Assembly (NCBI GenBank): GCA_029565675.1
Contig: JAKQNP010000019.1
Location: 1-64,000, forward strand
Length of the DNA: 64,000 nucleotides
Source: a bacterium
Lineage (GTDB): Bacteria; Zhuqueibacterota; Zhuqueibacteria; Residuimicrobiales; Oceaniaggregativiventaceae
Reading direction: 5' to 3'
This document shows, piece by piece, positions 1 through 64,000 of this stretch. The position numbers and the translations under genes are program-made. Each line of letters begins with the position of its first letter. The stretch's first letter is position 1. The notes below the pieces were generated by a model, which was given only the letters and a program-made list of their open reading frames with translations, was not told the DNA's origin and did no database searches.

Positions 1-43
1 ATTGGCAACCAATCCTGAACAGGTTGGAAGAGTGTAATTTCGA

Positions 44-55
44 GAGTAAAAGGTA
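44..55. repeat. 12-bp direct repeat, copy 1 (copy 2 at 1485-1496)
   Basis: The sequence GAGTAAAAGGTA occurs here and again at 1485-1496 in the same orientation. The two copies bracket the resolvase and the three small overlapping genes, about 1.45 kb. They could mark the ends or target duplication of an inserted segment. Twelve bases is short and the flanks barely match, so chance is possible. Confidence 0.25.
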
Positions 56-131
56 GGATGATAAAAAATGCAAAGGGAAAGTATATCTTACCTTATAGAG
101 CAGCCTAACCATTAAATTTCTACATTCCTTG

Positions 132-178
132 GCATAAGAACACCGAACATGAATCCCTAACAACAGGAGTTCTTATGC
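132..178. promoter_or_regulatory. Inverted repeat overlapping the resolvase start
   Basis: GCATAAGAAC (132-141) and its exact complement GTTCTTATGC (169-178) flank a 27-bp spacer, and the right arm contains the ATG of the resolvase gene at 175. A third copy of the core (TTGGTATAAGAAC, 755-767) lies just after the gene, matching TTGGCATAAGAAC at 129-141. The arms may be binding half-sites for the encoded recombinase (autoregulation or a res-like site). Alternatively the YATAAG core may serve as a -10 element. Function is inferred from placement only. Confidence 0.4.
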
Positions 179-729
179 AAATCGGCTATGCACGCGTCTC
201 AACAGACGATCAGAAACTTGATCTGCAGCTTGACGCCCTGCACCAGGTCGGGTGCGACCAGATTTACCAGGATATCGCATCGGTTGCACAATCCAACAGG
301 GTTGGATTGGAAAATGCAACGCGCTATCTAAGGTCAGGCGATACATTGGTTGTCTGGAAGCTGGACCGGCTGGGAAGATCATTGAAGCATTTGATTGACG
401 TTGTCAATCAGCTCAACCAAAAAGGAGTATTCTTCAAGTCCATCCGAGAAAACATCGACACTTCATCCTCAGGGGGAAAACTCACCTTTCATCTCTTCGG
501 TGCATTGGCTGAATTCGAGCGGGACATCATTCGCGAACGAACAATGGCAGGTCTCGATGCTGCCAGGGCCAGAGGACGCATCGGAGGAAGGCCAAAAGCG
601 ATGAATGACACCCAGGTCAGCCTTGCCAGGCAGATGATGTCCAATGCCGATGCATCGGCTCAATTTGTATCAGATGCCCTTGGAGTATCCAGAGCCACAT
701 TGTACCGGTACCTGAAATCGAAATCATAG
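175..729 (+). CDS. Serine recombinase (resolvase/invertase family)
   Basis: A 184-residue site-specific DNA recombinase of the small serine resolvase/invertase family, complete at both ends. The N-terminal catalytic domain starts with GYARVSTDDQ, placing the nucleophilic serine at residue 9. The family motifs WKLDRLGRS (about 62-70) and GALAEFERDIIRERT (about 109-123) follow, then the GGRPKA hinge and a C-terminal helix-turn-helix (about 143-184, with VSRATLYRYL). Family members cut and rejoin DNA at short inverted sites, in transposons, plasmids or invertible segments. An inverted repeat overlaps the start codon and a related copy follows the gene. No transposase is visible, so this may be the recombinase of a small integrated element or an orphan invertase. 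Confidence 0.93.
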   Translation: MQIGYARVSTDDQKLDLQLDALHQVGCDQIYQDIASVAQSNRVGLENATRYLRSGDTLVVWKLDRLGRSLKHLIDVVNQLNQKGVFFKSIRENIDTSSSGGKLTFHLFGALAEFERDIIRERTMAGLDAARARGRIGGRPKAMNDTQVSLARQMMSNADASAQFVSDALGVSRATLYRYLKSKS

Positions 730-734
730 GTCAG

Positions 735-788
735 ATGACCGATGGCTTTGTTTTTTGGTATAAGAACGATGTGAGATAATTATCTCAC
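735..788 (+). promoter_or_regulatory. Probable promoter with 18-bp palindromic operator
   Basis: GTGAGATAATTATCTCAC (771-788) is a perfect 18-bp palindrome. It lies directly after a plausible sigma70-like pair, ATGACC (735-740) and TATAAG (759-764) with 18 bp between them, so it would cover the transcription start. A strong Shine-Dalgarno (AAAGGAGA, 803-810) and the first small gene (816) follow. A dimeric repressor binding the palindrome is the simplest reading. The palindrome is seen directly; the promoter and operator roles are inferred. Confidence 0.5.
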
Positions 789-815
789 CATTAACCCTAA
801 TCAAAGGAGAGTATC

Positions 816-968
816 ATGGACAAATTTAAAAACGGCAAGATGACGGACAAGGTCGAACTCGTAGCCCAGGTCGGCAGCCTCCTTTTCGGCGCAATTCTCA
901 CCACGATGCAGATTGTCAAGACCATCAAGGGTGACAATGAAATCCCGATGCCCGCATCGATGCGATGA
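816..968 (+). CDS. Small putative membrane protein (50 aa), first gene of an overlapping trio
   Basis: A 50-codon gene with a strong ribosome-binding site, AAAGGAGA, five bases before the ATG. The product has a charged N-terminus (MDKFKNGKMTDK) and one hydrophobic stretch of about 20 residues (roughly 13-35, VELVAQVGSLLFGAILTT), followed by a short polar tail. It could be a single-span membrane peptide. Its stop overlaps the start of the next gene as ATGA (965-968), which suggests translational coupling. No family was recognised. The palindrome at 771-788 lies just upstream and probably controls it. Confidence 0.55.
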   Translation: MDKFKNGKMTDKVELVAQVGSLLFGAILTTMQIVKTIKGDNEIPMPASMR

Positions 969-1204
969 GCACGAATCAACCAAGGCTCCCGCCTATGCAG
1001 GACAACAATGTCATCGAAGTCTCGCTCAAAGAAGTGATATTAGGCATCGGCAGCATCATTGTATTAATCATCGCCAGAGACTATGCCAAATTCAGAAGAC
1101 AGAAAGCCATCGTAGATGCTGCCGGCCGGTTAATTACCTATGCAATAAACGGAGGTGATATCCCCTGCAAAGAATCAATGACGCCAGAATCCGAATCACG
1201 ATGA
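965..1204 (+). CDS. Small putative single-span membrane protein (79 aa), second of trio
   Basis: This 79-residue product starts inside the ATGA overlap with the preceding gene and has no Shine-Dalgarno of its own, so translation is probably coupled. After a polar N-terminus (about 1-20) it has a hydrophobic segment around residues 22-38 (VILGIGSIIVLIIA). A basic patch follows (RDYAKFRRQK), the usual inside-positive pattern of a small anchored protein. The C-terminal part is polar. The gene overlaps the next one by another ATGA (1201-1204). No homologue was recognised. The overlaps argue for a real gene more than the sequence itself does. Confidence 0.5.
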   Translation: MSTNQPRLPPMQDNNVIEVSLKEVILGIGSIIVLIIARDYAKFRRQKAIVDAAGRLITYAINGGDIPCKESMTPESESR

Positions 1205-1416
1205 ACCCAAAGGCCGTTATTAAACTGGCCAAAACTAATTCAAGTTCACTGATCTTATCAGCCAACATCGTTCTGTTATCCAATAATATCAGGCATCGGG
1301 TGCAGAAAAAGAGGGCATTGGCACTTTCCCATCACCTACAATTGACGGCTGAAGTTGCCGATGCCACCGCAGGGCTGACCAATGTCATTGTAGAGGTAAT
1401 CGATCAGCCGAACTAG
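1201..1416 (+). CDS. Small protein of unknown function (71 aa), third of trio
   Basis: This 71-residue product starts within a second ATGA overlap. It has a moderately hydrophobic stretch near residues 14-27 (SSSLILSANIVLLS), then a strongly basic segment (RHRVQKKR), then an amphipathic helix-like C-terminus (about 44-68, LTAEVADATAGLTNVIVEVI). No separate ribosome-binding site is visible. The two preceding genes and this one form a compact unit of about 600 bp with two 4-bp overlaps. No function is assigned. A small membrane-active or phage-like module is possible, but nothing identifies one. Confidence 0.45.
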   Translation: MNPKAVIKLAKTNSSSLILSANIVLLSNNIRHRVQKKRALALSHHLQLTAEVADATAGLTNVIVEVIDQPN

Positions 1417-1672
1417 CAATGGCGTCGTGGACGATGTGTTCACGTCGCCGCTGATATGATGGAGGACCAATGAGTGACTTTGAGGAGTAAAAGGTAACAA
1501 CAAAAGCACCCGCAAATAGCACGAATCGAACGGGTAAAATCTTGCGCAGGAAATTTTGAAAGAGCAACGAAGAACGCAACTGTCTGCAAGTTTAAGTGGA
1601 CAATGACCGTCGATCCGCGTTTCCGAGCTGTTTTGGCGACCGGTAATACTCCATTCTGAAAATGGCGGGGTT

Positions 1673-2740
1673 TTAAGGCCCGAGAGGATTCTTTTTACAG
1701 ACTCTTTGACCGCATTCAAGCACGGCGTAAGCCAATTCAAGGAACCGAATGGCCGTCTCCATGGTCAGCGACTCGTTCAACATCGTCCTGAATCCCCCGT
1801 GCTTGCCGGAATGAATCTGGAATCCGGCGCTGCGTGCCATCTTTATCTGTTCCATCTTGACCCGGCGGATTTCCTCCGAGTCGGCTTGGATCGTGCTCCA
1901 ATTCGTGTCCAGCCAGTCATTCGACACATAGATGCTCCCCCCGGTTTCGATCTTCCAGGAAATGCCCTTGGTTGTCGGCACTTTTTGCATTCCCCTGTCC
2001 GTGCACCACCGGTCAATCGTACCGATGATGTCCCGAATAAGGATTGTTTTTGATTGCAGATATTCGTCCTCTGAAATCATTTTGCGCGAAAACAACGAGC
2101 GGATATACTTGGCAGCCCACACGACGTTTGCATGGACATAGGTCTTTCCGCCCAAATCGTATTTGTTTACCTCGATCACTAGAAAGTTTAGCGTATCGCT
2201 CGTTTTTTCATCGAGAAAACTGAAAAGTCTTTGAATCTCAAAATTGATTCGATTGGTGATGACCGCGATACTCAACTGCCCTTCTTGCAGATTTCTTTGC
2301 AGTTGATCGACAAAGGCCGAGGCATCACTGCTGCCACCCGTCTCGCTAAGCTCGCTGGTAAAAAACTGTTGCACTGCCGCATCGAGAGGGCGGCGCAAAT
2401 ACTGCTCACAGCGTATTCTCCAGGTCGCAAACGGCATATCGCGCAGGTTGCTGCTGTATTCCATGATTTGGCCGATGACCATTCGTCGGAGTTCGGGATT
2501 CTCTGCCATTTTGGTTTCGATGAGAACCAGGTTTGCATCGACATCACAGGCGAGAAAATCGATTGCACCGGACTGAACACTGAACTCTCTGCCCAGGATC
2601 ATGAGGGAACCTCCCGGCCGGTTCAGAACAACGATGGGATTCAGAATTTGCGGCTGTTTTTCGATCAGGTCTTGAAGCTCTTTCTCACTGGCAAAACCCT
2701 GGGCCTGACAAATTGCATCCAAGTCAATTCCAATGATCAT
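1673..2740 (-). CDS. PD-(D/E)XK nuclease-like protein (NucS/DUF91-like N-terminal domain)
   Basis: A 355-residue protein whose N-terminal half carries the core of a restriction-endonuclease-like fold. It has SGAIDFLACD with Asp61, then LVLIETKM with Glu75 and Lys77, and a downstream QIMEYSS (Gln91), in the order D-ExK-Q...Y seen in NucS/EndA-like and related DUF91 nucleases. The helical N-terminus (SEKELQDLIEKQPQIL) is also typical of that group. The C-terminal half (about 200-355) is not recognised and may bind DNA or a partner. The DNA substrate is unknown. The gene is convergent with the small-gene trio and lies downstream of helicase remnants on the same strand, so it may belong to a decayed defence or repair cluster. 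Confidence 0.7.
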   Translation of the reverse strand: MIIGIDLDAICQAQGFASEKELQDLIEKQPQILNPIVVLNRPGGSLMILGREFSVQSGAIDFLACDVDANLVLIETKMAENPELRRMVIGQIMEYSSNLRDMPFATWRIRCEQYLRRPLDAAVQQFFTSELSETGGSSDASAFVDQLQRNLQEGQLSIAVITNRINFEIQRLFSFLDEKTSDTLNFLVIEVNKYDLGGKTYVHANVVWAAKYIRSLFSRKMISEDEYLQSKTILIRDIIGTIDRWCTDRGMQKVPTTKGISWKIETGGSIYVSNDWLDTNWSTIQADSEEIRRVKMEQIKMARSAGFQIHSGKHGGFRTMLNESLTMETAIRFLELAYAVLECGQRVCKKNPLGP

Positions 2741-2917
2741 GCGTTATCCCATATATTAAAGTTAATCTTGTTCCCAACCAGAAATTTGTGACTGAGAGCA
2801 ATGAACCCTGATCGTTTCCGTTCATTTGTTCTGCTTCGCGGCATTTGGGGTTCATCTTTTGCCTGGCCAATCATCTGTGAACGATTGCAGCGGGATATTG
2901 AAACGAGCGATCAAACG

Positions 2918-3267
2918 TCAAGGGCACCAACTAGACAGGGTCTCTGTTTTCCCGTCTTCGAATACCATGACGATCCGCACATGCGGAATTGCGGACGGCA
3001 AATCCTCTCGCAGATACCACTCGCGAAAACGGTTGACCGGTCGTCTGTGTTCAGGGGCAGGAAAGTTAAAAATGACCTGCAACAACTCGGGGCGCTTGCC
3101 CTGTTGGGTAAAAAAATAATGCCCCAGCAGTTCGAGCTTGGCGGCGTCAGCAATCACTGTCTGGCGGGGCATGGTCGGGAATGGGAATAACCGTTTTCGC
3201 GAACCCGAAGACGGCCATACATCTGCGCAAATTCACTCAGGCACTGGATAAAACCTTTCATTTCCAT
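2918..3267 (-). pseudogene. Frameshifted gene of unknown function, partner of the helicase remnant
   Basis: An ATG at 3267 begins one base after the helicase-remnant stop (TGAGATG). It reads MEMKGFIQCLSEFAQ and about 37 codons in total before stopping at 3154. The +1-shifted frame continues as protein-like sequence from about 3172 (MPRQTVIADAAKLELLGHYF) to a TGA at 2918, including FREWYLREDLPSAIPHVRIV and a terminal SSWCP. Read together, this is an approximately 115-residue gene with one frameshift near 3155-3175. No family was recognised. The tight junction with the helicase suggests they were co-expressed. A sequencing error rather than a real mutation is possible. Confidence 0.4.
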
Positions 3268-3268
3268 C

Positions 3269-3520
3269 TCACCCCTGATGCAAAAATTCGCTCAACTCTC
3301 CGGTTCCGCTGATCCACACCGCTTTTCTCGCGCGGGTGACGGCCACATGCAACATCGATTTTTCCCGGGTCCATTGTTCGGGATCCTGATGACTTCCCCC
3401 CCGAGGTGAAACGCCCCGATTCGCACCCACGACAAAAATAAAATCGAACTCTTGCGCAAAGGACTCTAATCCCTGCACCACCAGCGCCTGGCCGGAAGCG
3501 GCGAAACAAAGGAGGAGAAA
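3269..3520 (-). pseudogene. C-terminal remnant of an SF1 (UvrD-like) helicase
   Basis: The minus strand encodes about 80 residues ending in SEFLHQG. It contains SGQALVVQGLE, then FDFIFVVGAN, and the conserved helicase motif VI as MLHVAVTRARKAVWISG, typical of the C-terminal RecA domain of UvrD/Rep-family helicases. No start codon or upstream helicase motifs (Walker A, DExx) are present: the frame runs into a TAG a few dozen codons upstream, and the GH123-like gene occupies the DNA from 3634. This is therefore a 5'-truncated relic. The stop (3269-3271) abuts the next partial gene. Confidence 0.6.
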
Positions 3521-3633
3521 GTGGATGCAGAGTATCGGCTAAATATTGCGACTAAAGCGAGCCATCTCGGTCTGCCAGGTAAGAGGTTGAACAGAGACAA
3601 CAGACAAGCCGCCTCAGCCAAGGCTGAAATTCT

Positions 3634-5346
3634 CTATTCCTTGGAATATGCATCGACAGCATCGAGCAGCTGTTTCTTCGCCGTCCGGTAGGCCGTGACA
3701 TTCGTGCTGTATTGGTCGAATCCTTGCAACACCTGAGCGACAATCTCCTCGGCGCGCGGCGCATCGTGCACTTTTAACTGGGCCAAAAGTTCAAAATCTT
3801 CCATTCCGATTCGGTGGGCCTCAAATCTGTGACTCGAGAGGGGTCCCTCCTGAACAGGATAGAGAATATGCGAATCACCCGCCGGCAAGTATTGCCCCTC
3901 CATATGAAATCGCACCAGCTCGTCAAACGGTTTCGAGGTATGAAAGTTCAATCCCCAATGGAGAAATCCCTGCAGATTGTATTTAGCCAAAGCCCAGCCG
4001 ATATAGACCTGGCGGAGCCGCTCTTGATCCAGCAAACGATTGAGCCATGGCCCTCCGGGTGACAGGCACGTGTAGACCCAGACCTGGTCTCCCATTTTTT
4101 TGCGCTCGTCAAAAAATTTCTGGTTCGCCTGATACTCCTGAACCTGCGGACACCAGACATCGACCAAACCGGCGACCTTCATCGTCATCGTGGCTTCCAA
4201 AATCCGGATGTCCGGTTTCAATCCCCTCAGCACGTTGATCAACTCCCGGTATCGATCGACATACGGGTCCTCGGGTTCATCAAAGAGCCCCTGCAGCCAC
4301 TGGCCGTCCCACTCGTTTTCATCCATGACCCGGATGATCCGCTCGGCCATCTGCGCAAGCATTTGCTTTCCCTTCTCGGACACGGCGTCGACTTCCTTGC
4401 CGTCCGCTGCACGGGCCGAAAGAAGCATATCCAGAGAACCCGTCCAGTTGCGCCGGCCGACAAGCGGAGCGCCGTGAATCGTGGTCAGTCCGGCATCGAG
4501 GAAGGTCTTGATGTAGCGCTCTAGCCGGTCGCGACGAAACGAGGCGACGTTGCCCGTGCTGTCAAATGTGAAATAGTCAGGCCAGAGAAACCAGAAAGCA
4601 TTCTGCCTTCCACGAGCCATCACCCGCGCGTACTCGGCCAGCATGTCCCAAAAGGGCTCACTCCATTTTTCCACGCTGTGACTGCGGCAAATATTATCCG
4701 GATTGAGCCAGTTGATGTATGAAACTGTAGAGCGGCTGATCGGCGGAATCCGGGCATGATGCACGATCACATCGAACTCCAGGGTCTCGGCGTGATCGCC
4801 AAAATCGAATTTCAGGTAATGAACAGTTTCTTTGACCGCCATCGTCGAATCGATCGGGATCTCGATACGCAAGGCCAGTGAAGTGGAATCAGCCGCTAAT
4901 GGAGAGAGCACGGGTTTGAATGGATCGTAGACACGAAACGGCGCCCGACGAATGACATAGGGATTTTCCATCCCGCTGTATTTCTCGGTATTCCGGTCGA
5001 GTCCGGTGTTTTCCAGTACGGGTACATCGATCAATTGATACCATCGTGCGCCCGGTGTGGGCGTTCCCGCTGCGTCTGACTCGGCAAAGGCAATCGTCTC
5101 GGTGCCTTGCAGCCCCGTTACCAGGACGTGAACACTGGCGAGCGTGTTGCGCGCCGTATGGACGATGAGTTTCTTCACGGGTCGATCCAGCCGGGTATCC
5201 GGAAACAATTCCTGCACTTCATCGATAAGTCCGACAACTGGGGTGTTCCGGGGAGAAGGTTGATCCGCCATTTCGCGGGCGACGACTGGCGTCATGGCTG
5301 TGAAGCTGAGTGCGATAATCACCGTGCCGGTATATCCCATTCCCAT
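3634..5346 (-). CDS. Secreted glycoside hydrolase-like protein (GH123/DUF4091 type)
   Basis: A product of about 570 residues with an N-terminal signal peptide (MGMGYTGTVIIALSFTAMTP...VVA). A beta-rich N-terminal part (to about 210) is followed by a barrel domain resembling DUF4091/GH123. Recognisable blocks are LQGLFDEPED (about residue 355, the likely acidic catalytic pair), VDVWCPQVQEY, QVWVYTCLSPGGPW and LQGFLHWGLN. GH123 enzymes cleave N-acetylgalactosaminides by substrate-assisted catalysis; the DUF4091 relatives are mostly uncharacterised. The ATG at 5346 was chosen because GAGAGG lies six bases upstream and it gives a clean signal peptide; an in-frame ATG at 5394 would add 16 residues. 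It lies 115 bp downstream of the GH78 gene on the same strand, probably in one operon. Confidence 0.82.
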   Translation of the reverse strand: MGMGYTGTVIIALSFTAMTPVVAREMADQPSPRNTPVVGLIDEVQELFPDTRLDRPVKKLIVHTARNTLASVHVLVTGLQGTETIAFAESDAAGTPTPGARWYQLIDVPVLENTGLDRNTEKYSGMENPYVIRRAPFRVYDPFKPVLSPLAADSTSLALRIEIPIDSTMAVKETVHYLKFDFGDHAETLEFDVIVHHARIPPISRSTVSYINWLNPDNICRSHSVEKWSEPFWDMLAEYARVMARGRQNAFWFLWPDYFTFDSTGNVASFRRDRLERYIKTFLDAGLTTIHGAPLVGRRNWTGSLDMLLSARAADGKEVDAVSEKGKQMLAQMAERIIRVMDENEWDGQWLQGLFDEPEDPYVDRYRELINVLRGLKPDIRILEATMTMKVAGLVDVWCPQVQEYQANQKFFDERKKMGDQVWVYTCLSPGGPWLNRLLDQERLRQVYIGWALAKYNLQGFLHWGLNFHTSKPFDELVRFHMEGQYLPAGDSHILYPVQEGPLSSHRFEAHRIGMEDFELLAQLKVHDAPRAEEIVAQVLQGFDQYSTNVTAYRTAKKQLLDAVDAYSKE

Positions 5347-5461
5347 GCAATACCTCTCAATCTGATTCAACACCCTGCATTTACTCGATGACAAACGTCA
5401 TTGTGGTCAGTCGCCTCCGATCCCGGCGAGTCGATATGCAATCGCCGGGTTGCCGGAGCTG

Positions 5462-8107
5462 CTACTGACGAGTGCTAAAACGATAAACGCCACTGCCGAC
5501 GCGATAGAGCCTGTTCTGGGCATCCTCGCCCAAATATTGAACCCCCACGGCCTCTGCCGCCGGTCTGCCGCTTTCGAATACCGCACCGGCGCGGGCTAGC
5601 GGAATGTGAACATCTGCTTGCGCTCCGACCGGAACCTCTACCTGCAGAGAAAAAGTCTTTCCCTGGCGCTGCCATTTGGACTGCAAGCGACCTCGCACGG
5701 TTTCGATAATGACCTGTACCCAGTCCAGAGAGTCGATCACCGCGGGTTTAACGATAAACCGGCGAAATCCCGCTTCCAGCGGTTGCACCCCACCGAATCG
5801 CGAAAACAAGGTCGCCATTGGGCCGCTGAACATGGCGTGATTATGGGAATTCATTTCCCCTTTGGCATACCACTGCTCCCAGGTGGTCGTGGCGCCGAGT
5901 TTGATCTGATGGCCGAAACCGGGATAGCTGTCTTGAGTAAAAATTTGCAGAGCCAGATCACCATATCCCTGATCGCAGAGGACATCGCAGATATACCGCG
6001 TTCCCGTGATGCCGGTATCGAGATGTCCGCCGTTATCGATCAAGATGGTATTAACCAGATGCTCGGCTATTTGTTCTCTTTTTTCGAGCGGCGCGATGTT
6101 CAACGCCAAAGGCAGGATGTCCTCGGTTTGAGAGCCGTTGCCGTAGGTATTCCGTTCGGGATGAAAAAAGGCAGCATTGTAAGCGAAACGGATCGAATCG
6201 GCCAGGGTGCGATATTTTTCGCAAGCTGTTTGGTCATTCAGGATCGATGCGGTATTCGCCACGGTTTCGGCGCACTGGAAGAACAGGGCCGTGTTCACGG
6301 CTGTCACATTGCTGAAATAGGATTCCCAGGTTCCCGAATTGGGCGCACACCAATCGCCGAAACCGTTGCGATAGATCAAATCGGGAGTCCGGTCAGCAAC
6401 ACCATCCACGTATTTCTTCATCGCATCATAATTTTCGCGCAAAATGGCGATGTCACCAGTGTAAAAATACAATCGCCAGGGCAGCAGCACCTGATCGCCA
6501 TCCCAGTCCGGATTGCCGTTGCCGCCGCGAATGTCCCGCAACCACTTGCGGTAATACCGGTACAGGGGAAAGAGATAAATCGCTCCCTCCTCATAGACGC
6601 GTGAATCCATGGCGCACGGTGTCCGCTCGTCCCGCATGGGGCAATCGGTCGGAATCGACATAAAATTGCTGGTCATGCTCCAGCGAAAGTTTTGTGCCAC
6701 CCGGTTGAGGGTCGCATCAGAGCAGGAAAACGAGCCTTCAGTGGCGAAATCCGCATGCACGACCCGGCCCTCGACCATTTCAGCCGTGGGCTTTTCCCGT
6801 AAACCGGTAATTTCCACATAGCGAAAACCGTGATAGGAAAACCGGGGTTCGTAGCTCTCGATTCCATTACCTTTGAAAATAGTGATATCCGTAGCCTGGG
6901 CCTGGCGATTGGTCCAGGGATCGATCATGCCGGTGGAATCGATCAGTTCGCTGTGGTGCAGCTTAACGCTGTCGCCCGGCTGGCCCTGCATGCGAATGCG
7001 CACCCAGCCGGCGAAATTCTGTCCGAAATCGACAACGAATACTCCCGGCCGGGGTTCGGTTATGCTTATTGGTGCAAGGGTCTGCGCAACTCGAATCGGC
7101 GGCATGGTGTTGGCGACCAGGTGCCCGCCCGGCGAGTCGGTTTGAATGACCGGGGACCAGTCCTCGTCAGCAAAGCCAAACGTGCTCCAACCGCTCTGCT
7201 CTTTGCGGGCATCGTACCTTTCACCGCTGTAAATGCCGCAAGCCGTGATCGGCCCTGCATGAGAACGCCACTGTTGATCCGAGACGATCTCCTGGTGTGA
7301 ACCATCCGCCAGGTCGATTTGGATCTGCAGAATGAATCTTTTGGACCTTTCCCATTTCCAACCCCACCGGGAATAGGTGGAATCGTACCCACCGCCGAGC
7401 ATTACGCCCACCGCATTGCCATTTTGCCGCAGCAATTCGGTTACATCATAGGTATCATAGAGATTGACACGATCATAGTGAGAGTTGGGCGGGGCCAATA
7501 CCTGATCGCCGACTTTGCTCCCGTTCAGATAGAATTCATACCATCCCAGGCCGTATACATAGGCTGTGGCGCGTTCGATTTTGCCAGGCAGAGAAAATTC
7601 GCGCCGAAACAGCGGTGCGGCTGCCTTTTCACCCGGTGCGGCCGCAATCCATTGCGCATGCCAATCCGATTCTTCCAGCAAGCCGACCTGCCAATATCCC
7701 GGTTCGCTCCATGACGATGCCCGGTCGAGTTCATCCCACACGCGAACCTGCCAATAACACCGCTCGCCGGATCCTGGTGGTGTACCGCCATACACCAGAT
7801 CAGTGAAATGATCAGATTCCACTTTGCCGCTGTCCCACAAATCGCCGATGCCGCGGCGGAGCGAATCCAGATCCCGGCTGACCAGAATCTGATAGGCGCT
7901 TTGGCGGCTGCCGCGTTGCGATGACCTCAGAATCCAACCCAGCACGGGATTGCGATGATCGACGGCGATGGGATTGACGGCATGGTCGCAGGAAAGGTCG
8001 GCAACCTGTATCGAACACGAGGATTCTGCTGCCAGGCCGGCCTCGGCGATCATCAATAAACCGAGCAAGACGCAGAAAACGAATTGACTATTCCATATCG
8101 ATAGCAT
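5462..8107 (-). CDS. Alpha-L-rhamnosidase, GH78 family, exported
   Basis: An 881-residue exported enzyme with a signal peptide (about 1-27, ending GLAAES). It has the usual GH78 order: N-terminal Fn3-like domain (YQILVSRDLDSL, CYWQVRVWDE), carbohydrate-binding beta-sandwich domains (YVYGLGWYEFYLNG, ISTEPRPGVFVVDFGQNFAGW-like segment), then the (alpha/alpha)6 catalytic domain. Catalytic markers are PTDCPMRDER, carrying the putative general-acid Glu, and GATTTWEQW, carrying the second Glu. Members remove terminal alpha-L-rhamnose from plant or algal polysaccharides and glycosides. One oddity is that the usual W-x-GD after DCPxRxE reads PCAMD here. It probably supplies rhamnose from an external polymer together with the GH123-like enzyme downstream. 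Confidence 0.93.
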   Translation of the reverse strand: MLSIWNSQFVFCVLLGLLMIAEAGLAAESSCSIQVADLSCDHAVNPIAVDHRNPVLGWILRSSQRGSRQSAYQILVSRDLDSLRRGIGDLWDSGKVESDHFTDLVYGGTPPGSGERCYWQVRVWDELDRASSWSEPGYWQVGLLEESDWHAQWIAAAPGEKAAAPLFRREFSLPGKIERATAYVYGLGWYEFYLNGSKVGDQVLAPPNSHYDRVNLYDTYDVTELLRQNGNAVGVMLGGGYDSTYSRWGWKWERSKRFILQIQIDLADGSHQEIVSDQQWRSHAGPITACGIYSGERYDARKEQSGWSTFGFADEDWSPVIQTDSPGGHLVANTMPPIRVAQTLAPISITEPRPGVFVVDFGQNFAGWVRIRMQGQPGDSVKLHHSELIDSTGMIDPWTNRQAQATDITIFKGNGIESYEPRFSYHGFRYVEITGLREKPTAEMVEGRVVHADFATEGSFSCSDATLNRVAQNFRWSMTSNFMSIPTDCPMRDERTPCAMDSRVYEEGAIYLFPLYRYYRKWLRDIRGGNGNPDWDGDQVLLPWRLYFYTGDIAILRENYDAMKKYVDGVADRTPDLIYRNGFGDWCAPNSGTWESYFSNVTAVNTALFFQCAETVANTASILNDQTACEKYRTLADSIRFAYNAAFFHPERNTYGNGSQTEDILPLALNIAPLEKREQIAEHLVNTILIDNGGHLDTGITGTRYICDVLCDQGYGDLALQIFTQDSYPGFGHQIKLGATTTWEQWYAKGEMNSHNHAMFSGPMATLFSRFGGVQPLEAGFRRFIVKPAVIDSLDWVQVIIETVRGRLQSKWQRQGKTFSLQVEVPVGAQADVHIPLARAGAVFESGRPAAEAVGVQYLGEDAQNRLYRVGSGVYRFSTRQ

Positions 8108-8249
8108 TAGAGTCCTGATCTGTGCTTTTTATCGTCGCTTGATTAGAGGCGGCAGGATAGGCGTTACCTAATTCACCACATGATTCACTGGCAATCTGAA
8201 CAATCGGACAAATTGACGTACGAAATCTGAAAAGGTGACTGCAAATCGG

Positions 8250-8927
8250 TCAATCGCGACAGCTGTGGAACAGCATGATTTCCGATAACGCAAATGATTT
8301 CCATTCATCGCGAGCCGCTTCTTTCCAATATGCTGATTGAAGCACAATTTTAATAGTACTCGCATTTATTTCATCGAGATCAAAAACATCGGGTTTTTTA
8401 TTATTTATAAATGCACATATATGTCCGCCGCCCTTCTGACTGAAACATACCTCCTTCGGCGCGGTCAAAGTAAATTCACCTATTGGTATAAATGACTTTT
8501 CGTTTGATTCGTTTGATATAAATAACTGAAATTGTTTTAGTGCGTTGTTGCCTCCTCCACTACCTCTTGCATCGGTATGGAGATTATAAACCACAAGTTT
8601 ATTGAACTGCCGCTGAACCTGTAAATCAAAGATTATTTCGGTGTTCACCTGATAGTTGTTGCTTTTCCAGATTGTTAAAGGCAAACCATCGATTGCTTTA
8701 TTCGCCGAATCAATGTTTTCTCCATCGGTAACATAGATTACTCTGGCGTCAGCAAGCAAATTATTTGACCAACCTTCTGGAACATCAAAAACAAGATCGG
8801 ATTCTTGGGGATCGAGTTCGGCAAGCTTTTCAAAAATTTCTTCTCTGCTCAATTCACTCGTCGGGTTGCAGGCCAGGCTCGAGAAGGCACAACAAATAGC
8901 AGAGATGAAAACCATCTCTTTTCTCAT
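8250..8927 (-). CDS. Lipoprotein with discoidin (F5/8 type C)-like domain
   Basis: A product of about 225 residues. The lipoprotein signal MRKEMVFISAICCAFSSLAC ends in a lipobox (SSLAC). The start at 8927 is preferred over an in-frame ATG at 8948 because AAAGGTGAT sits at the right distance upstream. After a linker, a beta-sandwich of F5/8 type C (discoidin-like) character is suggested by KAIDGLPLTIWKSN, TEIIFDLQVQRQFNKLVVYN, LKQFQLFIS and FALSEIMLF. Such domains often bind glycans, which would fit the neighbouring glycoside hydrolases. No catalytic domain is attached. Its local DNA is more A+T-rich than the adjacent rhamnosidase gene. Confidence 0.65.
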   Translation of the reverse strand: MRKEMVFISAICCAFSSLACNPTSELSREEIFEKLAELDPQESDLVFDVPEGWSNNLLADARVIYVTDGENIDSANKAIDGLPLTIWKSNNYQVNTEIIFDLQVQRQFNKLVVYNLHTDARGSGGGNNALKQFQLFISNESNEKSFIPIGEFTLTAPKEVCFSQKGGGHICAFINNKKPDVFDLDEINASTIKIVLQSAYWKEAARDEWKSFALSEIMLFHSCRD

Positions 8928-9066
8928 AAGGATATCACCTTTCGTCAAGCAATATCAACTACTTGCTGCTGAATCTGGCACATCTTGAAACTATCGCTTG
9001 ACCTGCGACGCAGCCTTGTCCCATCATTTTGGGAATCTGCGATGCTCACGGCAAATAGACTTAATC

Positions 9067-9102
9067 TCACTGGTGCCCCATCGTCAGATGGGACACCAGT
9101 GA
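9067..9102. repeat. Strong 16-bp hairpin
   Basis: Arms 9067-9082 (TCACTGGTGCCCCATC) and 9087-9102 (GATGGGACACCAGTGA) pair over 16 positions with one mismatch around a 4-base loop. No T-tract follows on either strand, so this is not a standard intrinsic terminator. It sits in the otherwise featureless gap 8949-9186, downstream of one lipoprotein gene and upstream of another. It may be a palindromic interspersed element or an mRNA-stabilising structure. Confidence 0.5.
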
Positions 9103-9186
9103 TCTAGGACATAAACAGCAATTTAAACCGTACAAGGAAAACTTGCTCTCATTTCTCCTCTATTTTTCCATGCTTGCAATACTTTT

Positions 9187-9681
9187 CTAATCGTTGATCG
9201 CCCAGGCGATGAGTTTCCAGTCGATTTTACCGCCATCCGTGACGGAAAATTCGAGCAACATATGGCCGAGGCGGTGGCCATCGTCAAAACTGGCAAGCAC
9301 CCATTTCGTGGTCAACAACACAATCCCGTCAGGATCGTAAAAACCAAACGTGCCGCCCAACTCGCTTTTCAGTTCCGCAGGAAAAAGGTCTTTGCGGTGG
9401 CGCAGATCTTCGGCCAGATCGGCTTGCGGGTCCTCGAGCCCCATCTCTCGCAGCTCCTTAAGCTGATAGTTGCTGATCACCATCGGCCGATCGGCCTGTG
9501 GCAAATTCGCCAATTCTTCCGCTTGCATAGTCACGACCGACTTCAAGCTGTCGATTTGCGCCAAGAGTCGGTTCTGCTGTTCAGCAGGTTCGCGTTCGCA
9601 TCCGGACGACAAGATCCACATGCCGACGAACAGCGCGATCACTCCTAAAGCCAGGTGAGCGCGCGCTTTGCGGTTGGCCAT
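9187..9681 (-). CDS. Hypothetical lipoprotein with coiled-coil segment
   Basis: A 164-residue product. The start at 9681 is favoured by AGGAGG nine bases upstream; in-frame sequence further upstream overlaps the next gene and is not credible. The N-terminus (MANRKARAHLALGVIALFVG...LSSGC) is a lipoprotein signal with Cys in the lipobox. Residues about 32-62 (EQQNRLLAQIDSLKSVVTMQ) look like a coiled coil. The C-terminal half is a small mixed domain (GTFGFYDPDGIVLLTTKWVL, LGHMLLEFSVTDGG) of unknown family. It probably follows the B12-activation-domain gene in the same transcript (90 bp gap). Confidence 0.6.
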   Translation of the reverse strand: MANRKARAHLALGVIALFVGMWILSSGCEREPAEQQNRLLAQIDSLKSVVTMQAEELANLPQADRPMVISNYQLKELREMGLEDPQADLAEDLRHRKDLFPAELKSELGGTFGFYDPDGIVLLTTKWVLASFDDGHRLGHMLLEFSVTDGGKIDWKLIAWAIND

Positions 9682-9770
9682 TGTGCGTTTCCTCCTTTCC
9701 CATTCCCGATAAAAAAACAGCTTATCCCCGCCAGGGCTCGATCCTGGAAACAGAAATTGGCTGCAGTTTC

Positions 9771-10454
9771 TCACTCGTGCTGCATCTCTTCCCACAGTTT
9801 CTGATTGAGTGGCGCTTGCCGCGAAGGACAATCCGCCCGATGGCAAACTTCACAGGTTCGAAAATCTTTGGCGCTGGAAAACATCAAAGCCGATATGGTT
9901 TTATTCGGAACCATTAAAAACGAATCGGTCAATCTGACGCCGATCGCCTGTTCGACATCGCCGAGAAGCGCGAACAGTCCTTTTTGCTGTTCGATCGGCC
10001 ACACATCGACGTCGCCGGAACCCGGTGACATTTGCGCGGTCTTGCCGAGGCGAAACTTGTGGTGCAGATGCGCGTTGAGATGTTTAATTGCAGCCATGAG
10101 CAGGTGGGCCTTGATCGTGTCCCACCAGAATTCCTTGAGCATGTCATCCGGCGCTGAAAACGCCTCGTCCATCTCATGCCCGCAAGTCGCCAACAAAGGA
10201 AAAACGCGCCAGCTGTTAACCAGCTTTTTGCTCAAAGTTCGGCTGGTGAACGCCACGCCGTTGATTTCAACGGTGTCACCGTCTCTGCGGTCAACAAACG
10301 ACTCTGCATAGGCGGCCTTGGGCTTGCCAACCTCCTGGGCAAGTTCGATCAACTCGCGCAACTCTTTCCGATCCACCGAGTCGGGATCGAGATGCAATTG
10401 CCTGAGCAACGCGGTTTCATCCAAAGTAAACGGGATATCCAACAAACACTCCAT
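9771..10454 (-). CDS. Stand-alone B12-dependent methionine synthase activation-domain protein
   Basis: A product of about 227 residues that resembles the isolated C-terminal activation (SAM-binding) domain of MetH. Matching features are MSPGSGDVDVWPIEQQK, then IGVRLTDSFLMVPNKTISAL, and a C-terminal Cys cluster CEVCHRADCPSR. In MetH this domain binds S-adenosylmethionine and supports reductive remethylation of oxidised cobalamin. Stand-alone versions occur with split methionine synthases or other corrinoid methyltransferases. No methionine synthase, corrinoid protein or methyltransferase is seen nearby. The start at 10454 is chosen because GAGGAG lies five bases upstream; an in-frame ATG at 10472 is the alternative. 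Confidence 0.8.
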   Translation of the reverse strand: MECLLDIPFTLDETALLRQLHLDPDSVDRKELRELIELAQEVGKPKAAYAESFVDRRDGDTVEINGVAFTSRTLSKKLVNSWRVFPLLATCGHEMDEAFSAPDDMLKEFWWDTIKAHLLMAAIKHLNAHLHHKFRLGKTAQMSPGSGDVDVWPIEQQKGLFALLGDVEQAIGVRLTDSFLMVPNKTISALMFSSAKDFRTCEVCHRADCPSRQAPLNQKLWEEMQHE

Positions 10455-10472
10455 GCTATCTCCTCTGTTCAT

Positions 10473-11350
10473 TCCCCTGCTCCATCTCCATTCTGTATTG
10501 CTCTGTTTAGTGGCTTCTGCAAAACCACCACATCATCGGCACCTGCCTTGCCTGCTCATCACTTTAAGATAAAATCGCTAGCAAAGCAACAGGAATTTTA
10601 CCCCTGTCGGTTCTCTGCAGCAATTTGTTCTGTTTGTCCTGGTGCCTGCAGCAAAATCCGCGATTGCGACAATCACGACCCAATCCCGACTTTCCACGGC
10701 GGCAACAAGACTGAGAACAATTTGTTCTGCGAATCACTCTGCAGTCTTTGCCGGTCAAGATTGGTGCATATCGCTTCGAGTATCCTTCACACGGAAAATC
10801 CATTCAGTTTCATATTTCTGTATTCACTTGCATTTATTCTGTTATTTGTTAAATTTATCCACTGGCGTCCGGTTACAGGACACCAACCAATTTAACCTTA
10901 TAATAAACAACATTGATGTTGTAACATTTGATTCAGGTCGATTCTGTTTTTCGACCAATATAATGAATTGATTTTAATAGAATTGTAGCGGGGTGTCCGT
11001 TCGTTCGACCGGACATTAGTGAAATTTATCAAGTTTTGCATCGGTGGTATCCCGTTTGATGACGGCAAATTGCTGCTTTTGCTTCGCCGCAAGAACAAGC
11101 GGCACGACAATCAGTCAACCGTAAAATCATGGACAAGGACGGCACCGGCCAAATCGCGATTCTTTGCCAGAAAAACGAACCAGCAGCCTAATTGTTCCGA
11201 AGCAAGAAAATTACCTCTCTTCCTTAATGGTCTGCAGCAGCGATCAACAGCTGTTGGGCTGCAAAAGGAGTCAGTGCAGGACTTCTCTGCCGTACCGCAT
11301 TAAATGAAAATAGATCAAATCCACATAGTCCCTCTGTGAGGGAAACCAAA
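10473..11350. other. Long intergenic region (about 0.9 kb), no convincing gene
   Basis: No supported coding sequence lies between the B12-activation gene and osmC, which diverge. The stretch contains CAATTTGTTCTG twice (10621 and 10718). The second copy is part of the near-palindrome AGAACAA-T-TTGTTCT (10714-10728). A short plus-strand reading frame from 11019 (KFCIGGIPFDDGKLLLLLRR) resembles the start of a Nudix domain but lacks a Nudix box, so it is at best a relic. A 6-bp hairpin (TCCCTC-TGT-GAGGGA, 11329-11343) precedes the osmC ribosome-binding site. Confidence 0.4.
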
Positions 11351-11363
11351 AAGGAGTTAGACC

Positions 11364-11804
11364 ATGGCGCAGATGCAGGTCAAAACAACAGTTGAAGCAG
11401 GTGAAGGTTTGCAGGTAAAGTGCAAGTCGCGAAGTTTTTCTCTTATTATCGATGAGCCTGAGAGTTTAGGTGGCACCAACCTCGGCATGAATCCCATGGA
11501 GTGTTTTTTAAACGCAGTCGGTGCATGCCATATCATCGTCGCCAAAAGCTTTGCCCAAAAAAATCGCATCAAACTCAAATCGCTCAAGATCGAGGTCGAA
11601 GGCACTCTGGACATGGATGGTTTTATGGGTCGCAACAAAGACGCCAAAGTGGGATTCTCGGAGATCAAAACCAAATATTTTATCGAAGCCGACAACACTG
11701 AAGCAGAACTGGAAAAATTCGTCGAATTCATCAACGATCATTGTCCGGTAACGGATACGATTAAAAATCCGGCCAAATTGACACATGCGATCCACAGGGT
11801 TTGA
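11364..11804 (+). CDS. OsmC-family peroxiredoxin-like protein
   Basis: A 146-residue cytoplasmic protein of the OsmC/Ohr superfamily. The two conserved cysteines are visible in MECFLNAVGACH (the AVGAC cysteine, near residue 55) and in NDHCPVTDT (near 128). In the family they form the redox pair that reduces organic hydroperoxides. LGGTNLGMNPMECFLNAVGAC is the usual helical signature, and the central beta strands (LKIEVEGTLDMDGF) are typical. AAGGAG precedes the ATG by eight bases. It is monocistronic, with a long 5' region and its own terminator at 11909-11950. Stress-inducible expression is plausible but not shown. Confidence 0.88.
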   Translation: MAQMQVKTTVEAGEGLQVKCKSRSFSLIIDEPESLGGTNLGMNPMECFLNAVGACHIIVAKSFAQKNRIKLKSLKIEVEGTLDMDGFMGRNKDAKVGFSEIKTKYFIEADNTEAELEKFVEFINDHCPVTDTIKNPAKLTHAIHRV

Positions 11805-11908
11805 GGCCTGGCGCCAGGACCAGCGCAGATATCATCCCGGCATTTAAGCCGCCGACTCATCCTATCGCCGGCAAATATGTTTTGCCAGACTGAAATTGTT
11901 CACTCTCG

Positions 11909-11950
11909 AGCTGATCCTGCGCTCTGCGCTCGATCAGCTTTCATTTTTTT
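11909..11950 (+). terminator. Rho-independent terminator after osmC
   Basis: AGCTGATC (11909-11916) pairs with GATCAGCT (11932-11939) and the stem runs into a T-rich tract (TTCATTTTTTT). The position about 100 bp past the osmC stop fits termination of that transcript. Confidence 0.7.
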
Positions 11951-12010
11951 AAGACGACGACAACGGCTGCAACCGATGCAGCTTGTTGATGCTCATGGGC
12001 TTTTATTGGT

Positions 12011-12048
12011 TGAAAAAGCAGTCGGCCGACGCAACCACCGACTGCTTT
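12011..12048 (-). terminator. Second hairpin, terminator-like on the minus strand
   Basis: AAAGCAGTCGG (12015-12025) and CCGACTGCTTT (12038-12048) form a perfect 11-bp stem with a 12-base loop. On the minus strand the stem is followed by five T residues. It lies in the 11805-12236 gap ahead of the CDF gene and may block readthrough between oppositely read regions. No minus-strand gene lies directly upstream. Confidence 0.45.
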
Positions 12049-12236
12049 GACAGCAGGTCTTGTGCGCGTAACCAGCTTGGCAATAGATCCGGTCTATCCG
12101 GCCCAAATCAGCTGGCAGAAACCGCTTGACAGAAAACAATTAAGCTTCTACATTGATAGGTTGGTCAATAGGGGAAATCTTGTTTACCGGCGCAGCGCCG
12201 ACACAGACGAAAATTTAAAAAAATGAAGCAAACCAG

Positions 12237-13145
12237 ATGGCAACCCGGCTGCAAAAAGCACAGCAAGTGACCTGGATCGGTTTCCTGGTCAATTTTCTGT
12301 TGGTCGTCAGCAAACTGTTTGCCGGTTTTGTTGGCAAAAGTGCGGCCATGATTGCTGATGGGGTGCACTCGCTGTCCGACTTTATTACCGATATCATTGT
12401 TCTGGTCTTCATGCGGGTTTCTGACAAAGGCAGCGACTCCGATCATCGGTATGGGCACGGGAAATATGAAACTTTCTCCACCCTGTTGATCAGCACATTC
12501 CTGTTGGCGGTCGGCATCGGCATCTGCTGGCGCGGTATCCAGACGATTGCCGAATCGCTCGCCGGCCGACAACTTGGTCAACCATCGATCGTTGCCTTGC
12601 TGGCCGCTTTTGTATCGATCCTTGCCAAAGAAGGATTGTATCGCTACACCGCCCGGGTTGGTGAATCGATAAAAAGCCAGGCAGTACTTGCCAATGCCTG
12701 GCACCACCGTTCCGATGCGCTCTCGAGTGTTGGCACTTTTCTGGGAATCAGCGGCGCGATATTCCTGGGCAGCAACTGGCGTTTGCTCGACCCTCTTGCA
12801 AGCGTGGTGGTGAGCTTTTTCATCATGAAAGTAGCAATTCAGTTGGGCAAACCAACGGTCCAAGAGCTGCTCGAATCGGCCCTGCCCGAAACAGTCGAAA
12901 AGGACATCCTGCAGCTCGTCCATCAAACACCCGGGGTCAGATCTTCACACAAGCTGAAAACCCGAAGAGTCGGCAACGTCTATGCCATAGACATTCATGT
13001 ACAGCTCGATCGCGATATCTCATTGGTCAAATCGCACGATATTGCTTCCGAGATCGAAAAAAGACTTCGCGATCGCTATGGTCCAGACACTCATATCGGC
13101 ATTCACACCGAACCGATACATGAAGAGGGCACAGACAAACAGTGA
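12237..13145 (+). CDS. Cation diffusion facilitator (CDF) metal efflux transporter
   Basis: A 302-residue inner-membrane metal/proton antiporter of the CDF family. Transmembrane segments span roughly residues 10-205. The metal-binding signatures are IADGVHSLSD in helix 2 and WHHRSDALSS in helix 5. A histidine-containing loop (HRYGHGKYE) lies between helices 2 and 3. The C-terminal cytoplasmic domain (about 210-295, TPGVRSSHKLKTRRVG) is the usual ferredoxin-like dimerisation module. Family substrates include Zn2+, Fe2+, Co2+, Cd2+ and Mn2+; the metal is not determined here. The ribosome-binding site is weak. A Ca2+-type P-ATPase follows on the same strand. Confidence 0.92.
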   Translation: MATRLQKAQQVTWIGFLVNFLLVVSKLFAGFVGKSAAMIADGVHSLSDFITDIIVLVFMRVSDKGSDSDHRYGHGKYETFSTLLISTFLLAVGIGICWRGIQTIAESLAGRQLGQPSIVALLAAFVSILAKEGLYRYTARVGESIKSQAVLANAWHHRSDALSSVGTFLGISGAIFLGSNWRLLDPLASVVVSFFIMKVAIQLGKPTVQELLESALPETVEKDILQLVHQTPGVRSSHKLKTRRVGNVYAIDIHVQLDRDISLVKSHDIASEIEKRLRDRYGPDTHIGIHTEPIHEEGTDKQ

Positions 13146-13469
13146 TGCGGTTCAAGAGCGGACTGTCTTTGATCGGTCGCCCCTTCTTTGGGGCACTATC
13201 ATTGAGCCGACGAGAGTTCTGCGTTATGTCCCGCGGATATCCGCGCAAGCAGCAAGCTGCCTTTGGTTGCTGGAGCGCTCCCTTTTCTTGCCGAAACAAC
13301 GACAAAAGTACTCTGACCGGCAATACCGATGCCGTACTGCGGCGCCGGGGAAATCGCTTTCTCACCGCATCGATGGCATGGCGGACAGCAGTGCAACGCC
13401 AGACGCATCGCACTGATGGTCGCGATGAATAGAATCCAAAATTCTGCAGACGCAATGCGAGGGCAAAAC
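13146..13469 (+). other. Intergenic leader of the P-type ATPase, no gene seen
   Basis: About 320 bp between the CDF and ATPase genes. The ATPase frame stays open upstream to 13329, but that sequence (MPYCGAGEIAFSPHRWH...) is not ATPase-like and lacks a ribosome-binding site. It is treated as untranslated leader. No clear hairpin or promoter was found. Confidence 0.4.
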
Positions 13470-16139
13470 ATGTGGTTCACGCGGTCCATTGAGGACGTTC
13501 TGAAGAGTTTACAAGTCGATCCAGCAATCGGCCTTTCCGATGATGAGGTCAAATCCAGACAGGCACACTACGGCCTCAACAAACTGCAGGAGAAGAAAAA
13601 GAAAACCATTCTTCAGCTCTTCCTGGCGCAGCTGCAGGATTGGCTGATCTACATCTTGTTCGCCGCTATTGTGATCACCCTGTTCTTGGGTGAACATATC
13701 GATGCGATCATCATTTTCCTGGTTATCCTCACCAATGCTGTGCTGGGTGTTGCCCAGGAGGTCAAAGCCGGCAAAGCGATCGATGCGCTGCGAAAACTGT
13801 CGTCGCCCAGGACTCTGGTCAAAAGAAACGGCACGATCAGGGAAATCGATTCTGCACAAGTCGTGCCGGGTGATATCATCATCCTCGAGGCCGGCAGGTT
13901 CATCTCGGCAGATCTGCGCTTGCTCGAAGACGCGAACTTGCAGATCGACGAATCCGCCCTGACCGGCGAATCTCTGCCGGTAGCCAAAGACGCAAAGAGT
14001 ATCTCTACCGATCCCGATACGTCGCTGGGTGACCGCACCAACTGCGCCTACATGTCCACCCTGGTCACCTACGGACGCGGGGTGGGTGTGGCTGTGGAAA
14101 CCGGTATGCAAACCCAGGTCGGCCAAATCGCCGAACTCATCGAGGAAGAGGAAATGCCCACACCTCTGGAAATCCGTCTGGAGGAGCTGGGCAAATTGCT
14201 CGGCAAGATCGCGATCGCGGTCTGCGCTTTGTTCTTTTTGATCGCAGTGTTGCAGGGCAGAAATCTGCCCGAGATGTTTCTGACCGCTGTATCCCTCGCG
14301 GTCGCCTCGATTCCCGAAGGGCTGGCCGCTATCGTTGCGGTGGTCCTCTCGATCGGCGTGACCAACATGTCCAAAAGAAACGCCATCGTCAAGAGGTTGC
14401 CGGCCGTCGAAACGCTGGGATCGGTCAATATGGTTTGCTCGGATAAAACCGGGACGCTGACACAGAACAAAATGACGGTGACGAAATTTTTCACCCTGGA
14501 CCAGCGGGAAACTGCAGTGGACCAGCATATAAACCAAACGGTTCCGACTGATGCACAATTTCTTGCCAAAGCGATGACTCTCTGTTCAGACGCGACCTTT
14601 GCAGACGGCAAAGGCACGGGTGATCCCACGGAAATCGCATTGTTGATCTTTGCCGATGATCTCGGCATCGACCGCCAGCACCTGGCAGCAGCGAACGAAC
14701 GCATCGGCGAGTTTTCTTTCGATTCTGACCGCAAATTGATGTCCACGCTCTCTGCCGAAGACGGAAAACTGACCGTCTATACCAAAGGCGCCATCGATAA
14801 TTTGTTGACGATTGCAACCCGTGTTCTGATCGGGAATAAGGTTGTGCCGATCACCGCAGAGCACAAAAACCTTATTCTTGCGGCGACCGATCGAATGTCA
14901 GATCAGGCGTTGCGCGTGTTGGCGGCGGCTTACAAACCCGTGAAAGCGGCAATCAAACCGGAAGAAATGGAAAAGGATTTGATTTTCATCGGCATGGTGG
15001 GCATGATCGATCCGCCAAGAGATGAGGTCAAGCTGTCGATTCAGAAAGCGAAAAGAGCGGGAATCACCACCATCATGATCACCGGCGATCACAAAAATAC
15101 CGCTGCTGCGATTGCAAATGATCTGAACATCGCCAGGAGCAAAGATCAGGCGATTACCGGGCAGGAAATCGATGGCTATACAGATGAGGAATTTGCCGAC
15201 AGGATCGATACCTTGCGGATTTTCGCGCGTGTTTCGCCGCTGCACAAGGTCAAGATTGTCCGCGCGCTCAAAGCCAAAGGCCACATCGTTTCGATGACCG
15301 GTGACGGCGTAAACGATGCGCCTTCGCTCACCAGCGCCGACATCGGGGTGGCGATGGGCATCACCGGAACCGATGCCGCAAAAAGCGCTTCCGACATGAT
15401 CCTGACTGATGACAATTTTGCGACGATTATCTCGGCGATCGAACAGGGCAGAAATATCTACAACAACATCAAAAAATCCGTCATCTTTCTGCTGACCAGC
15501 AATCTGGGCGAAGTCGTGGCCATGTTTTTTGCCATTCTGGCCGGAATGCCTGCCCCGTTGCTGGCCACTCAGCTCTTGTGGATCAATCTCCTCACCGATT
15601 CATTGCCGGCGGTAGCCCTCGGCATGGACCCGGGCGATCCGGATGTGATGAACGAAAAACCCCGTTCGCCCAAAGAGAGCTTTTTTGCCCACGGCGCCGG
15701 TTTGCACGTCATCGCCGGCGGCGTGTTGATCGGTTTGCTGACCCTCTTCGCTTTCTGGTATGGGTTCTATGAACATGGGTACAGTCCACTGGACCGCAAC
15801 GTGCCGGACACCATTCTCGATTATGCCAGGACCATGGCCTTCATGACCATCATATCATCGCAGCTCTGGTATTCGATGGCGTTTCGCCACCACAGCAAAT
15901 CGATCTTTCAAATCGGACTGGTTTCCAACAGATATCTGATCGGTGCGATCATCCTGGGATTGCTGCTGCAATTGGTCATCATCGGCATTCCAGCTATGCA
16001 GGCTGCGTTTAAATTGCAGATGCTCGATCTGCAGGGCTGGATCCATGTTGTCCTGCTGGGCGCGATTCCGCTGGTCAGCAACGAGCTGATCAAAATCGCT
16101 TTGCGCAAAAAGTATTCGAGGTCGTTTATAGAAACCTGA
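13470..16139 (+). CDS. P-type cation ATPase, Ca2+-transporting type (P2A-like)
   Basis: An ATPase of about 889 residues. It has a cytoplasmic N-terminus and transmembrane hairpin (DWLIYILFAAIVITLFLG), the actuator motif ALTGESLPV, and IPEGLAAIVAVVLSIG in M4 (PEGL motif typical of Ca2+/Mn2+ pumps). The phosphorylation site is CSDKTGTLT with Asp325. The nucleotide-binding domain (KGAIDNLL), TGDHKNTA and MTGDGVNDAPSL follow, then six C-terminal helices. It forms an aspartyl-phosphate intermediate and exports cations at ATP expense. Specificity is inferred from family resemblance. The start at 13470 is preferred (GAGGG upstream, MWFTRSIEDVL matches family N-termini). Confidence 0.92.
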   Translation: MWFTRSIEDVLKSLQVDPAIGLSDDEVKSRQAHYGLNKLQEKKKKTILQLFLAQLQDWLIYILFAAIVITLFLGEHIDAIIIFLVILTNAVLGVAQEVKAGKAIDALRKLSSPRTLVKRNGTIREIDSAQVVPGDIIILEAGRFISADLRLLEDANLQIDESALTGESLPVAKDAKSISTDPDTSLGDRTNCAYMSTLVTYGRGVGVAVETGMQTQVGQIAELIEEEEMPTPLEIRLEELGKLLGKIAIAVCALFFLIAVLQGRNLPEMFLTAVSLAVASIPEGLAAIVAVVLSIGVTNMSKRNAIVKRLPAVETLGSVNMVCSDKTGTLTQNKMTVTKFFTLDQRETAVDQHINQTVPTDAQFLAKAMTLCSDATFADGKGTGDPTEIALLIFADDLGIDRQHLAAANERIGEFSFDSDRKLMSTLSAEDGKLTVYTKGAIDNLLTIATRVLIGNKVVPITAEHKNLILAATDRMSDQALRVLAAAYKPVKAAIKPEEMEKDLIFIGMVGMIDPPRDEVKLSIQKAKRAGITTIMITGDHKNTAAAIANDLNIARSKDQAITGQEIDGYTDEEFADRIDTLRIFARVSPLHKVKIVRALKAKGHIVSMTGDGVNDAPSLTSADIGVAMGITGTDAAKSASDMILTDDNFATIISAIEQGRNIYNNIKKSVIFLLTSNLGEVVAMFFAILAGMPAPLLATQLLWINLLTDSLPAVALGMDPGDPDVMNEKPRSPKESFFAHGAGLHVIAGGVLIGLLTLFAFWYGFYEHGYSPLDRNVPDTILDYARTMAFMTIISSQLWYSMAFRHHSKSIFQIGLVSNRYLIGAIILGLLLQLVIIGIPAMQAAFKLQMLDLQGWIHVVLLGAIPLVSNELIKIALRKKYSRSFIET

Positions 16140-16189
16140 GAAAAAATCCGCATGCTGCAGCTTTACACTGCCGCCAACCATTTGCCCCA

Positions 16190-16216
16190 GCCCGCAGATC
16201 GATACCCACTGCGGGC
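16190..16216. terminator. Hairpin between convergent genes
   Basis: GCCCGCAG (16190-16197) pairs with CTGCGGGC (16209-16216) across an 11-base loop. It lies between the convergent ends of the P-type ATPase (16139) and the YbjN-like gene (16235). Only a weak T-rich tail follows on the plus strand, so assignment as a terminator is tentative. Confidence 0.4.
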
Positions 16217-16234
16217 AGTTTGCTTGCCAGAAAA

Positions 16235-16729
16235 CTAGAATTCGTCCTTGGCGCCGGTCAATTTCTCTTCCATTTCATCGGCTGCTTCTGCGGCAAACTG
16301 CACAGCGCTGAGAAGAGATTGTTCATTGGCGTTGGCCGAAATCCGCACCATATAAAGAGCCATGTTGTCCTTCTTGGCCCATGCGCCGAGCTTTTTGGGA
16401 AAAGTATCTTCCAACAGCAAATTGGCAACATCAACGGGAAACTGGTTGTTCTCAGAGCGATAGGCATAAGCCCAGATCTCTCGTATTTCCATATTCCCAT
16501 ACTCCATGGTGCTGGAAAAGATGAAAGCCAGCTGCGTTCTGCCGTTTCCCACATCAACAACAACCTTGAAATCCCCGTCCTTGTCGATGGTAAAACCGAT
16601 TTCTTTCGCCTGCAAAATCTTTTCGATCCGCGCATCATGCGCCGGCGTGTCATCTCCGAGCTGTGCCCATACCGGACAAACCATAAACCACAACAAACCT
16701 ACCAGGATCACCAGGTAATTTGGCCGCAT
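16235..16729 (-). CDS. Secreted YbjN-like domain protein
   Basis: A 164-residue exported protein with a cleavable signal peptide (MRPNYLVILVGLLWFMVCPVWA-Q). The mature part resembles the YbjN / type III chaperone-like fold: a helix (HDARIEKILQAKEIGFTIDK), a beta sheet (FKVVVDVGNGRTQLAFIFSS, IREIWAYAYRS) and C-terminal helices (LSAVQFAAEAADEMEEKL). The biochemical role of such exported versions is not established. AAAGGAG lies eight bases before the ATG. It is transcribed convergently with the Ca2+-type ATPase. Confidence 0.6.
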   Translation of the reverse strand: MRPNYLVILVGLLWFMVCPVWAQLGDDTPAHDARIEKILQAKEIGFTIDKDGDFKVVVDVGNGRTQLAFIFSSTMEYGNMEIREIWAYAYRSENNQFPVDVANLLLEDTFPKKLGAWAKKDNMALYMVRISANANEQSLLSAVQFAAEAADEMEEKLTGAKDEF

Positions 16730-16798
16730 TTCGAGTTCTCCTTTGGTTGATGTCTCATTCGACTTACATCAGGCTTCCTTGTAACGAGGAAAACGAAA

Positions 16799-16835
16799 TA
16801 AAAAAACCGCCCCATCGCTGATCATCAGATCAGCG
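16799..16835 (-). terminator. Terminator candidate for the DUF3160 gene
   Basis: On the minus strand, downstream of the DUF3160 stop (16897), an 8-bp stem (CGCTGATC/GATCAGCG, 16816-16835) is followed after a short GC-rich stretch by a run of T residues (complement of 16799-16806). The T-run is offset from the stem by about nine bases, so confidence is moderate. Confidence 0.5.
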
Positions 16836-16896
16836 GAGCGCGACCCCGCAGGCCGCTGCTCTTGCGGCCGAGGAGGCGCGCGCAGCCGCCGCGATG

Positions 16897-19380
16897 CTAT
16901 CTGATCAACAACATTTTTTGCTTTGTCAACGACTGGTTTATCCAGAGACAATAGACATAGACTCCCGAACTCACCGGCACGCCATGCTGATTTTGGCCGT
17001 TCCACCTGTAAGAATGGCTGCCGGACGATTGCCAGGCGTCAACCAAACAGCAGATTTCCTGCCCTCGCAGGTTATAGATCTTCAGGGTGACTCTGGCGGG
17101 TTCCTGCAAATCATAACAAAGCAAGGTCGATGAATTAAAGGGATTCGGATAATTCGCCAGCGCAATTGCAGGCAAAGATGCACTCGATCCTTGTTTTGCA
17201 ACTGTGGTAAATTGCTTATGGTACAGGTAATCGGGCATATCAGTGTAATATTCCGGCTGCGGACTCTGCAAATCCATCAAACTGTCGCACCATTTCGGCA
17301 TGGCCGGGGCGCGTTGATTGTTCAGCATCTCCCGCCACTCTTCGTCGTTCAAACGATCGGCAACAGGTTGGACAAATTCGTAATAGGCAAACACCGCACC
17401 CCGGGTTAGGCGCGTATTTCCACCTTCGTTCACGATGACAAATATTTCCAAAGGATAACCCACTCCCTCTTCGAGACAGCGATCGGTATTCGAATCGGTG
17501 TGCACATCGGCGACCACCGCCATGTCATCGGTGTTGCTGCGCCAGGGATTCTGCGGATCCGGATATTCGGACACCAGATCCTGCATGGCTTTGCCGAAAC
17601 AAAAAATATTCTCGTATTCTTCGGTCGTCAGGGGTGCATTCTCGAGCTCTTTAATCGAAACATCCCGCAAAAAGAGAAGCAAAGCTTCGAACAAATCGAG
17701 TTTGTCGCCAAATCCGTCGATCAGCAGGTCAAAATTCTCCAGACCCGTTTTCGTGTAATCGACCAGACTCGCCAATCTGGCATAGAGGTGGGGATTTGGC
17801 TCGACATAGCTTTTGGGCGGGTCCGGAGGAATGCCACAGGGAGTCGTGCTCTGCTTGCCGTACAGGATGGTGTCGTGCCGCAGCTCCGCCCAGGAAGCCA
17901 AAGCGGTCATCAGTTCTTTGTTCGCCCATGCCCGGGTTTGCATAAAATAGGGGTAACCGTTTCCCTTGTCATACAGCAAAGGCTGCAGACAATAGAGCCA
18001 GTTCTAATAGAGATTTTGCGCCCAGGTTTCCGCCGGTAACTCCTTGAATTCGCGGTTGAATTCAGCGATCTTTTGGCCATAGCCCTCATAGGCAGTCTCC
18101 TGATAGAGCGAATCGAGGAGCACATAGGCGGGCTCTGAGCCCAGAATCGCCATGACGTCAAGCGCTTTGGGCATCCATCGCTGCTGCGCGGCCGTGCCGA
18201 CATCAGGATAAACCAGATGCGCGAACAGATAGGAATCGGGTATAAAGCGTTGCCCCATGAACCGAAAGCCTTTGTACTTAACGTAGGTGCCATAAATCCA
18301 GTTGGGGATTTTCGGCCCGTGCAATTTTTGCACTTCTGCAATAAAAGCATCGAGCAACACTGGATCGGCCAGGCTGTCCGGCGATAGGGAACTGAATGCT
18401 TTGCCATAGATTTGTTCAGCAATCGTCCGATACTCAACCACACCGGGATCATCGGTTTTTCCGCTAAAGAATGCCGTCGGCTGGTAGATCACCTCATACT
18501 GGTGCAAGAGCGGTCGGCAGTCGTTTTCCAGCTGCAGGAGCATCTGCACCAGCAACAGCGCCTGCAGCGTGTGGCGTGAGGACAGCGGACCAAACAGCTC
18601 GGGTTCCATGGTGAAAATCGTCCACCCATACCACATCATGGTTTTAAAAAAAGCCTGCAGGGTGTCGCCGCCGGTATAGTGCCCTCGCACCTTGAACTGG
18701 CTGTAATCCATTTGCGAAAAATCGCCCAGTATCGGTGAATAATCAAAACCCGCATGCCCTTCAATCAGATCGATTTCCCTGTCGACAAGCGTGGAAACGG
18801 TATCGGGAACATCCGTATCTGGCCCATAGAGCAGCTTGAGGGCAACGCTTAAAAATGCGGTGTTGCTGTAAACAGCTTCCCTGGCCAGAATTTGATCTGT
18901 GGTCGCCAACTGCGACGCGCTCTCGACAAGAAGCTTTTCGGTCAACCCGCTCAAACGATCGAACAGATGCTGGGTTTCAATCTCGGCGAGCAGGCGATCG
19001 AAAAGAACATGATAGGTATGGAGGACTGCATCAGTGGTGACAAAGATCGGCGTCCCGTTCCAGGTGCAATGGTTGTACACATCGAAAAGCTGGCGATAGG
19101 GGCTCTTTTTTACGGTAAAGTGATTCTGCAACAGCAGGCTCGAATCTTTTGCCGTGAACCGCCATGCAAAATCTTGAAAATTGGTCACATTGGAAAAATC
19201 GGCTGGTACGCTTGACAATGGAACTTGCGGCGTGAATTCTGCGCCATAGGGGTGATATAAAGCGAAATCGGTTGCACAATCGCTGCGGATATCGGCAAGC
19301 ATTTGGGCGTTTGCCGCATATTGAAATGCACCTCCCATGATGATCAGGAGTGCAACCAGAAACTGAATTGACTTTTTCAT
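16897..19380 (-). pseudogene. DUF3160-family exported protein with T9SS-type sorting domain, split by in-frame TAG
   Basis: The frame is continuous from 19380 to 16897 (about 827 codons) apart from one TAG at 18004-18006. Codons after it continue the same protein (NWLYCLQPLLYDKGNGYPYF, ELRHDTILYGKQ), so the cause is a single base change (e.g. from TGG, Trp), not a frameshift. The first part has a signal peptide (about 1-25) and DUF3160 helical repeats (IFVTTDAVLHTYHVLFDRLL). The C-terminus has a linker and a FlgD-like sorting domain (YPNPFNSSTLLCYDL, VTLKIYNLRGQEI, GVPVSSGVYVY) for type IX-like secretion. Two shorter products (18004-19380, and 16897-17979 from a TTG) are the literal open frames. 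The function of DUF3160 is unknown. It may be a pseudogene, a readthrough gene or a sequence error. Confidence 0.75.
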
Positions 19381-19746
19381 GACAACACCTTATGACAGCG
19401 ATCGGGATGCTGATGCTTTCTCCTGCCAAAGATTACCTATTGGGCAAGTCTGCAACTTTTCGTCAGGTTGAATTTTATCATGCCCATACTTTTATATAGC
19501 CAAAATCGATGCGTTTTGCAAATAAAATCTCTAAATTTCACCAAATTGGTATTGCTGGAGCCGCTCTGCCGCAGCGACCAGTCCGAAAGCGATGCCGCTG
19601 ATTTTGCATTGCAAGTTCAGCGAATGGGTTGCTCTATCCAGATCCGATAGCAATAAAAGATTTGTTTTCCAGCCGGCAAAAGAATACTTTAGGGTGTGAT
19701 CGCACCAAATCGAAATCGCCAATCATCTCTACAATCGGAGGCGCGC
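19381..19746. other. Divergent intergenic region, no gene seen
   Basis: About 365 bp between the divergently read DUF3160 gene and the six-hairpin-type gene. It is A+T-rich around 19480-19560 and presumably holds both promoters, but no consensus promoter, operator or conserved hairpin was convincing. Confidence 0.4.
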
Positions 19747-20838
19747 ATGAAACAATTTCGTTTTATCGCTATCGTCATGCTGCTGGTTCTTCTTCTTTTG
19801 CTCGTTTTGTTGACGCAAAAAGTCAATCAGCCGGAGATGCGTCCGCAGCAGCAAAAGACCGAGCAAGATTCGCTGCTATTTTATCGCCTTTGCGACCATT
19901 TTGTCGACCTCTACCCCGCGTGGGACAGGGAAAACTACCGCGCATCCTACGCAGTGCGCGCCCTGGCGGTGGCGTATGAAAAGACCGGGAACAGCAAATA
20001 TTTTGCTCCCTGCCTCGCATGGGCAGACTCGATGGTCATCAAGCAGTCCGGCATGACTGTGCCCGGCGCCTATTTTATGGGATATTTTCGTCAGCCCGGC
20101 GAACCCAGCGGCCAATGGTTTGTCGCCGATGCGAGCTGCATAGCCATGGGCGTGCTCGCCACCGCGATGCGCTGCAAAGACGAAAACACTCGTCGAACGT
20201 ACCTCGAATCGGTCAAAAGCTATGCCGCGCAGGTCCTACAAAATTATGTGCGGGAATCTGGCGGCATCACCGACGGTATTTGGGACGACAGCGATGAGGA
20301 GTGGTGGTGCTCGACCAGCCTGTTCGCATCTCTGGCCTATCTGATGTTCGAGCAAACCGGCGAGCAGAGTTATCTGGATATCGGCAATGAGGCAGTGGAT
20401 TGGCTCTTTGAGTTCGACTACAACACGGCCACCACACCGAGCTTTGACAAGCAAGGTGCACCGACGGTGATCTTTTACACTCTCGAAGCCTTGACTGCCG
20501 GATGGCCGCATCTGCAAGGAGAACGCCGCGAACGGGCACAAGCCCTGTTAGGCGTTTATGTGGATTGGGTCATTCAGAACATCGATCGCAATTTCAGCAC
20601 GTATATCGGCAATTGGGGCGCCAAAATCGGTGGACTGCCATTTCACCTGCTCTTTTTCGAAAGAGCAACGGCATCGCAATCGCCGGAAAAGGCAAATGCG
20701 GCAGGACAATTGGCAAGGGAGATCCTTGACTATCTGGCCGTTACCCCCTTTGATGATTTTCAGCGTTCGACTTTTGCCGCTTTTTCTCTGACCGAGCGAC
20801 TCTACCCCGATGCGGTCTACCACAGGCCGGCAGAATAG
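19747..20838 (+). CDS. Membrane-anchored (alpha/alpha)6-barrel protein, glycosidase-like
   Basis: A 363-residue protein with an N-terminal hydrophobic anchor or signal (MKQFRFIAIVMLLVLLLLLVLL). The rest is built of alternating helical hairpins of the six-hairpin glycosidase type: YRLCDHFVDLYPAW, YAVRALAVAYEKTGN, DASCIAMGVLATAMRCKD, STSLFASLAYLMFEQTG and TVIFYTLEALTAGWP. No named catalytic motif was recognised, so an enzymatic role (polysaccharide lyase, epimerase or hydrolase) is inferred from fold only. GGAGG lies six bases upstream of the ATG at 19747; an in-frame upstream start is less likely. Confidence 0.6.
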   Translation: MKQFRFIAIVMLLVLLLLLVLLTQKVNQPEMRPQQQKTEQDSLLFYRLCDHFVDLYPAWDRENYRASYAVRALAVAYEKTGNSKYFAPCLAWADSMVIKQSGMTVPGAYFMGYFRQPGEPSGQWFVADASCIAMGVLATAMRCKDENTRRTYLESVKSYAAQVLQNYVRESGGITDGIWDDSDEEWWCSTSLFASLAYLMFEQTGEQSYLDIGNEAVDWLFEFDYNTATTPSFDKQGAPTVIFYTLEALTAGWPHLQGERRERAQALLGVYVDWVIQNIDRNFSTYIGNWGAKIGGLPFHLLFFERATASQSPEKANAAGQLAREILDYLAVTPFDDFQRSTFAAFSLTERLYPDAVYHRPAE

Positions 20839-20882
20839 GAAAATTCCGGCGCATCCGCTTCCGCCATCGACAGGAAAAGCAA

Positions 20883-20956
20883 CCGGCCGACCATGCCCCC
20901 GATCGAAGATCGCCTCAACGGCATCTGCGATAGGATTACCGGGCATGGTCGGCCGG
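20883..20956. terminator. Perfect 16-bp inverted repeat between convergent genes
   Basis: CCGGCCGACCATGCCC (20883-20898) and its exact complement (20941-20956) flank 42 bases that contain a smaller hairpin (GATC-GAA-GATC). It lies between the convergent ends of the six-hairpin gene (20838) and dodecin (21008). A bidirectional terminator or structured 3' RNA is likely, but there is no T-tract and the arm length is unusual. Confidence 0.5.
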
Positions 20957-21007
20957 GCTATTTGTACTCTTTCCCCTCCACTGACCTGATTTCGCTTGAC
21001 TCTGACC

Positions 21008-21211
21008 CTAATCCTTCAGCACAAACGTTATCTTCATGATCACGCGGTATTCGACGATCTTGCCCTTTTCCACCACGACCTTCATATCCTTGATCCAGGC
21101 GCCAGAGACATTTTCCAGCGTCTTGTTGGCCCGCACGATACCTTTTTCAATGGCATCCTGAAAACTCTTGGGTGAAGAAGAAATGATTTCACTGATCTTG
21201 GCAATGCTCAT
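21008..21211 (-). CDS. Dodecin family flavin-binding protein
   Basis: A 67-residue protein matching dodecin over its full length: KISEIISSSPKSFQDAIEKG (helix), then RANKTLENVSGAWIKDMKVV with the flavin-contacting tryptophan near residue 39, then the last strand VEYRVIMKITFVL. Dodecins form 12-subunit shells that bind and buffer riboflavin, FMN or FAD, or CoA, in the cytoplasm. AAGGAGG precedes the ATG by about six bases. It appears to be monocistronic. Confidence 0.93.
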   Translation of the reverse strand: MSIAKISEIISSSPKSFQDAIEKGIVRANKTLENVSGAWIKDMKVVVEKGKIVEYRVIMKITFVLKD

Positions 21212-21265
21212 GGAGACCTCCTTCTTGATGCGTTGAATAGACCCAGGAATTGGCCAAGTACACGG

Positions 21266-21799
21266 TCATCCCTGGAGTTGTTGGGTTTTCACTTCTGCAT
21301 GAACGATGACGGCGATTTCTTGTGCCAAAGCGGCACAAGACTCGTAGCTGTCGCAACGAGCGAGCAAAATTGGCTTTCCTGTTTTGCTCTGCAACAGCAG
21401 ATCAGCACCAACACGCGCGGTTTTTTGAGGGTGCAACTGGATAAGAACCGCCTGCACATCATCAAACTCCAGCAAACGATGTTTGTTTTGAAAAACCGCG
21501 CGCACTTTTTTGTTAAAGATCAAGCGACTGCCGACAAAAGTCTGGCGAGCCATCGCCACAATCGGGATGAGCGGGGCGAGCAGCAAGATGATGATCGGCG
21601 GCCCTTCCTTCAACACTTGCCAAATCGATTGCCAGATCGTTGGACCAGTCGTCAAATCGAAAGAAGACAATATCGACCCATACCAAAAAGCGAAGAACAC
21701 CAGGCCAATCACCAGGGGTACCAGCGACCGTCGCCTGTCGATTCGCAAATAGGCAATGTCCTCTCCCAACCAATTGAGTGTCATACGTCTGAATTCCAT
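21266..21799 (-). CDS. Hypothetical membrane protein, two transmembrane segments
   Basis: A 177-residue protein starting at 21799, where GAGG sits five bases upstream; an in-frame ATG at 21871 is a weaker alternative. Two hydrophobic segments (LVPLVIGLVFFAFWYGSIL, about 27-45, and PPIIILLLAPLIPIVAMA, about 66-83) are followed by a cytoplasmic domain of about 95 residues. This contains VGSRLIFNKKVRAVFQNKHR and FDDVQAVLIQL, a layout reminiscent of PH-like/bPH domains in small bacterial membrane proteins. No specific family is assigned. It lies just upstream of dodecin on the same strand with a 54-bp gap. Confidence 0.6.
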   Translation of the reverse strand: MEFRRMTLNWLGEDIAYLRIDRRRSLVPLVIGLVFFAFWYGSILSSFDLTTGPTIWQSIWQVLKEGPPIIILLLAPLIPIVAMARQTFVGSRLIFNKKVRAVFQNKHRLLEFDDVQAVLIQLHPQKTARVGADLLLQSKTGKPILLARCDSYESCAALAQEIAVIVHAEVKTQQLQG

Positions 21800-22002
21800 T
21801 TCAACCTCGGAAATTGAATAGGGCTGCAAGCAGCCTGCCTGAGAACAATCATTCTTATATATATACGGCAAGGGAGTGCAAAGTATTCCCTAAATTATGA
21901 GCCGATCGCCGGCAAAAAGCAGTTGTTTCCCGAACTATTTTTTCCTACTATAAAGCAAGCCTCTATAAGCTCAATCCTGCCGTATCAATTGAGGAAAAAT
22001 CC

Positions 22003-24432
22003 ATGAGCAAAATCAAATCAATCTGTTTTATTGCGATTTGCCTTGCCACGCCGCTCTACCCACAAAACGGGGCACCCCACCCTTTTTATTTCACAACACA
22101 ACGCATCCAAACCGCCAAGGCCAATATCGCCGGCCACAGCTGGGCCAAAGAGCTGTTCGTTGCCATCCAGGCATCTGCCAATGAGGCGGCCGCCATGACC
22201 GATGATGAACTGCGCGCATGGTTCTCCGAAGACACCCCGATCAGTCAATGCGATTGCCCAAACTGCAATCACCACTGGCAGGATTACACCTGGAGTTGGG
22301 ACAAACAGCAACCCGATCAATTGCGCTGCAATTACTGTGGAACTATCGTTTCGCAAGCACGCTATCCGAGCAACGACACGCTCAACGTCTTTGATCCGCA
22401 GGGCCTAATTCGGCCCCATTTAGTCTATTGCGATTCCACCGGCAAACGCTTTCCGATTCGCCAGTTGATCTATTATCACAAAGAACAACAAGCCTACCAA
22501 TGGATTAAAAACCTCGGGTTGGCTTATGCGGTGACCGGTAAAAGCATCTATGCCGAAAAAGCCGTGGTGCTCTTGCAGCGGTTCGCTGAAGTCTATCCGA
22601 GCTTTGGTATCCACGACAATTTTCGGCTGGAGCGCTACCCCTTTGGTTGGGCGGGGAAATTGCGCATGTGGCACTATACAGACGCTTACACTTTGCAGGA
22701 CTGTGCAGCCACCTATGACGCCATTTTCCACAGCGGTGCTATCGACGACAAAAACAAGGCGTTCATCGAAAAGCAGCTTTTTCGCACCGGTCTCGAGTTT
22801 CTCACTGCAGTAAAACCGACGCAAGGCATCACCAACGATATCCCCTTCCGCTATGCCGGCGTGGCGATGCTGGGCCGCACTTTGCAGGCTCACGATGCCA
22901 TTGCCTGGGTGCTCGATCCGGAGGAAGGCTTCGAAGCTTTTCTTCTCGAGCTCTTTTCCAACGACGGGTTTTGGCTCGAGCGCGCAGCCTCTTATCACCT
23001 CATGGCGGTGCGACCGTTGCCGGAAATCGTGGAGATCCTGCAGGGATATTCCGACCCGCCGAGCTTTCAGAGCATCGACCGCTTCGACAATCTCGACTTG
23101 CGCGGATGCAAACAGTTTCCTGCCATTTTTTCCGCCATGCTGGACATGCGCCTGCCGGACGGCACTCTGCCGTCGTTAAACGATTCACAGACAGGCACCC
23201 GGCCGGATCCCACTCCCCTGGAAGCGCTCTACAATTGGACCGGCGACCGGCGCTGGCTGCAAAAAGCAAATCAAGCCGCTCAGGGCAAATTGGCCGAATC
23301 CGGAACGCTGTATTCCCTTTTCAACCGCAATCCGCGAATCGATGACGAACTTCGCGGTCTGGCATCACATTCGGGTATACCAGACAGCAGCGCCAATTTC
23401 CCAGGTATGGGATTGTTCATGCTGCGCCGCGGAACCGGACCAAAACAGTTGGTTTTTGCCATGCATCATCCCAAATACACCACGCCGCACACCCATTACT
23501 CGGCGCTGAGCACCATTCTCTATGCAGATGGCCGCGAGATGCTCTCCGATTTCGGTTATCCTTCTTTCAGCACCGACCTGCGCATGCGCTGGTACGTCAC
23601 CACTTTGTCCCACAATACCCTGACAGTCGACACCAGAACCCAATATGCGCCCTATTCAGTCGCCAACTGGCTCCACCATGGGGATAGATTCTCCGCCTGC
23701 GAAGCCGAGGCGTGGGAGGCCTATCGACACATCTGCGAGCCCTATTTCCGCCAAATCGCCCTGGTCGACGCCCCGGATGGCCGCGTTTATGCGGTGGACA
23801 TTTTCCGCGCCCAGGGCGGTTCGGTGCACGATTGGGCTTTGCACGGTGAAAGCGAAACGCTCGACGTGCAGAGCGTGCAGCAACAGCCGACAATCAAGTT
23901 GGAAGGCCATGATTATGCCTATGCTTATCTGCGCGATTGCGAATCCGGAACAACTTGTGAAAACTGGGAGGCAGAATGGTGTTGGTCCGATGGAGCCCGC
24001 CTCGCCGGTTATTTTCCCGGACAATCCGATTGCGAAATCATCAAATCCCAGGCGCCCGGGGAACGTCTCAAAAGCATGCAGGGCCGGGAAAAGCCCGCTC
24101 TGATCACCCGCCGCCGGGGCGAAAACCTGCGCAGCGAATTCATCGGCGTCTATGAGCCCCATCGCGGCGAGCCGCTGGTGCTAAAAGTTGAAAAAAAAGT
24201 AGCCTCGCCCCATGCGGACTGGGCTGTTGTGCTCAAGGTTTACCGCCAAGACGAAATCGACTATATCCTCAGTTCATATCTGGACCTGAGCCCGCAGATG
24301 GAACCGTTTCGCGACGGCAACATCACCATTGCGTGGCAAAGCCGTTTCGGTGTGGTGACCGTCAAAAAGGGCCGAATCGTAGCACAAGAATGGATAAAAG
24401 GCGAGATGGAGGGCTTTCGCCACTCTTTTTGA
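22003..24432 (+). CDS. Exported heparinase II/III-family polysaccharide lyase
   Basis: An 809-residue exported protein with a signal peptide (MSKIKSICFIAICLATPLYP). It has a CxxC pair-containing insert near 85-115 (CDCPNCNHHW, CNYCGTI, a zinc-ribbon-like element). An (alpha/alpha) toroid follows (about 130-450, with NLGLAYAVTGK and WAGKLRMWHYTDAY), and then a heparinase II/III-like beta-sandwich (about 460-800, HHPKYTTPHTHYSALSTILY, TLSHNTLTVD, YAVDIFRAQGGSVHDWALHG). The His/Tyr-rich PHTHY and SHNT blocks match the family catalytic region. Such enzymes cleave uronic-acid polysaccharides (heparin-like, alginate or oligoalginate) by beta-elimination; the substrate is not determined. GAGG precedes the ATG. 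Confidence 0.85.
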   Translation: MSKIKSICFIAICLATPLYPQNGAPHPFYFTTQRIQTAKANIAGHSWAKELFVAIQASANEAAAMTDDELRAWFSEDTPISQCDCPNCNHHWQDYTWSWDKQQPDQLRCNYCGTIVSQARYPSNDTLNVFDPQGLIRPHLVYCDSTGKRFPIRQLIYYHKEQQAYQWIKNLGLAYAVTGKSIYAEKAVVLLQRFAEVYPSFGIHDNFRLERYPFGWAGKLRMWHYTDAYTLQDCAATYDAIFHSGAIDDKNKAFIEKQLFRTGLEFLTAVKPTQGITNDIPFRYAGVAMLGRTLQAHDAIAWVLDPEEGFEAFLLELFSNDGFWLERAASYHLMAVRPLPEIVEILQGYSDPPSFQSIDRFDNLDLRGCKQFPAIFSAMLDMRLPDGTLPSLNDSQTGTRPDPTPLEALYNWTGDRRWLQKANQAAQGKLAESGTLYSLFNRNPRIDDELRGLASHSGIPDSSANFPGMGLFMLRRGTGPKQLVFAMHHPKYTTPHTHYSALSTILYADGREMLSDFGYPSFSTDLRMRWYVTTLSHNTLTVDTRTQYAPYSVANWLHHGDRFSACEAEAWEAYRHICEPYFRQIALVDAPDGRVYAVDIFRAQGGSVHDWALHGESETLDVQSVQQQPTIKLEGHDYAYAYLRDCESGTTCENWEAEWCWSDGARLAGYFPGQSDCEIIKSQAPGERLKSMQGREKPALITRRRGENLRSEFIGVYEPHRGEPLVLKVEKKVASPHADWAVVLKVYRQDEIDYILSSYLDLSPQMEPFRDGNITIAWQSRFGVVTVKKGRIVAQEWIKGEMEGFRHSF

Positions 24433-24717
24433 AATGCAAATCGAATGGAATAATGCCACTTGCAACAGAGGTCTCTTGATTCTCGATTCAGTGTCAACCG
24501 AATTAAAAAACACTCAATCGCTTATTCTTTATGTGGGTGCGAAAAGGGCATTTTTCATCGTTTGTGTATTGCCAGCAGATTGATTTTCTGTGAGATCCAG
24601 TGCTTCCCACTGAATCCGGGTTGATCAGGGTCAATTTTTCGGATCTTGTCTGCAGCACCACCCAACGCATTAAAAGTGGCGATTGGTAACGACACCCCAG
24701 ACAGAAAGGAATGGAAA

Positions 24718-25449
24718 ATGAGAAAATGGATTTTGATGTCGATTGCAGCTGTGTGCATCGCGCTGAGCGGTTGCGCTGAATTCGCCGCTGTGATGCCGGA
24801 TCTGGCTTCCACCATGGCAACAGGCGGCGGCCTGACCACGGAAGAAATCGTCAGCGGATTAAAAGAAGCGCTCACCGTCGGCGCCACCAACTCTGCAACG
24901 CTTGCGTCTAAAATCGATGGATTCAACCTGAATTCCGCTATCCGCATCCCCTTCCCAGCGGAGGCAGTCAAGGTGAAAGATGCCTTGCTGGACGCCGGTC
25001 TCGACAACCTGGTAGCGGATTTCGAAAAGTCCCTCAACCGGGCTGCTGAAGAGGCCAGCAAAAAAGCAGTGCCGATCTTCAAAGATGCGATCTTGAGCAT
25101 GTCTTTTAGCGACGCCAAAGCCATTCTGCAGGGCCCGAACAACGCCGCCACCGAGTATCTCAAAGCCAAAACCCAAACCCAGCTGGTCGCTGAATTTACC
25201 CCGGTGGTCACCAATGCCGTCAAGACCACTGACGTAACCAGGTACTGGACCCCCATCGCATCGGCCTATAACACGATCACTCTCTTCTCGGGAGGCACGG
25301 CAGTCAATCCCAATTTGGAAGAGTATGTCACCCAAAAAGCGCTGGATGGGCTGTTTTTCCTCATCGCCCAGGAGGAGCTAAAGATACGCGAGGATCCTGC
25401 CGCCCGGGTCACGGAAATCCTGAAAAAAGTGTTCGGTTCGCTCGGCTGA
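24718..25449 (+). CDS. DUF4197 lipoprotein
   Basis: A 243-residue lipoprotein: MRKWILMSIAAVCIALSGCAE ends in a lipobox with Cys19. The mature part matches DUF4197 (GLTTEEIVSGLKEALTVGA, IPFPAEAVKVKDALLDAGL, AAEEASKKAVPIFKDAI, NNAATEYLKAKT, ALDGLFFLIAQEELKIREDP). The family is widespread in Gram-negative periplasms and its function is unknown. The start at 24718 follows AGAAAGGA. It lies 285 bp downstream of the heparinase-like gene on the same strand. A short inverted repeat (TCGATCTTG/CAAGATCGA) follows its stop in the 25450-25733 gap, which is otherwise empty. Confidence 0.88.
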   Translation: MRKWILMSIAAVCIALSGCAEFAAVMPDLASTMATGGGLTTEEIVSGLKEALTVGATNSATLASKIDGFNLNSAIRIPFPAEAVKVKDALLDAGLDNLVADFEKSLNRAAEEASKKAVPIFKDAILSMSFSDAKAILQGPNNAATEYLKAKTQTQLVAEFTPVVTNAVKTTDVTRYWTPIASAYNTITLFSGGTAVNPNLEEYVTQKALDGLFFLIAQEELKIREDPAARVTEILKKVFGSLG

Positions 25450-25733
25450 GATCGATCTTGTTCCCTCGAGAATGAGGATGGGCCAAGATCGAACAACAGA
25501 GATTCATAACGAGCAGTTGGCACGTCATACAAGGGGATGTTCATAGGGGGCCGTACAACCGGACATTGCAGATGGTTTGCGAGTACGGTTCCCACAGCTG
25601 TTCAGCGGGCGGGAACCTTTGCGACACCAACCAGGCCTGCAGTCAGTTGCTGATGGTCTAAAGCGCGGAGAAAACGCCGAGCAATTGTCAGGCGGCGATC
25701 GCTGAATTGCCGGAGCAACAGCATTCTGTCTTT

Positions 25734-27359
25734 TTATTCAACGCCTGGCTGATATTCCAGTGTCGGGGCCACGGCCATGCCGGCAAAGGGCGGCGTCATC
25801 CAGCGGCCGAGAAAGGCTTCAGCGCCCCGGTCGCGATCGAGCGCTTCCGCTGTGGCATCGGTAAAAATGCGCTGCCAGTTGCGCATTTGCCGTTCGTAGC
25901 GATGGCGCAATTCTTCCCAGTAGCGATCCTCATCCGCCGGCTGCGGTTTCAACGGCGACCAGAGATAGTCTGAACCGGCATAGAGCGAAATCAGACGATC
26001 GCTGAGGTTGTTGGTTCCCCAGATGCAGATGGTTGCTCCGAGCACATTGGGATAGGGATCACCCATCTGACACCAGATACGGGTAGCGGCAAAATCCCCG
26101 CGGCTGCAGGCGCTGGTAATGCCGGCGCCCAGCATCAGCGGCCGCTTGCCTTTTCCCCCGTATTGCGCCAGGGACTGCGCGATTTTGTCCTCATCCGAGC
26201 GCCGATACATCCATGGCTGCAGCACCAGCTCTTGTCCGACATTATCGGGGATCGGCCGACCATCGTGATCCGCCCACATGTGCACAGTCAGGTGCTTGCC
26301 GCGCGCGCGGCCGACCTTTTGCACCAGTTCAGCGATAATCCCCACCAGTTTCTCCGGGGTATATCCTTTGTCTTCTTCGCCGGCCGTCACTGCCCATTTT
26401 GCCTCATCCAAACCCACATGGATCGCCGCGGTGTCAGGCAGGCAATCGGCGATTTCGCTATAGATCTTTTCCAGCAGTGCAAAGGTCTTTTCTCCAATCG
26501 CAAAAGAAACTCCGCCCCACATCCCCGGTCCGCCGTATAGTTTGGGATAGTGATAGATCACACTTTTTACGTGTCCCCACGATTCCACCTCCGGCAAAAT
26601 GGAGACATGGTATTCTCGCGCATAGGCGACCAACTCCAGCAAGTCAGGCTTGCACAACGCAAATGGATTTTCGCTCCCCAAAGGCAGAGTTTCGAAGCGA
26701 TATCCGCCGATCTCGTCGTCATACAAATGCAAATGGAGGGTGTTCAATTTAAGCTGCGCCATGATGCGGATAATGCGTTGAAGATAGGTTTTGCTGAAAA
26801 CCGATCGCCCCAGGTCCAGCATCAAGGAGCGGACCGCATAACGAGGATAATCGCGAATGATCAGGGCTGGTAAACAGCGGCCTTCGCCGTGGTCAGCCGG
26901 ATCCGGCTCTTCCCATCCATAAAGGAATTCTGTGCCGTAATAGCCAAAGGCCATGATCTGATATAGCGTCTGCAGGCCATAGAAGCTCCCTGCGCTGGTT
27001 CGAGAGCGTATTTCGGCACCGGATTCAGTCATCTGCAGCGAATACCCCTCGGGATGCACAACAGTCGAATCGTGCACCAAGCTGATGGTGAAATCCGCTC
27101 TGCCGCCGATCGCAACCTCGACTCCCGGCATCGCCGCCAGCAATTCGACCAGCTGGCGCAACCCTTTGTGCGATTTTTCGCCCTGCACCGACCCTGCCGG
27201 AATCGCGATGCGCACAGGAAAAGGAAAGGGAGCGCCGCTTTCCTGCACTTCTTGCGGTGCCGGAACCAGATGAATCCGCTGCAGCAAATTGACTTTGACC
27301 ATTTCGGCCTGCACCATTCCAAAGCCGCACAACAGGCAAAGAATCGAAATTCCGCGCAT
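25734..27359 (-). CDS. Beta-N-acetylhexosaminidase, GH20 family, exported
   Basis: A 541-residue exported enzyme with a signal peptide (MRGISILCLLCGFGMVQA). An N-terminal alpha+beta GH20b domain (about 28-165) precedes the (beta/alpha)8 catalytic domain (about 172-490). The hallmark Asp-Glu pair is IHVGLDEAKWA (Asp318, Glu319), where Glu is the general acid and Asp assists the substrate acetamido group. Other GH20 signatures are RSLMLDLGRSVFSK, LKLNTLHLHLYDDE and SILPEVESWGH. It removes terminal N-acetylglucosamine or N-acetylgalactosamine from glycans. Fourteen bases separate it from the upstream aldo/keto reductase gene, so the two are probably co-transcribed. Confidence 0.93.
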   Translation of the reverse strand: MRGISILCLLCGFGMVQAEMVKVNLLQRIHLVPAPQEVQESGAPFPFPVRIAIPAGSVQGEKSHKGLRQLVELLAAMPGVEVAIGGRADFTISLVHDSTVVHPEGYSLQMTESGAEIRSRTSAGSFYGLQTLYQIMAFGYYGTEFLYGWEEPDPADHGEGRCLPALIIRDYPRYAVRSLMLDLGRSVFSKTYLQRIIRIMAQLKLNTLHLHLYDDEIGGYRFETLPLGSENPFALCKPDLLELVAYAREYHVSILPEVESWGHVKSVIYHYPKLYGGPGMWGGVSFAIGEKTFALLEKIYSEIADCLPDTAAIHVGLDEAKWAVTAGEEDKGYTPEKLVGIIAELVQKVGRARGKHLTVHMWADHDGRPIPDNVGQELVLQPWMYRRSDEDKIAQSLAQYGGKGKRPLMLGAGITSACSRGDFAATRIWCQMGDPYPNVLGATICIWGTNNLSDRLISLYAGSDYLWSPLKPQPADEDRYWEELRHRYERQMRNWQRIFTDATAEALDRDRGAEAFLGRWMTPPFAGMAVAPTLEYQPGVE

Positions 27360-27372
27360 CGCATTCCCCTCA

Positions 27373-28587
27373 TCAAACCATTAAAAAGTCTGCTTCTTTC
27401 AGCGCAGCGATTTTCTCAGATGCATGTAAAGCATAATGGCATCTGACTGTACATTCCCGGCATTGACTGCAGCGTTCCAAAGCGGGTTTTCCGACCTGGT
27501 CCAACAGGATTGTCCGCGCCAAATCGCGGTTGTGATATTGAAACGCATACATGTAAGCCCGCATCAAAGTTGAACAATCCATGCCGAGCGGACAGGTCGA
27601 TTCACATCCTCGGCATTGCCGACAATAATTCAAGCCGACCCGAGTGTCCGCACTCAGCAAAAATTCCCTCTCTGTCTCGGTATAATCAATGCCATAGGCG
27701 ACCGAGAAATCCTCCCGCATGTGGTCCAAATTGGTGTATCCCGGTATGGCGGTGGCGAAGAATTCGTGCCGCAGAGCCCATTTGAGCATCGCCGTCTGAT
27801 TGATGGTCTTTTCAATGTGGGTTGTATCCTGAAAATCTTTTCGCCACCAATCGCCGCCGGCCTGAGTTTTCATCGCCACCAAGCCGATGTTTTTTGCATG
27901 GGCGGTCTCCATGGCTCGCAGCAATTCCGTGTCATCGGCCATGAGAAAATTATACGCAACCAAGGCCACATCGTAAAAACCGCTCTGACACATGCTCTGC
28001 AATATCTGAGTCTGGTTTCTGTGGGTGGAAATACCGATGAAATGCACTTTTTTTTCTTTGCGCAATTGCGCAAGAGCTTCCAACAGTGGCTCGGCAGTGA
28101 CCAAAGCCGGGTGTTCGACACCGTGCAGATAAAGGATATCCACCCAATCGGTTTGCAGTCGCTCGAGGCTCTGCTGAAAATGGGAGAGGAAGATTTCCTT
28201 CGCGTTCGGCGCCAAGCCTCGTTCGCGGCTTGCCGGCGGCCCGATTTTGGTGGCAATGACGATCTCGTTGCGCACCCCCAGATTCTGCAAAACGGTTCCC
28301 ACCATGCGCTCGTTGTTGCCGCCCTGGTAGTACCAGGCCGTATCGAAATGGCGCACCCCGATTTTGACCGACTCGGCGATCACTGCGGGTATGTCGGCGT
28401 TCATCACCCCCATGCTGACAATCGGTAAACACAAACCGGTTCGACCCAGGACGCGGGTCAATATCTTTTTTTCCTCTTCCTGTACATGGGAAAAAGCCCC
28501 GGGCAGCAAACAGGCGGCACCCACGCCCGCGGCGGTTTGTTTGATAAAATGTCGCCTTGTGATCCGCGCTGATTTGTCGCTCTTCAT
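27373..28587 (-). CDS. Tat-exported aldo/keto reductase with C-terminal Fe-S domain
   Basis: A 404-residue protein. The twin-arginine signal ITRRHFIKQTAAGVGAACLLPG suggests folded export. The aldo/keto reductase barrel (about 45-320) shows RHFDTAWYYQGG (Asp and Tyr of the tetrad), IVIATKIG (Lys) and ILYLHGVEH (His). The C-terminus has Cys clusters CRQCRGCESTCPLGMDC and CSQCRECTVRCHY, consistent with [4Fe-4S] sites. Such AKR-ferredoxin fusions are predicted oxidoreductases acting on sugars or related carbonyls; the substrate is unknown. GAAAGGAG precedes the ATG. It probably forms a transcript with the GH20 gene downstream. Confidence 0.88.
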   Translation of the reverse strand: MKSDKSARITRRHFIKQTAAGVGAACLLPGAFSHVQEEEKKILTRVLGRTGLCLPIVSMGVMNADIPAVIAESVKIGVRHFDTAWYYQGGNNERMVGTVLQNLGVRNEIVIATKIGPPASRERGLAPNAKEIFLSHFQQSLERLQTDWVDILYLHGVEHPALVTAEPLLEALAQLRKEKKVHFIGISTHRNQTQILQSMCQSGFYDVALVAYNFLMADDTELLRAMETAHAKNIGLVAMKTQAGGDWWRKDFQDTTHIEKTINQTAMLKWALRHEFFATAIPGYTNLDHMREDFSVAYGIDYTETEREFLLSADTRVGLNYCRQCRGCESTCPLGMDCSTLMRAYMYAFQYHNRDLARTILLDQVGKPALERCSQCRECTVRCHYALHASEKIAALKEADFLMV

Positions 28588-28622
28588 CGAGGTCTCCTTT
28601 CATGAGGCGGACATGCCGCCAA

Positions 28623-29288
28623 TTAGGTCAAGTCAATCGCCAGCCGATAAAGGGCTTGACCGCTGCGGCAATACTTTTTTTCAAACGGCGAAATGGGTTC
28701 CTGTGGTCGAAAGGTCTCGACCTGAAATTGACGGCCAGTGGCGAAATTGACCGCCCAGGCAAACTCGCGTGCATAGAGTTCCCAGTTGCTGCGCAGTTCG
28801 AGATGGGGGCTGATCTGCAACAGCTCGAAGAACACCGGATGCGCGTGAAAACGCTTCATGACATCTTTCTTTTTCGGCCATGGGTTGGGATAGAGCAGAT
28901 AATGCCTAGAAATCGACACGCCATGGAGGAGCAACAAGCGCCAAAAATCGACCAAATCTGCGCGGATAAACAGCACATTCGTCTCTGCAGGCTGAGTGTT
29001 CTTGACAGCTTTGTCCAAACGAACCGCTGATTTGTCGATGCCGAGCACCAGATGATCAGGATAAAGTGCTGCCAGGTTCCGGGTGCTCCAACCCACACCG
29101 CAACCTGAATCGAGAATGAAAGATCGCCGATCGCCTTTGTGCTCGAAGAAAAATCGGGCAAATGCGTCATGAGTATGAGAAGAGATCGGTTTGCGGAAAG
29201 GGTGCTGTCGATGGCGCTGCAAAAGGGTCATCAAATCAGGGTGTAAATCTTCTTGATTGCTGCACACGGATCGGCTGGGATTGTGCAT
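28623..29288 (-). CDS. trmB: tRNA (guanine-N7-)-methyltransferase TrmB-like
   Basis: A 221-residue SAM-dependent methyltransferase of the TrmB/YggH family, predicted to make m7G46 in tRNA. Visible family features are FILDSGCGVGWSTRNLA (SAM motif I), LGIDKSAVR, VLFIRADLVDFW, the characteristic LYPNPWPKKKDVMKRF block, LRSNWELYAREF and the C-terminal ISPFEKKY (the T/S-x-F-E motif). Length matches the family. The ATG at 29288 has no obvious ribosome-binding site; a GTG at 29267 is an alternative. It lies 35 bp upstream of the aldo/keto reductase gene on the same strand. Confidence 0.87.
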   Translation of the reverse strand: MHNPSRSVCSNQEDLHPDLMTLLQRHRQHPFRKPISSHTHDAFARFFFEHKGDRRSFILDSGCGVGWSTRNLAALYPDHLVLGIDKSAVRLDKAVKNTQPAETNVLFIRADLVDFWRLLLLHGVSISRHYLLYPNPWPKKKDVMKRFHAHPVFFELLQISPHLELRSNWELYAREFAWAVNFATGRQFQVETFRPQEPISPFEKKYCRSGQALYRLAIDLT

Positions 29289-29438
29289 ACGCCATTCGAC
29301 TGGGGATCAGGACCACAAACGGTCGGGGTTATTTGCATGCCAAGCGGCAACCCCCGCTGTGCAAAACACACCGCAACGTTTACGCCATCCGGAAGGATTG
29401 CTCAGGTGATTCGCAAGGTTGACGGGCGCTCGCTTGAT

Positions 29439-30287
29439 TTATTCTTTTTCGCGTTCCAACTCGAGAATGACGATCAGCTGATCTTTTCCAGTGAACGCAG
29501 CTCGATCGATCACTTTGAAACCCGTGCGATAGCCGGCGGCTGCAGCCTGCAGAACATGGTCGCTGTTTCTCTGTACGGCAATTTTAAGCGGGGATTGACC
29601 GACCACCTGATCATCGACGATGACCTGACAATGCTCAGGCACCGTATTGATCTGCAAGGCAATGGTCTCAGCAACCGTCTGCACACTGGGAACGACAGCA
29701 GGGGGGGCCTGCACGACAATTGGTGCATCAGCAGGCTTTGCAGCCGGTTCGGTTGCCACAGGTTGTGCAACAGAAGGCCCAATCAGGCTGGTGTCAAAAG
29801 GCTCATTCTGTGTTTTGAAATATATTTTTTTGTCGACCGGTTCGCCGTTCGGACGTTTGACGATGTTGCAGGTCAACACCGTTCGCTGCAGCGAAGTTAC
29901 CTGAACCAGATCCTCTGTTTCAATGGGATAGCGATCTTCGCCCCAACCGATATACGCATAGTAATGGGCCTTGACTTTATAATAACCTGGCCGCAGTCTT
30001 AAACGGTAGGTATAGGTGTTTTCGATATTGGAAACATCCCAATTCGGCCTCACCTTGCGATCGTTGATTTCCAGTTCGATATAGTTTTTATAGCTGCTGC
30101 TCTGATCAGCGACATTGGAGACGATGATCACCAAATTATCGGTGACCTGGTCGGGCAGCTCCAGCTGTTTGAGAGGCCGCATCGCCGCATAGGTTTCGTC
30201 GACACTCACCTGACCTCGATTGCAGCCGGCTAAAATGATTGCCAGGCCGATAAAGCCCGTTAAAAGGGCCAACACATGGTTTTTCAT
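29439..30287 (-). CDS. PEGA-domain lipoprotein
   Basis: A 282-residue lipoprotein (MKNHVLALLTGFIGLAIILAGC, lipobox LAGC). The N-terminal domain (about 50-150) is beta-rich with KNYIELEINDRKVRPNW and RLRLRPGYYKVKAHYYAY, itself resembling a PEGA/carboxypeptidase-regulatory-like fold. A proline/alanine linker (about 172-207) leads to a C-terminal PEGA-like domain (LQINTVPEHCQVIVDD, VGQSPLKIAV). PEGA domains are surface or envelope beta-sandwich modules of unclear ligand. It lies upstream of trmB with a 150-bp gap. No partner identifies its role. Confidence 0.7.
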   Translation of the reverse strand: MKNHVLALLTGFIGLAIILAGCNRGQVSVDETYAAMRPLKQLELPDQVTDNLVIIVSNVADQSSSYKNYIELEINDRKVRPNWDVSNIENTYTYRLRLRPGYYKVKAHYYAYIGWGEDRYPIETEDLVQVTSLQRTVLTCNIVKRPNGEPVDKKIYFKTQNEPFDTSLIGPSVAQPVATEPAAKPADAPIVVQAPPAVVPSVQTVAETIALQINTVPEHCQVIVDDQVVGQSPLKIAVQRNSDHVLQAAAAGYRTGFKVIDRAAFTGKDQLIVILELEREKE

Positions 30288-30332
30288 GGTCGATCTCCCA
30301 AAATAGTATCCAACAACATTGTTGCAGATCTT

Positions 30333-31007
30333 TTACGATTTCGTGGCGCCCTTTGTTCCGAAGCGTTTGGCAATCTCTGATTCGCCCGAGAACAATCTCT
30401 CTGCCGCAGCCCAGTGCGGGATCGCCCGCATTCTCCCCCATTCCCGCCAGGGTTCTGGCAAGGCTGCCAATTCATCGCCGGTAGCTTGCAATTCCTTTGC
30501 AGCCACCCAACGAAAACCGCTGATCTCTTCATCAACATCTTGCACGACGGGTTCACGCACAATGCCGGGCAACTGGAAGAGATAGGAGACAAAGGGCAGA
30601 TGAATGCCGTTGTTGGTAAAATCATAAAAAACCATGTCGATCAGCCAACCCTCGCGGTGCGCAAGTCCAGTCTCTTCATACAACTCTCGCACAAGTCCAT
30701 CGTTGATCGACTCTTCCGGTTTTAATCCGCCGGTGGGCAGGCGAAAAACACCGGCGGGATAGAATGGCTTGGTGTGCAGCAAAATGCGGTCATCCGGTTT
30801 TTGCACAATCAGAACCACTTCGCCGCGACGATTGTGCGCATCGACCAATATGGATTTCCATTTATCAAAATAATCGCGGCTCAGGTGCAGTACCGCTTGC
30901 ACAGCGGTTCTCTCCTCCGGCCAAAGAGCCAAAAGTTCATCGACATCGACAACCGTATCGAAGCGTCCGTGTTTCAGCAACTCTGCAAGCGTCAGCCTTT
31001 GGAGCAT
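30333..31007 (-). CDS. Nudix hydrolase
   Basis: A product of about 224 residues. The start at 31007 follows GGAGGAAG; an in-frame ATG at 31055 overlaps sucD and is less likely. The Nudix box is complete: GGLKPEESINDGLVRELYEE followed by TGL, fitting G-x5-E-x7-REUxEExGU. It is preceded by GVFRLPTGG. An extra N-terminal region of about 55 residues (LAELLKHGRFDTVVDVDELL) precedes the fold. These enzymes hydrolyse nucleoside diphosphates linked to another group; the substrate is not predictable here. The gene begins 13 bp after sucD, so it is probably in the sucCD transcript. Confidence 0.88.
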   Translation of the reverse strand: MLQRLTLAELLKHGRFDTVVDVDELLALWPEERTAVQAVLHLSRDYFDKWKSILVDAHNRRGEVVLIVQKPDDRILLHTKPFYPAGVFRLPTGGLKPEESINDGLVRELYEETGLAHREGWLIDMVFYDFTNNGIHLPFVSYLFQLPGIVREPVVQDVDEEISGFRWVAAKELQATGDELAALPEPWREWGRMRAIPHWAAAERLFSGESEIAKRFGTKGATKS

Positions 31008-31020
31008 CGCACTTCCTCCA

Positions 31021-31896
31021 TCATAAGCCAAGAACCGACTTGACGTTCTGGCCAATGTCAGCCGGACTTTCGGCGATCACGGCACCCGCAGCTTTCAGAG
31101 CTGCGATTTTTTCTTCTGCGGTGCCTTTGCCGCCGTCGATAATGGCGCCGGCGTGCCCCATACGCCGACCCACAGGCGCGGTGCGCCCGGCAATGAATGC
31201 AACAACCGGCTTGTGCATCTGCGTGCGGATGAATGCAGCCGCTTCTTCCTCTGCCGTCCCACCGATCTCACCAATCAGCACAACTGCCCGGGTATCGGGA
31301 TCGCGTTCAAAGAGCTGCAGAGCGTCGGTAAATGAAGTGCCGATGATCGCATCCCCGCCGATGCCGATGCCGGTGCTTTGACCAATGCCGAGCTCGGTCA
31401 GCTGATTCACCGCCTCATAGGTCAAGGTGCCGCTGCGCGAAACAACGCCCACCACGCCAGGCTTGTGGATCGATCCAGGCATGATGCCGAGTTTGGCTCT
31501 GCCGGGTGAAATGATGCCCGGACAATTTGGTCCGACCAGGCGGGTGGTTGATCGATGCAGGGCTTCGTAAACCATCAACATATCCCGAATGGGGATGCCC
31601 TCTGTGATACAAACCACCAATGCCAAATTTGCATCCACGGCCTCCAATATCGCATCCGCAGCAAAAGCCGCCGGCACAAAGATAACCGAGGCATTCGCTC
31701 GCTGATCGCGGACCGCTTCGGCAACGGTATCATAGATCGGCACGCGGTCGTCAAAACGCTTTCCACCCCTCCCCGGGGTTACCCCGGCGACGATCTGAGT
31801 GCCATATTCCATCATCTGACGTGCGTGAAAGCTCCCCTCGCCGCCAGTTATTCCCTGTACGATTGCCCTCGTAGATTCATCGATCAAGATGCTCAC
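31021..31896 (-). CDS. sucD: Succinate-CoA ligase, alpha subunit
   Basis: A 291-residue protein matching SucD throughout: [20 protein letters not shown] (CoA-binding Rossmann start), [59 protein letters not shown] and the phosphohistidine motif [10 protein letters not shown]. With SucC it interconverts succinyl-CoA and succinate with ADP or GDP phosphorylation in the TCA cycle. It starts 24 bp after sucC. A Nudix gene follows closely. Confidence 0.97.
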
Positions 31897-31920
31897 AATT
31901 GCTCCTTTTCGATCGAACCT

Positions 31921-33090
31921 TCATTTTTTCCTATCGAGTGCGGCGACCACTTTTTCCGCCGCTTCTCTCAAATCGCGGGCGACCAACAGATCGAGTCCCG
32001 ATTCGGCCAAAAGCGAAGTTGCTTCCGCAGAATTTGTCCCTGCCAACCGAACAACCACTGGAACAGCGATCCGGATCGATTTGGAAGCCTCGATGATCCC
32101 CCTGGCAATGCGGTCACAGCGGACAATCCCGCCAAAGATATTCACCAGAATGGCCTTGACAGTCGCATCGGCAAGGATGATGCGGAATCCTTTTTCGACA
32201 GTTTCGGCCGAAGCACCGCCGCCGACATCGAGAAAATTGGCCGGCTCAGCACCCGCCAATTTGATGATATCCATGGTCGCCATTGCCAGACCGGCACCGT
32301 TGACCATGCAACCCACACTGCCGTCGAGTTTGATGTAATTCAGATGGTGCTGCGACGCTTCGACCTCCAGCGGATCTTCTTCGGAAAAATCGCGCAGTTC
32401 GGCCAGATCGCGGTGGCGAAACAGCGCATGATCGTCCAAATTGATCTTGGCGTCGAGAACAAGCACCCCCCCCTCCGGGGTTACCACCAGTGGATTGATC
32501 TCGGCCAGTGAACAATCGTTTTGCATGAATGCTGTATAAAGATTGAGCAAAAATGCGGTCGCCTCGCGATGCCTGTCACCGGAAAACCCGAGCGCATAAG
32601 CCAGACGCCGGGCTTGATAAGGCTGCAATCCCAACACCCTGTCGATCGGCTCCTTGATGATCTTTTCCGGCGATACCGCTGCCGTCTTTTCGATTTCCAC
32701 TCCGCCTTCTGTGCTGGCCATCATCACCAAACGATTGTTGGCGCGCTCCAGGACAATGCCGACGTAGAGTTCGCGTGCGATTTTCGCTGCCTCGGCAACC
32801 AGCAGCCGACGGACGATTTTTCCGTTTGCTCCGGTTTGCGGTGTCATCAGTCGCATACCCAACATCTGGCGAGCGGTCGTTTCCGCCTCTTCCAGCGTGT
32901 GAACCAACCGTATCCCCCCAGCTTTTCCCCGTCCACCCGCATGAACCTGAGCCTTGAGAACCACCTCCTGTGCCTGCAAGTCCTGCGCAATGGCGCGCGC
33001 CTCTTCCGGTGTCGAGGCCACCTTGCCCCTTTGCACCGGCATACCATGGCGCCTCAACAGTTCTTTTGCTTGATATTCGTGTATCTTCAT
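31921..33090 (-). CDS. sucC: Succinate-CoA ligase, beta subunit
   Basis: A 389-residue protein of normal SucC length. The N-terminal ATP-grasp domain begins MKIHEYQAKELLRRHGMPV and includes VLKAQVHAGGRGKAGG (nucleotide-binding lysine and glycine loop). The C-terminal flavodoxin-like domain includes LDGSVGCMVNGAGLAMATMD, FLDVGGGAS and VNIFGGIVRCD. It pairs with SucD in succinyl-CoA/succinate conversion. It heads the minus-strand set sucC-sucD-Nudix. The 268-bp gap upstream (33091-33358) separates it from the divergent kinase cluster and presumably carries both promoters. Confidence 0.97.
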   Translation of the reverse strand: MKIHEYQAKELLRRHGMPVQRGKVASTPEEARAIAQDLQAQEVVLKAQVHAGGRGKAGGIRLVHTLEEAETTARQMLGMRLMTPQTGANGKIVRRLLVAEAAKIARELYVGIVLERANNRLVMMASTEGGVEIEKTAAVSPEKIIKEPIDRVLGLQPYQARRLAYALGFSGDRHREATAFLLNLYTAFMQNDCSLAEINPLVVTPEGGVLVLDAKINLDDHALFRHRDLAELRDFSEEDPLEVEASQHHLNYIKLDGSVGCMVNGAGLAMATMDIIKLAGAEPANFLDVGGGASAETVEKGFRIILADATVKAILVNIFGGIVRCDRIARGIIEASKSIRIAVPVVVRLAGTNSAEATSLLAESGLDLLVARDLREAAEKVVAALDRKK

Positions 33091-33358
33091 CGAACCTCCA
33101 GACTATGCTCGGCTGATCGGAAGAAGAGATCGAGGCGATATCAGAACTCGGATGCTCAGCAGTATAACAAAACCACAAAAAACAAACAAGAAAAAAGGCT
33201 TTAAGATGTGCTCTTTTTTTCCTATACTTGTTCAATCCGGCCGGCGCCACATTTAAGTCAGCCTTGGTGCTTTTACAAGATTTCAGAGTGCGGCGGCCGC
33301 GTAATCAGACAAGCAAAACGCTAAACAAAACAGCAAGCAACCCAAATCGGTCTGCATT

Positions 33359-34390
33359 GTGGAAAAACTGATCCTCGAAAAATTGTTCCGTCAACACTAT
33401 TCGGAATCGCCTGATTCGATCGAGCCTCTCAAAGGCGATGGCTCGGAACGGCGGATCTATCGACTGCGCAATCCGCAACGCTCGGCTATCGGGGTGGTCG
33501 GCGACAACCGAAGTGAGAATGAAGCCTTTATCGCTTTCAGCCACCATTTTCGCAAACACGGCCTGCCAACGCCGGAAATTTATATCACCGACCTGGAACG
33601 GGGAGCCTATCTGGAAGAAGACCTCGGCTACGACACTCTGTTTGAATGGATGACCCGCGTGCGCCAAACCGAGGGCTTTAGCCAGCAAATCATCGAGCTC
33701 TACCATCAGGTACTGGCCTGGTTGCCCCATTTTCAGATCACCGCCGGCCAGTCACTCGACTATTCCTATTGTTATCAGCACGCATCGTTCGCCTGGGATT
33801 CGATGCGCTGGGATTTGCGCTACTTTAGACACCGTTTTCTCGATGTTTTCTACCAGTTTCCAATCGACCGCACCGCTCTGGAAAAAGAAATGGATCGCCT
33901 GGTTTATCATCTGTTGGAAGAAAAAGCGGATTTTTTTCTCTATCGCGACTTTCAATCCCGCAACGTCATGGTGCGAGACGGCAAGCCCTTTTTCATCGAT
34001 TACCAATCCGGCCGCCGCGGTGCCCTGCAATATGATGTTGCATCGCTCCTCTTCGATGCCAAAGCCAATATCCCGCAAGAGGTCCGCGAGCGGTTGCTGG
34101 ATGACTATCTGAACAGTGTGAATGAAATAATCGCGGTGGACCGACAACGCTTTCTGCACTATTTCTACAGCTTCGTCGCCATCCGCATGATGCAGGCTTT
34201 TGGCGCCTATGGTTATCTGGCGGCAGTCAAGGGCAAACGCAACTTTCTGGCCAGTGTGCCCTATGCGATCGCCAATCTCGAAATTCTCGTGCAAAAACCG
34301 TCGATCATCAACGAACTGCCGGTCTTGTGCGACATCTTTATCAGTTTGATCAAAGACCAGAAGCTGCGCGAACTAAAAACCGAGGTCTAA
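33359..34390 (+). CDS. Phosphotransferase, AmgK-like sugar kinase
   Basis: A 343-residue aminoglycoside-phosphotransferase-fold kinase starting with GTG. Motifs are GDGSERRIYRL (nucleotide loop), LEEDLGYDTLFEW, the catalytic loop LYRDFQSRNVMV (Asp and Asn) and the Mg-binding FIDYQSGRRG, then YDVASLLFDAK. The closest named relatives are AmgK anomeric kinases for N-acetylmuramate/N-acetylglucosamine in peptidoglycan recycling. This role is supported by context: a RapZ-C-like protein starts 7 bp later and a MurU-like nucleotidyltransferase follows. No clear ribosome-binding site precedes the GTG. Substrate is inferred. Confidence 0.78.
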   Translation: MEKLILEKLFRQHYSESPDSIEPLKGDGSERRIYRLRNPQRSAIGVVGDNRSENEAFIAFSHHFRKHGLPTPEIYITDLERGAYLEEDLGYDTLFEWMTRVRQTEGFSQQIIELYHQVLAWLPHFQITAGQSLDYSYCYQHASFAWDSMRWDLRYFRHRFLDVFYQFPIDRTALEKEMDRLVYHLLEEKADFFLYRDFQSRNVMVRDGKPFFIDYQSGRRGALQYDVASLLFDAKANIPQEVRERLLDDYLNSVNEIIAVDRQRFLHYFYSFVAIRMMQAFGAYGYLAAVKGKRNFLASVPYAIANLEILVQKPSIINELPVLCDIFISLIKDQKLRELKTEV

Positions 34391-34396
34391 ACCGAG

Positions 34397-34822
34397 ATGT
34401 CTTCACCGACTGTCGGCCCCAAAAATCATTCGCTCAGATTGCACATCTGCAGTTTTGGCTACCATCGATCCGGCATCCCGGCCGACAATGCCGGTCATGG
34501 TGGCGGCTATGTGTTCGATTGCCGTGGGCTCCCCAACCCGGGAAGATACCCGATCTATGCGCAAAAAACCGGTTCAGATGCTGAGGTGATCGATTTTTTG
34601 CAGAACGATCCGGTCACTGGTGAGTTTTTGCACGGGGTGCTCACAATGGTGCGGTTGCATGCACAAAATTACGTCAGCAGAGGCTTTACCGATTTGATGG
34701 TCTGCTTCGGCTGCACCGGCGGCCAGCATCGTTCGGTCTATTGCGCCGAATTCATCGCGCGGGAATTGCGGCGAGACGGTTATACCGTCGACCTCAAGCA
34801 TTTCGATAAACCATTATTTTAA
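34397..34822 (+). CDS. RapZ C-terminal-domain protein
   Basis: A 141-residue protein equivalent to the C-terminal domain of RapZ (formerly YvcJ/YhbJ) without the N-terminal P-loop kinase domain. Features are LRLHICSFGYHRSGIP, GGYVFDCRGLPNPGRY, and VCFGCTGGQHRSVYCAEFIA, which matches the signature GCTGGxHRSV. In enterobacteria this domain binds glucosamine-6-phosphate and a small RNA. Stand-alone forms next to AmgK-like kinases are common in Bacteroidetes-type genomes. Here it sits between the kinase (6 bp gap) and the nucleotidyltransferase (7 bp gap), suggesting sensing or regulation of amino-sugar phosphate in the same pathway. Confidence 0.88.
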   Translation: MSSPTVGPKNHSLRLHICSFGYHRSGIPADNAGHGGGYVFDCRGLPNPGRYPIYAQKTGSDAEVIDFLQNDPVTGEFLHGVLTMVRLHAQNYVSRGFTDLMVCFGCTGGQHRSVYCAEFIARELRRDGYTVDLKHFDKPLF

Positions 34823-34829
34823 TACGCTT

Positions 34830-35564
34830 ATGAAAGCCATCATCCTCGCAGCCGGGTATGGCACCCGACTCAAACCGCTCACCGATTATCTGCCCAAAGC
34901 GCTGGTGCGGATTGCCGGCAAACCCCTGCTGCAAATCGCGATCGAACGACTCCTCTGCGCCGGCATCAGCGATATAGGCATCAATGTCCACCACTTCAGC
35001 GAGCAAATAATTGAATTTTTGCACAAACACCGCTTTTTCGGCGCCGAGATCACCCTTTCTCCGGAAAATAAAATCCTCGGCACCGGTGGCGGCGCCAAAC
35101 GGCTGATCCGGCGCATGGGCGAAGACGAAGCTTTTCTGATCATCAATGTCGATGTCCTGACCGATCTGGATTTTGCGCAGTTTTCGGCTGCCTTTGTTCG
35201 CGAAAACGCCGATGCGCTGCTGGCGGTCAAACACCGCACAACACAGCGCTATCTGCTGACAGACAGTGAAGCAACTCTGTGCGGCCGCGGTAAACCCGAT
35301 CGCACGGTCGATTTCCTAGTCCGCCAACCTGTCGGCGCTTTGGATGCAGTCGCTTTCAACGGTCTGCAACTCGTCCACCCCGCAGTTTTGAGTTCCTACC
35401 AGGAGACCGTCTTTTCCACAATTGACGCCTACCTTGAATGGGCCAGAAATGGCTCGACAGTGAAGATTTTTTCCATGGATCATTGCTATTGGCTGGATGT
35501 TGGGCGGCCGGAAACCTTGTTCCAGGCAGAGCAAGACATCGCTTCCGGCCGCTTACAGATCTGA
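34830..35564 (+). CDS. Sugar-1-phosphate nucleotidyltransferase, MurU-like
   Basis: A 244-residue NTP-transferase. The N-terminal signature IILAAGYGTRLKPLTDYLPK contains the GxGTR...PK nucleotide-binding motif. GTGGGAKRLI follows, then the metal-site region FLIINVDVLTDLD, and the C-terminal WLDVGRPETLFQAE typical of this family. Length fits MurU (N-acetylmuramate-1-phosphate uridylyltransferase) and related GDP-mannose pyrophosphorylase-like enzymes. Paired with the AmgK-like kinase it could convert a free amino sugar to the nucleotide-activated form, by-passing de novo UDP-MurNAc synthesis. The sugar specificity is inferred from the gene pairing. It ends 5 bp from the convergent FGGY kinase gene. 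Confidence 0.82.
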   Translation: MKAIILAAGYGTRLKPLTDYLPKALVRIAGKPLLQIAIERLLCAGISDIGINVHHFSEQIIEFLHKHRFFGAEITLSPENKILGTGGGAKRLIRRMGEDEAFLIINVDVLTDLDFAQFSAAFVRENADALLAVKHRTTQRYLLTDSEATLCGRGKPDRTVDFLVRQPVGALDAVAFNGLQLVHPAVLSSYQETVFSTIDAYLEWARNGSTVKIFSMDHCYWLDVGRPETLFQAEQDIASGRLQI

Positions 35565-35568
35565 AAGT

Positions 35569-37143
35569 CTAATTCAACGCTTTTTTGGCCAAATGCCGCA
35601 AATTTGGCAAGATGCGGTGCAAATCGGTCGGCTCGCCGCTGTCGCCAAAGCCGAAATAGAGCTCCTGAAAATTCGCAAAGAGCGGGTTGTAGATCCGCAA
35701 TGATTCTGGTTGCGGCTCAAATCGCGTATAAGAGGGGCACAACCGTTCCTGCGCCGCCTCGATGGTGGGAAAAGCACCGGCGGCGATAAAGGCAAAAATT
35801 GCTGCACCCAGGCTGGTGACATCGCGCTCCGGCACCAGCACCGGTTTGTTGAGCACATTGGCATAGACTTGGTTGAGAACCGCATTGCGCTGGGGTATGC
35901 CGCCGCCGTTGATGATGCGCTCCACCGATACTCCGTATTTCATCATTCTTTCCAGCACGATGCGAGTATGAAAAGCCGTGCCCTCGATGGCGGCAAATAG
36001 TTCATCTGTCGGGGTGCTGTTCAGTGTCCATCCCAAAGTTATGCCGGACAGTTCTGGATTGGCAAGGACATTGCGATCGCCGTTGTCCCAGGTCAACCGC
36101 AAGAGGCCGGTCTGGCCCGGCCGATAAGTTCCGAGAGTTTCCGCCAGTTCCGCCACCTTGCGCCCGGCGCGACGCGCAATGGCCTGAAAGATATCTCCAA
36201 CCGCTGACAGGCCGGCTTCGATTCCCCAGTAATCGGGATGGATTGAACCCTTGACAATTCCGCTGACCCCGGGGATCAGTTCGACATCGCGGCTGATCGC
36301 CATGATGCAGGTCGAGGTGCCCACCACATTGACCACGTCGCCCGGTCTGATTCCGGCGCCGATGGCATCCCAATGCGCATCGAGCGCGCCGACTGGAATC
36401 GGTATGCCTGCTTTCAAGCCCAGACGGTCAGCCCATTCGATACTGAGATAGCCGGCGATCTCGAACGAGTTGGCGAATACACCGATCAACTTTTCCCGTG
36501 CCGCTCCCAAAAGCGGGTCAACTTTCTGTAAATACTCCTCTGAAGGCATTCCGCCAAGGTGCTCGTGAATCATCCATTTGTGACCGGCGGCGCAGACGCT
36601 GCGTTTGACATGTTCGGGTTTCTTGATGCCGCAGAGATGAGCGACAGCCAGGTCGCAATGTTCGAAGGCGCTGGCAAATTTCTCTTGCTGCTTTGGGTTG
36701 TGGCGCAGCCAGTGCAAAACCTTGGCCAGCCCCCACTCGGAAGAATAAGTTCCGCCGCACCACTTGATATTCTCGAGGCCAAACTCATGCGCTTTGGCCG
36801 TGATCTCGGTTGCCTCGCGCTTGGCGCGATGATCGCACCACATATAATAATCGTCGAGCGGTTGGAGTTTGTTGTCCACTGCAACCACTGTCGAACCGGT
36901 GGTGTCGATGGCCAGCGCTTCGATGCGAGTGCCGTCAATACCAGATTCCGCCCAAACCTGACGAAAAGCGCGCTGCAACGCATCGATCTGGTCGATCGGC
37001 CGCTGGGTTGCCCAGTCTGGATCCTGTGCTTTGCGGATCAACTCATACTCAGCCGCTGCGGTGGCCAACTTGCCTTTCTCGCTGTCAAAAACAGAAACCC
37101 GCACGCTGGATGTGCCAAAATCCACGCCCCCTACAAGCGCCAT
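35569..37143 (-). CDS. FGGY-family carbohydrate kinase, ribulokinase-like
   Basis: A 524-residue sugar kinase. GGVDFGTSSVRVSVFD is the N-terminal phosphate-1 loop. ALAIDTTGSTVV, GALDAHWDAIGAGI (catalytic Asp region), VVGTSTCIMAI and INGGGIPQRNAVLNQVYANV with SLGAAIFAFIAAG complete the FGGY fold. Overall layout and length are nearest to ribulokinase (AraB type), which phosphorylates L- or D-ribulose; other pentulose substrates are possible. No araA/araD genes are adjacent, so the pathway is not defined by context. It would suit catabolism of pentoses or deoxyhexoses released by the exported glycosidases. Confidence 0.82.
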   Translation of the reverse strand: MALVGGVDFGTSSVRVSVFDSEKGKLATAAAEYELIRKAQDPDWATQRPIDQIDALQRAFRQVWAESGIDGTRIEALAIDTTGSTVVAVDNKLQPLDDYYMWCDHRAKREATEITAKAHEFGLENIKWCGGTYSSEWGLAKVLHWLRHNPKQQEKFASAFEHCDLAVAHLCGIKKPEHVKRSVCAAGHKWMIHEHLGGMPSEEYLQKVDPLLGAAREKLIGVFANSFEIAGYLSIEWADRLGLKAGIPIPVGALDAHWDAIGAGIRPGDVVNVVGTSTCIMAISRDVELIPGVSGIVKGSIHPDYWGIEAGLSAVGDIFQAIARRAGRKVAELAETLGTYRPGQTGLLRLTWDNGDRNVLANPELSGITLGWTLNSTPTDELFAAIEGTAFHTRIVLERMMKYGVSVERIINGGGIPQRNAVLNQVYANVLNKPVLVPERDVTSLGAAIFAFIAAGAFPTIEAAQERLCPSYTRFEPQPESLRIYNPLFANFQELYFGFGDSGEPTDLHRILPNLRHLAKKALN

Positions 37144-37189
37144 ATCGAGCCCCTTCCAAAGGTTGCTGATCTTGATTTATCGACCACGA

Positions 37190-37723
37190 CTAAAAACCCC
37201 AAAAAAGACTGAGAGTGTAAACCATAAAATTGGCATCGACATCCTTGAATTCATCGCCGAGCTCATAGTCGAGAAACACATAGCGGATATCGAAAGCAAT
37301 GGTCGGTTTGATAATGGGCAGTTCGATGCCGGCACCGATATGGTACCCCATTTCCTGCTCGGTGCGGTCTTCGAGCGCGCCATTGCCGGGTACCTGATCG
37401 GAAAATTCGTAGGTGGTGTTGTACCAACCCGCTCCGGCCAGGCCATAGACGATGGGCAGCGGATAAAACAATACCGATGCAGAAACCGGCCATTGTTTGA
37501 CTTTCACCGCTCCGTTTTCATACTCTTCAGAACGATAGTCGATCGCTCCTTCAACCGCCAGGGCTCCCAGTTTGAGACGCAGAGCGCCGCCGAACATCAG
37601 ACTGCCCTCCTCAGCATCAGCGCTCTTGTGATAACCCGCGCGCGGACCAATCCCGACGAGCGTGATCCCCTGTGCAAGCACGGGTATCACCAGCAAAAAA
37701 AGAACAAAAAGAGTCTTTTTCAT
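37190..37723 (-). CDS. Small outer-membrane beta-barrel protein
   Basis: A product of about 177 residues with a signal peptide (MKKTLFVLFLLVIPVLAQG) and alternating amphipathic strands typical of an eight-stranded outer-membrane barrel: SLMFGGALRLKLGALAVEGAI, VSASVLFYPLPIVYGLAGAGW and MGYHIGAGIELPI. It ends in MVYTLSLFWGF, with the C-terminal aromatic residue recognised by the BAM machinery. No specific function is assigned. Start at 37723 or the in-frame ATG two codons upstream at 37729. It lies between adenosine deaminase and the FGGY kinase on the same strand. Confidence 0.75.
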   Translation of the reverse strand: MKKTLFVLFLLVIPVLAQGITLVGIGPRAGYHKSADAEEGSLMFGGALRLKLGALAVEGAIDYRSEEYENGAVKVKQWPVSASVLFYPLPIVYGLAGAGWYNTTYEFSDQVPGNGALEDRTEQEMGYHIGAGIELPIIKPTIAFDIRYVFLDYELGDEFKDVDANFMVYTLSLFWGF

Positions 37724-37836
37724 AGCCAATTCCTTTCACAATAGGGGTTAGACGCTGCAGGGGTTGATCAGCAAACGAACCAAGAACGCTTCCGAATCTG
37801 AATTTCCCTGCAAGGTCTGCGCGATCAACCGACAAA

Positions 37837-38868
37837 CTATTCGTTCTGCATCTGCTGCAATTCGCTTTGCAATTCCTGCAAAAGGGTCTCTTTTTCCGCC
37901 TCTGGTAAAAATGCCGCGCGAATTCCATTGAGGGCGATCTTGCCCATATCCTCGGCATCGAGATGAAAAGCCTCAGCAGCCAACCGATATTCATCGATCA
38001 ATTGTGTGCCGAAAACTTGCGGATCATCGGTATTCAGCGTTACGACCAATCCCCGGCGGAAAAAATCTCCGAATGGATGGTGTTTAATCGAATCGACAAC
38101 CTGCAATTTGAGGTTTGAAGTCAAACACTGGGTTAAAGGAATTTTTTTCTCTGCCAGATAATCGACGAGTTCCTGGTCCTTGTGAGCGTTGGTCCCATGG
38201 TCGATGCGTTCGACATGCAGATCGCGCAGAGCACTCCAGACGCTTTCCGGGCCGACAGCTTCGCCGGCATGCACCGTGCGGTGCAAGCCCAACTCGGCCG
38301 CGCGTTCAAACACAGCGCGAAATAGAGATTGTTTGAATTTGCGTTCATCTCCCGAGAGGCCGATCCCCACCACCAGCGGGTGATGCAGAGCGGCAACCTC
38401 CTCAACCAACCGCAACATCGAATCTGTGTTGTGGGATCGCAAAAGATTGATCGTCACTCGCGCCTGCAGCGAATATTGCGCTTGTGCTCTTTGCACACTG
38501 CGGTCGATGGCATCGATGATATCACAAAGAGCATATCCTTGACGAAGATATTTTTCAACTGCACAGTCGAATTCCACATAGCGAACATTTTCGCGTGCCA
38601 GGCAATCCAAAAGTTCGTCGGCAACCCGTGTCAAATCCTGCAGATGGCGGATGTTGTCGGATACCGTGCGCATGGCATCTACGAATTCGCCCAAATTATC
38701 GAACCGGTAAAAATCGCGGACCTGCTCAGCTCTTTTGGGCACGGATTTCATCCGGTTGCGGCGCATTAAATCGATGGCGGTTTCCGGACGGATCGAGCCT
38801 TCCAAATGCAAATGCAATTCCACTTTCGGCATCTTGACGATAAAATCGTGCAATTTTTTATCGATCAC
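37837..38868 (-). CDS. add: Adenosine deaminase
   Basis: A product of about 343 residues from a GTG start at 38868 (GAGGAG five bases upstream). It is a TIM-barrel metal-dependent hydrolase converting adenosine or deoxyadenosine to inosine. Metal and catalytic signatures are KVELHLHLEGSIRP (HxH), HRTVHAGEAVGPESVW (His, Glu), VERIDHGTNA (His) and VTLNTDDPQVF (Asp). Length and motif order match the adenosine/adenine deaminase family; adenine specificity cannot be excluded. It follows the DnaE2-like gene after about 90 bp and may be a downstream member of that transcript or independent. Confidence 0.93.
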   Translation of the reverse strand: MIDKKLHDFIVKMPKVELHLHLEGSIRPETAIDLMRRNRMKSVPKRAEQVRDFYRFDNLGEFVDAMRTVSDNIRHLQDLTRVADELLDCLARENVRYVEFDCAVEKYLRQGYALCDIIDAIDRSVQRAQAQYSLQARVTINLLRSHNTDSMLRLVEEVAALHHPLVVGIGLSGDERKFKQSLFRAVFERAAELGLHRTVHAGEAVGPESVWSALRDLHVERIDHGTNAHKDQELVDYLAEKKIPLTQCLTSNLKLQVVDSIKHHPFGDFFRRGLVVTLNTDDPQVFGTQLIDEYRLAAEAFHLDAEDMGKIALNGIRAAFLPEAEKETLLQELQSELQQMQNE

Positions 38869-38960
38869 ACCTTCTCCTCTGGTCGAGTTCTGGGCAAGCA
38901 AACGGCTTGCAAAATTAATGGAATCGCATCAGCTCTTGATCTATTTTACTAAACTCTTCA

Positions 38961-41900
38961 TTAAAATGAAAGTGTTTTGCTTATTTTTTTTATACCTCGA
39001 TCCATCAATGCAACTTTTTCCACATTCAGGGTTAATGCCCCTTGTTGTTCCTGCACCTGGCCGGTAAGCAAATAAGGCCGCGTCTTGTCCATCATGTGCA
39101 CAAACTCGGCAAATGCCCGCGGAAAAAACGTGGTTTCATAGATCGCTGTGGTATCTTCGAAACTCATGAACTCCATCAATTTCTGCGAGCGGGTGGTGAC
39201 GATTTTGCCGGTGATCAACCAGCCTACGGCAACCACGCGTTGGCCGACATGGCGATCAAAATCACAGGCGCGTACGGTCTTGATCTTTTGCAATTGCTGT
39301 TGATAGAGTTCCAACGGATGAACAGACGCCAAAAATCCCAGAGTTTCAATTTCCTGCTGCCACAGCAGCCGTTGGTCATAATTCCCGACCTGCGGCAAGC
39401 GGGACGGAGGGATCCGTTCTCCGGCAAAAAGAGACAACGTCGATGAATCGCTGTGCTGTTTTTGCGCTTGATGCCATTTGAGGTGCCACATGAGTTCCGG
39501 CCGCGTGCGCTGCGATTCCAACCTGTCAAAACAGCCGGCAAGGATGAGCAACTCCACATCTGCGGCATCGATCGAGACGCGCTGCAAAAAATCGGTAAAA
39601 GAGGCAAAACGCCCCTTTGTGCTTCGCTCCTCGAGCACCTGTTGCAAGCCGCGGTCGCTCAACCCCTTGATCTGCATCAAACCGATACGAATTTCATTTT
39701 TACAGCCGCGATAAACGCGGAAGCTCTCGTTGATGTCCGGCATGAGCACTCGCAAGCCCATGCGGCGAGCTTCAGAAAGATAGGCAAATGTCGAATAGTA
39801 ACCTCCCTGATTGGAGATCACCGCTGCCATGAATTCCGCCGGGAAATGCACGCGCAAATAGGCGGATTTATAGGAAACCAAGGCATAGGAAGCAGAGTGC
39901 GGTTTGCAAAAACTGTAGCCGCAAAAACTCTCGATCATCTGCCAGATCTGTTCACAAATCCCTGCGTCCACCCCGCGTACCTGGGCATCGGCAAAAAAAC
40001 GCAGCTTGAAATCGTGCAGTTTTTTCGCTTTGTGCTTTTTCGACAGCACCTTGCGCAATTCGTCGGCATCAGCTGCTGAAAATCCGGCTAAAGCGATCGC
40101 CACTTTGGCGACATCTTCCTGATAGACCATGATGCCATAGGTTTCTTTGAGAATCTCCTGCAGCAAAGGATGCAGTGGCCGATAAGAACCGCCTTTCAGA
40201 CGGCGAACATATTCCGCGATCATTTCATTGGCGGCCGGCCGAATAATCGAGCTGTGGATGACCAGATGCGCGAAATCCCCTTTGCCGGTTTTTTTCTGCA
40301 GCTGGCGCATCGCCGGAGATTCGACATAAAAGACGCCGATCGTGTCGCCGCGCGACAACAAACGGCAGGTTGCGGCGTCGTCGAGCGGATTCCAGGTCGA
40401 GTAATCGATGCGAATACCGGTGTTCTTTTCCACCGCCGCCAAAGTGTCGCGGATCACGGCCAATGAGCGGTTGCCGAGAATGTCCATCTTGATCAGGCCC
40501 ATTTCTTCGGCCTGATCTTTTTCCCACTGCACCACCTGCACCGCCGGATTGGGCTGACCTTCTGCATGGTTAAGGCGAAGGATTTTTTTCGCCGGCTGAA
40601 CCGGCACATAGTTGTCCAAATGATCCGGAACGATGACCACCCCGCCGCAATGCACCGACAAATGGCGCGGGAAACCGCGGATCGCTTCCGCCATTTGCAG
40701 AATTTCAGGCCAGGGCGCGTGCAACTCGACGCCTTTGTATATCGGATGTATCGCGATGAGATCAGCGATATTGCCGGGCTGATAAAAAGAGCGCATTTTT
40801 TTCGTGACAGCGCCGATCTCGTTGTCCGACAGGCCATAGACTTTGGCGATTTCCCGCACCGCTGAACGCGCCTTGAAACAATTGTGATTGGCGATCATGG
40901 CAGTGCGCTGCGGCCCATATTTGCGATGAATATAGTCGAGCACATCATCGCGTTCATCCCACGGAAAATCGACATCGATATCGGGAGGATCGCGACGGCC
41001 GAGATTCAAAAAACGCTCAAAGAACAGATCATAACGAATGGGATCCACATGGGTGATACCCAAACAATAGCTCACCAGACTTGCCGCTGCGGATCCACGA
41101 CCACAAGTTCGCGGCGCCTGGCGAACAATATCCGCCACCACCAGGAAATAGGGCGCAAAACCTTTTTCCTCGATGATCCGCATTTCGCGCTGCAGCCGTT
41201 CGCGAATGACCGCATCGATACGGCCATAACGCCAGCGAATCCCTTGCCATACCTGGTGTCGCAATTCGCTGAGTGCATCCTCGCCGTTGGGTCCGCGATA
41301 AGCGGTAAAAATATGCCGCCCGATTCCAAATTCAAATGTACAGTCGTCAGCGATCTTTTGCGTATGTCTAATTGCATCAGGAGAGTCACAAAAACTGTCC
41401 TGCATCATCTGTGGGGATTTGAGGAAAGCTTGGGGAGAAACCACTTCGCTGTCAGCCACTCGATCTAGGGTCGTGTTGAGATCGATCGCCCGCAGCAAGC
41501 GGTGCACGGACCAGTCCGCGGCTTGACAGAAATAGGCGGCATTGGTTGCGACCACCGGCAGATTCAGCTCGCCGGCCAAATGGCGGATCTCTTCGCGATT
41601 GGCGTGTGGCACGAGCTCGGCATAGAGGTCAAAACTTCGCGTAACATCGGCCAACGACCGCAGCAGCCCGGCATCTGAGCTGAGAACGACGCAATCCCCG
41701 CCGTCGGCGAGCAGCGCCGCTGCCAGGTCCAGTGCCGCATCGAAATGAATCCGGCGGATCAGACTGCACAGCACCCGGTAACCGTTGGCGGTGCGCGCCA
41801 GAACAACCGCGCGCTGACCAGAAGTGACCAACTCGGCGCCGATCAGAGGTTGCAGGCGATGCACCCGGGCAGACTCCAAAAACCAGCCCAATCCATACAA

Positions 41901-42029
41901 ACCGTTGCGGTCGGTCAGAGCCAAATGGGTCATCCCCATACGGGCGGCGGCTTCGCACAACGCCTCGATGCTCGATGCACCGCGACAAAGGCTGTAGTGA
42001 GAATGGACATGCAAATGCACAAAGCCCAT
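38961..42029 (-). CDS. dnaE2: DNA polymerase III alpha subunit, DnaE2-type (error-prone)
   Basis: A 1022-residue C-family polymerase. It has an N-terminal PHP domain (HLHVHSHYSLCRGASS, HLALTDRNGLYGL), then the palm and fingers with TCGRGSAAASLVSYCLG and the catalytic aspartates in DPPDIDVDFPWDERDD. GIMVYQEDV and SFCGYSFCKPHSASYALVSY follow, then an HhH segment and an OB domain (RVVAVGWLITGKIVTTRS). The length (about 1000, shorter than replicative DnaE1) and its position behind lexA and a Y-family gene identify the DnaE2/ImuC type of SOS-induced translesion polymerases. It begins 27 bp after the GNAT-like gene, so it is probably the last gene of the lexA cassette. Confidence 0.88.
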   Translation of the reverse strand: MGFVHLHVHSHYSLCRGASSIEALCEAAARMGMTHLALTDRNGLYGLGWFLESARVHRLQPLIGAELVTSGQRAVVLARTANGYRVLCSLIRRIHFDAALDLAAALLADGGDCVVLSSDAGLLRSLADVTRSFDLYAELVPHANREEIRHLAGELNLPVVATNAAYFCQAADWSVHRLLRAIDLNTTLDRVADSEVVSPQAFLKSPQMMQDSFCDSPDAIRHTQKIADDCTFEFGIGRHIFTAYRGPNGEDALSELRHQVWQGIRWRYGRIDAVIRERLQREMRIIEEKGFAPYFLVVADIVRQAPRTCGRGSAAASLVSYCLGITHVDPIRYDLFFERFLNLGRRDPPDIDVDFPWDERDDVLDYIHRKYGPQRTAMIANHNCFKARSAVREIAKVYGLSDNEIGAVTKKMRSFYQPGNIADLIAIHPIYKGVELHAPWPEILQMAEAIRGFPRHLSVHCGGVVIVPDHLDNYVPVQPAKKILRLNHAEGQPNPAVQVVQWEKDQAEEMGLIKMDILGNRSLAVIRDTLAAVEKNTGIRIDYSTWNPLDDAATCRLLSRGDTIGVFYVESPAMRQLQKKTGKGDFAHLVIHSSIIRPAANEMIAEYVRRLKGGSYRPLHPLLQEILKETYGIMVYQEDVAKVAIALAGFSAADADELRKVLSKKHKAKKLHDFKLRFFADAQVRGVDAGICEQIWQMIESFCGYSFCKPHSASYALVSYKSAYLRVHFPAEFMAAVISNQGGYYSTFAYLSEARRMGLRVLMPDINESFRVYRGCKNEIRIGLMQIKGLSDRGLQQVLEERSTKGRFASFTDFLQRVSIDAADVELLILAGCFDRLESQRTRPELMWHLKWHQAQKQHSDSSTLSLFAGERIPPSRLPQVGNYDQRLLWQQEIETLGFLASVHPLELYQQQLQKIKTVRACDFDRHVGQRVVAVGWLITGKIVTTRSQKLMEFMSFEDTTAIYETTFFPRAFAEFVHMMDKTRPYLLTGQVQEQQGALTLNVEKVALMDRGIKKISKTLSF

Positions 42030-42056
42030 GACCCCTCCACGAGCACCGCTGCCGGC

Positions 42057-43217
42057 TCAGTCGATCGGCTTTTGAAAAATGGTATAAATTTTGGACACCT
42101 TGGCGTTCATCCACTCAGCCACCCGATTGACCAGCACGTTGTCTTCTAAAACCCAACCGAGATCGGCGTGATCGTATTGGCTGTGCAGGGAATAGATCTT
42201 TTGCTTCCACAGCATCACGCTGTCGATGCCGAGGTTGTGAAACTTGCGCTTTACCCCCATATAACCGAGGCGATAGCTCTTGATCCGCCCCTTGCCGATC
42301 AACATTCGGGCGGCGCGCAGCAGCTCACAGCGCCGACAAAACCGCGTCAGATGCATGCGTTCGAAAATATTGGGCACCCCGCCAAAAAAACCGGCCAGCT
42401 CACCCTTGACATAGACGAACAAAAAAAGTTTCTTGTTCATCACCAACATCATATCCTTGACCGTGGCAAAAAATTCTTCCTCGGTAAACGGCACGAAACC
42501 CCAATTGTCGTTCCAGGCGTCATTGTAGACCTCGAACATTTCGCGGCGGCGTTCGGCAAAAGGCCGCTCATTCCAGGTTTCAAAGGTGACGCCGTAGCGC
42601 TGGATGACTTTTTGCGACACGCGTTCGAGTTTTTCCACCATGGGTTCACGCGTGGTCACCCACCACGACTTGACCTGTTTGACCGGCACGAAACCGTTCT
42701 CGCGCAACAGCGCCTCATAATAGGGCTTGTTATAATGATAATAGACCACTGGAACGGTGTCGAATCCCATGGTCATGAGTCCGGGCGTGGCTTCGTTGAC
42801 CGGCAAATTCTGCGGTCCACGCATCGCATCCATGCCTTGTTCATGCAGCCATGCCGCCGCCGCATCGAGCAGCAGCCGGGCCACCTGTTTGTCGTCGATG
42901 CACTCAAATTGGCCGAAGAAACCAACTCGATCGTTCCAATGCCGGTTGTGGTTGTGGTTGACAAAGGCGTTGCAGCGGCCGACAACCTGGTCACCCTGCA
43001 AGGCAAGGAAAAATCGCATGTCCGCATGTTTAAAAAAAAGATTTTGGGGTTCAAAAAAACCGGTCATGCCGATCAGCTTGTTGCCAAGATATTCGAAATC
43101 GAGCAACGGCACGTACTGCGGATCCTGGCGATAGTGGCCCCAATGAAAATCGATGAACCGTTTCAGCCATTTGCGATCATTCGGTTGATTGGAAAACGAC
43201 TGAATCCTGGTTTGCAT
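42057..43217 (-). CDS. YghO/GNAT-like protein inside the mutagenesis cassette
   Basis: A product of about 386 residues. The start at 43217 follows AAAGGAG with ideal spacing; an in-frame ATG at 43280 is weaker. The sequence resembles the widespread uncharacterised YghO-type acyltransferase-fold family: YVPLLDFEYLGNK, HADMRFFLALQGDQVVGRCN, RVGFFGQFECIDDKQVAR, MDAMRGPQNLPVNEATPGLM, NKPYYEALLRENGF and FGGVPNIFERM. Two GNAT-like halves are likely. The substrate is unknown. Its place between the ImuB-like gene (102 bp gap) and dnaE2 (27 bp gap), where ImuA would be expected in the classical cassette, makes it a candidate SOS-regulated gene. Confidence 0.7.
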   Translation of the reverse strand: MQTRIQSFSNQPNDRKWLKRFIDFHWGHYRQDPQYVPLLDFEYLGNKLIGMTGFFEPQNLFFKHADMRFFLALQGDQVVGRCNAFVNHNHNRHWNDRVGFFGQFECIDDKQVARLLLDAAAAWLHEQGMDAMRGPQNLPVNEATPGLMTMGFDTVPVVYYHYNKPYYEALLRENGFVPVKQVKSWWVTTREPMVEKLERVSQKVIQRYGVTFETWNERPFAERRREMFEVYNDAWNDNWGFVPFTEEEFFATVKDMMLVMNKKLFLFVYVKGELAGFFGGVPNIFERMHLTRFCRRCELLRAARMLIGKGRIKSYRLGYMGVKRKFHNLGIDSVMLWKQKIYSLHSQYDHADLGWVLEDNVLVNRVAEWMNAKVSKIYTIFQKPID

Positions 43218-43319
43218 AACGTCTCCTTTGCCTAAGGCCAAAAGCGAATCGCACCAACCCCCAAAATCTATTTTGATCAACTCCAGGCAGCTCTTGCCCG
43301 GCGCCCAAGCAGCCGACGC

Positions 43320-44480
43320 CTAGGCTGCGCGGCCAAAACCAACGGCTTCGTCACCATAGCGATCGCGGATTTTGTCCATCGCCGCAGTAAGCAAACTCGC
43401 CCGCGTGGTTGTGGGAGCAAAGAGCAACAGTTGTTGTGACGGCGGCTGCAAGTTGAGCAAACGCACGGCAATCGTGCGCACCCGCACCCGGCGCTGCAAC
43501 AAACGTTCGAGCCCGCCATCGACCTCCGCGACCCACTCGCTGTCGTCTGCAGTCGGCGGCAATTTGACTTCCACCCTGTGTTCGCGATAATCGGAATAGC
43601 GCACTTCAAACGCCAGAACTGCAGCCACCAGCTTTTGACGCCGCAACCGCCGGCCGGCGCGGTCCACGAGGTGGAAAACCGCGCGGCGCACCACCCGAAA
43701 ATCGTTGCTGTCGGGTTGCAGCGTCTCGGTCTCGACAATCTGCGGCGGCCGCCGCGATGGCTGCACCGGGCGGTTATCGATGCCGCGCGAGCGCTGATAC
43801 AACAGCAGGCCAAACCGGCCAAAAACCATCTGCAGATGCTCGCTCGAAACACCGACAATTTCGCGGATCACCCGGATATTGAGCATGGCGAGCTGCTGAC
43901 GCACCGAACGGCCGACACCGGGCAAAAAGGCGACATCGAGCGGCGCGAGAAAATCAGGCTCATCACCGGCACGAACATCGCACAAACCGCCTACTTTGCC
44001 GGAACGGTCGATCACATCCGACGCCACCTTGCTGACCAGCTTGTTGCCAGCCACGCCGGCAGTGACCTGCAGCCGCAACCGCTCGCGAATCTCCCGTTGC
44101 GCCCGCACCGCCGCATCGCCAACGCTCCCAAACAACCGATCTGAACCGGTCATGTCCAGATAGACATCGCCGCCATGCAACGGTTCGATCAACGGCGAAA
44201 AACGCTGCAACAGCTGCATCACCGCCGCATCTGCCCGCGCATAGAGATCCGGATTGGGCGGCAAAACCGTCAAATCCCGACACCGCTGCATCGCCGTCTC
44301 CAAAGGCATGCCCCGATAAATACCCTGACCCCGTGCCGCCAAAGAGGCGGAAACCACCAGCGCCCGGCTGGCCGTCTTGACCGCCACTGCCGCCGGACGC
44401 CCCCGCAATCGCGGCTCCATGATCTCTTCGACCGCAATCGGAAAATCCGCCACCGATAGATGGATCACTGACCGACTCAT
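43320..44480 (-). CDS. Y-family DNA polymerase homologue, ImuB-like
   Basis: A 386-residue Y-family protein starting 4 bp after the lexA stop. The fold is clear: ASLAARGQGIYRGMPLETAMQ, VTAGVAGNKLVSKVASD, the HhH FLPGVGRSVRQQL and a little-finger region (RGIDNRPVQPSRRPPQ). The catalytic positions are altered. The first motif reads IHLSVADF instead of IHxDxDxF (Asp to Ser9, Asp to Ala11), and the SxDE site reads HGGD (Asp to Gly104, Glu to Asp105). This resembles ImuB, a non-catalytic Y-family adaptor. QQLLLF near residue 355 is a likely beta-clamp-binding motif. Predicted role: bring the DnaE2-type polymerase to the clamp at lesions. Confidence 0.78.
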   Translation of the reverse strand: MSRSVIHLSVADFPIAVEEIMEPRLRGRPAAVAVKTASRALVVSASLAARGQGIYRGMPLETAMQRCRDLTVLPPNPDLYARADAAVMQLLQRFSPLIEPLHGGDVYLDMTGSDRLFGSVGDAAVRAQREIRERLRLQVTAGVAGNKLVSKVASDVIDRSGKVGGLCDVRAGDEPDFLAPLDVAFLPGVGRSVRQQLAMLNIRVIREIVGVSSEHLQMVFGRFGLLLYQRSRGIDNRPVQPSRRPPQIVETETLQPDSNDFRVVRRAVFHLVDRAGRRLRRQKLVAAVLAFEVRYSDYREHRVEVKLPPTADDSEWVAEVDGGLERLLQRRVRVRTIAVRLLNLQPPSQQLLLFAPTTTRASLLTAAMDKIRDRYGDEAVGFGRAA

Positions 44481-44484
44481 CGCC

Positions 44485-45108
44485 CTATTCCACACTTTCC
44501 CGCACCAACGCCACCACCCGCCCCTGAATTGACCAGTCGCCCTCAGGATAAATGTCAGCGTAGCGCGGATTCTCAGCCTGCAAAAATCGCCGCCCCTCCC
44601 GCTGCATCAAACGCTTGACCGTCGCCTCGCTGCCGCCAAGCAATGCCACCACGATGGCACCCACATCGGCAACGCTCTGAGAACGCACCACCACCAAATC
44701 ACCATCCAAAATGCCCGCCCCCGCCATGCTGTCCCCTTGCACACGCAACAAATAGTGAACGGCCGACCCGGAAACCAGATAGCGCGGCACCATCACGTAA
44801 TGGTCGATGTTCTCCTCTGCCAACATCGGCACCCCGGCCGTAACCGAACCGACCAGGGGCAACGACACGCCCGGCGCATCCAGCAATGACTCGAACGAAT
44901 CGACCAACTGGATCCCGCGCGCCTTGTTGCGCTCCCAGACAATATAACCCTTGCGCGCCAAAACCGCCAGATACTTGACGGCAGTGTTGCGCGACGACAC
45001 GCCCAACGCTTCGGCCAAATCCTTCAGCGTCGGTGGATAACCGCGTTCGCGAATGCTGCGCACAATCAACTGCAACACCCGTTGCTGTTTTTCTGTGAGT
45101 TTTTCCAT
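44485..45108 (-). CDS. lexA: LexA repressor
   Basis: A 207-residue SOS repressor/autoprotease. The N-terminal winged helix-turn-helix includes LTEKQQRVLQLIVRSI, YPPTLKDLAEALGVSS and LARKGYIV. The C-terminal peptidase S24 domain has the Ala-Gly cleavage bond in GSVTAGVP, the nucleophilic serine in RVQGDSMAGAGI and the catalytic lysine in EATVKRLM. RecA-stimulated self-cleavage would derepress its targets. The start at 45108 is chosen because AGGCGG lies six bases upstream. It heads the cassette lexA-imuB-like-GNAT-dnaE2 and almost certainly regulates it from the promoter at 45180-45218. Confidence 0.95.
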   Translation of the reverse strand: MEKLTEKQQRVLQLIVRSIRERGYPPTLKDLAEALGVSSRNTAVKYLAVLARKGYIVWERNKARGIQLVDSFESLLDAPGVSLPLVGSVTAGVPMLAEENIDHYVMVPRYLVSGSAVHYLLRVQGDSMAGAGILDGDLVVVRSQSVADVGAIVVALLGGSEATVKRLMQREGRRFLQAENPRYADIYPEGDWSIQGRVVALVRESVE

Positions 45109-45179
45109 GGCCATCCGCCTTCTTATGCCACCAATCCATCTGGCCAACAAATTCGCCTGCAGCCATCATGGTGAACATA

Positions 45180-45218
45180 TTGACACCCAATTATAATCAT
45201 TCGGCGGACAAGTGTCAA
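45180..45218 (-). promoter_or_regulatory. Perfect-consensus sigma70 promoter of the lexA cassette with inverted repeat
   Basis: On the minus strand TTGACA (45218-45213) and TATAAT (45195-45190) are both exact consensus hexamers with the optimal 17-bp spacing, about 80 bp before the lexA start. An inverted repeat TTGACAC (45218-45212) / GTGTCAA (45186-45180) brackets the promoter. It could be a LexA operator or allow repression by occlusion. It is unlike the E. coli (CTGT-N8-ACAG) and Bacillus (GAAC-N4-GTTC) SOS boxes. The promoter is strongly supported by sequence; the operator is inferred. Confidence 0.7.
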
Positions 45219-45237
45219 GATCTTTTTTGCGGGAAAA

Positions 45238-45465
45238 TCAAATATCGGTCAGATTGAGCAAGGTAAGCAGGCGAGCGTGTACGGCTGGCGGCACATCCTT
45301 TTGCTGCAAACAGCGATAAAGGGCAACCGTTTTGCGCATCGATTCGACCCCGTTGCGACAATTCGCGCACTGCTGCAGGTGGATGCGCAGTTGCTGGCAG
45401 ACTTCGGAATCGATATCCTCCGCCAGCTCATCACAGATCTGGTGAAGAAGTTTATCGCAATCCAT
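45238..45465 (-). CDS. Putative zinc-finger anti-sigma factor
   Basis: A 75-residue protein starting at 45465 (GAGGTG upstream). It carries the zf-HC2 type pattern CDKLLHQICDELAED, then LRIHLQQCANC (His-x3-Cys-x2-Cys), typical of the zinc-binding anti-sigma domain of ECF anti-sigma factors. There is no transmembrane segment, so it would be a soluble, possibly redox-sensitive form. No sigma factor gene is adjacent, which is unusual because such genes normally pair. It lies just upstream of the lexA promoter on the same strand. A role in sigma factor control is inferred from the domain. Confidence 0.7.
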   Translation of the reverse strand: MDCDKLLHQICDELAEDIDSEVCQQLRIHLQQCANCRNGVESMRKTVALYRCLQQKDVPPAVHARLLTLLNLTDI

Positions 45466-45573
45466 ATTCACCTCATCGAAAGCATATAGGAAATTCACTT
45501 CCGCAGAGGCCAATGCTTCCGCCTGCGGATACCAGTTGGATGCATCGACCTGGCATAAAGATTCAAAACCGGC

Positions 45574-47781
45574 TTAAAAAGAGGGCAATTTAAAACGCGT
45601 GCCGAGAAACATAAAACTGCGTCTAAAAGGCGAATCCGTGAGATTGGTGCCAAGTCCGATCTGTATGTATTGCAGCAAAATCACGCTTGCCCCCAATCCC
45701 ACCTGCACCGGAACATTGGCGGCCGAGTTGACATTGCCGATAATAAAAGCAGCGTCATAGGCGAGAAAAGGCTGCTCCGGATTGGGTGTGTAAGTCAGGC
45801 CAAGGGTGATGGATTTGAGGATTTCCGTGCTGGCTTTGCTGCCGTCAAAAGGCAATTTGACCACAACAAATGATGTGGAACCGTGGAAAGATTGGCTCCA
45901 ATGGCGATTGACAGAAAACCGTTCAGTGCTGCGGTTCAAATTACCGGGATTGGCAAGGGTGATCTCGATGCGGTCGCCGCTGTTGAGTTTCTCGCGGACG
46001 CGCCATTGCCAGGATACCGGCCGCTGACCCGGATGGATGACCAGCCATTTTGTATTCACTCCTTCAGCGCGCACGGTGTGCATGGAGTCGAGCAAAACAC
46101 CGCTGATCAATACTTTTTGTATGCCGTCATCTTCGCGCAACTTCGTCCCGTCGAACTGCAAGACAATGCTCTCATCTCTGTCGATGCGATAGACCGAACT
46201 CGCGCCTTGCCACAAAGTATCCAGCTCAGTGCGCCCCATTTTTCGCGTGGTGATATGGACATAGCGATCAAACAGCACCCAGGGCTTAACGCGGATGGTA
46301 TAGTGGGGAAATAAAAACCGCACCGCATCGATCCGCAACTCTAGCCCGTATTCGCCGGGTTCGACCTGCTTGCGGGCAAAAATCTGTGCGCTGATGAGGT
46401 CACCGCGGTTTTCCAATATCTTGACGGAAATGGCCGGATCGCTGAAAACCAACTGTGCTTTGTCGAGATACTGCCCTTTCACCACCACCTGCAGCGTATC
46501 AAGAGGCTGCAAGATGCGTTCAGGCGAAAAATAGTCAAGCCTCGGCGGCATTTCCGCTCGCACAAACCCTTTCCAAAGCGCCGGCCCCTCCAGCTGATGA
46601 ACGGTAAATATCCGTTCCCGGATCAGAGTGCTGCCGCTGTCTCGTGGCAAAAGAATAGGTGCCTCAAAAGTGCTGTCATCGACCACCGCCGTGACTGGAA
46701 ACCGCGCATCGCCGATCCGCAGCTCGTAGCTGTTGCGCGGATCGAGCCGAAGGCGGTTGCGGACTTGAGCGACAAAAGCGACCCGGGCGCCGGTATCAAA
46801 ATAGAGAACGCCGTTTTCCACGCTCTTGACTCGACAGCCCGGCAACGGCAAGGCGCCGACAGAAAAGGCCGCAGTGGTATCGGCCTTGCCGTCGCCGTTG
46901 CGCACCACCAGGCGATAGGATTGGCTCTGCAACAGCATGGGCAGATTGATTCCCACTTCAATTTCTTCACTGCTGATCAGGCGAACGCGGGCGCTGCCCT
47001 CGTCTGGCAGCAACTCCACCTCCAGACCCGGGAAAAAACCGGATCCCCGCAGTCGCGCTGTCTGTTCATTGCCGTCGGCGACAAAACCTGGAATACGCGT
47101 ATAAATTTGCGGCGCCTGGCGCGAGCCCAGAAACAAACGCCCGCTCCCTTCTGGGGCAAAAGCATGTCGGATGTGAAAAAGATGCCAGCCAAGCCGCGGA
47201 GCAGAGCCATTGATTTCCATGGCAAAGTTCATTCTGGCCGGCGCCTGGTCGCTCGAAACGTGCATCGGCGCCAGAAATTTCAACGCTGGATCATCGAACA
47301 GGATCTCGCTGTCGCGAAAAATCCCGCTGCCTTCCAACCAAACAGATCTCCGATTCGAGCGTTGAGAATCGAACAACAGCGTATCGGCGCACACTCTTCC
47401 ATCCTGCTCGCACCAGACAGTATCGACCGTCGGCCGCACATTCGAGTTGATTTGCAATGCACCTTGCAGGCGCGCTTTTCTGAAACGGTCAAGGACCACA
47501 AATTCATGTATCCCGGGGGCAGAAAAACCGGAATCGATTTGCACAACTACCGACAATTCAAAAGGGCTGATCGAATCGACCTGGACACAGGTGAGATTTT
47601 CAACCTTGTGGAGAAACAACAGGGTATCTTCGGTCGATGCAAAAGAGTCCACCGCATACAGAGCACGCAAAAAACGCTGTTCGCGATCCAGAACAGGAAG
47701 ATCGATCGGTGCGATTGACATCGATTGCCCCCAAAGGGCGATGTTTACAATGAGCAACAGGAGAGTCGTTCGGGGCAACAT
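45574..47781 (-). CDS. Large exported protein with IPT/TIG-like repeats, unknown function
   Basis: A 735-residue exported protein with an N-terminal signal (MLPRTTLLLLIVNIALWGQS). The body consists of repeated beta-sandwich units suggestive of IPT/TIG folds: LEGSGIFRDSEILFDDPALK, LRGSGFFPGLEVELLPDEG and VVKGQYLDKAQLVFSDPA share the G-x-x-F/L...V pattern at intervals. The C-terminal ~100 residues (SITLGLTYTPNPEQPFLAYD, QVGLGASVILLQYIQIGLGT, RRSFMFLGTRFKL) look like outer-membrane strands ending in an aromatic. It may be a barrel-anchored surface protein. No specific family is recognised. Confidence 0.6.
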   Translation of the reverse strand: MLPRTTLLLLIVNIALWGQSMSIAPIDLPVLDREQRFLRALYAVDSFASTEDTLLFLHKVENLTCVQVDSISPFELSVVVQIDSGFSAPGIHEFVVLDRFRKARLQGALQINSNVRPTVDTVWCEQDGRVCADTLLFDSQRSNRRSVWLEGSGIFRDSEILFDDPALKFLAPMHVSSDQAPARMNFAMEINGSAPRLGWHLFHIRHAFAPEGSGRLFLGSRQAPQIYTRIPGFVADGNEQTARLRGSGFFPGLEVELLPDEGSARVRLISSEEIEVGINLPMLLQSQSYRLVVRNGDGKADTTAAFSVGALPLPGCRVKSVENGVLYFDTGARVAFVAQVRNRLRLDPRNSYELRIGDARFPVTAVVDDSTFEAPILLPRDSGSTLIRERIFTVHQLEGPALWKGFVRAEMPPRLDYFSPERILQPLDTLQVVVKGQYLDKAQLVFSDPAISVKILENRGDLISAQIFARKQVEPGEYGLELRIDAVRFLFPHYTIRVKPWVLFDRYVHITTRKMGRTELDTLWQGASSVYRIDRDESIVLQFDGTKLREDDGIQKVLISGVLLDSMHTVRAEGVNTKWLVIHPGQRPVSWQWRVREKLNSGDRIEITLANPGNLNRSTERFSVNRHWSQSFHGSTSFVVVKLPFDGSKASTEILKSITLGLTYTPNPEQPFLAYDAAFIIGNVNSAANVPVQVGLGASVILLQYIQIGLGTNLTDSPFRRSFMFLGTRFKLPSF

Positions 47782-47814
47782 GATGAGCTCCTGGGATGAA
47801 CAGAAAAGTGGAAT

Positions 47815-49014
47815 TCAATTGCGGATAATTTTAACCTGATTGACTCGGCGCTCATCCGCCTGTATGACGATGATTTTGCATTGTGCCAATTGTACTTCAT
47901 CATCGACGTTGGGGATTCTGCCGAGTTGTGCCTCGATCAAACCGGCGATTGTGGCAAAATCGCCGGTTGGCAAGGCGAGTTTATAGGTGTCGTTCATAAA
48001 CTCGATTTCAGTGCGGCCGCTGGCCACGATCGTCACTTCATCCAACACCCTGGTGGTCGGGCGGTGGCTATCGAACTCGTCGAAAATCTCGCCGAAAAGC
48101 TGTTCGACCAGATCTTCGATTGTGATCAGACCGGCTGTTCCTCCGTGTTCATCAACCAAGATGGCCATACTGTGGCGCGTTTTGCGCATTTTGCTGAGTG
48201 CCTGCAGCGCCTTGATATGCTCAGGCAGGAAAAAGGCCGGACGCACCAGTTCTGCCAACGGGCGATCCGATTGCAGGAGCATGTCCAATAAATAGATAAA
48301 ACCGATAATGTGATCCAGATCGGATCGATAAACCGGCATGCGCGACAGGCCGGAGCGTTTAAAATACTTGGCGATTTTTATCGGTGGTGTGTCGATCGGC
48401 ACCGCTTGAATCTCCAGACGCGGCACCATGAAATCATTGAGCCGTTTGTGGTTGATGCGGATGGTGCGCGCGATCAACTGGTTTGCCCGAAAATCGACAG
48501 TCGAATATTTGTGCAACAGAAAAGGCAAGTCGGTCTTGTGAAATATTTTGTGGATTTCTTCGACCGATTCGCCACCCATCCTGATGAGCAGTCGGGTTGC
48601 CCGTTCTGCAATCCAGATAAAGGGAAAAAGCAACAGGTAAAAAAAGTGCATCAATCTCGGGGTCTGCTGGACCAAGCGATTGGGAATCTGCTGAGCAAAA
48701 GTTTTGGGAATGATCTCGCCGAACAGCAGCAAGAAAAATGTGGTAAAAATTACCAACAGCGAATCAGGCACCACAGGTGCAAAGACGAGCACCGCCAGAG
48801 ATGAACAGGCAACCATCACCACATTGTTGCCAACCAAAACCGTAGTGATAAAACGGTTTTGGTCTGTCCAAATCATCGGCACCTCTTCATCGGTAAGCCG
48901 GGGACGCACAAACCATTTCAGCCGATTCGACGAGATGTAGGCGGTTTCGCTGCCAGAAAAAATGGCGCTCAAAATCAAGGTCAGAATAAAGAGAATGATG
49001 GCCAATGCTTTCAC
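47815..49014 (-). CDS. CorC/HlyC (CNNM-like) membrane protein with CBS domains
   Basis: A 399-residue inner-membrane protein. The DUF21/CNNM transmembrane domain (about 1-150) includes LSAIFSGSETAYISSNRLKW and LLFGEIIPKTFAQQ, the latter being the family hallmark near TM3. A CBS pair (about 195-320) contains RLEIQAVPIDTP and MAILVDEHGGTAGLITIEDL. The C-terminal CorC_HlyC domain (about 330-399) contains PTGDFATIAGLIEAQLGRIP. Members are implicated in Mg2+/divalent cation export or homeostasis. It starts 6 bp after the YigZ-like gene, so the two are probably co-transcribed. Confidence 0.92.
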   Translation of the reverse strand: MKALAIILFILTLILSAIFSGSETAYISSNRLKWFVRPRLTDEEVPMIWTDQNRFITTVLVGNNVVMVACSSLAVLVFAPVVPDSLLVIFTTFFLLLFGEIIPKTFAQQIPNRLVQQTPRLMHFFYLLLFPFIWIAERATRLLIRMGGESVEEIHKIFHKTDLPFLLHKYSTVDFRANQLIARTIRINHKRLNDFMVPRLEIQAVPIDTPPIKIAKYFKRSGLSRMPVYRSDLDHIIGFIYLLDMLLQSDRPLAELVRPAFFLPEHIKALQALSKMRKTRHSMAILVDEHGGTAGLITIEDLVEQLFGEIFDEFDSHRPTTRVLDEVTIVASGRTEIEFMNDTYKLALPTGDFATIAGLIEAQLGRIPNVDDEVQLAQCKIIVIQADERRVNQVKIIRN

Positions 49015-49020
49015 TCTCCT

Positions 49021-49641
49021 TCAGCTGGGATTGTCCAGCAAACGAAAGACGATCTGACCTGCGGTTGCGTCGAGGAGCGCTTGTCGAAACGCGACAGCCT
49101 TCTCCTTGCGCAATCGCACGGTCTGGCGGATCTGCCCACCATACTCGGCTTCGATGATCGATGCATCGAATTTATGCAGCAATGCAAAAAGACTTTGCGA
49201 ATACTCATAGCTATAAACGAGCAAAACGGAAATAGGTTCATAATAGTCGATCAGGACGCCCTGATCGAGGGCGGCAAAGGCCACGCCGCTGTAAGCGCGG
49301 ATCAATCCGCCGGTTCCGAGTTTGGTGCCGCCAAAATAGCGTGTAACCACGATCAGCACCTGGGTGAGATCGCGGGCGATGATCGCCTGCAAAATCGGTT
49401 TTCCGGCGGTTCCACTCGGTTCACCGTCATCGCTGCACCGGGTCACCTCTTTTTCAGCCATACCGATCCGATATGCGTAGCAGTTATGGGTTGCATCAGC
49501 GTTCTGAGCGCGCACGAGTTCGATTTCAGCTTCGGCTGCTTCGCGTGTGGCGAGCGGAACGGCGCGGGCAATAAAGCGCGATCCCTTGATTTTTTGTTCT
49601 GCAGATACAGCGGATTGCAGCGTGCGATAACGTAAGGCCAT
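49021..49641 (-). CDS. YigZ / IMPACT family protein
   Basis: A 206-residue protein of the UPF0029/IMPACT family. The N-terminal domain shows KIKGSRFIARAVPLATREAA, ATHNCYAYRIG, CSDDGEPSGTAGKPIL and VIVVTRYFGGTKLGTGGLIRA, the last two being diagnostic. The C-terminal DUF1949-like ferredoxin fold (about 135-206) follows. The bacterial role is unclear, with suggested links to ribosome or RNA functions. Neighbours are rnc upstream and the CorC-like gene downstream, all on the minus strand. Confidence 0.92.
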   Translation of the reverse strand: MALRYRTLQSAVSAEQKIKGSRFIARAVPLATREAAEAEIELVRAQNADATHNCYAYRIGMAEKEVTRCSDDGEPSGTAGKPILQAIIARDLTQVLIVVTRYFGGTKLGTGGLIRAYSGVAFAALDQGVLIDYYEPISVLLVYSYEYSQSLFALLHKFDASIIEAEYGGQIRQTVRLRKEKAVAFRQALLDATAGQIVFRLLDNPS

Positions 49642-49768
49642 TGCTGCTGTTCACATTTATTGACTCAATTGGAAATCGTCCAGTGCAGGATGTTCAGTTT
49701 GCCATTGGCAGTGCAGATAAATGGGAAAATTGCGGAAGGACGATCGAAGCGGCAATCGCAAACCCCAT

Positions 49769-50533
49769 TTACAAAATATGCAGAGTCAGCAACACTTGCT
49801 CTGCCGCACGCTGTTCAGCGATTTTTTTGGTTTGCCCGCTGCCAACCCCCATCCGTTTGCCGTCCACAAAACCAGCGATAGTAAAAACTTTTTCGTGATC
49901 CGGACCTTCTTCGTTCTCAACGACATAGCGAGGACCGTCCAGGCTCAGGCTCTGGCAGTGCTCAAGCAGCAGACTTTTGTAATTCTGTACCGATCCATCC
50001 GTCATCAGGCGATCGAGGCGAGAGAAAATATTCCTGTCGATAATGCGGTTGGCGTTTTCCAATCCGCCATCGAGATAAACAGCACCGATTATCGCTTCCA
50101 CTGCATCAGCCAAAATGCTCGCTCGTTTGCGGCCTCCTGATTTGGCTTCCGCATCGCTGAGCAATAGAAATTTGCCGAGACCGAATTCCTTGGCAACATG
50201 CGCCAGGCTGCGACGACTGACCAACATCGATTTCATCAGGGTCAGGCCGCCCTCTTCCTTCTCGGGATAGGTCTTGAACAAATACTCTGTCACCACCAAT
50301 CCGAGCACCGCATCGCCCAGCAGTTCCAGGCGTTCGTTCGCCTGGATGCGAGCCTCATTGGTCACAGATAGATAGGAGCGATGCTTCAACGCCTGGATCA
50401 AAAGCTGTTCATTGCGAAAAACATAACCAAGACGGCGTGAGATCATCCGAATCTTGTGCTCGTCGCTCCCTTTTCTGATGGGCAGCCGCAAACAAGAAAA
50501 AATCGACCGCAATAGAAGTAGGCTATTCTTCAT
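49769..50533 (-). CDS. rnc: Ribonuclease III
   Basis: A 254-residue dsRNA endonuclease for rRNA and mRNA processing. The catalytic domain has the RNase III signature NERLELLGDAVLGLV (acidic cluster) and the second acidic site LADAVEAIIGAVYLDGG. A C-terminal double-stranded-RNA-binding domain (about 180-250) ends with KKIAEQRAAEQVLLTL. An N-terminal extension of about 30 residues precedes the usual start. The ATG lies inside the end of fabF (11-bp overlap), linking it to the fatty-acid operon, as is common in many bacteria. Confidence 0.96.
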   Translation of the reverse strand: MKNSLLLLRSIFSCLRLPIRKGSDEHKIRMISRRLGYVFRNEQLLIQALKHRSYLSVTNEARIQANERLELLGDAVLGLVVTEYLFKTYPEKEEGGLTLMKSMLVSRRSLAHVAKEFGLGKFLLLSDAEAKSGGRKRASILADAVEAIIGAVYLDGGLENANRIIDRNIFSRLDRLMTDGSVQNYKSLLLEHCQSLSLDGPRYVVENEEGPDHEKVFTIAGFVDGKRMGVGSGQTKKIAEQRAAEQVLLTLHIL

Positions 50534-51770
50534 ACTTTTTGAACAAAAGACTCACGTTGTGTCCGCCAAAACCAAACGAATTGGAAATAGCCGTATTAAT
50601 GGGATAATCGATCGCATGATTGGGAATGTAGTCGAGGTCGCATTCCGGATCCGGTGTTTCATAGTTGATAGTCGGGTGCAATTTACCGTGAACCAGGGAC
50701 AGCAGGGTTGCGATCGATTCCACCACACCGGAAGCGCCGAGCAGATGACCGGTCATCGATTTGGTCGAATTCACCTTGAGGCGCTTTGCATGTGCGCCGA
50801 AGAGGGCTTTGATCGCAGCCGTTTCGGTTTTGTCGTTGAATGGAGTCGACGTTCCATGAGCATTGATATAGTCAACCTGTTCGGGTTGCACACCGGCATC
50901 GCGCAGCGCCAGCCACATCGACCGCCTGGCGCCTTCCCCTCCCGGAACCGGCTGGGTGATGTGATAGGCATCCGCGCTGAAGCCGACGCCACAGATTTCA
51001 CCATAAATCGTGGCCCCTCGAGCGCGCGCATGTCCGAGTTCTTCAAGAATCAGCGCACCTGCTCCCTCGCCCATGACAAAACCATCGCGATTCAGATCGA
51101 ACGGCCGGCTCGCCGCTTCGGGCGCATTGTTGCGGGTGGAAAGCGCCTTGAGAGAGCAAAAACCCGCCAAGCCCATCTGGGTGATCGGGGCTTCGCTGCC
51201 GCCGCAGATCATGCCGATTGCCCGGCCGGCGCGAATGTGGTTGAACGATTCGCCGATCGCATGCGCAGAAGAAGCACAAGCCGATACGGTTGCGTAATTG
51301 GCGCCCTGCAGCCCATAGAGTATCGAGATATGCCCTGGGGCGATGTCTGGAATCAACATCGGAATCATGAATGGGCTGACCCGACTTGGACCGCGTTCGA
51401 ACAAGACCCGGCACTCTTTTTCAAAAATATCCATGCCGCCAATTCCCGATCCCCAGATCACGCCGAATTCGGTGCGATCCTCGTGTTCAAAATCGATACC
51501 CGAATTCTGCACAGCCTGCATTGCAGCGACCATAGCCAACTGTGCAAATCGATCCATATGCCGCGCGTCCTTTCGCGCAATGTTGTATGCGGTGGGATCA
51601 AAATTTTTAATCTCACCGGCAATCTGCGAATCGAAATTATCCACCGCGAACGATTCAATGCGGGATATTCCACCTTTGCCGTTGAGGAGATTGTGCCAAA
51701 ATTCCTCGATCGTTGATCCAATAGGCGTGATAAGACCCATGCCCGTCACGACGACCCGTTTTTCTTCCAT
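50523..51770 (-). CDS. fabF: Beta-ketoacyl-ACP synthase II
   Basis: A 415-residue condensing enzyme that elongates acyl-ACP with malonyl-ACP. The active-site Cys165 is in TVSACASSAHA, and the two histidines are in INAHGTSTPFND and KSMTGHLLGASG. N-terminal VVVTGMGLITPIGST and C-terminal SNSFGFGGHNVSLLF are standard. It lies downstream of acpP with an intrinsic terminator between them and overlaps rnc at its 3' end. Expression may therefore come partly from readthrough or a separate promoter in the 51771-51897 gap. Confidence 0.97.
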   Translation of the reverse strand: MEEKRVVVTGMGLITPIGSTIEEFWHNLLNGKGGISRIESFAVDNFDSQIAGEIKNFDPTAYNIARKDARHMDRFAQLAMVAAMQAVQNSGIDFEHEDRTEFGVIWGSGIGGMDIFEKECRVLFERGPSRVSPFMIPMLIPDIAPGHISILYGLQGANYATVSACASSAHAIGESFNHIRAGRAIGMICGGSEAPITQMGLAGFCSLKALSTRNNAPEAASRPFDLNRDGFVMGEGAGALILEELGHARARGATIYGEICGVGFSADAYHITQPVPGGEGARRSMWLALRDAGVQPEQVDYINAHGTSTPFNDKTETAAIKALFGAHAKRLKVNSTKSMTGHLLGASGVVESIATLLSLVHGKLHPTINYETPDPECDLDYIPNHAIDYPINTAISNSFGFGGHNVSLLFKKYEE

Positions 51771-51897
51771 ATCCTCAGCCGCTTTCTTCTATTTATATTG
51801 ACTTTGCGCAACAACTTTGATTGAACCGATCTTTTCGCCTTACCTCAGATGAATCATCGGCGATCAGCCGTGAAAATCAATCGTTCACCATTGAGAC

Positions 51898-51925
51898 AAA
51901 AAAAGGGCATCGCCATGCGATGCCC
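51898..51925 (-). terminator. Rho-independent terminator after acpP
   Basis: On the minus strand a perfect 9-bp stem (GGGCATCGC / GCGATGCCC, 51905-51925, 3-base loop) is followed immediately by seven T residues (complement of 51898-51904). It begins 9 bp past the acpP stop and precedes fabF, so it probably sets a high acpP to fabF expression ratio. Confidence 0.9.
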
Positions 51926-51933
51926 CATCTATT

Positions 51934-52176
51934 TTATTCGTTTTTGCCGAGTTTTTCTTGCAGATAATTTAATGCGTCACCCACCGTGGTGAGTTTTTCC
52001 GCTTCGTCGTCGGGAATTTCCAGGCCAAATTCCTCTTCAAAGGCCATGATCAATTCAACCGTATCGAGCGAATCCGCTCCCAGATCGTCAATAAAAGAAG
52101 CTTGTGGCGTCACTTCCTTTTCGTCAACACCCAGCTGATCGACAATGATCTTCTTAACGGTATCTTCGATTGCCAT
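51934..52176 (-). CDS. acpP: Acyl carrier protein
   Basis: An 80-residue acidic carrier protein. The 4'-phosphopantetheine attachment serine is in the canonical [14 protein letters not shown] motif (about residue 36). Acidic helices ([21 protein letters not shown]) match bacterial AcpP. A strong AGGAGG ribosome-binding site precedes the ATG. It sits between fabG and a strong terminator, consistent with high-level expression. It carries growing acyl chains for FabD, FabH, FabG and FabF encoded around it. Confidence 0.98.
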
Positions 52177-52256
52177 CCCTTTTTACCTCCTGATCGATTG
52201 ATTTGTTTTGTTACGGAATTGTTTAAAAATCAGTTGATCCTTTCTTGTTTTTTCCT

Positions 52257-53000
52257 TTACATCACCATCCCACCGTCGACATGGATCACCTGACCGGTGA
52301 TGTAGCTGGAATGCGGTCCGGCGAGAAACACGCAAACCTCCGCGACATCCTCCGGCCTGCCAAGCCGCTGCAGGGGAATTAAAGTTTTATAATTTTCGAT
52401 AATTTTTTCAGGCAGAGCAAGGGTCATTTCAGTTTCGATGAAACCAGGGGCAACCGCATTGACCAGAATATTTCGCCCGGCCAATTCCTTGGCAGCGGAC
52501 TTGGTTAAACCAATGACCCCAGCTTTTGAAGCGGCATAGTTGGCCTGGCCGGCGTTGCCCATTACCCCGACCACCGAAGAAATGTTGATGATGCGGCCCT
52601 TTTTCTGTTTCATCATCGGCCGCGTCGCCGCTTTCAAACAATTAAAAGTCCCCTTGAGATTGACGCGAATCACCATGTCCCATTGGCTCTCATCCATGCG
52701 GATCAGCGATGAATCGCGCGTGATGCCGGCATTGTTGACGAGTATATCTATTCTGCCCCAATGCTCAATCGCTCTCTTGACCAATTGATCGGCTTGTTCC
52801 AGGTTCGACACATCAGCCTCGACGCTGATGGCCTGGCGACCTAAAGCCTCGATTTCCCGGGCGACGCCCTCTGCTCCCGCGAGATCCAGGTCGGAAAGCA
52901 CCAGATGAGCGCCGTTTTCGGCAAACTTGAGGGCAATGGTTCGGCCGATTCCACGCGCCGCACCGGTGACCAAAGCGACTTGATCTTGCAACTCATTCAC
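52257..53000 (-). CDS. fabG: 3-oxoacyl-ACP reductase
   Basis: A 247-residue short-chain dehydrogenase using NADPH to reduce 3-oxoacyl-ACP. It shows the TGAARGIGR nucleotide-binding loop, LVNNAGIT, and the catalytic Ser-Tyr-Lys in ISSVVGVMGN...NYAASKAG. VNAVAPGFIETEMT and ITGQVIHVDGGMVM complete the FabG pattern. The start codon is GTG and overlaps the fabD stop (GTGA), indicating translational coupling. Confidence 0.97.
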   Translation of the reverse strand: MNELQDQVALVTGAARGIGRTIALKFAENGAHLVLSDLDLAGAEGVAREIEALGRQAISVEADVSNLEQADQLVKRAIEHWGRIDILVNNAGITRDSSLIRMDESQWDMVIRVNLKGTFNCLKAATRPMMKQKKGRIINISSVVGVMGNAGQANYAASKAGVIGLTKSAAKELAGRNILVNAVAPGFIETEMTLALPEKIIENYKTLIPLQRLGRPEDVAEVCVFLAGPHSSYITGQVIHVDGGMVM

Positions 53001-53938
53001 CGATTCGCTTCTCCCAATTCAAGCGCCGACGCGTAGGTCGACACGGTTATGCCAATGGCGGAACGATCGATCCGTTTGAGCAAGCCGGTGAGAACCTTGC
53101 CTGATCCGACTTCGATAAATCGCTGCACTCCCGCATCGATCATGTTGCGAATGGTATCATTCCACAACACCGGATGGGTCATTTGCTTGGTCAGATTGGT
53201 GCTCAACTCACTGGCATCTGTGGCTGCAAACGCGGTCACATTGCAAAACACCGGAATCTCCGCATCCTGCAAAGCGCTTTGTTTCAAAATAAGTCTAAAT
53301 TCATCAGCTGCCGGCTGCATCAAAGGTGAATGAAAGGCACCTGAAACCCGCAACTTGATGACTTTCTCCGCACCGAGTTGCTGCGCTTCGGCTATCGCCA
53401 AATCGATTCCCTGCAGGGTCCCCGACAGCACGAGCTGAGTGGGCGAATTGGAATTGGCCACTCGCACCACTTCCCTGCTCTGCTTTTCGATGCGCTCACA
53501 AAGGGCGACACAAGCACCATAGTCCAGACCAATGACCGCGGCCATTCCCCCTGGTATGCTTTCCCCGGCATGTTGCATCAACTGTGCACGCCGGCGAACC
53601 AACGCCAATCCTTTTTCCAATGTCAAAGAACGCGCCGCCACCAATGCGGTGTATTCGCCCAGACTGTGTCCGGCAACCCATTGGGCTTTGATGCCCTGGT
53701 TGCGCAACAGTTGGAGAATCGCCAGACTATGAACGAATAGAGCGGGTTGCGTGTATTGGGTCTGATTCAAGACTTCTTCCGGACCGGTAAAACTGATTTT
53801 TTTCAGATCGAATCCCAATAAATCGCACGCATGGTCGTAGAGCGACTGCACATCCGATGATTGTCGGTAGAGATCCTCTCCCATGCCGACTTGCTGCGAA
53901 CCCTGCCCTGGAAATAGGTATGCTGTTTTCACTTGCAT
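52997..53938 (-). CDS. fabD: Malonyl-CoA-ACP transacylase
   Basis: A 313-residue acyltransferase that moves malonyl from CoA to ACP. FPGQGSQQVGMG is the N-terminal signature, the nucleophile serine lies in VAGHSLGEYTAL, and the catalytic histidine in VSGAFHSPLM. An Arg-containing loop (LVRRRAQLMQ) binds the malonyl carboxylate. The start is ATG at 53938 or one codon upstream. It follows fabH after about 115 bp and is coupled to fabG by a 4-bp overlap. Confidence 0.97.
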   Translation of the reverse strand: MQVKTAYLFPGQGSQQVGMGEDLYRQSSDVQSLYDHACDLLGFDLKKISFTGPEEVLNQTQYTQPALFVHSLAILQLLRNQGIKAQWVAGHSLGEYTALVAARSLTLEKGLALVRRRAQLMQHAGESIPGGMAAVIGLDYGACVALCERIEKQSREVVRVANSNSPTQLVLSGTLQGIDLAIAEAQQLGAEKVIKLRVSGAFHSPLMQPAADEFRLILKQSALQDAEIPVFCNVTAFAATDASELSTNLTKQMTHPVLWNDTIRNMIDAGVQRFIEVGSGKVLTGLLKRIDRSAIGITVSTYASALELGEANR

Positions 53939-54053
53939 CATCCGATCTGTTCAAAGGATCAATCTATTTTGCCGCTTTTTCGCTTGCATTTCAAGTTGCC
54001 CTGAACAGCTTATGATCACCAATCAACCCTGCATCCGCTTCACCAACCAACGA

Positions 54054-55043
54054 TCAATAGCGAATGGCTGCCGAACCCCAGGTAAAACCAGCACCAAAAG
54101 CGACCAAAACCAACAGATCGCCGGGCTTGATTCTTCCTGAACGAACTGCTTCATCCAAAGCCAGTGGAATCGAGGCTGATGATGTGTTGCCATATTTTTC
54201 AATATTGATAAAGACACGATCAGCCGGAAGGTTGATTCTCCTGGCAGTTGCCTCGATAATGCGCAAATTAGCCTGGTGGCTGATCAACAAATCGACCTCT
54301 TTATTGGTCAGACCCGTGATCCGCAGAACCTCCTCAGCCGAATCTCCCATTGCCTTAACTGCATATTTAAACACCTCACGGCCGGCCATTTTGACAAAAT
54401 GCTGCCCAGCATCGACAGATTCATGAGAAGGCGGCACGCGTGTCCCCAAACCCTCGATATAGAGCAGCTGATTGAGCCGGCCATCGCTCTTGGTAAAAGT
54501 TCCGAGAATACCGCGCTTGCCGTCGCTGGGTACCACCACCGCCGCCCCGGCTCCATCGCCGAATAAAACGCAGGTGTTGCGATCTGAATAATCGGTTATA
54601 CGGGTCAACACTTCTGAGCCGATCACCAGCACACGTTTGGCTTTGCCGGCGGCAATTTGCGAATCGGCCAGATCGAGAGCATAGATGAATCCTGCACAAG
54701 CGGCTCCGATATCCATCGCGGCGGCATTGACGGCACCGATCTTTTCTTGCACAAAACAGGCAGTGGAAGGAAAACCGCTGTCGCCGGTAACCGTGGCAAG
54801 TATGATCAAATCGATTTCTGCTGCACTCAACCCGGCGCTTGCAAGCGCGGATTGTGCCGCATGGGCGGCCAAATCTGAATTCTGTTCATCGGGGCCGACC
54901 ACATGGCGCACCTGCATGCCGGTACGTTCGCGAATCCACTCGTCTGTCGTATCGACGATTTTTTCCAGGTCTTGATTGGTCAGAATCTTTTCCGGCGCAT
55001 ATGAGCCGGTGCCGATAATCATCGAGCGCGTCTTGTCCGGCAA
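54054..55043 (-). CDS. fabH: Beta-ketoacyl-ACP synthase III
   Basis: A product of about 329 residues initiating fatty-acid synthesis by condensing acetyl- or other acyl-CoA with malonyl-ACP. The Cys-His-Asn triad is visible in DIGAACAGFIYALD, LLISHQANLRIIE and IEKYGNTSSASIPLAL. The start was set to the TTG at 55043, eight bases after AGGAGG, giving the usual short N-terminus before IIGTGSYAPEK. Longer in-frame starts would run into the end of plsX. It follows plsX by 48 bp. Confidence 0.96.
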   Translation of the reverse strand: MPDKTRSMIIGTGSYAPEKILTNQDLEKIVDTTDEWIRERTGMQVRHVVGPDEQNSDLAAHAAQSALASAGLSAAEIDLIILATVTGDSGFPSTACFVQEKIGAVNAAAMDIGAACAGFIYALDLADSQIAAGKAKRVLVIGSEVLTRITDYSDRNTCVLFGDGAGAAVVVPSDGKRGILGTFTKSDGRLNQLLYIEGLGTRVPPSHESVDAGQHFVKMAGREVFKYAVKAMGDSAEEVLRITGLTNKEVDLLISHQANLRIIEATARRINLPADRVFINIEKYGNTSSASIPLALDEAVRSGRIKPGDLLVLVAFGAGFTWGSAAIRY

Positions 55044-55091
55044 CTGGGTATCCTCCTGTCGATTGCAGGGCAATCCTGGCAATGGCGATCC

Positions 55092-56111
55092 TCAAACTGC
55101 GCGCGTCATCATACGCAGTGCAACCAATTCATCTTGTATGTGTTTGTTGATTCTGGCGTCGACCATTTTGTGTGCTGCGAGAATCGCGTTTTTGATCGCC
55201 CTTGGAGATGACTTGCCATGCCCGATTATAACCACACCTTGCACACCCAATAACGGAGCACCGCCGTATTCCTGATAATCAAAAACTTTGCGAATTCCTT
55301 CAAAAGTGGGCTGCATCAAAAAGGCGCCGATTTGGCTGAAAAAATACTTGCGCACCAACCGCCGTAAATTGCTCTTGAACAGCCCGTGCAAACTCTCGGC
55401 GAACTTGAGCACCACATTGCCGATAAATCCATCACAGACCACCACATCGGCAACACCGTGCAAAATGTCGCCGCCTTCGACATTGCCGATAAAATTGAGT
55501 TTACTCTTTTCCAATAGAGCGTGCGTGCGCAAAGTCAACTCGTTGCCCTTGACCGCCTCTTGCCCCACGCTCAACAGACCGACACGCGGTGACTTGTTGT
55601 TGTACAACAGTCTGAAACAAATGCTGCCCATCGTGCCGAATTCGAGCAAATCCTGCGGCCGGCTATCCAAATTGGAGCCGACGTCAAGCAGCAAGACCTG
55701 GCCTTCCTCTGTCGGCAGAAATGAACCGATCGCGGGTCGACGCACCCCCTCGATTCGCTTCAAGGTGAAAAGCGCGCTGGCCATTACCGCACCTGTGTTG
55801 CCTGCACTGACGACTGCATCGACTTTGTGGTCGCGATGCATGTTCATCATAACGGCGATCGAGGAATCCTTTTTCTTTAACGACACCGACGGCAGTTCAT
55901 CCATGTCGACCGACTCTTTCGCCGCGATGATGGATAGAGGCAAGTCGTCGACGTGAAAATGATGACTGATCTCGCTCTGCACAGTCGGCTCATCGCCTAC
56001 CAGGACAATCTCGAATCGCCCTTTGGATTGCCGTGCTGCTTCTATAGCACCCCGAACAACATCATGTGGCGCATGATCACCCCCCATTGCATCTACAGCG
56101 ATTTTAATCAA
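55092..56111 (-). CDS. plsX: Phosphate acyltransferase PlsX
   Basis: A 339-residue enzyme forming acyl-phosphate from acyl-ACP for phospholipid synthesis. Family blocks are IKIAVDAMGGDHAPHDVV, VDAVVSAGNTGAVMA, RRPAIGSFLPT, LLDVGSNLDSRPQ, VVVCDGFIGNVVLKFAE and GKSSPRAIKNAI. The TTG at 56111 is the preferred start: GGAGA lies six bases upstream and the product begins exactly where PlsX proteins usually do. The in-frame ATG at 56183 would overlap the rpmF region with no family similarity. It sits in the common order rpmF-plsX-fabH. Confidence 0.96.
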   Translation of the reverse strand: MIKIAVDAMGGDHAPHDVVRGAIEAARQSKGRFEIVLVGDEPTVQSEISHHFHVDDLPLSIIAAKESVDMDELPSVSLKKKDSSIAVMMNMHRDHKVDAVVSAGNTGAVMASALFTLKRIEGVRRPAIGSFLPTEEGQVLLLDVGSNLDSRPQDLLEFGTMGSICFRLLYNNKSPRVGLLSVGQEAVKGNELTLRTHALLEKSKLNFIGNVEGGDILHGVADVVVCDGFIGNVVLKFAESLHGLFKSNLRRLVRKYFFSQIGAFLMQPTFEGIRKVFDYQEYGGAPLLGVQGVVIIGHGKSSPRAIKNAILAAHKMVDARINKHIQDELVALRMMTRAV

Positions 56112-56185
56112 GCCAAATCTCCGGGATAAATAAATCCTCGCAGTAACCAGCATGTTGCCAACACGAGAGCGGCATGAAAGCAAGA

Positions 56186-56368
56186 TTAGGCTTCTCTGGG
56201 CAGAAAAATGGAGCGACCATTATAGTATCCACAACTCGCACAAGCGCGATGCGGTCGTTTTGGTTGGCCGCAATTGGAGCATTCGGTTACCTCGGGTTTG
56301 CTGGCTTTCCAGTTGGCCCGGCGTTTGTCGCGCCGTGTCTTGGAGTGACGTCTTTTGGGTAGGGGCAT
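56186..56368 (-). CDS. rpmF: 50S ribosomal protein L32
   Basis: A 60-residue ribosomal protein. The basic N-terminus MPLPKRRHSKTRRDKRRA and the zinc ribbon CSNCGQPKRPHRACASCGYY (two CxxC pairs) are diagnostic of the zinc-binding form of L32. GAGGAAAG precedes the ATG at 56368. It lies 11 bp downstream of yceD and upstream of plsX, a conserved arrangement. Confidence 0.97.
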   Translation of the reverse strand: MPLPKRRHSKTRRDKRRANWKASKPEVTECSNCGQPKRPHRACASCGYYNGRSIFLPREA

Positions 56369-56379
56369 ACTTTCCTCTG

Positions 56380-56886
56380 TTAGTTGGATTTGAATAGATC
56401 TTTGAGTTGATCCCAACGGTGATCGGTCGTTTGCGACATGCAGTTGCAAATCTCCACATTTCGATTGACACCACAATAAGGACACAGTCCTTGACAATTC
56501 TCCGAACACAACCGTTTGATCGGCAGAGAAAGGATCAGGCTTTCGCGCAGGGGATCCGTCAAATCCACCTCCTGCTCGTATTCGCTGACCACAAAGACCA
56601 GATCGTCCTGTTCGCCGTTCAATTCGCGGTCCGCAGTAATAAGCAAACGAACCTGTTCATCGATTTCGCTGTTAAAGGGCTCGGAGCAACGATCACAGAG
56701 AAAGACGACCTGACAATGGAGATTGACGTCGACCAGGATGTTTTTCCCTTCACGATCAAACGACAGGTCAGCTGCGATCGGTGCGACAAACGGATCATGC
56801 TGCTGCAACTGCAGATCCGCCGGGGCAATTTGCCGTGCAAGACTGGATTTGCCCACTTTTATATTTGATAATTGTATCGTAAACAA
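56380..56886 (-). CDS. DUF177 (YceD-like) protein
   Basis: A 168-residue protein of the DUF177/YceD family, commonly encoded directly before rpmF and linked to 23S rRNA metabolism. Features are the N-terminal beta region (FTIQLSNIKVGKSS), FLCDRCSEPFNSEIDEQVRL, DLTDPLRESLILSLPIKRLC and the C-terminal Cys cluster CSENCQGLCPYCGVNRN. The start codon is TTG at 56886, preceded by AAGG. The cluster yceD-rpmF-plsX-fab is a well-known bacterial operon. Confidence 0.92.
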   Translation of the reverse strand: MFTIQLSNIKVGKSSLARQIAPADLQLQQHDPFVAPIAADLSFDREGKNILVDVNLHCQVVFLCDRCSEPFNSEIDEQVRLLITADRELNGEQDDLVFVVSEYEQEVDLTDPLRESLILSLPIKRLCSENCQGLCPYCGVNRNVEICNCMSQTTDHRWDQLKDLFKSN

Positions 56887-56960
56887 AATTTTGCCTTAAT
56901 AAAATCGACACGAAAGTTAAGGATTAAAGCAAAAATAATCAAGATAAAAATTGTTCAAAC

Positions 56961-56983
56961 CTGAATCGAATTCAGATTTTTTT
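56961..56983. terminator. Hairpin with T-run between ndk and yceD
   Basis: CTGAAT-CGA-ATTCAG (56961-56975) forms a perfect 6-bp stem and is followed on the plus strand by seven T residues (56977-56983); on the minus strand a weaker T-rich stretch follows. It lies in the A+T-rich 56887-57099 gap downstream of ndk on the minus strand. It may end the kor-ndk transcript. Confidence 0.5.
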
Positions 56984-57099
56984 ACCGCTGTATTTTATCG
57001 TTGATTCCCGAAAAAAAAGGCGATCCCTGAACTTCCCGCCTGATTGTTGCCTGCCAGGCAGCAGAAGCCGTTAACCGCCGTCGAAATCAGGAATCCATT

Positions 57100-57522
57100 T
57101 CAAGAAGCTGCTATCCGTTCCGATTCGCTGAAGAAAAAAGCGATTTCCCGGTATGCGGAATCTCGAGAATCGGAACCATGCACCGCATTGCGGGTAATCG
57201 TCTCGGCAAAATCTCGGCGCAGTGTGCCAGAGGCAGCCTCCTGCGGATCCGTCGATCCCATCAATTCACGATACTCTTCAATGGCATTTTCTTTGCTCAA
57301 AATCATCACCCAGATAGGCGTTTCGCACATAAAGCGGATCAGATTGGCAAAAAATGGCTTATCCCGGTGCACGGCATAGAATCCTTCAGCCTGTGCCTGA
57401 GTCAAATTGATCGTCTTTGCTGCAACAACGATAAAACCCGCTTGTAAAATGCGATCGATGATCTTTCCAACACTTTTCTTTTTAACAGCGTCCGGTTTGA
57501 TGATCGCCAGTGTTTCTTGCAT
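57100..57522 (-). CDS. ndk: Nucleoside-diphosphate kinase
   Basis: A 140-residue enzyme equilibrating NDP and NTP pools through a phosphohistidine. ETLAIIKPDAVKKK is the N-terminal signature, RELMGSTDPQEAASGTLR the nucleotide-binding segment, and ITRNAVHGSDS contains the catalytic His. Length and motifs are standard. It lies 24 bp after the KorC-like gene, apparently the last gene of the kor operon. Confidence 0.97.
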   Translation of the reverse strand: MQETLAIIKPDAVKKKSVGKIIDRILQAGFIVVAAKTINLTQAQAEGFYAVHRDKPFFANLIRFMCETPIWVMILSKENAIEEYRELMGSTDPQEAASGTLRRDFAETITRNAVHGSDSRDSAYREIAFFFSESERIAAS

Positions 57523-57546
57523 GCCAACCTCTTATCAGCCTAGTCC

Positions 57547-58092
57547 TCATCCGATCTTCTTCGCAATCTCCAATCCGGTCTGGAAAGCCTTGCGGTTCAA
57601 TTCTTCCGTACCCTTTGGAACACGAGCTTCGATCGCGTTGATCATAGCTTCCTCAGACACGATCTTGCTGACTCCGGCAATGATGCCCAGGGCCACGATA
57701 TTGGCGACCAATGCCTTGCCCACCTTGTCCCGCGCCGTCTCGATAATCGGCAGCAAATAAGAGCGAAATTTGCCGACCGGCAGCTGACTGACAGTTGACT
57801 GATCAGCGATCAAAATGCCGCCTTCTTTCAAATCGCTGTGATAGCGATCGCACGACTCCTGGGTCAGCGCCAACAGCAGATCGATGTGCACCGCTTTGGG
57901 ATAATCGATATCTTCATCTGATATGATCACCTCTGAACGGCTTGCTCCGCCTCTGGCTTCTGGGCCATAGGACTGGCTCTGCGTGGCATTGAGGTTGTCA
58001 AAAATCGCGGCGGCTTCAGCCAATATCTTGCCAGCCAAAACCAACCCCTGACCTCCTTCACCGCTTAAACGGACTTCATAGCGAAAACTCAT
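57547..58092 (-). CDS. korC: 2-oxoacid:ferredoxin oxidoreductase, gamma subunit
   Basis: A product of about 181 residues matching the gamma (PorC/KorC) domain: YEVRLSGEGGQGLVLAGKIL, ATQSQSYGPEARGGASRSEV, DYPKAVHIDLLLALTQE and GKALVANIVALGIIAG. The start at 58092 (MSFRYEV) gives the usual N-terminus; longer in-frame sequence overlaps korB and is not conserved. It works with KorA, KorB and KorD encoded upstream. The specific substrate, probably 2-oxoglutarate, is judged from the four-gene KorDABC order and KorB/KorA resemblance. Confidence 0.9.
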   Translation of the reverse strand: MSFRYEVRLSGEGGQGLVLAGKILAEAAAIFDNLNATQSQSYGPEARGGASRSEVIISDEDIDYPKAVHIDLLLALTQESCDRYHSDLKEGGILIADQSTVSQLPVGKFRSYLLPIIETARDKVGKALVANIVALGIIAGVSKIVSEEAMINAIEARVPKGTEELNRKAFQTGLEIAKKIG

Positions 58093-58117
58093 GATTGACG
58101 AACTCTCCCGATTAGTT

Positions 58118-58948
58118 TTATTTCTCCACCGTTTCGGTTGTCGCCGTGAACCGGTCGATGATCTTTTGATATTCCGCGCGACATTCAGGTTTTTCTGCAT
58201 CGACCAAAATGCCGGTGATGATTTTCCCTTCCAGCTCTGCTTCACTCATCGAGGCGGCGCGTGAAACGGGAATCGAATTTTCTTTTTGCCACTGCATCAT
58301 ATCCACTGCGGTTCCTTCCCGGTTGCGGCGGCCATACATCGTCGGACATTGGGTGATCACCTCGACGAGTGAAAAACCTTTTTTCAAAATTGCTTTCTCT
58401 ATAATTTTTTCCAGTTGGGTTGCGTGATAAACCGTCGACCGTGCCACGAACGATGCACCTGCCGCCTGCGCCAATCCGCTGATGTTAAAGTTGTTTTCAA
58501 AATTGCCATAGGGAGCGGTGCTGGCGCGTTTGCCCTTGGGTGTGGTCGGAGAGACCTGACCGCCGGTCATACCATAGATCGAATTGTTGAAAAGAATGAC
58601 CGTCAAATCGATGTTCCGGCGCGCGGCATGGATATAATGGTTGCCGCCTATTGCTGTCGCATCGCCGTCGCCGGTCACAACGATGACATGCAGCTCCGGC
58701 TTGGCCATCTTGATGCCGGTGGCAAAAGTGATAGCCCGGCCATGGGTTGTGTGCAAAGTGTTAAAATCGACATAGCCGGTCAAGCGGCTTGAACAACCGA
58801 TACCTGAAACCATGCAGATCTCATCCTTCTCCAAGCCGATCTTGTGGATGGCGCGCAGCATCGCTTTCAAGACAATACCGTCGCCGCAACCCGCACACCA
58901 GATCAAAGGCAATTTATCCTTGCGCAAATAGGATTCGTAATCAAACAT
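58118..58948 (-). CDS. korB: 2-oxoacid:ferredoxin oxidoreductase, beta subunit (TPP-binding)
   Basis: A product of about 276 residues containing WCAGCGDGIVLKAM (Cys pair of the beta-subunit cluster region), GIGCSSRLTGYVDF, the thiamine-diphosphate motif VTGDGDATAIGGNHYIHAAR through NNSIYGMTGGQVSPT, and a C-terminal tail lacking extra ferredoxin domains. TGGQVSPTT is typical of 2-oxoglutarate:ferredoxin oxidoreductases. The start at 58948 is two bases after the korA stop. It catalyses CoA-dependent oxidative decarboxylation (or the reverse) with ferredoxin. Confidence 0.93.
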   Translation of the reverse strand: MFDYESYLRKDKLPLIWCAGCGDGIVLKAMLRAIHKIGLEKDEICMVSGIGCSSRLTGYVDFNTLHTTHGRAITFATGIKMAKPELHVIVVTGDGDATAIGGNHYIHAARRNIDLTVILFNNSIYGMTGGQVSPTTPKGKRASTAPYGNFENNFNISGLAQAAGASFVARSTVYHATQLEKIIEKAILKKGFSLVEVITQCPTMYGRRNREGTAVDMMQWQKENSIPVSRAASMSEAELEGKIITGILVDAEKPECRAEYQKIIDRFTATTETVEK

Positions 58949-58950
58949 GA

Positions 58951-60099
58951 TCAGCAGATTTCCTCTATTTTGGCCAGAATCTCCAATGGATTGATCGGAT
59001 TGCCGTCGACCCGATTGATTCGATGAACCGGCACGCTCCTGCCGACCGCCCACTCAACCTCGTGCGCGATCTGGCCGAGATTCATCTCCGGCACCACCCA
59101 GGCTTTCAGGCGTGCGGTGTGATCAGCGATCTCCTGACCGGCAAACGGCCATATTGTTTTCAGGCGAAAAAGACCGGCTTTTATCCCTTTTTGCCGCGCC
59201 AAAAACACCGCATGACGCGCCGATCTGGCCGAAGATCCGTAACTCAAGATACCGATTTCCGCATCCTCGAATTGATCGGTTGCGTAATCGATGATCTGGT
59301 CGCGATTGCGTTCCAGCTTGTTGTTCAACCGCAACAAGAGTCGTTCGATGTCCTGCGCTTTGTTGGTGGGAAAACCGGTTTCATCATGAGCCAATCCGGT
59401 CACATGGTAGCGATACCCCTCGCCGAAACTCACCATCGGCGGCACTCCTGATTCAGTATTGGCATAGGGCAAATAGTTCTGCGGTGCAACACCCGGCCGA
59501 TTTCGTTTGACCACCTGAATTTCTTCAGATCGCGGAAAAACAACCTTTTCATTGACATGGCCAAGAATTTCATCCATCAAAAGTATCACCGGCGTGCGAA
59601 ATTTTTCCGCCAGGTTGAACGCCCGGATGGTAAGGTCAAATGTTTCACCGACGCTATAGGGCGCGATGGCGATGATCGGATGATCACCATGGGTTCCCCA
59701 ACGCGCTTGCATAACATCTGCCTGCGCCGGCATGGTCGGCAGACCCGTGCTGGGACCGCCGCGCATAACATTGACTATCACACACGGCACTTCGGCCATC
59801 GATGCATAACCGATGTTCTCTTGCATCAACGAAAATCCTGGACCACTCGTGGCGGTCATCGACTTGGAACCTGCAAGCGAAGCGCCGATAATCGCACCCA
59901 TCGAAGCGATTTCATCCTCCATCTGGATAAAGACACCGCCGGTTTTCGGCAATTCCAGCGAGAGCACTTCGGCAATCTCCGAAGACGGAGTGATCGGATA
60001 ACCGGCATAAAATCGCATGTCTGCTGCCAACGCTCCCATCGCACAAGCTTCATTGCCCGATAAAACCTGCACGCGATTGGTTGAATCCTTTTCCGACAT
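58951..60099 (-). CDS. korA: 2-oxoacid:ferredoxin oxidoreductase, alpha subunit
   Basis: A 382-residue subunit with GNEACAMGALAADMRFYAGY, PITPSSEIAEVLSLELPKTG, FIQMEDEIASMGAIIGASLA, SGPGFSLMQENIGYASMAE and MRGGPSTGLPTMPAQADVMQ, all hallmark blocks of the KorA/VorB-type alpha subunit. The GGPSTGLPT motif and the separate gamma subunit favour 2-oxoglutarate as substrate. It follows the ferredoxin subunit gene by 12 bp and is followed immediately by korB. Confidence 0.94.
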   Translation of the reverse strand: MSEKDSTNRVQVLSGNEACAMGALAADMRFYAGYPITPSSEIAEVLSLELPKTGGVFIQMEDEIASMGAIIGASLAGSKSMTATSGPGFSLMQENIGYASMAEVPCVIVNVMRGGPSTGLPTMPAQADVMQARWGTHGDHPIIAIAPYSVGETFDLTIRAFNLAEKFRTPVILLMDEILGHVNEKVVFPRSEEIQVVKRNRPGVAPQNYLPYANTESGVPPMVSFGEGYRYHVTGLAHDETGFPTNKAQDIERLLLRLNNKLERNRDQIIDYATDQFEDAEIGILSYGSSARSARHAVFLARQKGIKAGLFRLKTIWPFAGQEIADHTARLKAWVVPEMNLGQIAHEVEWAVGRSVPVHRINRVDGNPINPLEILAKIEEIC

Positions 60100-60111
60100 C
60101 TTGGCCTCGAT

Positions 60112-60324
60112 TTATCGTTTTTCCACCGTGATGGCAAAATCCGGACAACGCAATTCACAAAGTCCGCAGGCCGTACAAGCAGCCAAGTTTGCCACTTTGG
60201 CGATACCGCTCTCCATCACCAGCACATCTTGAGGACAAAATTCGACACAAATCGCGCATCCCTTGCACCAGGAAGGATTGATGCGGATGACGATCTTTTC
60301 TTCGCTGATGACATCACTGCCCAT
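60112..60324 (-). CDS. korD: 2-oxoacid:ferredoxin oxidoreductase, delta subunit (2[4Fe-4S] ferredoxin)
   Basis: A 70-residue ferredoxin-like subunit with two [4Fe-4S] motifs: CKGCAICVEFCPQDVL and CTACGLCELRCPDFAI. It passes electrons from the TPP centre to free ferredoxin. It is the first gene of the korDABC set. The gap to arcC upstream (60325-60455) probably holds the operon promoter, though none was clear. Confidence 0.95.
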   Translation of the reverse strand: MGSDVISEEKIVIRINPSWCKGCAICVEFCPQDVLVMESGIAKVANLAACTACGLCELRCPDFAITVEKR

Positions 60325-60455
60325 TGATTACCTCTTATGGTTTCCGATTCAAACCGCGGAACCGATCCGTACAAGGCGACCTAGCTGTTCCTCTTCATAG
60401 GCCAGGCCCTATTCAGTTATCTGTAACTAAACACATTTTCGCTAAAAATCAACGA

Positions 60456-61418
60456 CTATTTGAGGATTTCTGTTCCCGTTTTTCCCAGCACCGCTTCGGC
60501 CATCCGTTCAACCGAGCTGATGACGACCCGTTTGCCACCCCGTTCGAGAAAATCGATCGCTGCTTCGATTTTTGGGCCCATGCTGCCGCGCGGGAATTGA
60601 CCTTCTCGCAAATACCCGCGGGCTTCCTGCACCGTCAAGCGATCGAGAGGTTGCTCGGCAGAAGTGGCAAAATTCAAAGCCACGCGATCGACGGCGGTCA
60701 GAATGAAAAGCTCATCCGCCCCGATCTCGTGCGCCAGAATCGCCGAAGCGCGGTCTTTGTCAACCACCGCATCCACGCCCTCCAGCCTTCCATCCGCTTC
60801 GATATAGACCGGAATTCCTCCACCCCCCACAGTGATCACCACCACCCCGCTGTGCACCAACTCCTTGATGATTGCTGCTTCGACGATCCGTTGCGGAATC
60901 GGCGAAGACACAACACGGCGAAATCCCCGCCCCGAATCCTCTTTGATCGAATATCCACGCTCACGCACAAGCGTCTCGACTTCTTCTTGTCGGTAAAAAG
61001 GCCCGACAAATTTGCTCGGGTTAAGAATCGAAGAATCATCCTTATCCACAATGACCTGCGCCAACAGGGTCACCACCTCACGCCGAATACCGCGCAGATG
61101 CAATTTATTTTGCAGCGATTGCTCGATCATATAGCCCATACCGCCTTCGAGATCGGCAACCAAAACCCCAAGTGGTACTGGCGGAACCAGATGGCGGCTC
61201 GCTTCGACCCGGATCAGCGCATTGCCGATTTGCGGTCCATTGCCATGAGATATCGCCAGTCGATATCCGCGCTCGAGAAGCTCGGCAACCCCGACCAGCG
61301 CCCGCCGCGTATTGGCAAACTGCTGATGGATGTCCCCCTCTTCGAACTCGCGTGTGATGGCATTGCCGCCCAGCGCCACCACCGCGATTTTGTTCACGCT
61401 GTGTCGCCTGGCCTTCAT
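60456..61418 (-). CDS. arcC: Carbamate kinase
   Basis: A 320-residue amino-acid-kinase-fold enzyme interconverting carbamoyl phosphate + ADP and carbamate + ATP. Family blocks are VVALGGNAI near the N-terminus, ISHGNGPQIGNALIR, PLGVLVADLEGGMGYMIEQ, FRRVVSSPIPQRIVE, VITVGGGGIPV, VDAVVDKDRASAILA and FPRGSMGPKIEAAIDF. The ATG at 61418 follows GGGGAGAGG. No arginine deiminase or ornithine carbamoyltransferase gene is adjacent. The upstream neighbour is a cyclic-2,3-diphosphoglycerate-synthetase-like gene, a pairing that implies a shared pathway. Confidence 0.95.
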   Translation of the reverse strand: MKARRHSVNKIAVVALGGNAITREFEEGDIHQQFANTRRALVGVAELLERGYRLAISHGNGPQIGNALIRVEASRHLVPPVPLGVLVADLEGGMGYMIEQSLQNKLHLRGIRREVVTLLAQVIVDKDDSSILNPSKFVGPFYRQEEVETLVRERGYSIKEDSGRGFRRVVSSPIPQRIVEAAIIKELVHSGVVVITVGGGGIPVYIEADGRLEGVDAVVDKDRASAILAHEIGADELFILTAVDRVALNFATSAEQPLDRLTVQEARGYLREGQFPRGSMGPKIEAAIDFLERGGKRVVISSVERMAEAVLGKTGTEILK

Positions 61419-61479
61419 ACCTCTCCCCTTGTTTCCAATGGACCGCCCGGCAACCTTCTCCCTGCCGAACGGACAGCTG

Positions 61480-62796
61480 TTAATCGAACAGCCGATCGAT
61501 CGCCGTTTTTAAAGTGGGTTCACCGATTTCCTGCAATTCGTAAAAGACCCGCACCGCCGGCTTGTCGATTCGGATGATGCGGCGCAAATCGATCGGCGTG
61601 CCGATAATCACAGCTTCGCAGTCGGATGCGTTGATGGTTGCTTCAAGATCCCGCATCTGTTTTTCCCCGTATCCCATCGCCGGCAGCAAACGGCCGATCC
61701 CTGGATATTTGGCAAAAGTCTCGACCAGAGTACCGCGCAAAAACGGCCGCGGATCCACAAGTTCTCTTGCCCCGTAACGCTCCGCAGCCATCACCCCGGC
61801 ACCAAACGCCATCTCGCCATGGGTTAAGGTCGGCCCGTCCTCAACCACCAAAACACGTTTATCGCGCACAACATCGGGGTCCTGCAGGCGAATGGGAGAA
61901 GCTGCATCGATGATGCACGCTTGCGGATTGAGCCGGCGAATATTGTTGCGCACACTCTGAATATCGGCAATGTTCGCTTCGACCTCTTTGTTGATCACCA
62001 CCACATCGGCCATGCGCAAATTGGCCTCGCCGGGGTAATAGCTGATCTCATGGCCGGGTCGCAGCGGATCGACGACCACGACGTGAAGGTCGGGTTGGTA
62101 AAACGGCAAATCGTTGTTGCCGCCGTCCCAGAGAATCACATCCGCTTCTTCCTGAGCCTGGGCAAGGATGGCACCGTAATCGACGCCTGCATAGACAACC
62201 GAACCGCTGACGATATGCGGCTCATACTCTTCCATTTCTTCAATGGTACAATCGTGCTTCTTCAGATCCGCCAGTTCAGCAAACCTCTGTACCTTTTGCG
62301 CCAGCAGATCGCCATAGGGCATTGGATGTCGCACCGCAACAATCCGTTTGCCGCGTGCCTTGAGCAGCTCGGCAATTCGGCGGGTCGTTTGGCTCTTGCC
62401 ACAGCCGGTCCGCACGGCACAAACTGCAATCACCGGCACCCTGGCTTTTAGGCTCGTATGGCGCGGACCGAGCAGCGAAAAAGTTGCACCCAGGCTGTTC
62501 ACCAGCGCTCCCTGGTGCATTACCCTCTCATTCGACACATCGCTATAGGAAAAAAAGACCTCGTCAACCGCATTTTCCCGAATCAACCGCGGCAGTTCGC
62601 TCTCCGCTTCGATCTGGATACCCTGCGGATAGAGAGAACCCGCCAGTTGCGCGGGATACTTGCGACCATCGATGTTGGGAATCTGGGTAGCGGTGAAAGC
62701 AATTACCCGATAATCCGAATTGTCTCGAAAATAAGTGTTGAAATTGTGAAAGTCGCGACCGGCTGCACCCATAATTATCGCTTTTTTTACCGCCAT
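61480..62796 (-). CDS. Cyclic 2,3-diphosphoglycerate synthetase-like P-loop NTPase (COG2403 type)
   Basis: A 438-residue predicted NTPase. The N-terminal Rossmann-like domain (KKAIIMGAAGRDFHNFNTYF, about 1-125) precedes a P-loop domain with VCAVRTGCGKSQTTRRIAEL (Walker A, near 130-148), IVAVRHPMPYGDL, DVILWDGGNNDLPFYQPDLH and VVINKEVEANIADIQSV. These match the family containing archaeal cyclic-2,3-diphosphoglycerate synthetase, although bacterial members lack an established function. It lies 61 bp upstream of arcC on the same strand. That context suggests an ATP- or carbamoyl-phosphate-related step rather than thermoadaptation. Confidence 0.8.
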   Translation of the reverse strand: MAVKKAIIMGAAGRDFHNFNTYFRDNSDYRVIAFTATQIPNIDGRKYPAQLAGSLYPQGIQIEAESELPRLIRENAVDEVFFSYSDVSNERVMHQGALVNSLGATFSLLGPRHTSLKARVPVIAVCAVRTGCGKSQTTRRIAELLKARGKRIVAVRHPMPYGDLLAQKVQRFAELADLKKHDCTIEEMEEYEPHIVSGSVVYAGVDYGAILAQAQEEADVILWDGGNNDLPFYQPDLHVVVVDPLRPGHEISYYPGEANLRMADVVVINKEVEANIADIQSVRNNIRRLNPQACIIDAASPIRLQDPDVVRDKRVLVVEDGPTLTHGEMAFGAGVMAAERYGARELVDPRPFLRGTLVETFAKYPGIGRLLPAMGYGEKQMRDLEATINASDCEAVIIGTPIDLRRIIRIDKPAVRVFYELQEIGEPTLKTAIDRLFD

Positions 62797-62864
62797 AAAT
62801 CCTCCATCTGTGCGATCGAAAACTATTTTCCCTCTGAATTTAACCCAACCGCCTTTGCCGCGCC

Positions 62865-63860
62865 TCAGCGATCCGATTCCGTATTCAGCATATCATCGAA
62901 TCGCTGACCGGCCAGACGCAAAACCAACAAATTGTCCCGCAATGCCGTCCAGGAATTGCTGTTGACCAACATGCTGCGATAACGGTTGAAAAGCGGCCGG
63001 CCGCGCAGATAACAGAGAAGATGCTTTCGCATCATGTACATGGCCCGCTTTTCACCATAGTGCTCCACCATTTCCGCTGCATGTTCCAGAAGCGTTCGAT
63101 CGACTTCCTCGGCAGTCGGTTCTGACGGAACTGGAAGCCCTGCCAGGCGAGCACGGACCTGGCTGAAAATCCAGGGATTGCCCTGGCTGCCGCGACCGAT
63201 CATGATACCGTCACAACCCGTTTGCCGGACCATTTGTTCCGCATCCACTGCCGACCGCACATCGCCGTTGCCGATCACCGGGATGCGAACCGCGGCTTTG
63301 ACGCGCTGAATGATGCACCAGTCAGCCTTGCCGCTGAATTTCATTGCCTGCGTTCGGGCATGTACGGTTACCATCTGCACACCGGCGTCCGCAAGAGCCA
63401 AAGCGATTTCCACCGCGTGATCCTCTTCCCAACCGGCGCGGATTTTGGCACTGACCGGCAGGTCGACAGCCGCCACAACCCGCCGAACAATCTCGGTCAT
63501 GCGCGGCAGATCGCGCAACAACGCCGATCCTGCGCCGGTTTTGATCACTTTCTTCACCGGACAACCGAAATTGAGATCCAGGCCATCTGGCCTATGGAAA
63601 GCCAGCATTTCCGCTGCCCTGGCCATAACCTCGGAATTGCCACCGTAAAGCTGAATCGAAATCGGCCTTTCACTTTCGCAGAATTCGATAAACTCCATGG
63701 TCTTGCTCTGCCGATGCAAAACCCCATCCGAGCTGACCATCTCGGTAAATACCCAGCCGGCACCGGCGCGTTTGCACAATCGGCGAAAAATGGAATCCGA
63801 CCATCCCGCCAATGGCGCCAAACAAGTGGGATTTTCTGCCAGGTGTTGACGTACGTTCAT
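62865..63860 (-). CDS. dusB: tRNA-dihydrouridine synthase
   Basis: A 331-residue FMN-dependent tRNA-modifying enzyme of the Dus family, DusB/Nifr3-like. Family blocks are LAPLAGWSDSIFRRLCKRAG, FTEMVSSDGVLHR, ISIQLYGGNSEVM, LDLNFGCPVKKVIKTGAGSA (catalytic Cys in NFGCP), VTVHARTQAMKFSGKADW, VIGNGDVRS and GIMIGRGSQGNPWIF. It reduces uridine in the tRNA D-loop. The assignment to DusB rather than another Dus branch is by overall resemblance. It is the first gene of the minus-strand run ending at arcC. Confidence 0.93.
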   Translation of the reverse strand: MNVRQHLAENPTCLAPLAGWSDSIFRRLCKRAGAGWVFTEMVSSDGVLHRQSKTMEFIEFCESERPISIQLYGGNSEVMARAAEMLAFHRPDGLDLNFGCPVKKVIKTGAGSALLRDLPRMTEIVRRVVAAVDLPVSAKIRAGWEEDHAVEIALALADAGVQMVTVHARTQAMKFSGKADWCIIQRVKAAVRIPVIGNGDVRSAVDAEQMVRQTGCDGIMIGRGSQGNPWIFSQVRARLAGLPVPSEPTAEEVDRTLLEHAAEMVEHYGEKRAMYMMRKHLLCYLRGRPLFNRYRSMLVNSNSWTALRDNLLVLRLAGQRFDDMLNTESDR

Positions 63861-64000
63861 CTCATCCCGCTACAAACGAAAAAACCGGTGCAAAGACCGG
63901 CAGGGTGAATTTCAAAAGGGCGGCTCACCGGAAAAAATATACAGCTTTAAAGTGAATGATGCAAGGTAATTATTGCGTAAGTTGCTCATTTTAATAACTT
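63861..64000. other. Window-edge intergenic sequence
   Basis: 140 bp upstream of dusB, A+T-rich at the edge. It probably contains the dusB promoter. No gene was seen. Confidence 0.3.

Follow-up and report, generated by a model that had tools for sequence, protein, structure and literature searches.

What is a gene of the YghO family of tandem GNAT N-acyltransferases doing between the two polymerase-family genes of a LexA-headed mutagenesis cassette, and is its presence connected with the lack of ImuA? The question is raised by a window of 64,000 nucleotides (the whole stretch of DNA analysed here) from a candidate division KSB1 MAG; most of its named relatives are KSB1 MAGs too.

Genes of the cassette

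Four genes, lexA, imuB-like, yghO and dnaE2, follow one another on the same strand (Table 1), separated by gaps of 4 bp, 102 bp and 27 bp, respectively. Re-reading the sequence confirmed the coordinates, order, strand and spacing given for them in an initial annotation of this DNA.

Table 1. Features of the cassette and its surroundings, with their positions in the window.
Feature	Position	Strand	Basis or remark
Adenosine deaminase family gene	37837-38901	-	Often 3' of dnaE2 in the order
dnaE2-type second DNA polymerase III alpha subunit	38961-42029	-	PHP, DNA_pol3_alpha, finger and HHH_6 domains
yghO-type tandem GNAT N-acyltransferase, clade YghO-A	42057-43217	-	Homology, tree, predicted fold
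imuB-type inactive Y-family polymerase	43320-44480	-	Clamp-like motif; tail weakly RecA-N-terminus-like
lexA, SOS repressor	44485-45108	-	Pfam LexA_DNA_bind and Peptidase_S24; TIGR00498 above cut-off
Putative LexA operator GGTGTCAATATGTTCACC (GGTG-N10-CACC)	45170-45187	-	Immediately past the -10 box of the lexA promoter
Sigma-70-type promoter TTGACA-17-TATAAT	45190-45218	-	12/12 consensus, upstream of lexA
Small anti-sigma-like protein	45238-45513	-	TIGR03988, under its cut-off

By its sequence, the repressor is certainly LexA (187 bits on TIGR00498, against a cut-off of 111). In the Y-family protein, HLSVAD and HGGDVYLD replace HIDMDA and SIDEAFLD of the reference, the genome's own DinB-like protein; because the catalytic Asp/Glu pairs are thus lost and a QLLLF clamp-like motif is present, the label ImuB-like is correct. 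A QLxLF clamp-like motif is also found in most ImuB orthologues of the aligned cassettes. The same DnaE model that gives 1353 bits for the genome's DnaE1, encoded elsewhere, gives about 655 bits for the window copy, which on sequence grounds is a second copy, of the DnaE2 type, although it scores 628 on the subfamily model PRK05672, under the cut-off of 939. At about 1020 amino acids, with an end just past the OB-like match, this protein has no space for the C-terminal domain that is absent from DnaE2 (PMC3919608).

At the margins of the cassette, the adenosine deaminase family gene may share the transcript of dnaE2, and within the order the gene for the small anti-sigma-like protein often adjoins lexA on its 5' side. 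One genome (G002) has an 854-amino-acid gene between lexA and imuB (L070:10825-13389).

Promoter, putative operator and proposed SOS control

The motif formed by the putative operator, GGTG-N10-CACC, also lies no more than 130 bp ahead of 15 of the 19 lexA genes of relatives; the four without it all belong to families outside the order. Scanning ahead of recA revealed no such site; a single match elsewhere in the genome, ahead of a trehalose-6-phosphate-synthase-like gene, was put down to chance. No promoter was found in the 102-bp gap between imuB and yghO, nor was any unusual RNA structure, and the gap between yghO and dnaE2 measures 8-27 bp in several genomes. Because a consensus promoter precedes lexA and none was found between imuB and yghO, the sequence makes it likely that lexA, imuB, yghO and dnaE2 are co-transcribed, and the promoter of lexA, with the putative operator, probably places the cassette under SOS control.

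The genome encodes a second LexA (44% identity; G000:C32:161349-161957, L216), about 11 kb from the DinB-like gene, and the lexA of the window may be specific to the cassette. Family f6 has two GGTG-N10-CACC sites, one for lexA and another for imuB-dnaE2 (L083:6847 and 7571).

Absence of ImuA

The initial annotation had called the cassette ImuA-less, a description that holds: across the source genome, the ImuA model has one weak match, inside a RecA-sized ORF, where recA itself was read. Nor does the model pass its cut-off in any of 60 genomes, each of which has at most one weak match, mostly within a RecA-sized ORF. YghO occupies the operon slot where a third protein would be expected, and might on that account be thought to replace ImuA functionally. 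We give this idea hardly any credence: its predicted fold is that of a GNAT and not of RecA, the ImuB protein itself bears a putative RecA-like tail, and sister cassettes without YghO are likewise without ImuA. The substitution was accordingly rejected, ImuA being missing throughout the class. Since lexA-imuB-dnaE2 cassettes lacking both ImuA and YghO exist outside the order (e.g. in families f6, f7, f8, f12 and f13), the loss of ImuA is a trait of the lineage, unconnected with YghO.

ImuA-less operons of lexA, a Y-family gene and dnaE2 have already been reported; as described in the available part of that account, the Y-family protein of such variants carries a motif resembling the RecA N-terminus, and RecA is proposed as a stand-in for ImuA (Timinskas and Venclovas 2019, PMC6511836). 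In 8 of 11 proteins that we tested, the score of the ImuB tail against the RecA N-terminus was reached by 0-6 of 500 shuffles; for the window protein the resemblance is weak (42 of 500). Because the tail of most of these proteins resembles the RecA N-terminus, RecA may, by analogy with the published variants, fill the role of ImuA in this cassette.

YghO family, fold and likely substrate

The YghO-like label is also correct: the protein matches E. coli YghO over its full length (28% identity over 395 columns, E 8e-46). E. coli yghO is listed as the counterpart of Caulobacter CC_1154, a dihydroceramide N-acyltransferase (PMC9386255), and the link of the window gene to CC_1154 rests on this published correspondence. 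The source genome contains three YghO-family genes, the window copy included, and an SPT (serine palmitoyltransferase) gene that adjoins a CerR-like epimerase gene. In many genomes of the class, a paralogous clade (clade B) lies directly 3' of SPT; for YghO-A, the clade of the window protein, linkage to SPT or CerR was looked for and not found. A YghO homologue is present in every one of the 50 genomes with a strong SPT match, and the five genomes without such a homologue are all among the 10 without strong SPT (Fisher p 5e-5, a value that ignores ancestry).

The predicted model of the window protein is a tandem GNAT (pLDDT 87.5). A sequence-based search for a solved relative yielded none that was convincing; by structure, glucosamine N-acetyltransferase and mycothiol synthase match best among PDB entries, and most of the closest solved folds are tandem GNATs whose substrates are small molecules. 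YghO probably makes lipids and has no part in mutagenesis, and by analogy with its family, YghO-A most likely N-acylates a sphingoid base or another amino-lipid precursor. Counting against this reading, YghO-A stands on a long branch outside the SPT-linked clade, and its substrate could, from the sequences, differ from that of the latter; E. coli YghO shares 35-37% identity with the SPT-linked clade but 28% with YghO-A, whose substrate may therefore be another amine.

Distribution of YghO-A and its linkage to the cassette

A branch of 2.52 with 100/100 support sets YghO-A sharply apart from its paralogues, and the clade is strongly conserved, with a mean column identity of 71% among 26 aligned sequences from several phyla. 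The refuting condition named in the initial annotation, a random location of the YghO-like gene in relatives, gave a divided answer, with strong linkage within the window's order and unrelated locations outside it. Of the 20 carriers within the order, 13 have YghO-A next to imuB and/or dnaE2 (several others end at contig edges), nine of these 13 between the two; these contexts span three families, and the association is therefore not the accident of a single genome. Where a genome has both YghO-A and a cassette ImuB, the two are linked in 11 of 15 cases within the order, versus 0 of 11 elsewhere in the phylum (statistical tests on these counts ignore shared ancestry, and some of the latter are short contigs); several unlinked cassettes outside the order can be read from end to end, and yghO is absent from them. 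Conversely, YghO-A is present in KSB1 genomes where neither cassette gene, imuB or dnaE2, turned up (G010, G014, G024, G043 and others), and in Cloacimonadota, Spirochaetota and others, with unrelated neighbours. YghO and the cassette are independent in their distribution.

Other genes share this neighbourhood. A DUF1848 or TIM-barrel gene sometimes shares the slot of yghO in cassettes of the order. In family f2, the DUF1848 gene, with CxxxCxxC near the C-terminus of its product, is placed next to imuB or yghO, or between the two (L067:5509-6432; also L068, L071 and L118). The TIM barrel, sugar-epimerase-like and of the AP_endonuc_2 Pfam family, accompanies yghO inside and outside the cassette (L072:8811-9755; L070, L073, L078, L089, L090, L096 and L102), and in G007 its gene follows imuB where yghO is absent. 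In Cloacimonadota, a PlsY-like acyltransferase gene precedes YghO-A, which forms a tandem array with other YghO copies; the arrangement there (L139-L154), a YggS-type and a PlsY-like gene followed by two or three tandem YghO paralogues, is a candidate lipid-acylation operon. Outside both the order and Cloacimonadota, the neighbours of YghO-A include SpoIIE-type phosphatases and transporters.

The initial annotation had suggested that YghO might acylate a mutasome component. A regulator of this kind, acting on ImuB, DnaE2, RecA or the clamp, would suit a gene placed between imuB and dnaE2 and tightly spaced to the latter. We nevertheless regard it as very improbable, since YghO is common apart from imuB and dnaE2 (several genomes and phyla) and cassettes that lack YghO are common too, the closest solved folds belong mostly to small-molecule enzymes, and the family is tied to sphingolipid synthesis; the evidence does not support a role for YghO in mutagenesis.

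The other suggestion made there, that of a passenger, fits better, given YghO without the cassette, the cassette without YghO, and a family tied to sphingolipid N-acylation. We are fairly confident that a gene for a lipid or small-molecule N-acyltransferase moved once into an ImuA-less SOS cassette, where it is a co-transcribed, functionally separate passenger; its distribution in the order would follow from one insertion, then inheritance and some dispersal. Counting against a passenger, YghO-A lies beside imuB or dnaE2 even where the cassette has split, an adjacency that could reflect a functional tie.

Selection might instead have put YghO under LexA, with DNA damage raising the level of an N-acylated (sphingo)lipid that might alter division or envelope permeability during translesion synthesis. 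Such SOS-linked membrane remodelling would be consistent with a position behind the putative LexA operator that is kept in three families of the order, and with a second enzyme, the sugar-epimerase-like TIM barrel, beside YghO in some of its genomes. A single insertion and inheritance can, however, account for the position, and scans ahead of free-standing yghO orthologues outside the order found no GGTG-N10-CACC, a motif valid for only part of the class. As a reading of the sequences, remodelling strikes us as unlikely, and the specific claim that the SOS response directly induces an N-acylated membrane lipid, coupling translesion synthesis to the envelope, as a little more doubtful still.

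Proposed model and comparison with known systems

In the passenger model that we prefer, a gene of the yghO/ceramide-synthase family would have entered the cassette by a single insertion, at or close to the ancestor of this KSB1 order. LexA would repress the promoter ahead of lexA until DNA damage lifts repression, and one transcript would then yield LexA, ImuB, YghO and DnaE2. ImuB would dock DnaE2 onto the clamp, and RecA, binding the RecA-like tail of ImuB, would do the job of ImuA, while the tandem-GNAT YghO would N-acylate a small amine independently of the mutasome.

With this locus, KSB1 gains an ImuA-less type of cassette whose LexA motif can be tested. The locus also shows that unrelated enzyme genes can occupy the position between imuB and dnaE2 over long evolutionary times. 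If a lipid enzyme is truly SOS-induced here, DNA damage and membrane-lipid synthesis would be joined in one operon.

Three known systems invite comparison. With the bacterial ceramide synthase YghO/CC_1154 (bCerS, aca), the window protein shares full-length YghO homology and a conserved WxxNxGFVPF-type core, and paralogues of its gene stand beside SPT; unlike that family, YghO-A forms a separate clade without SPT linkage and lies, in this order, within a probable SOS operon. The imuA-imuB-dnaE2 cassette is similar in its presumed LexA control, inactive ImuB and second DnaE; the window cassette differs from it in having no ImuA and, apparently, no long C-terminal ImuB extension, since its ImuB is only about 386 amino acids long. 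The third comparison is with the ImuA-less lexA/Y-family/dnaE2 operons (PMC6511836), which, in the available part of their description, have the same genes, no imuA and a RecA-N-terminus-like motif in the Y-family protein, a motif to which the tail of the window copy shows a weak resemblance. That part mentions no acyltransferase, whereas a YghO-family gene is inserted here and a TIM-barrel or DUF1848 gene in relatives of the window.
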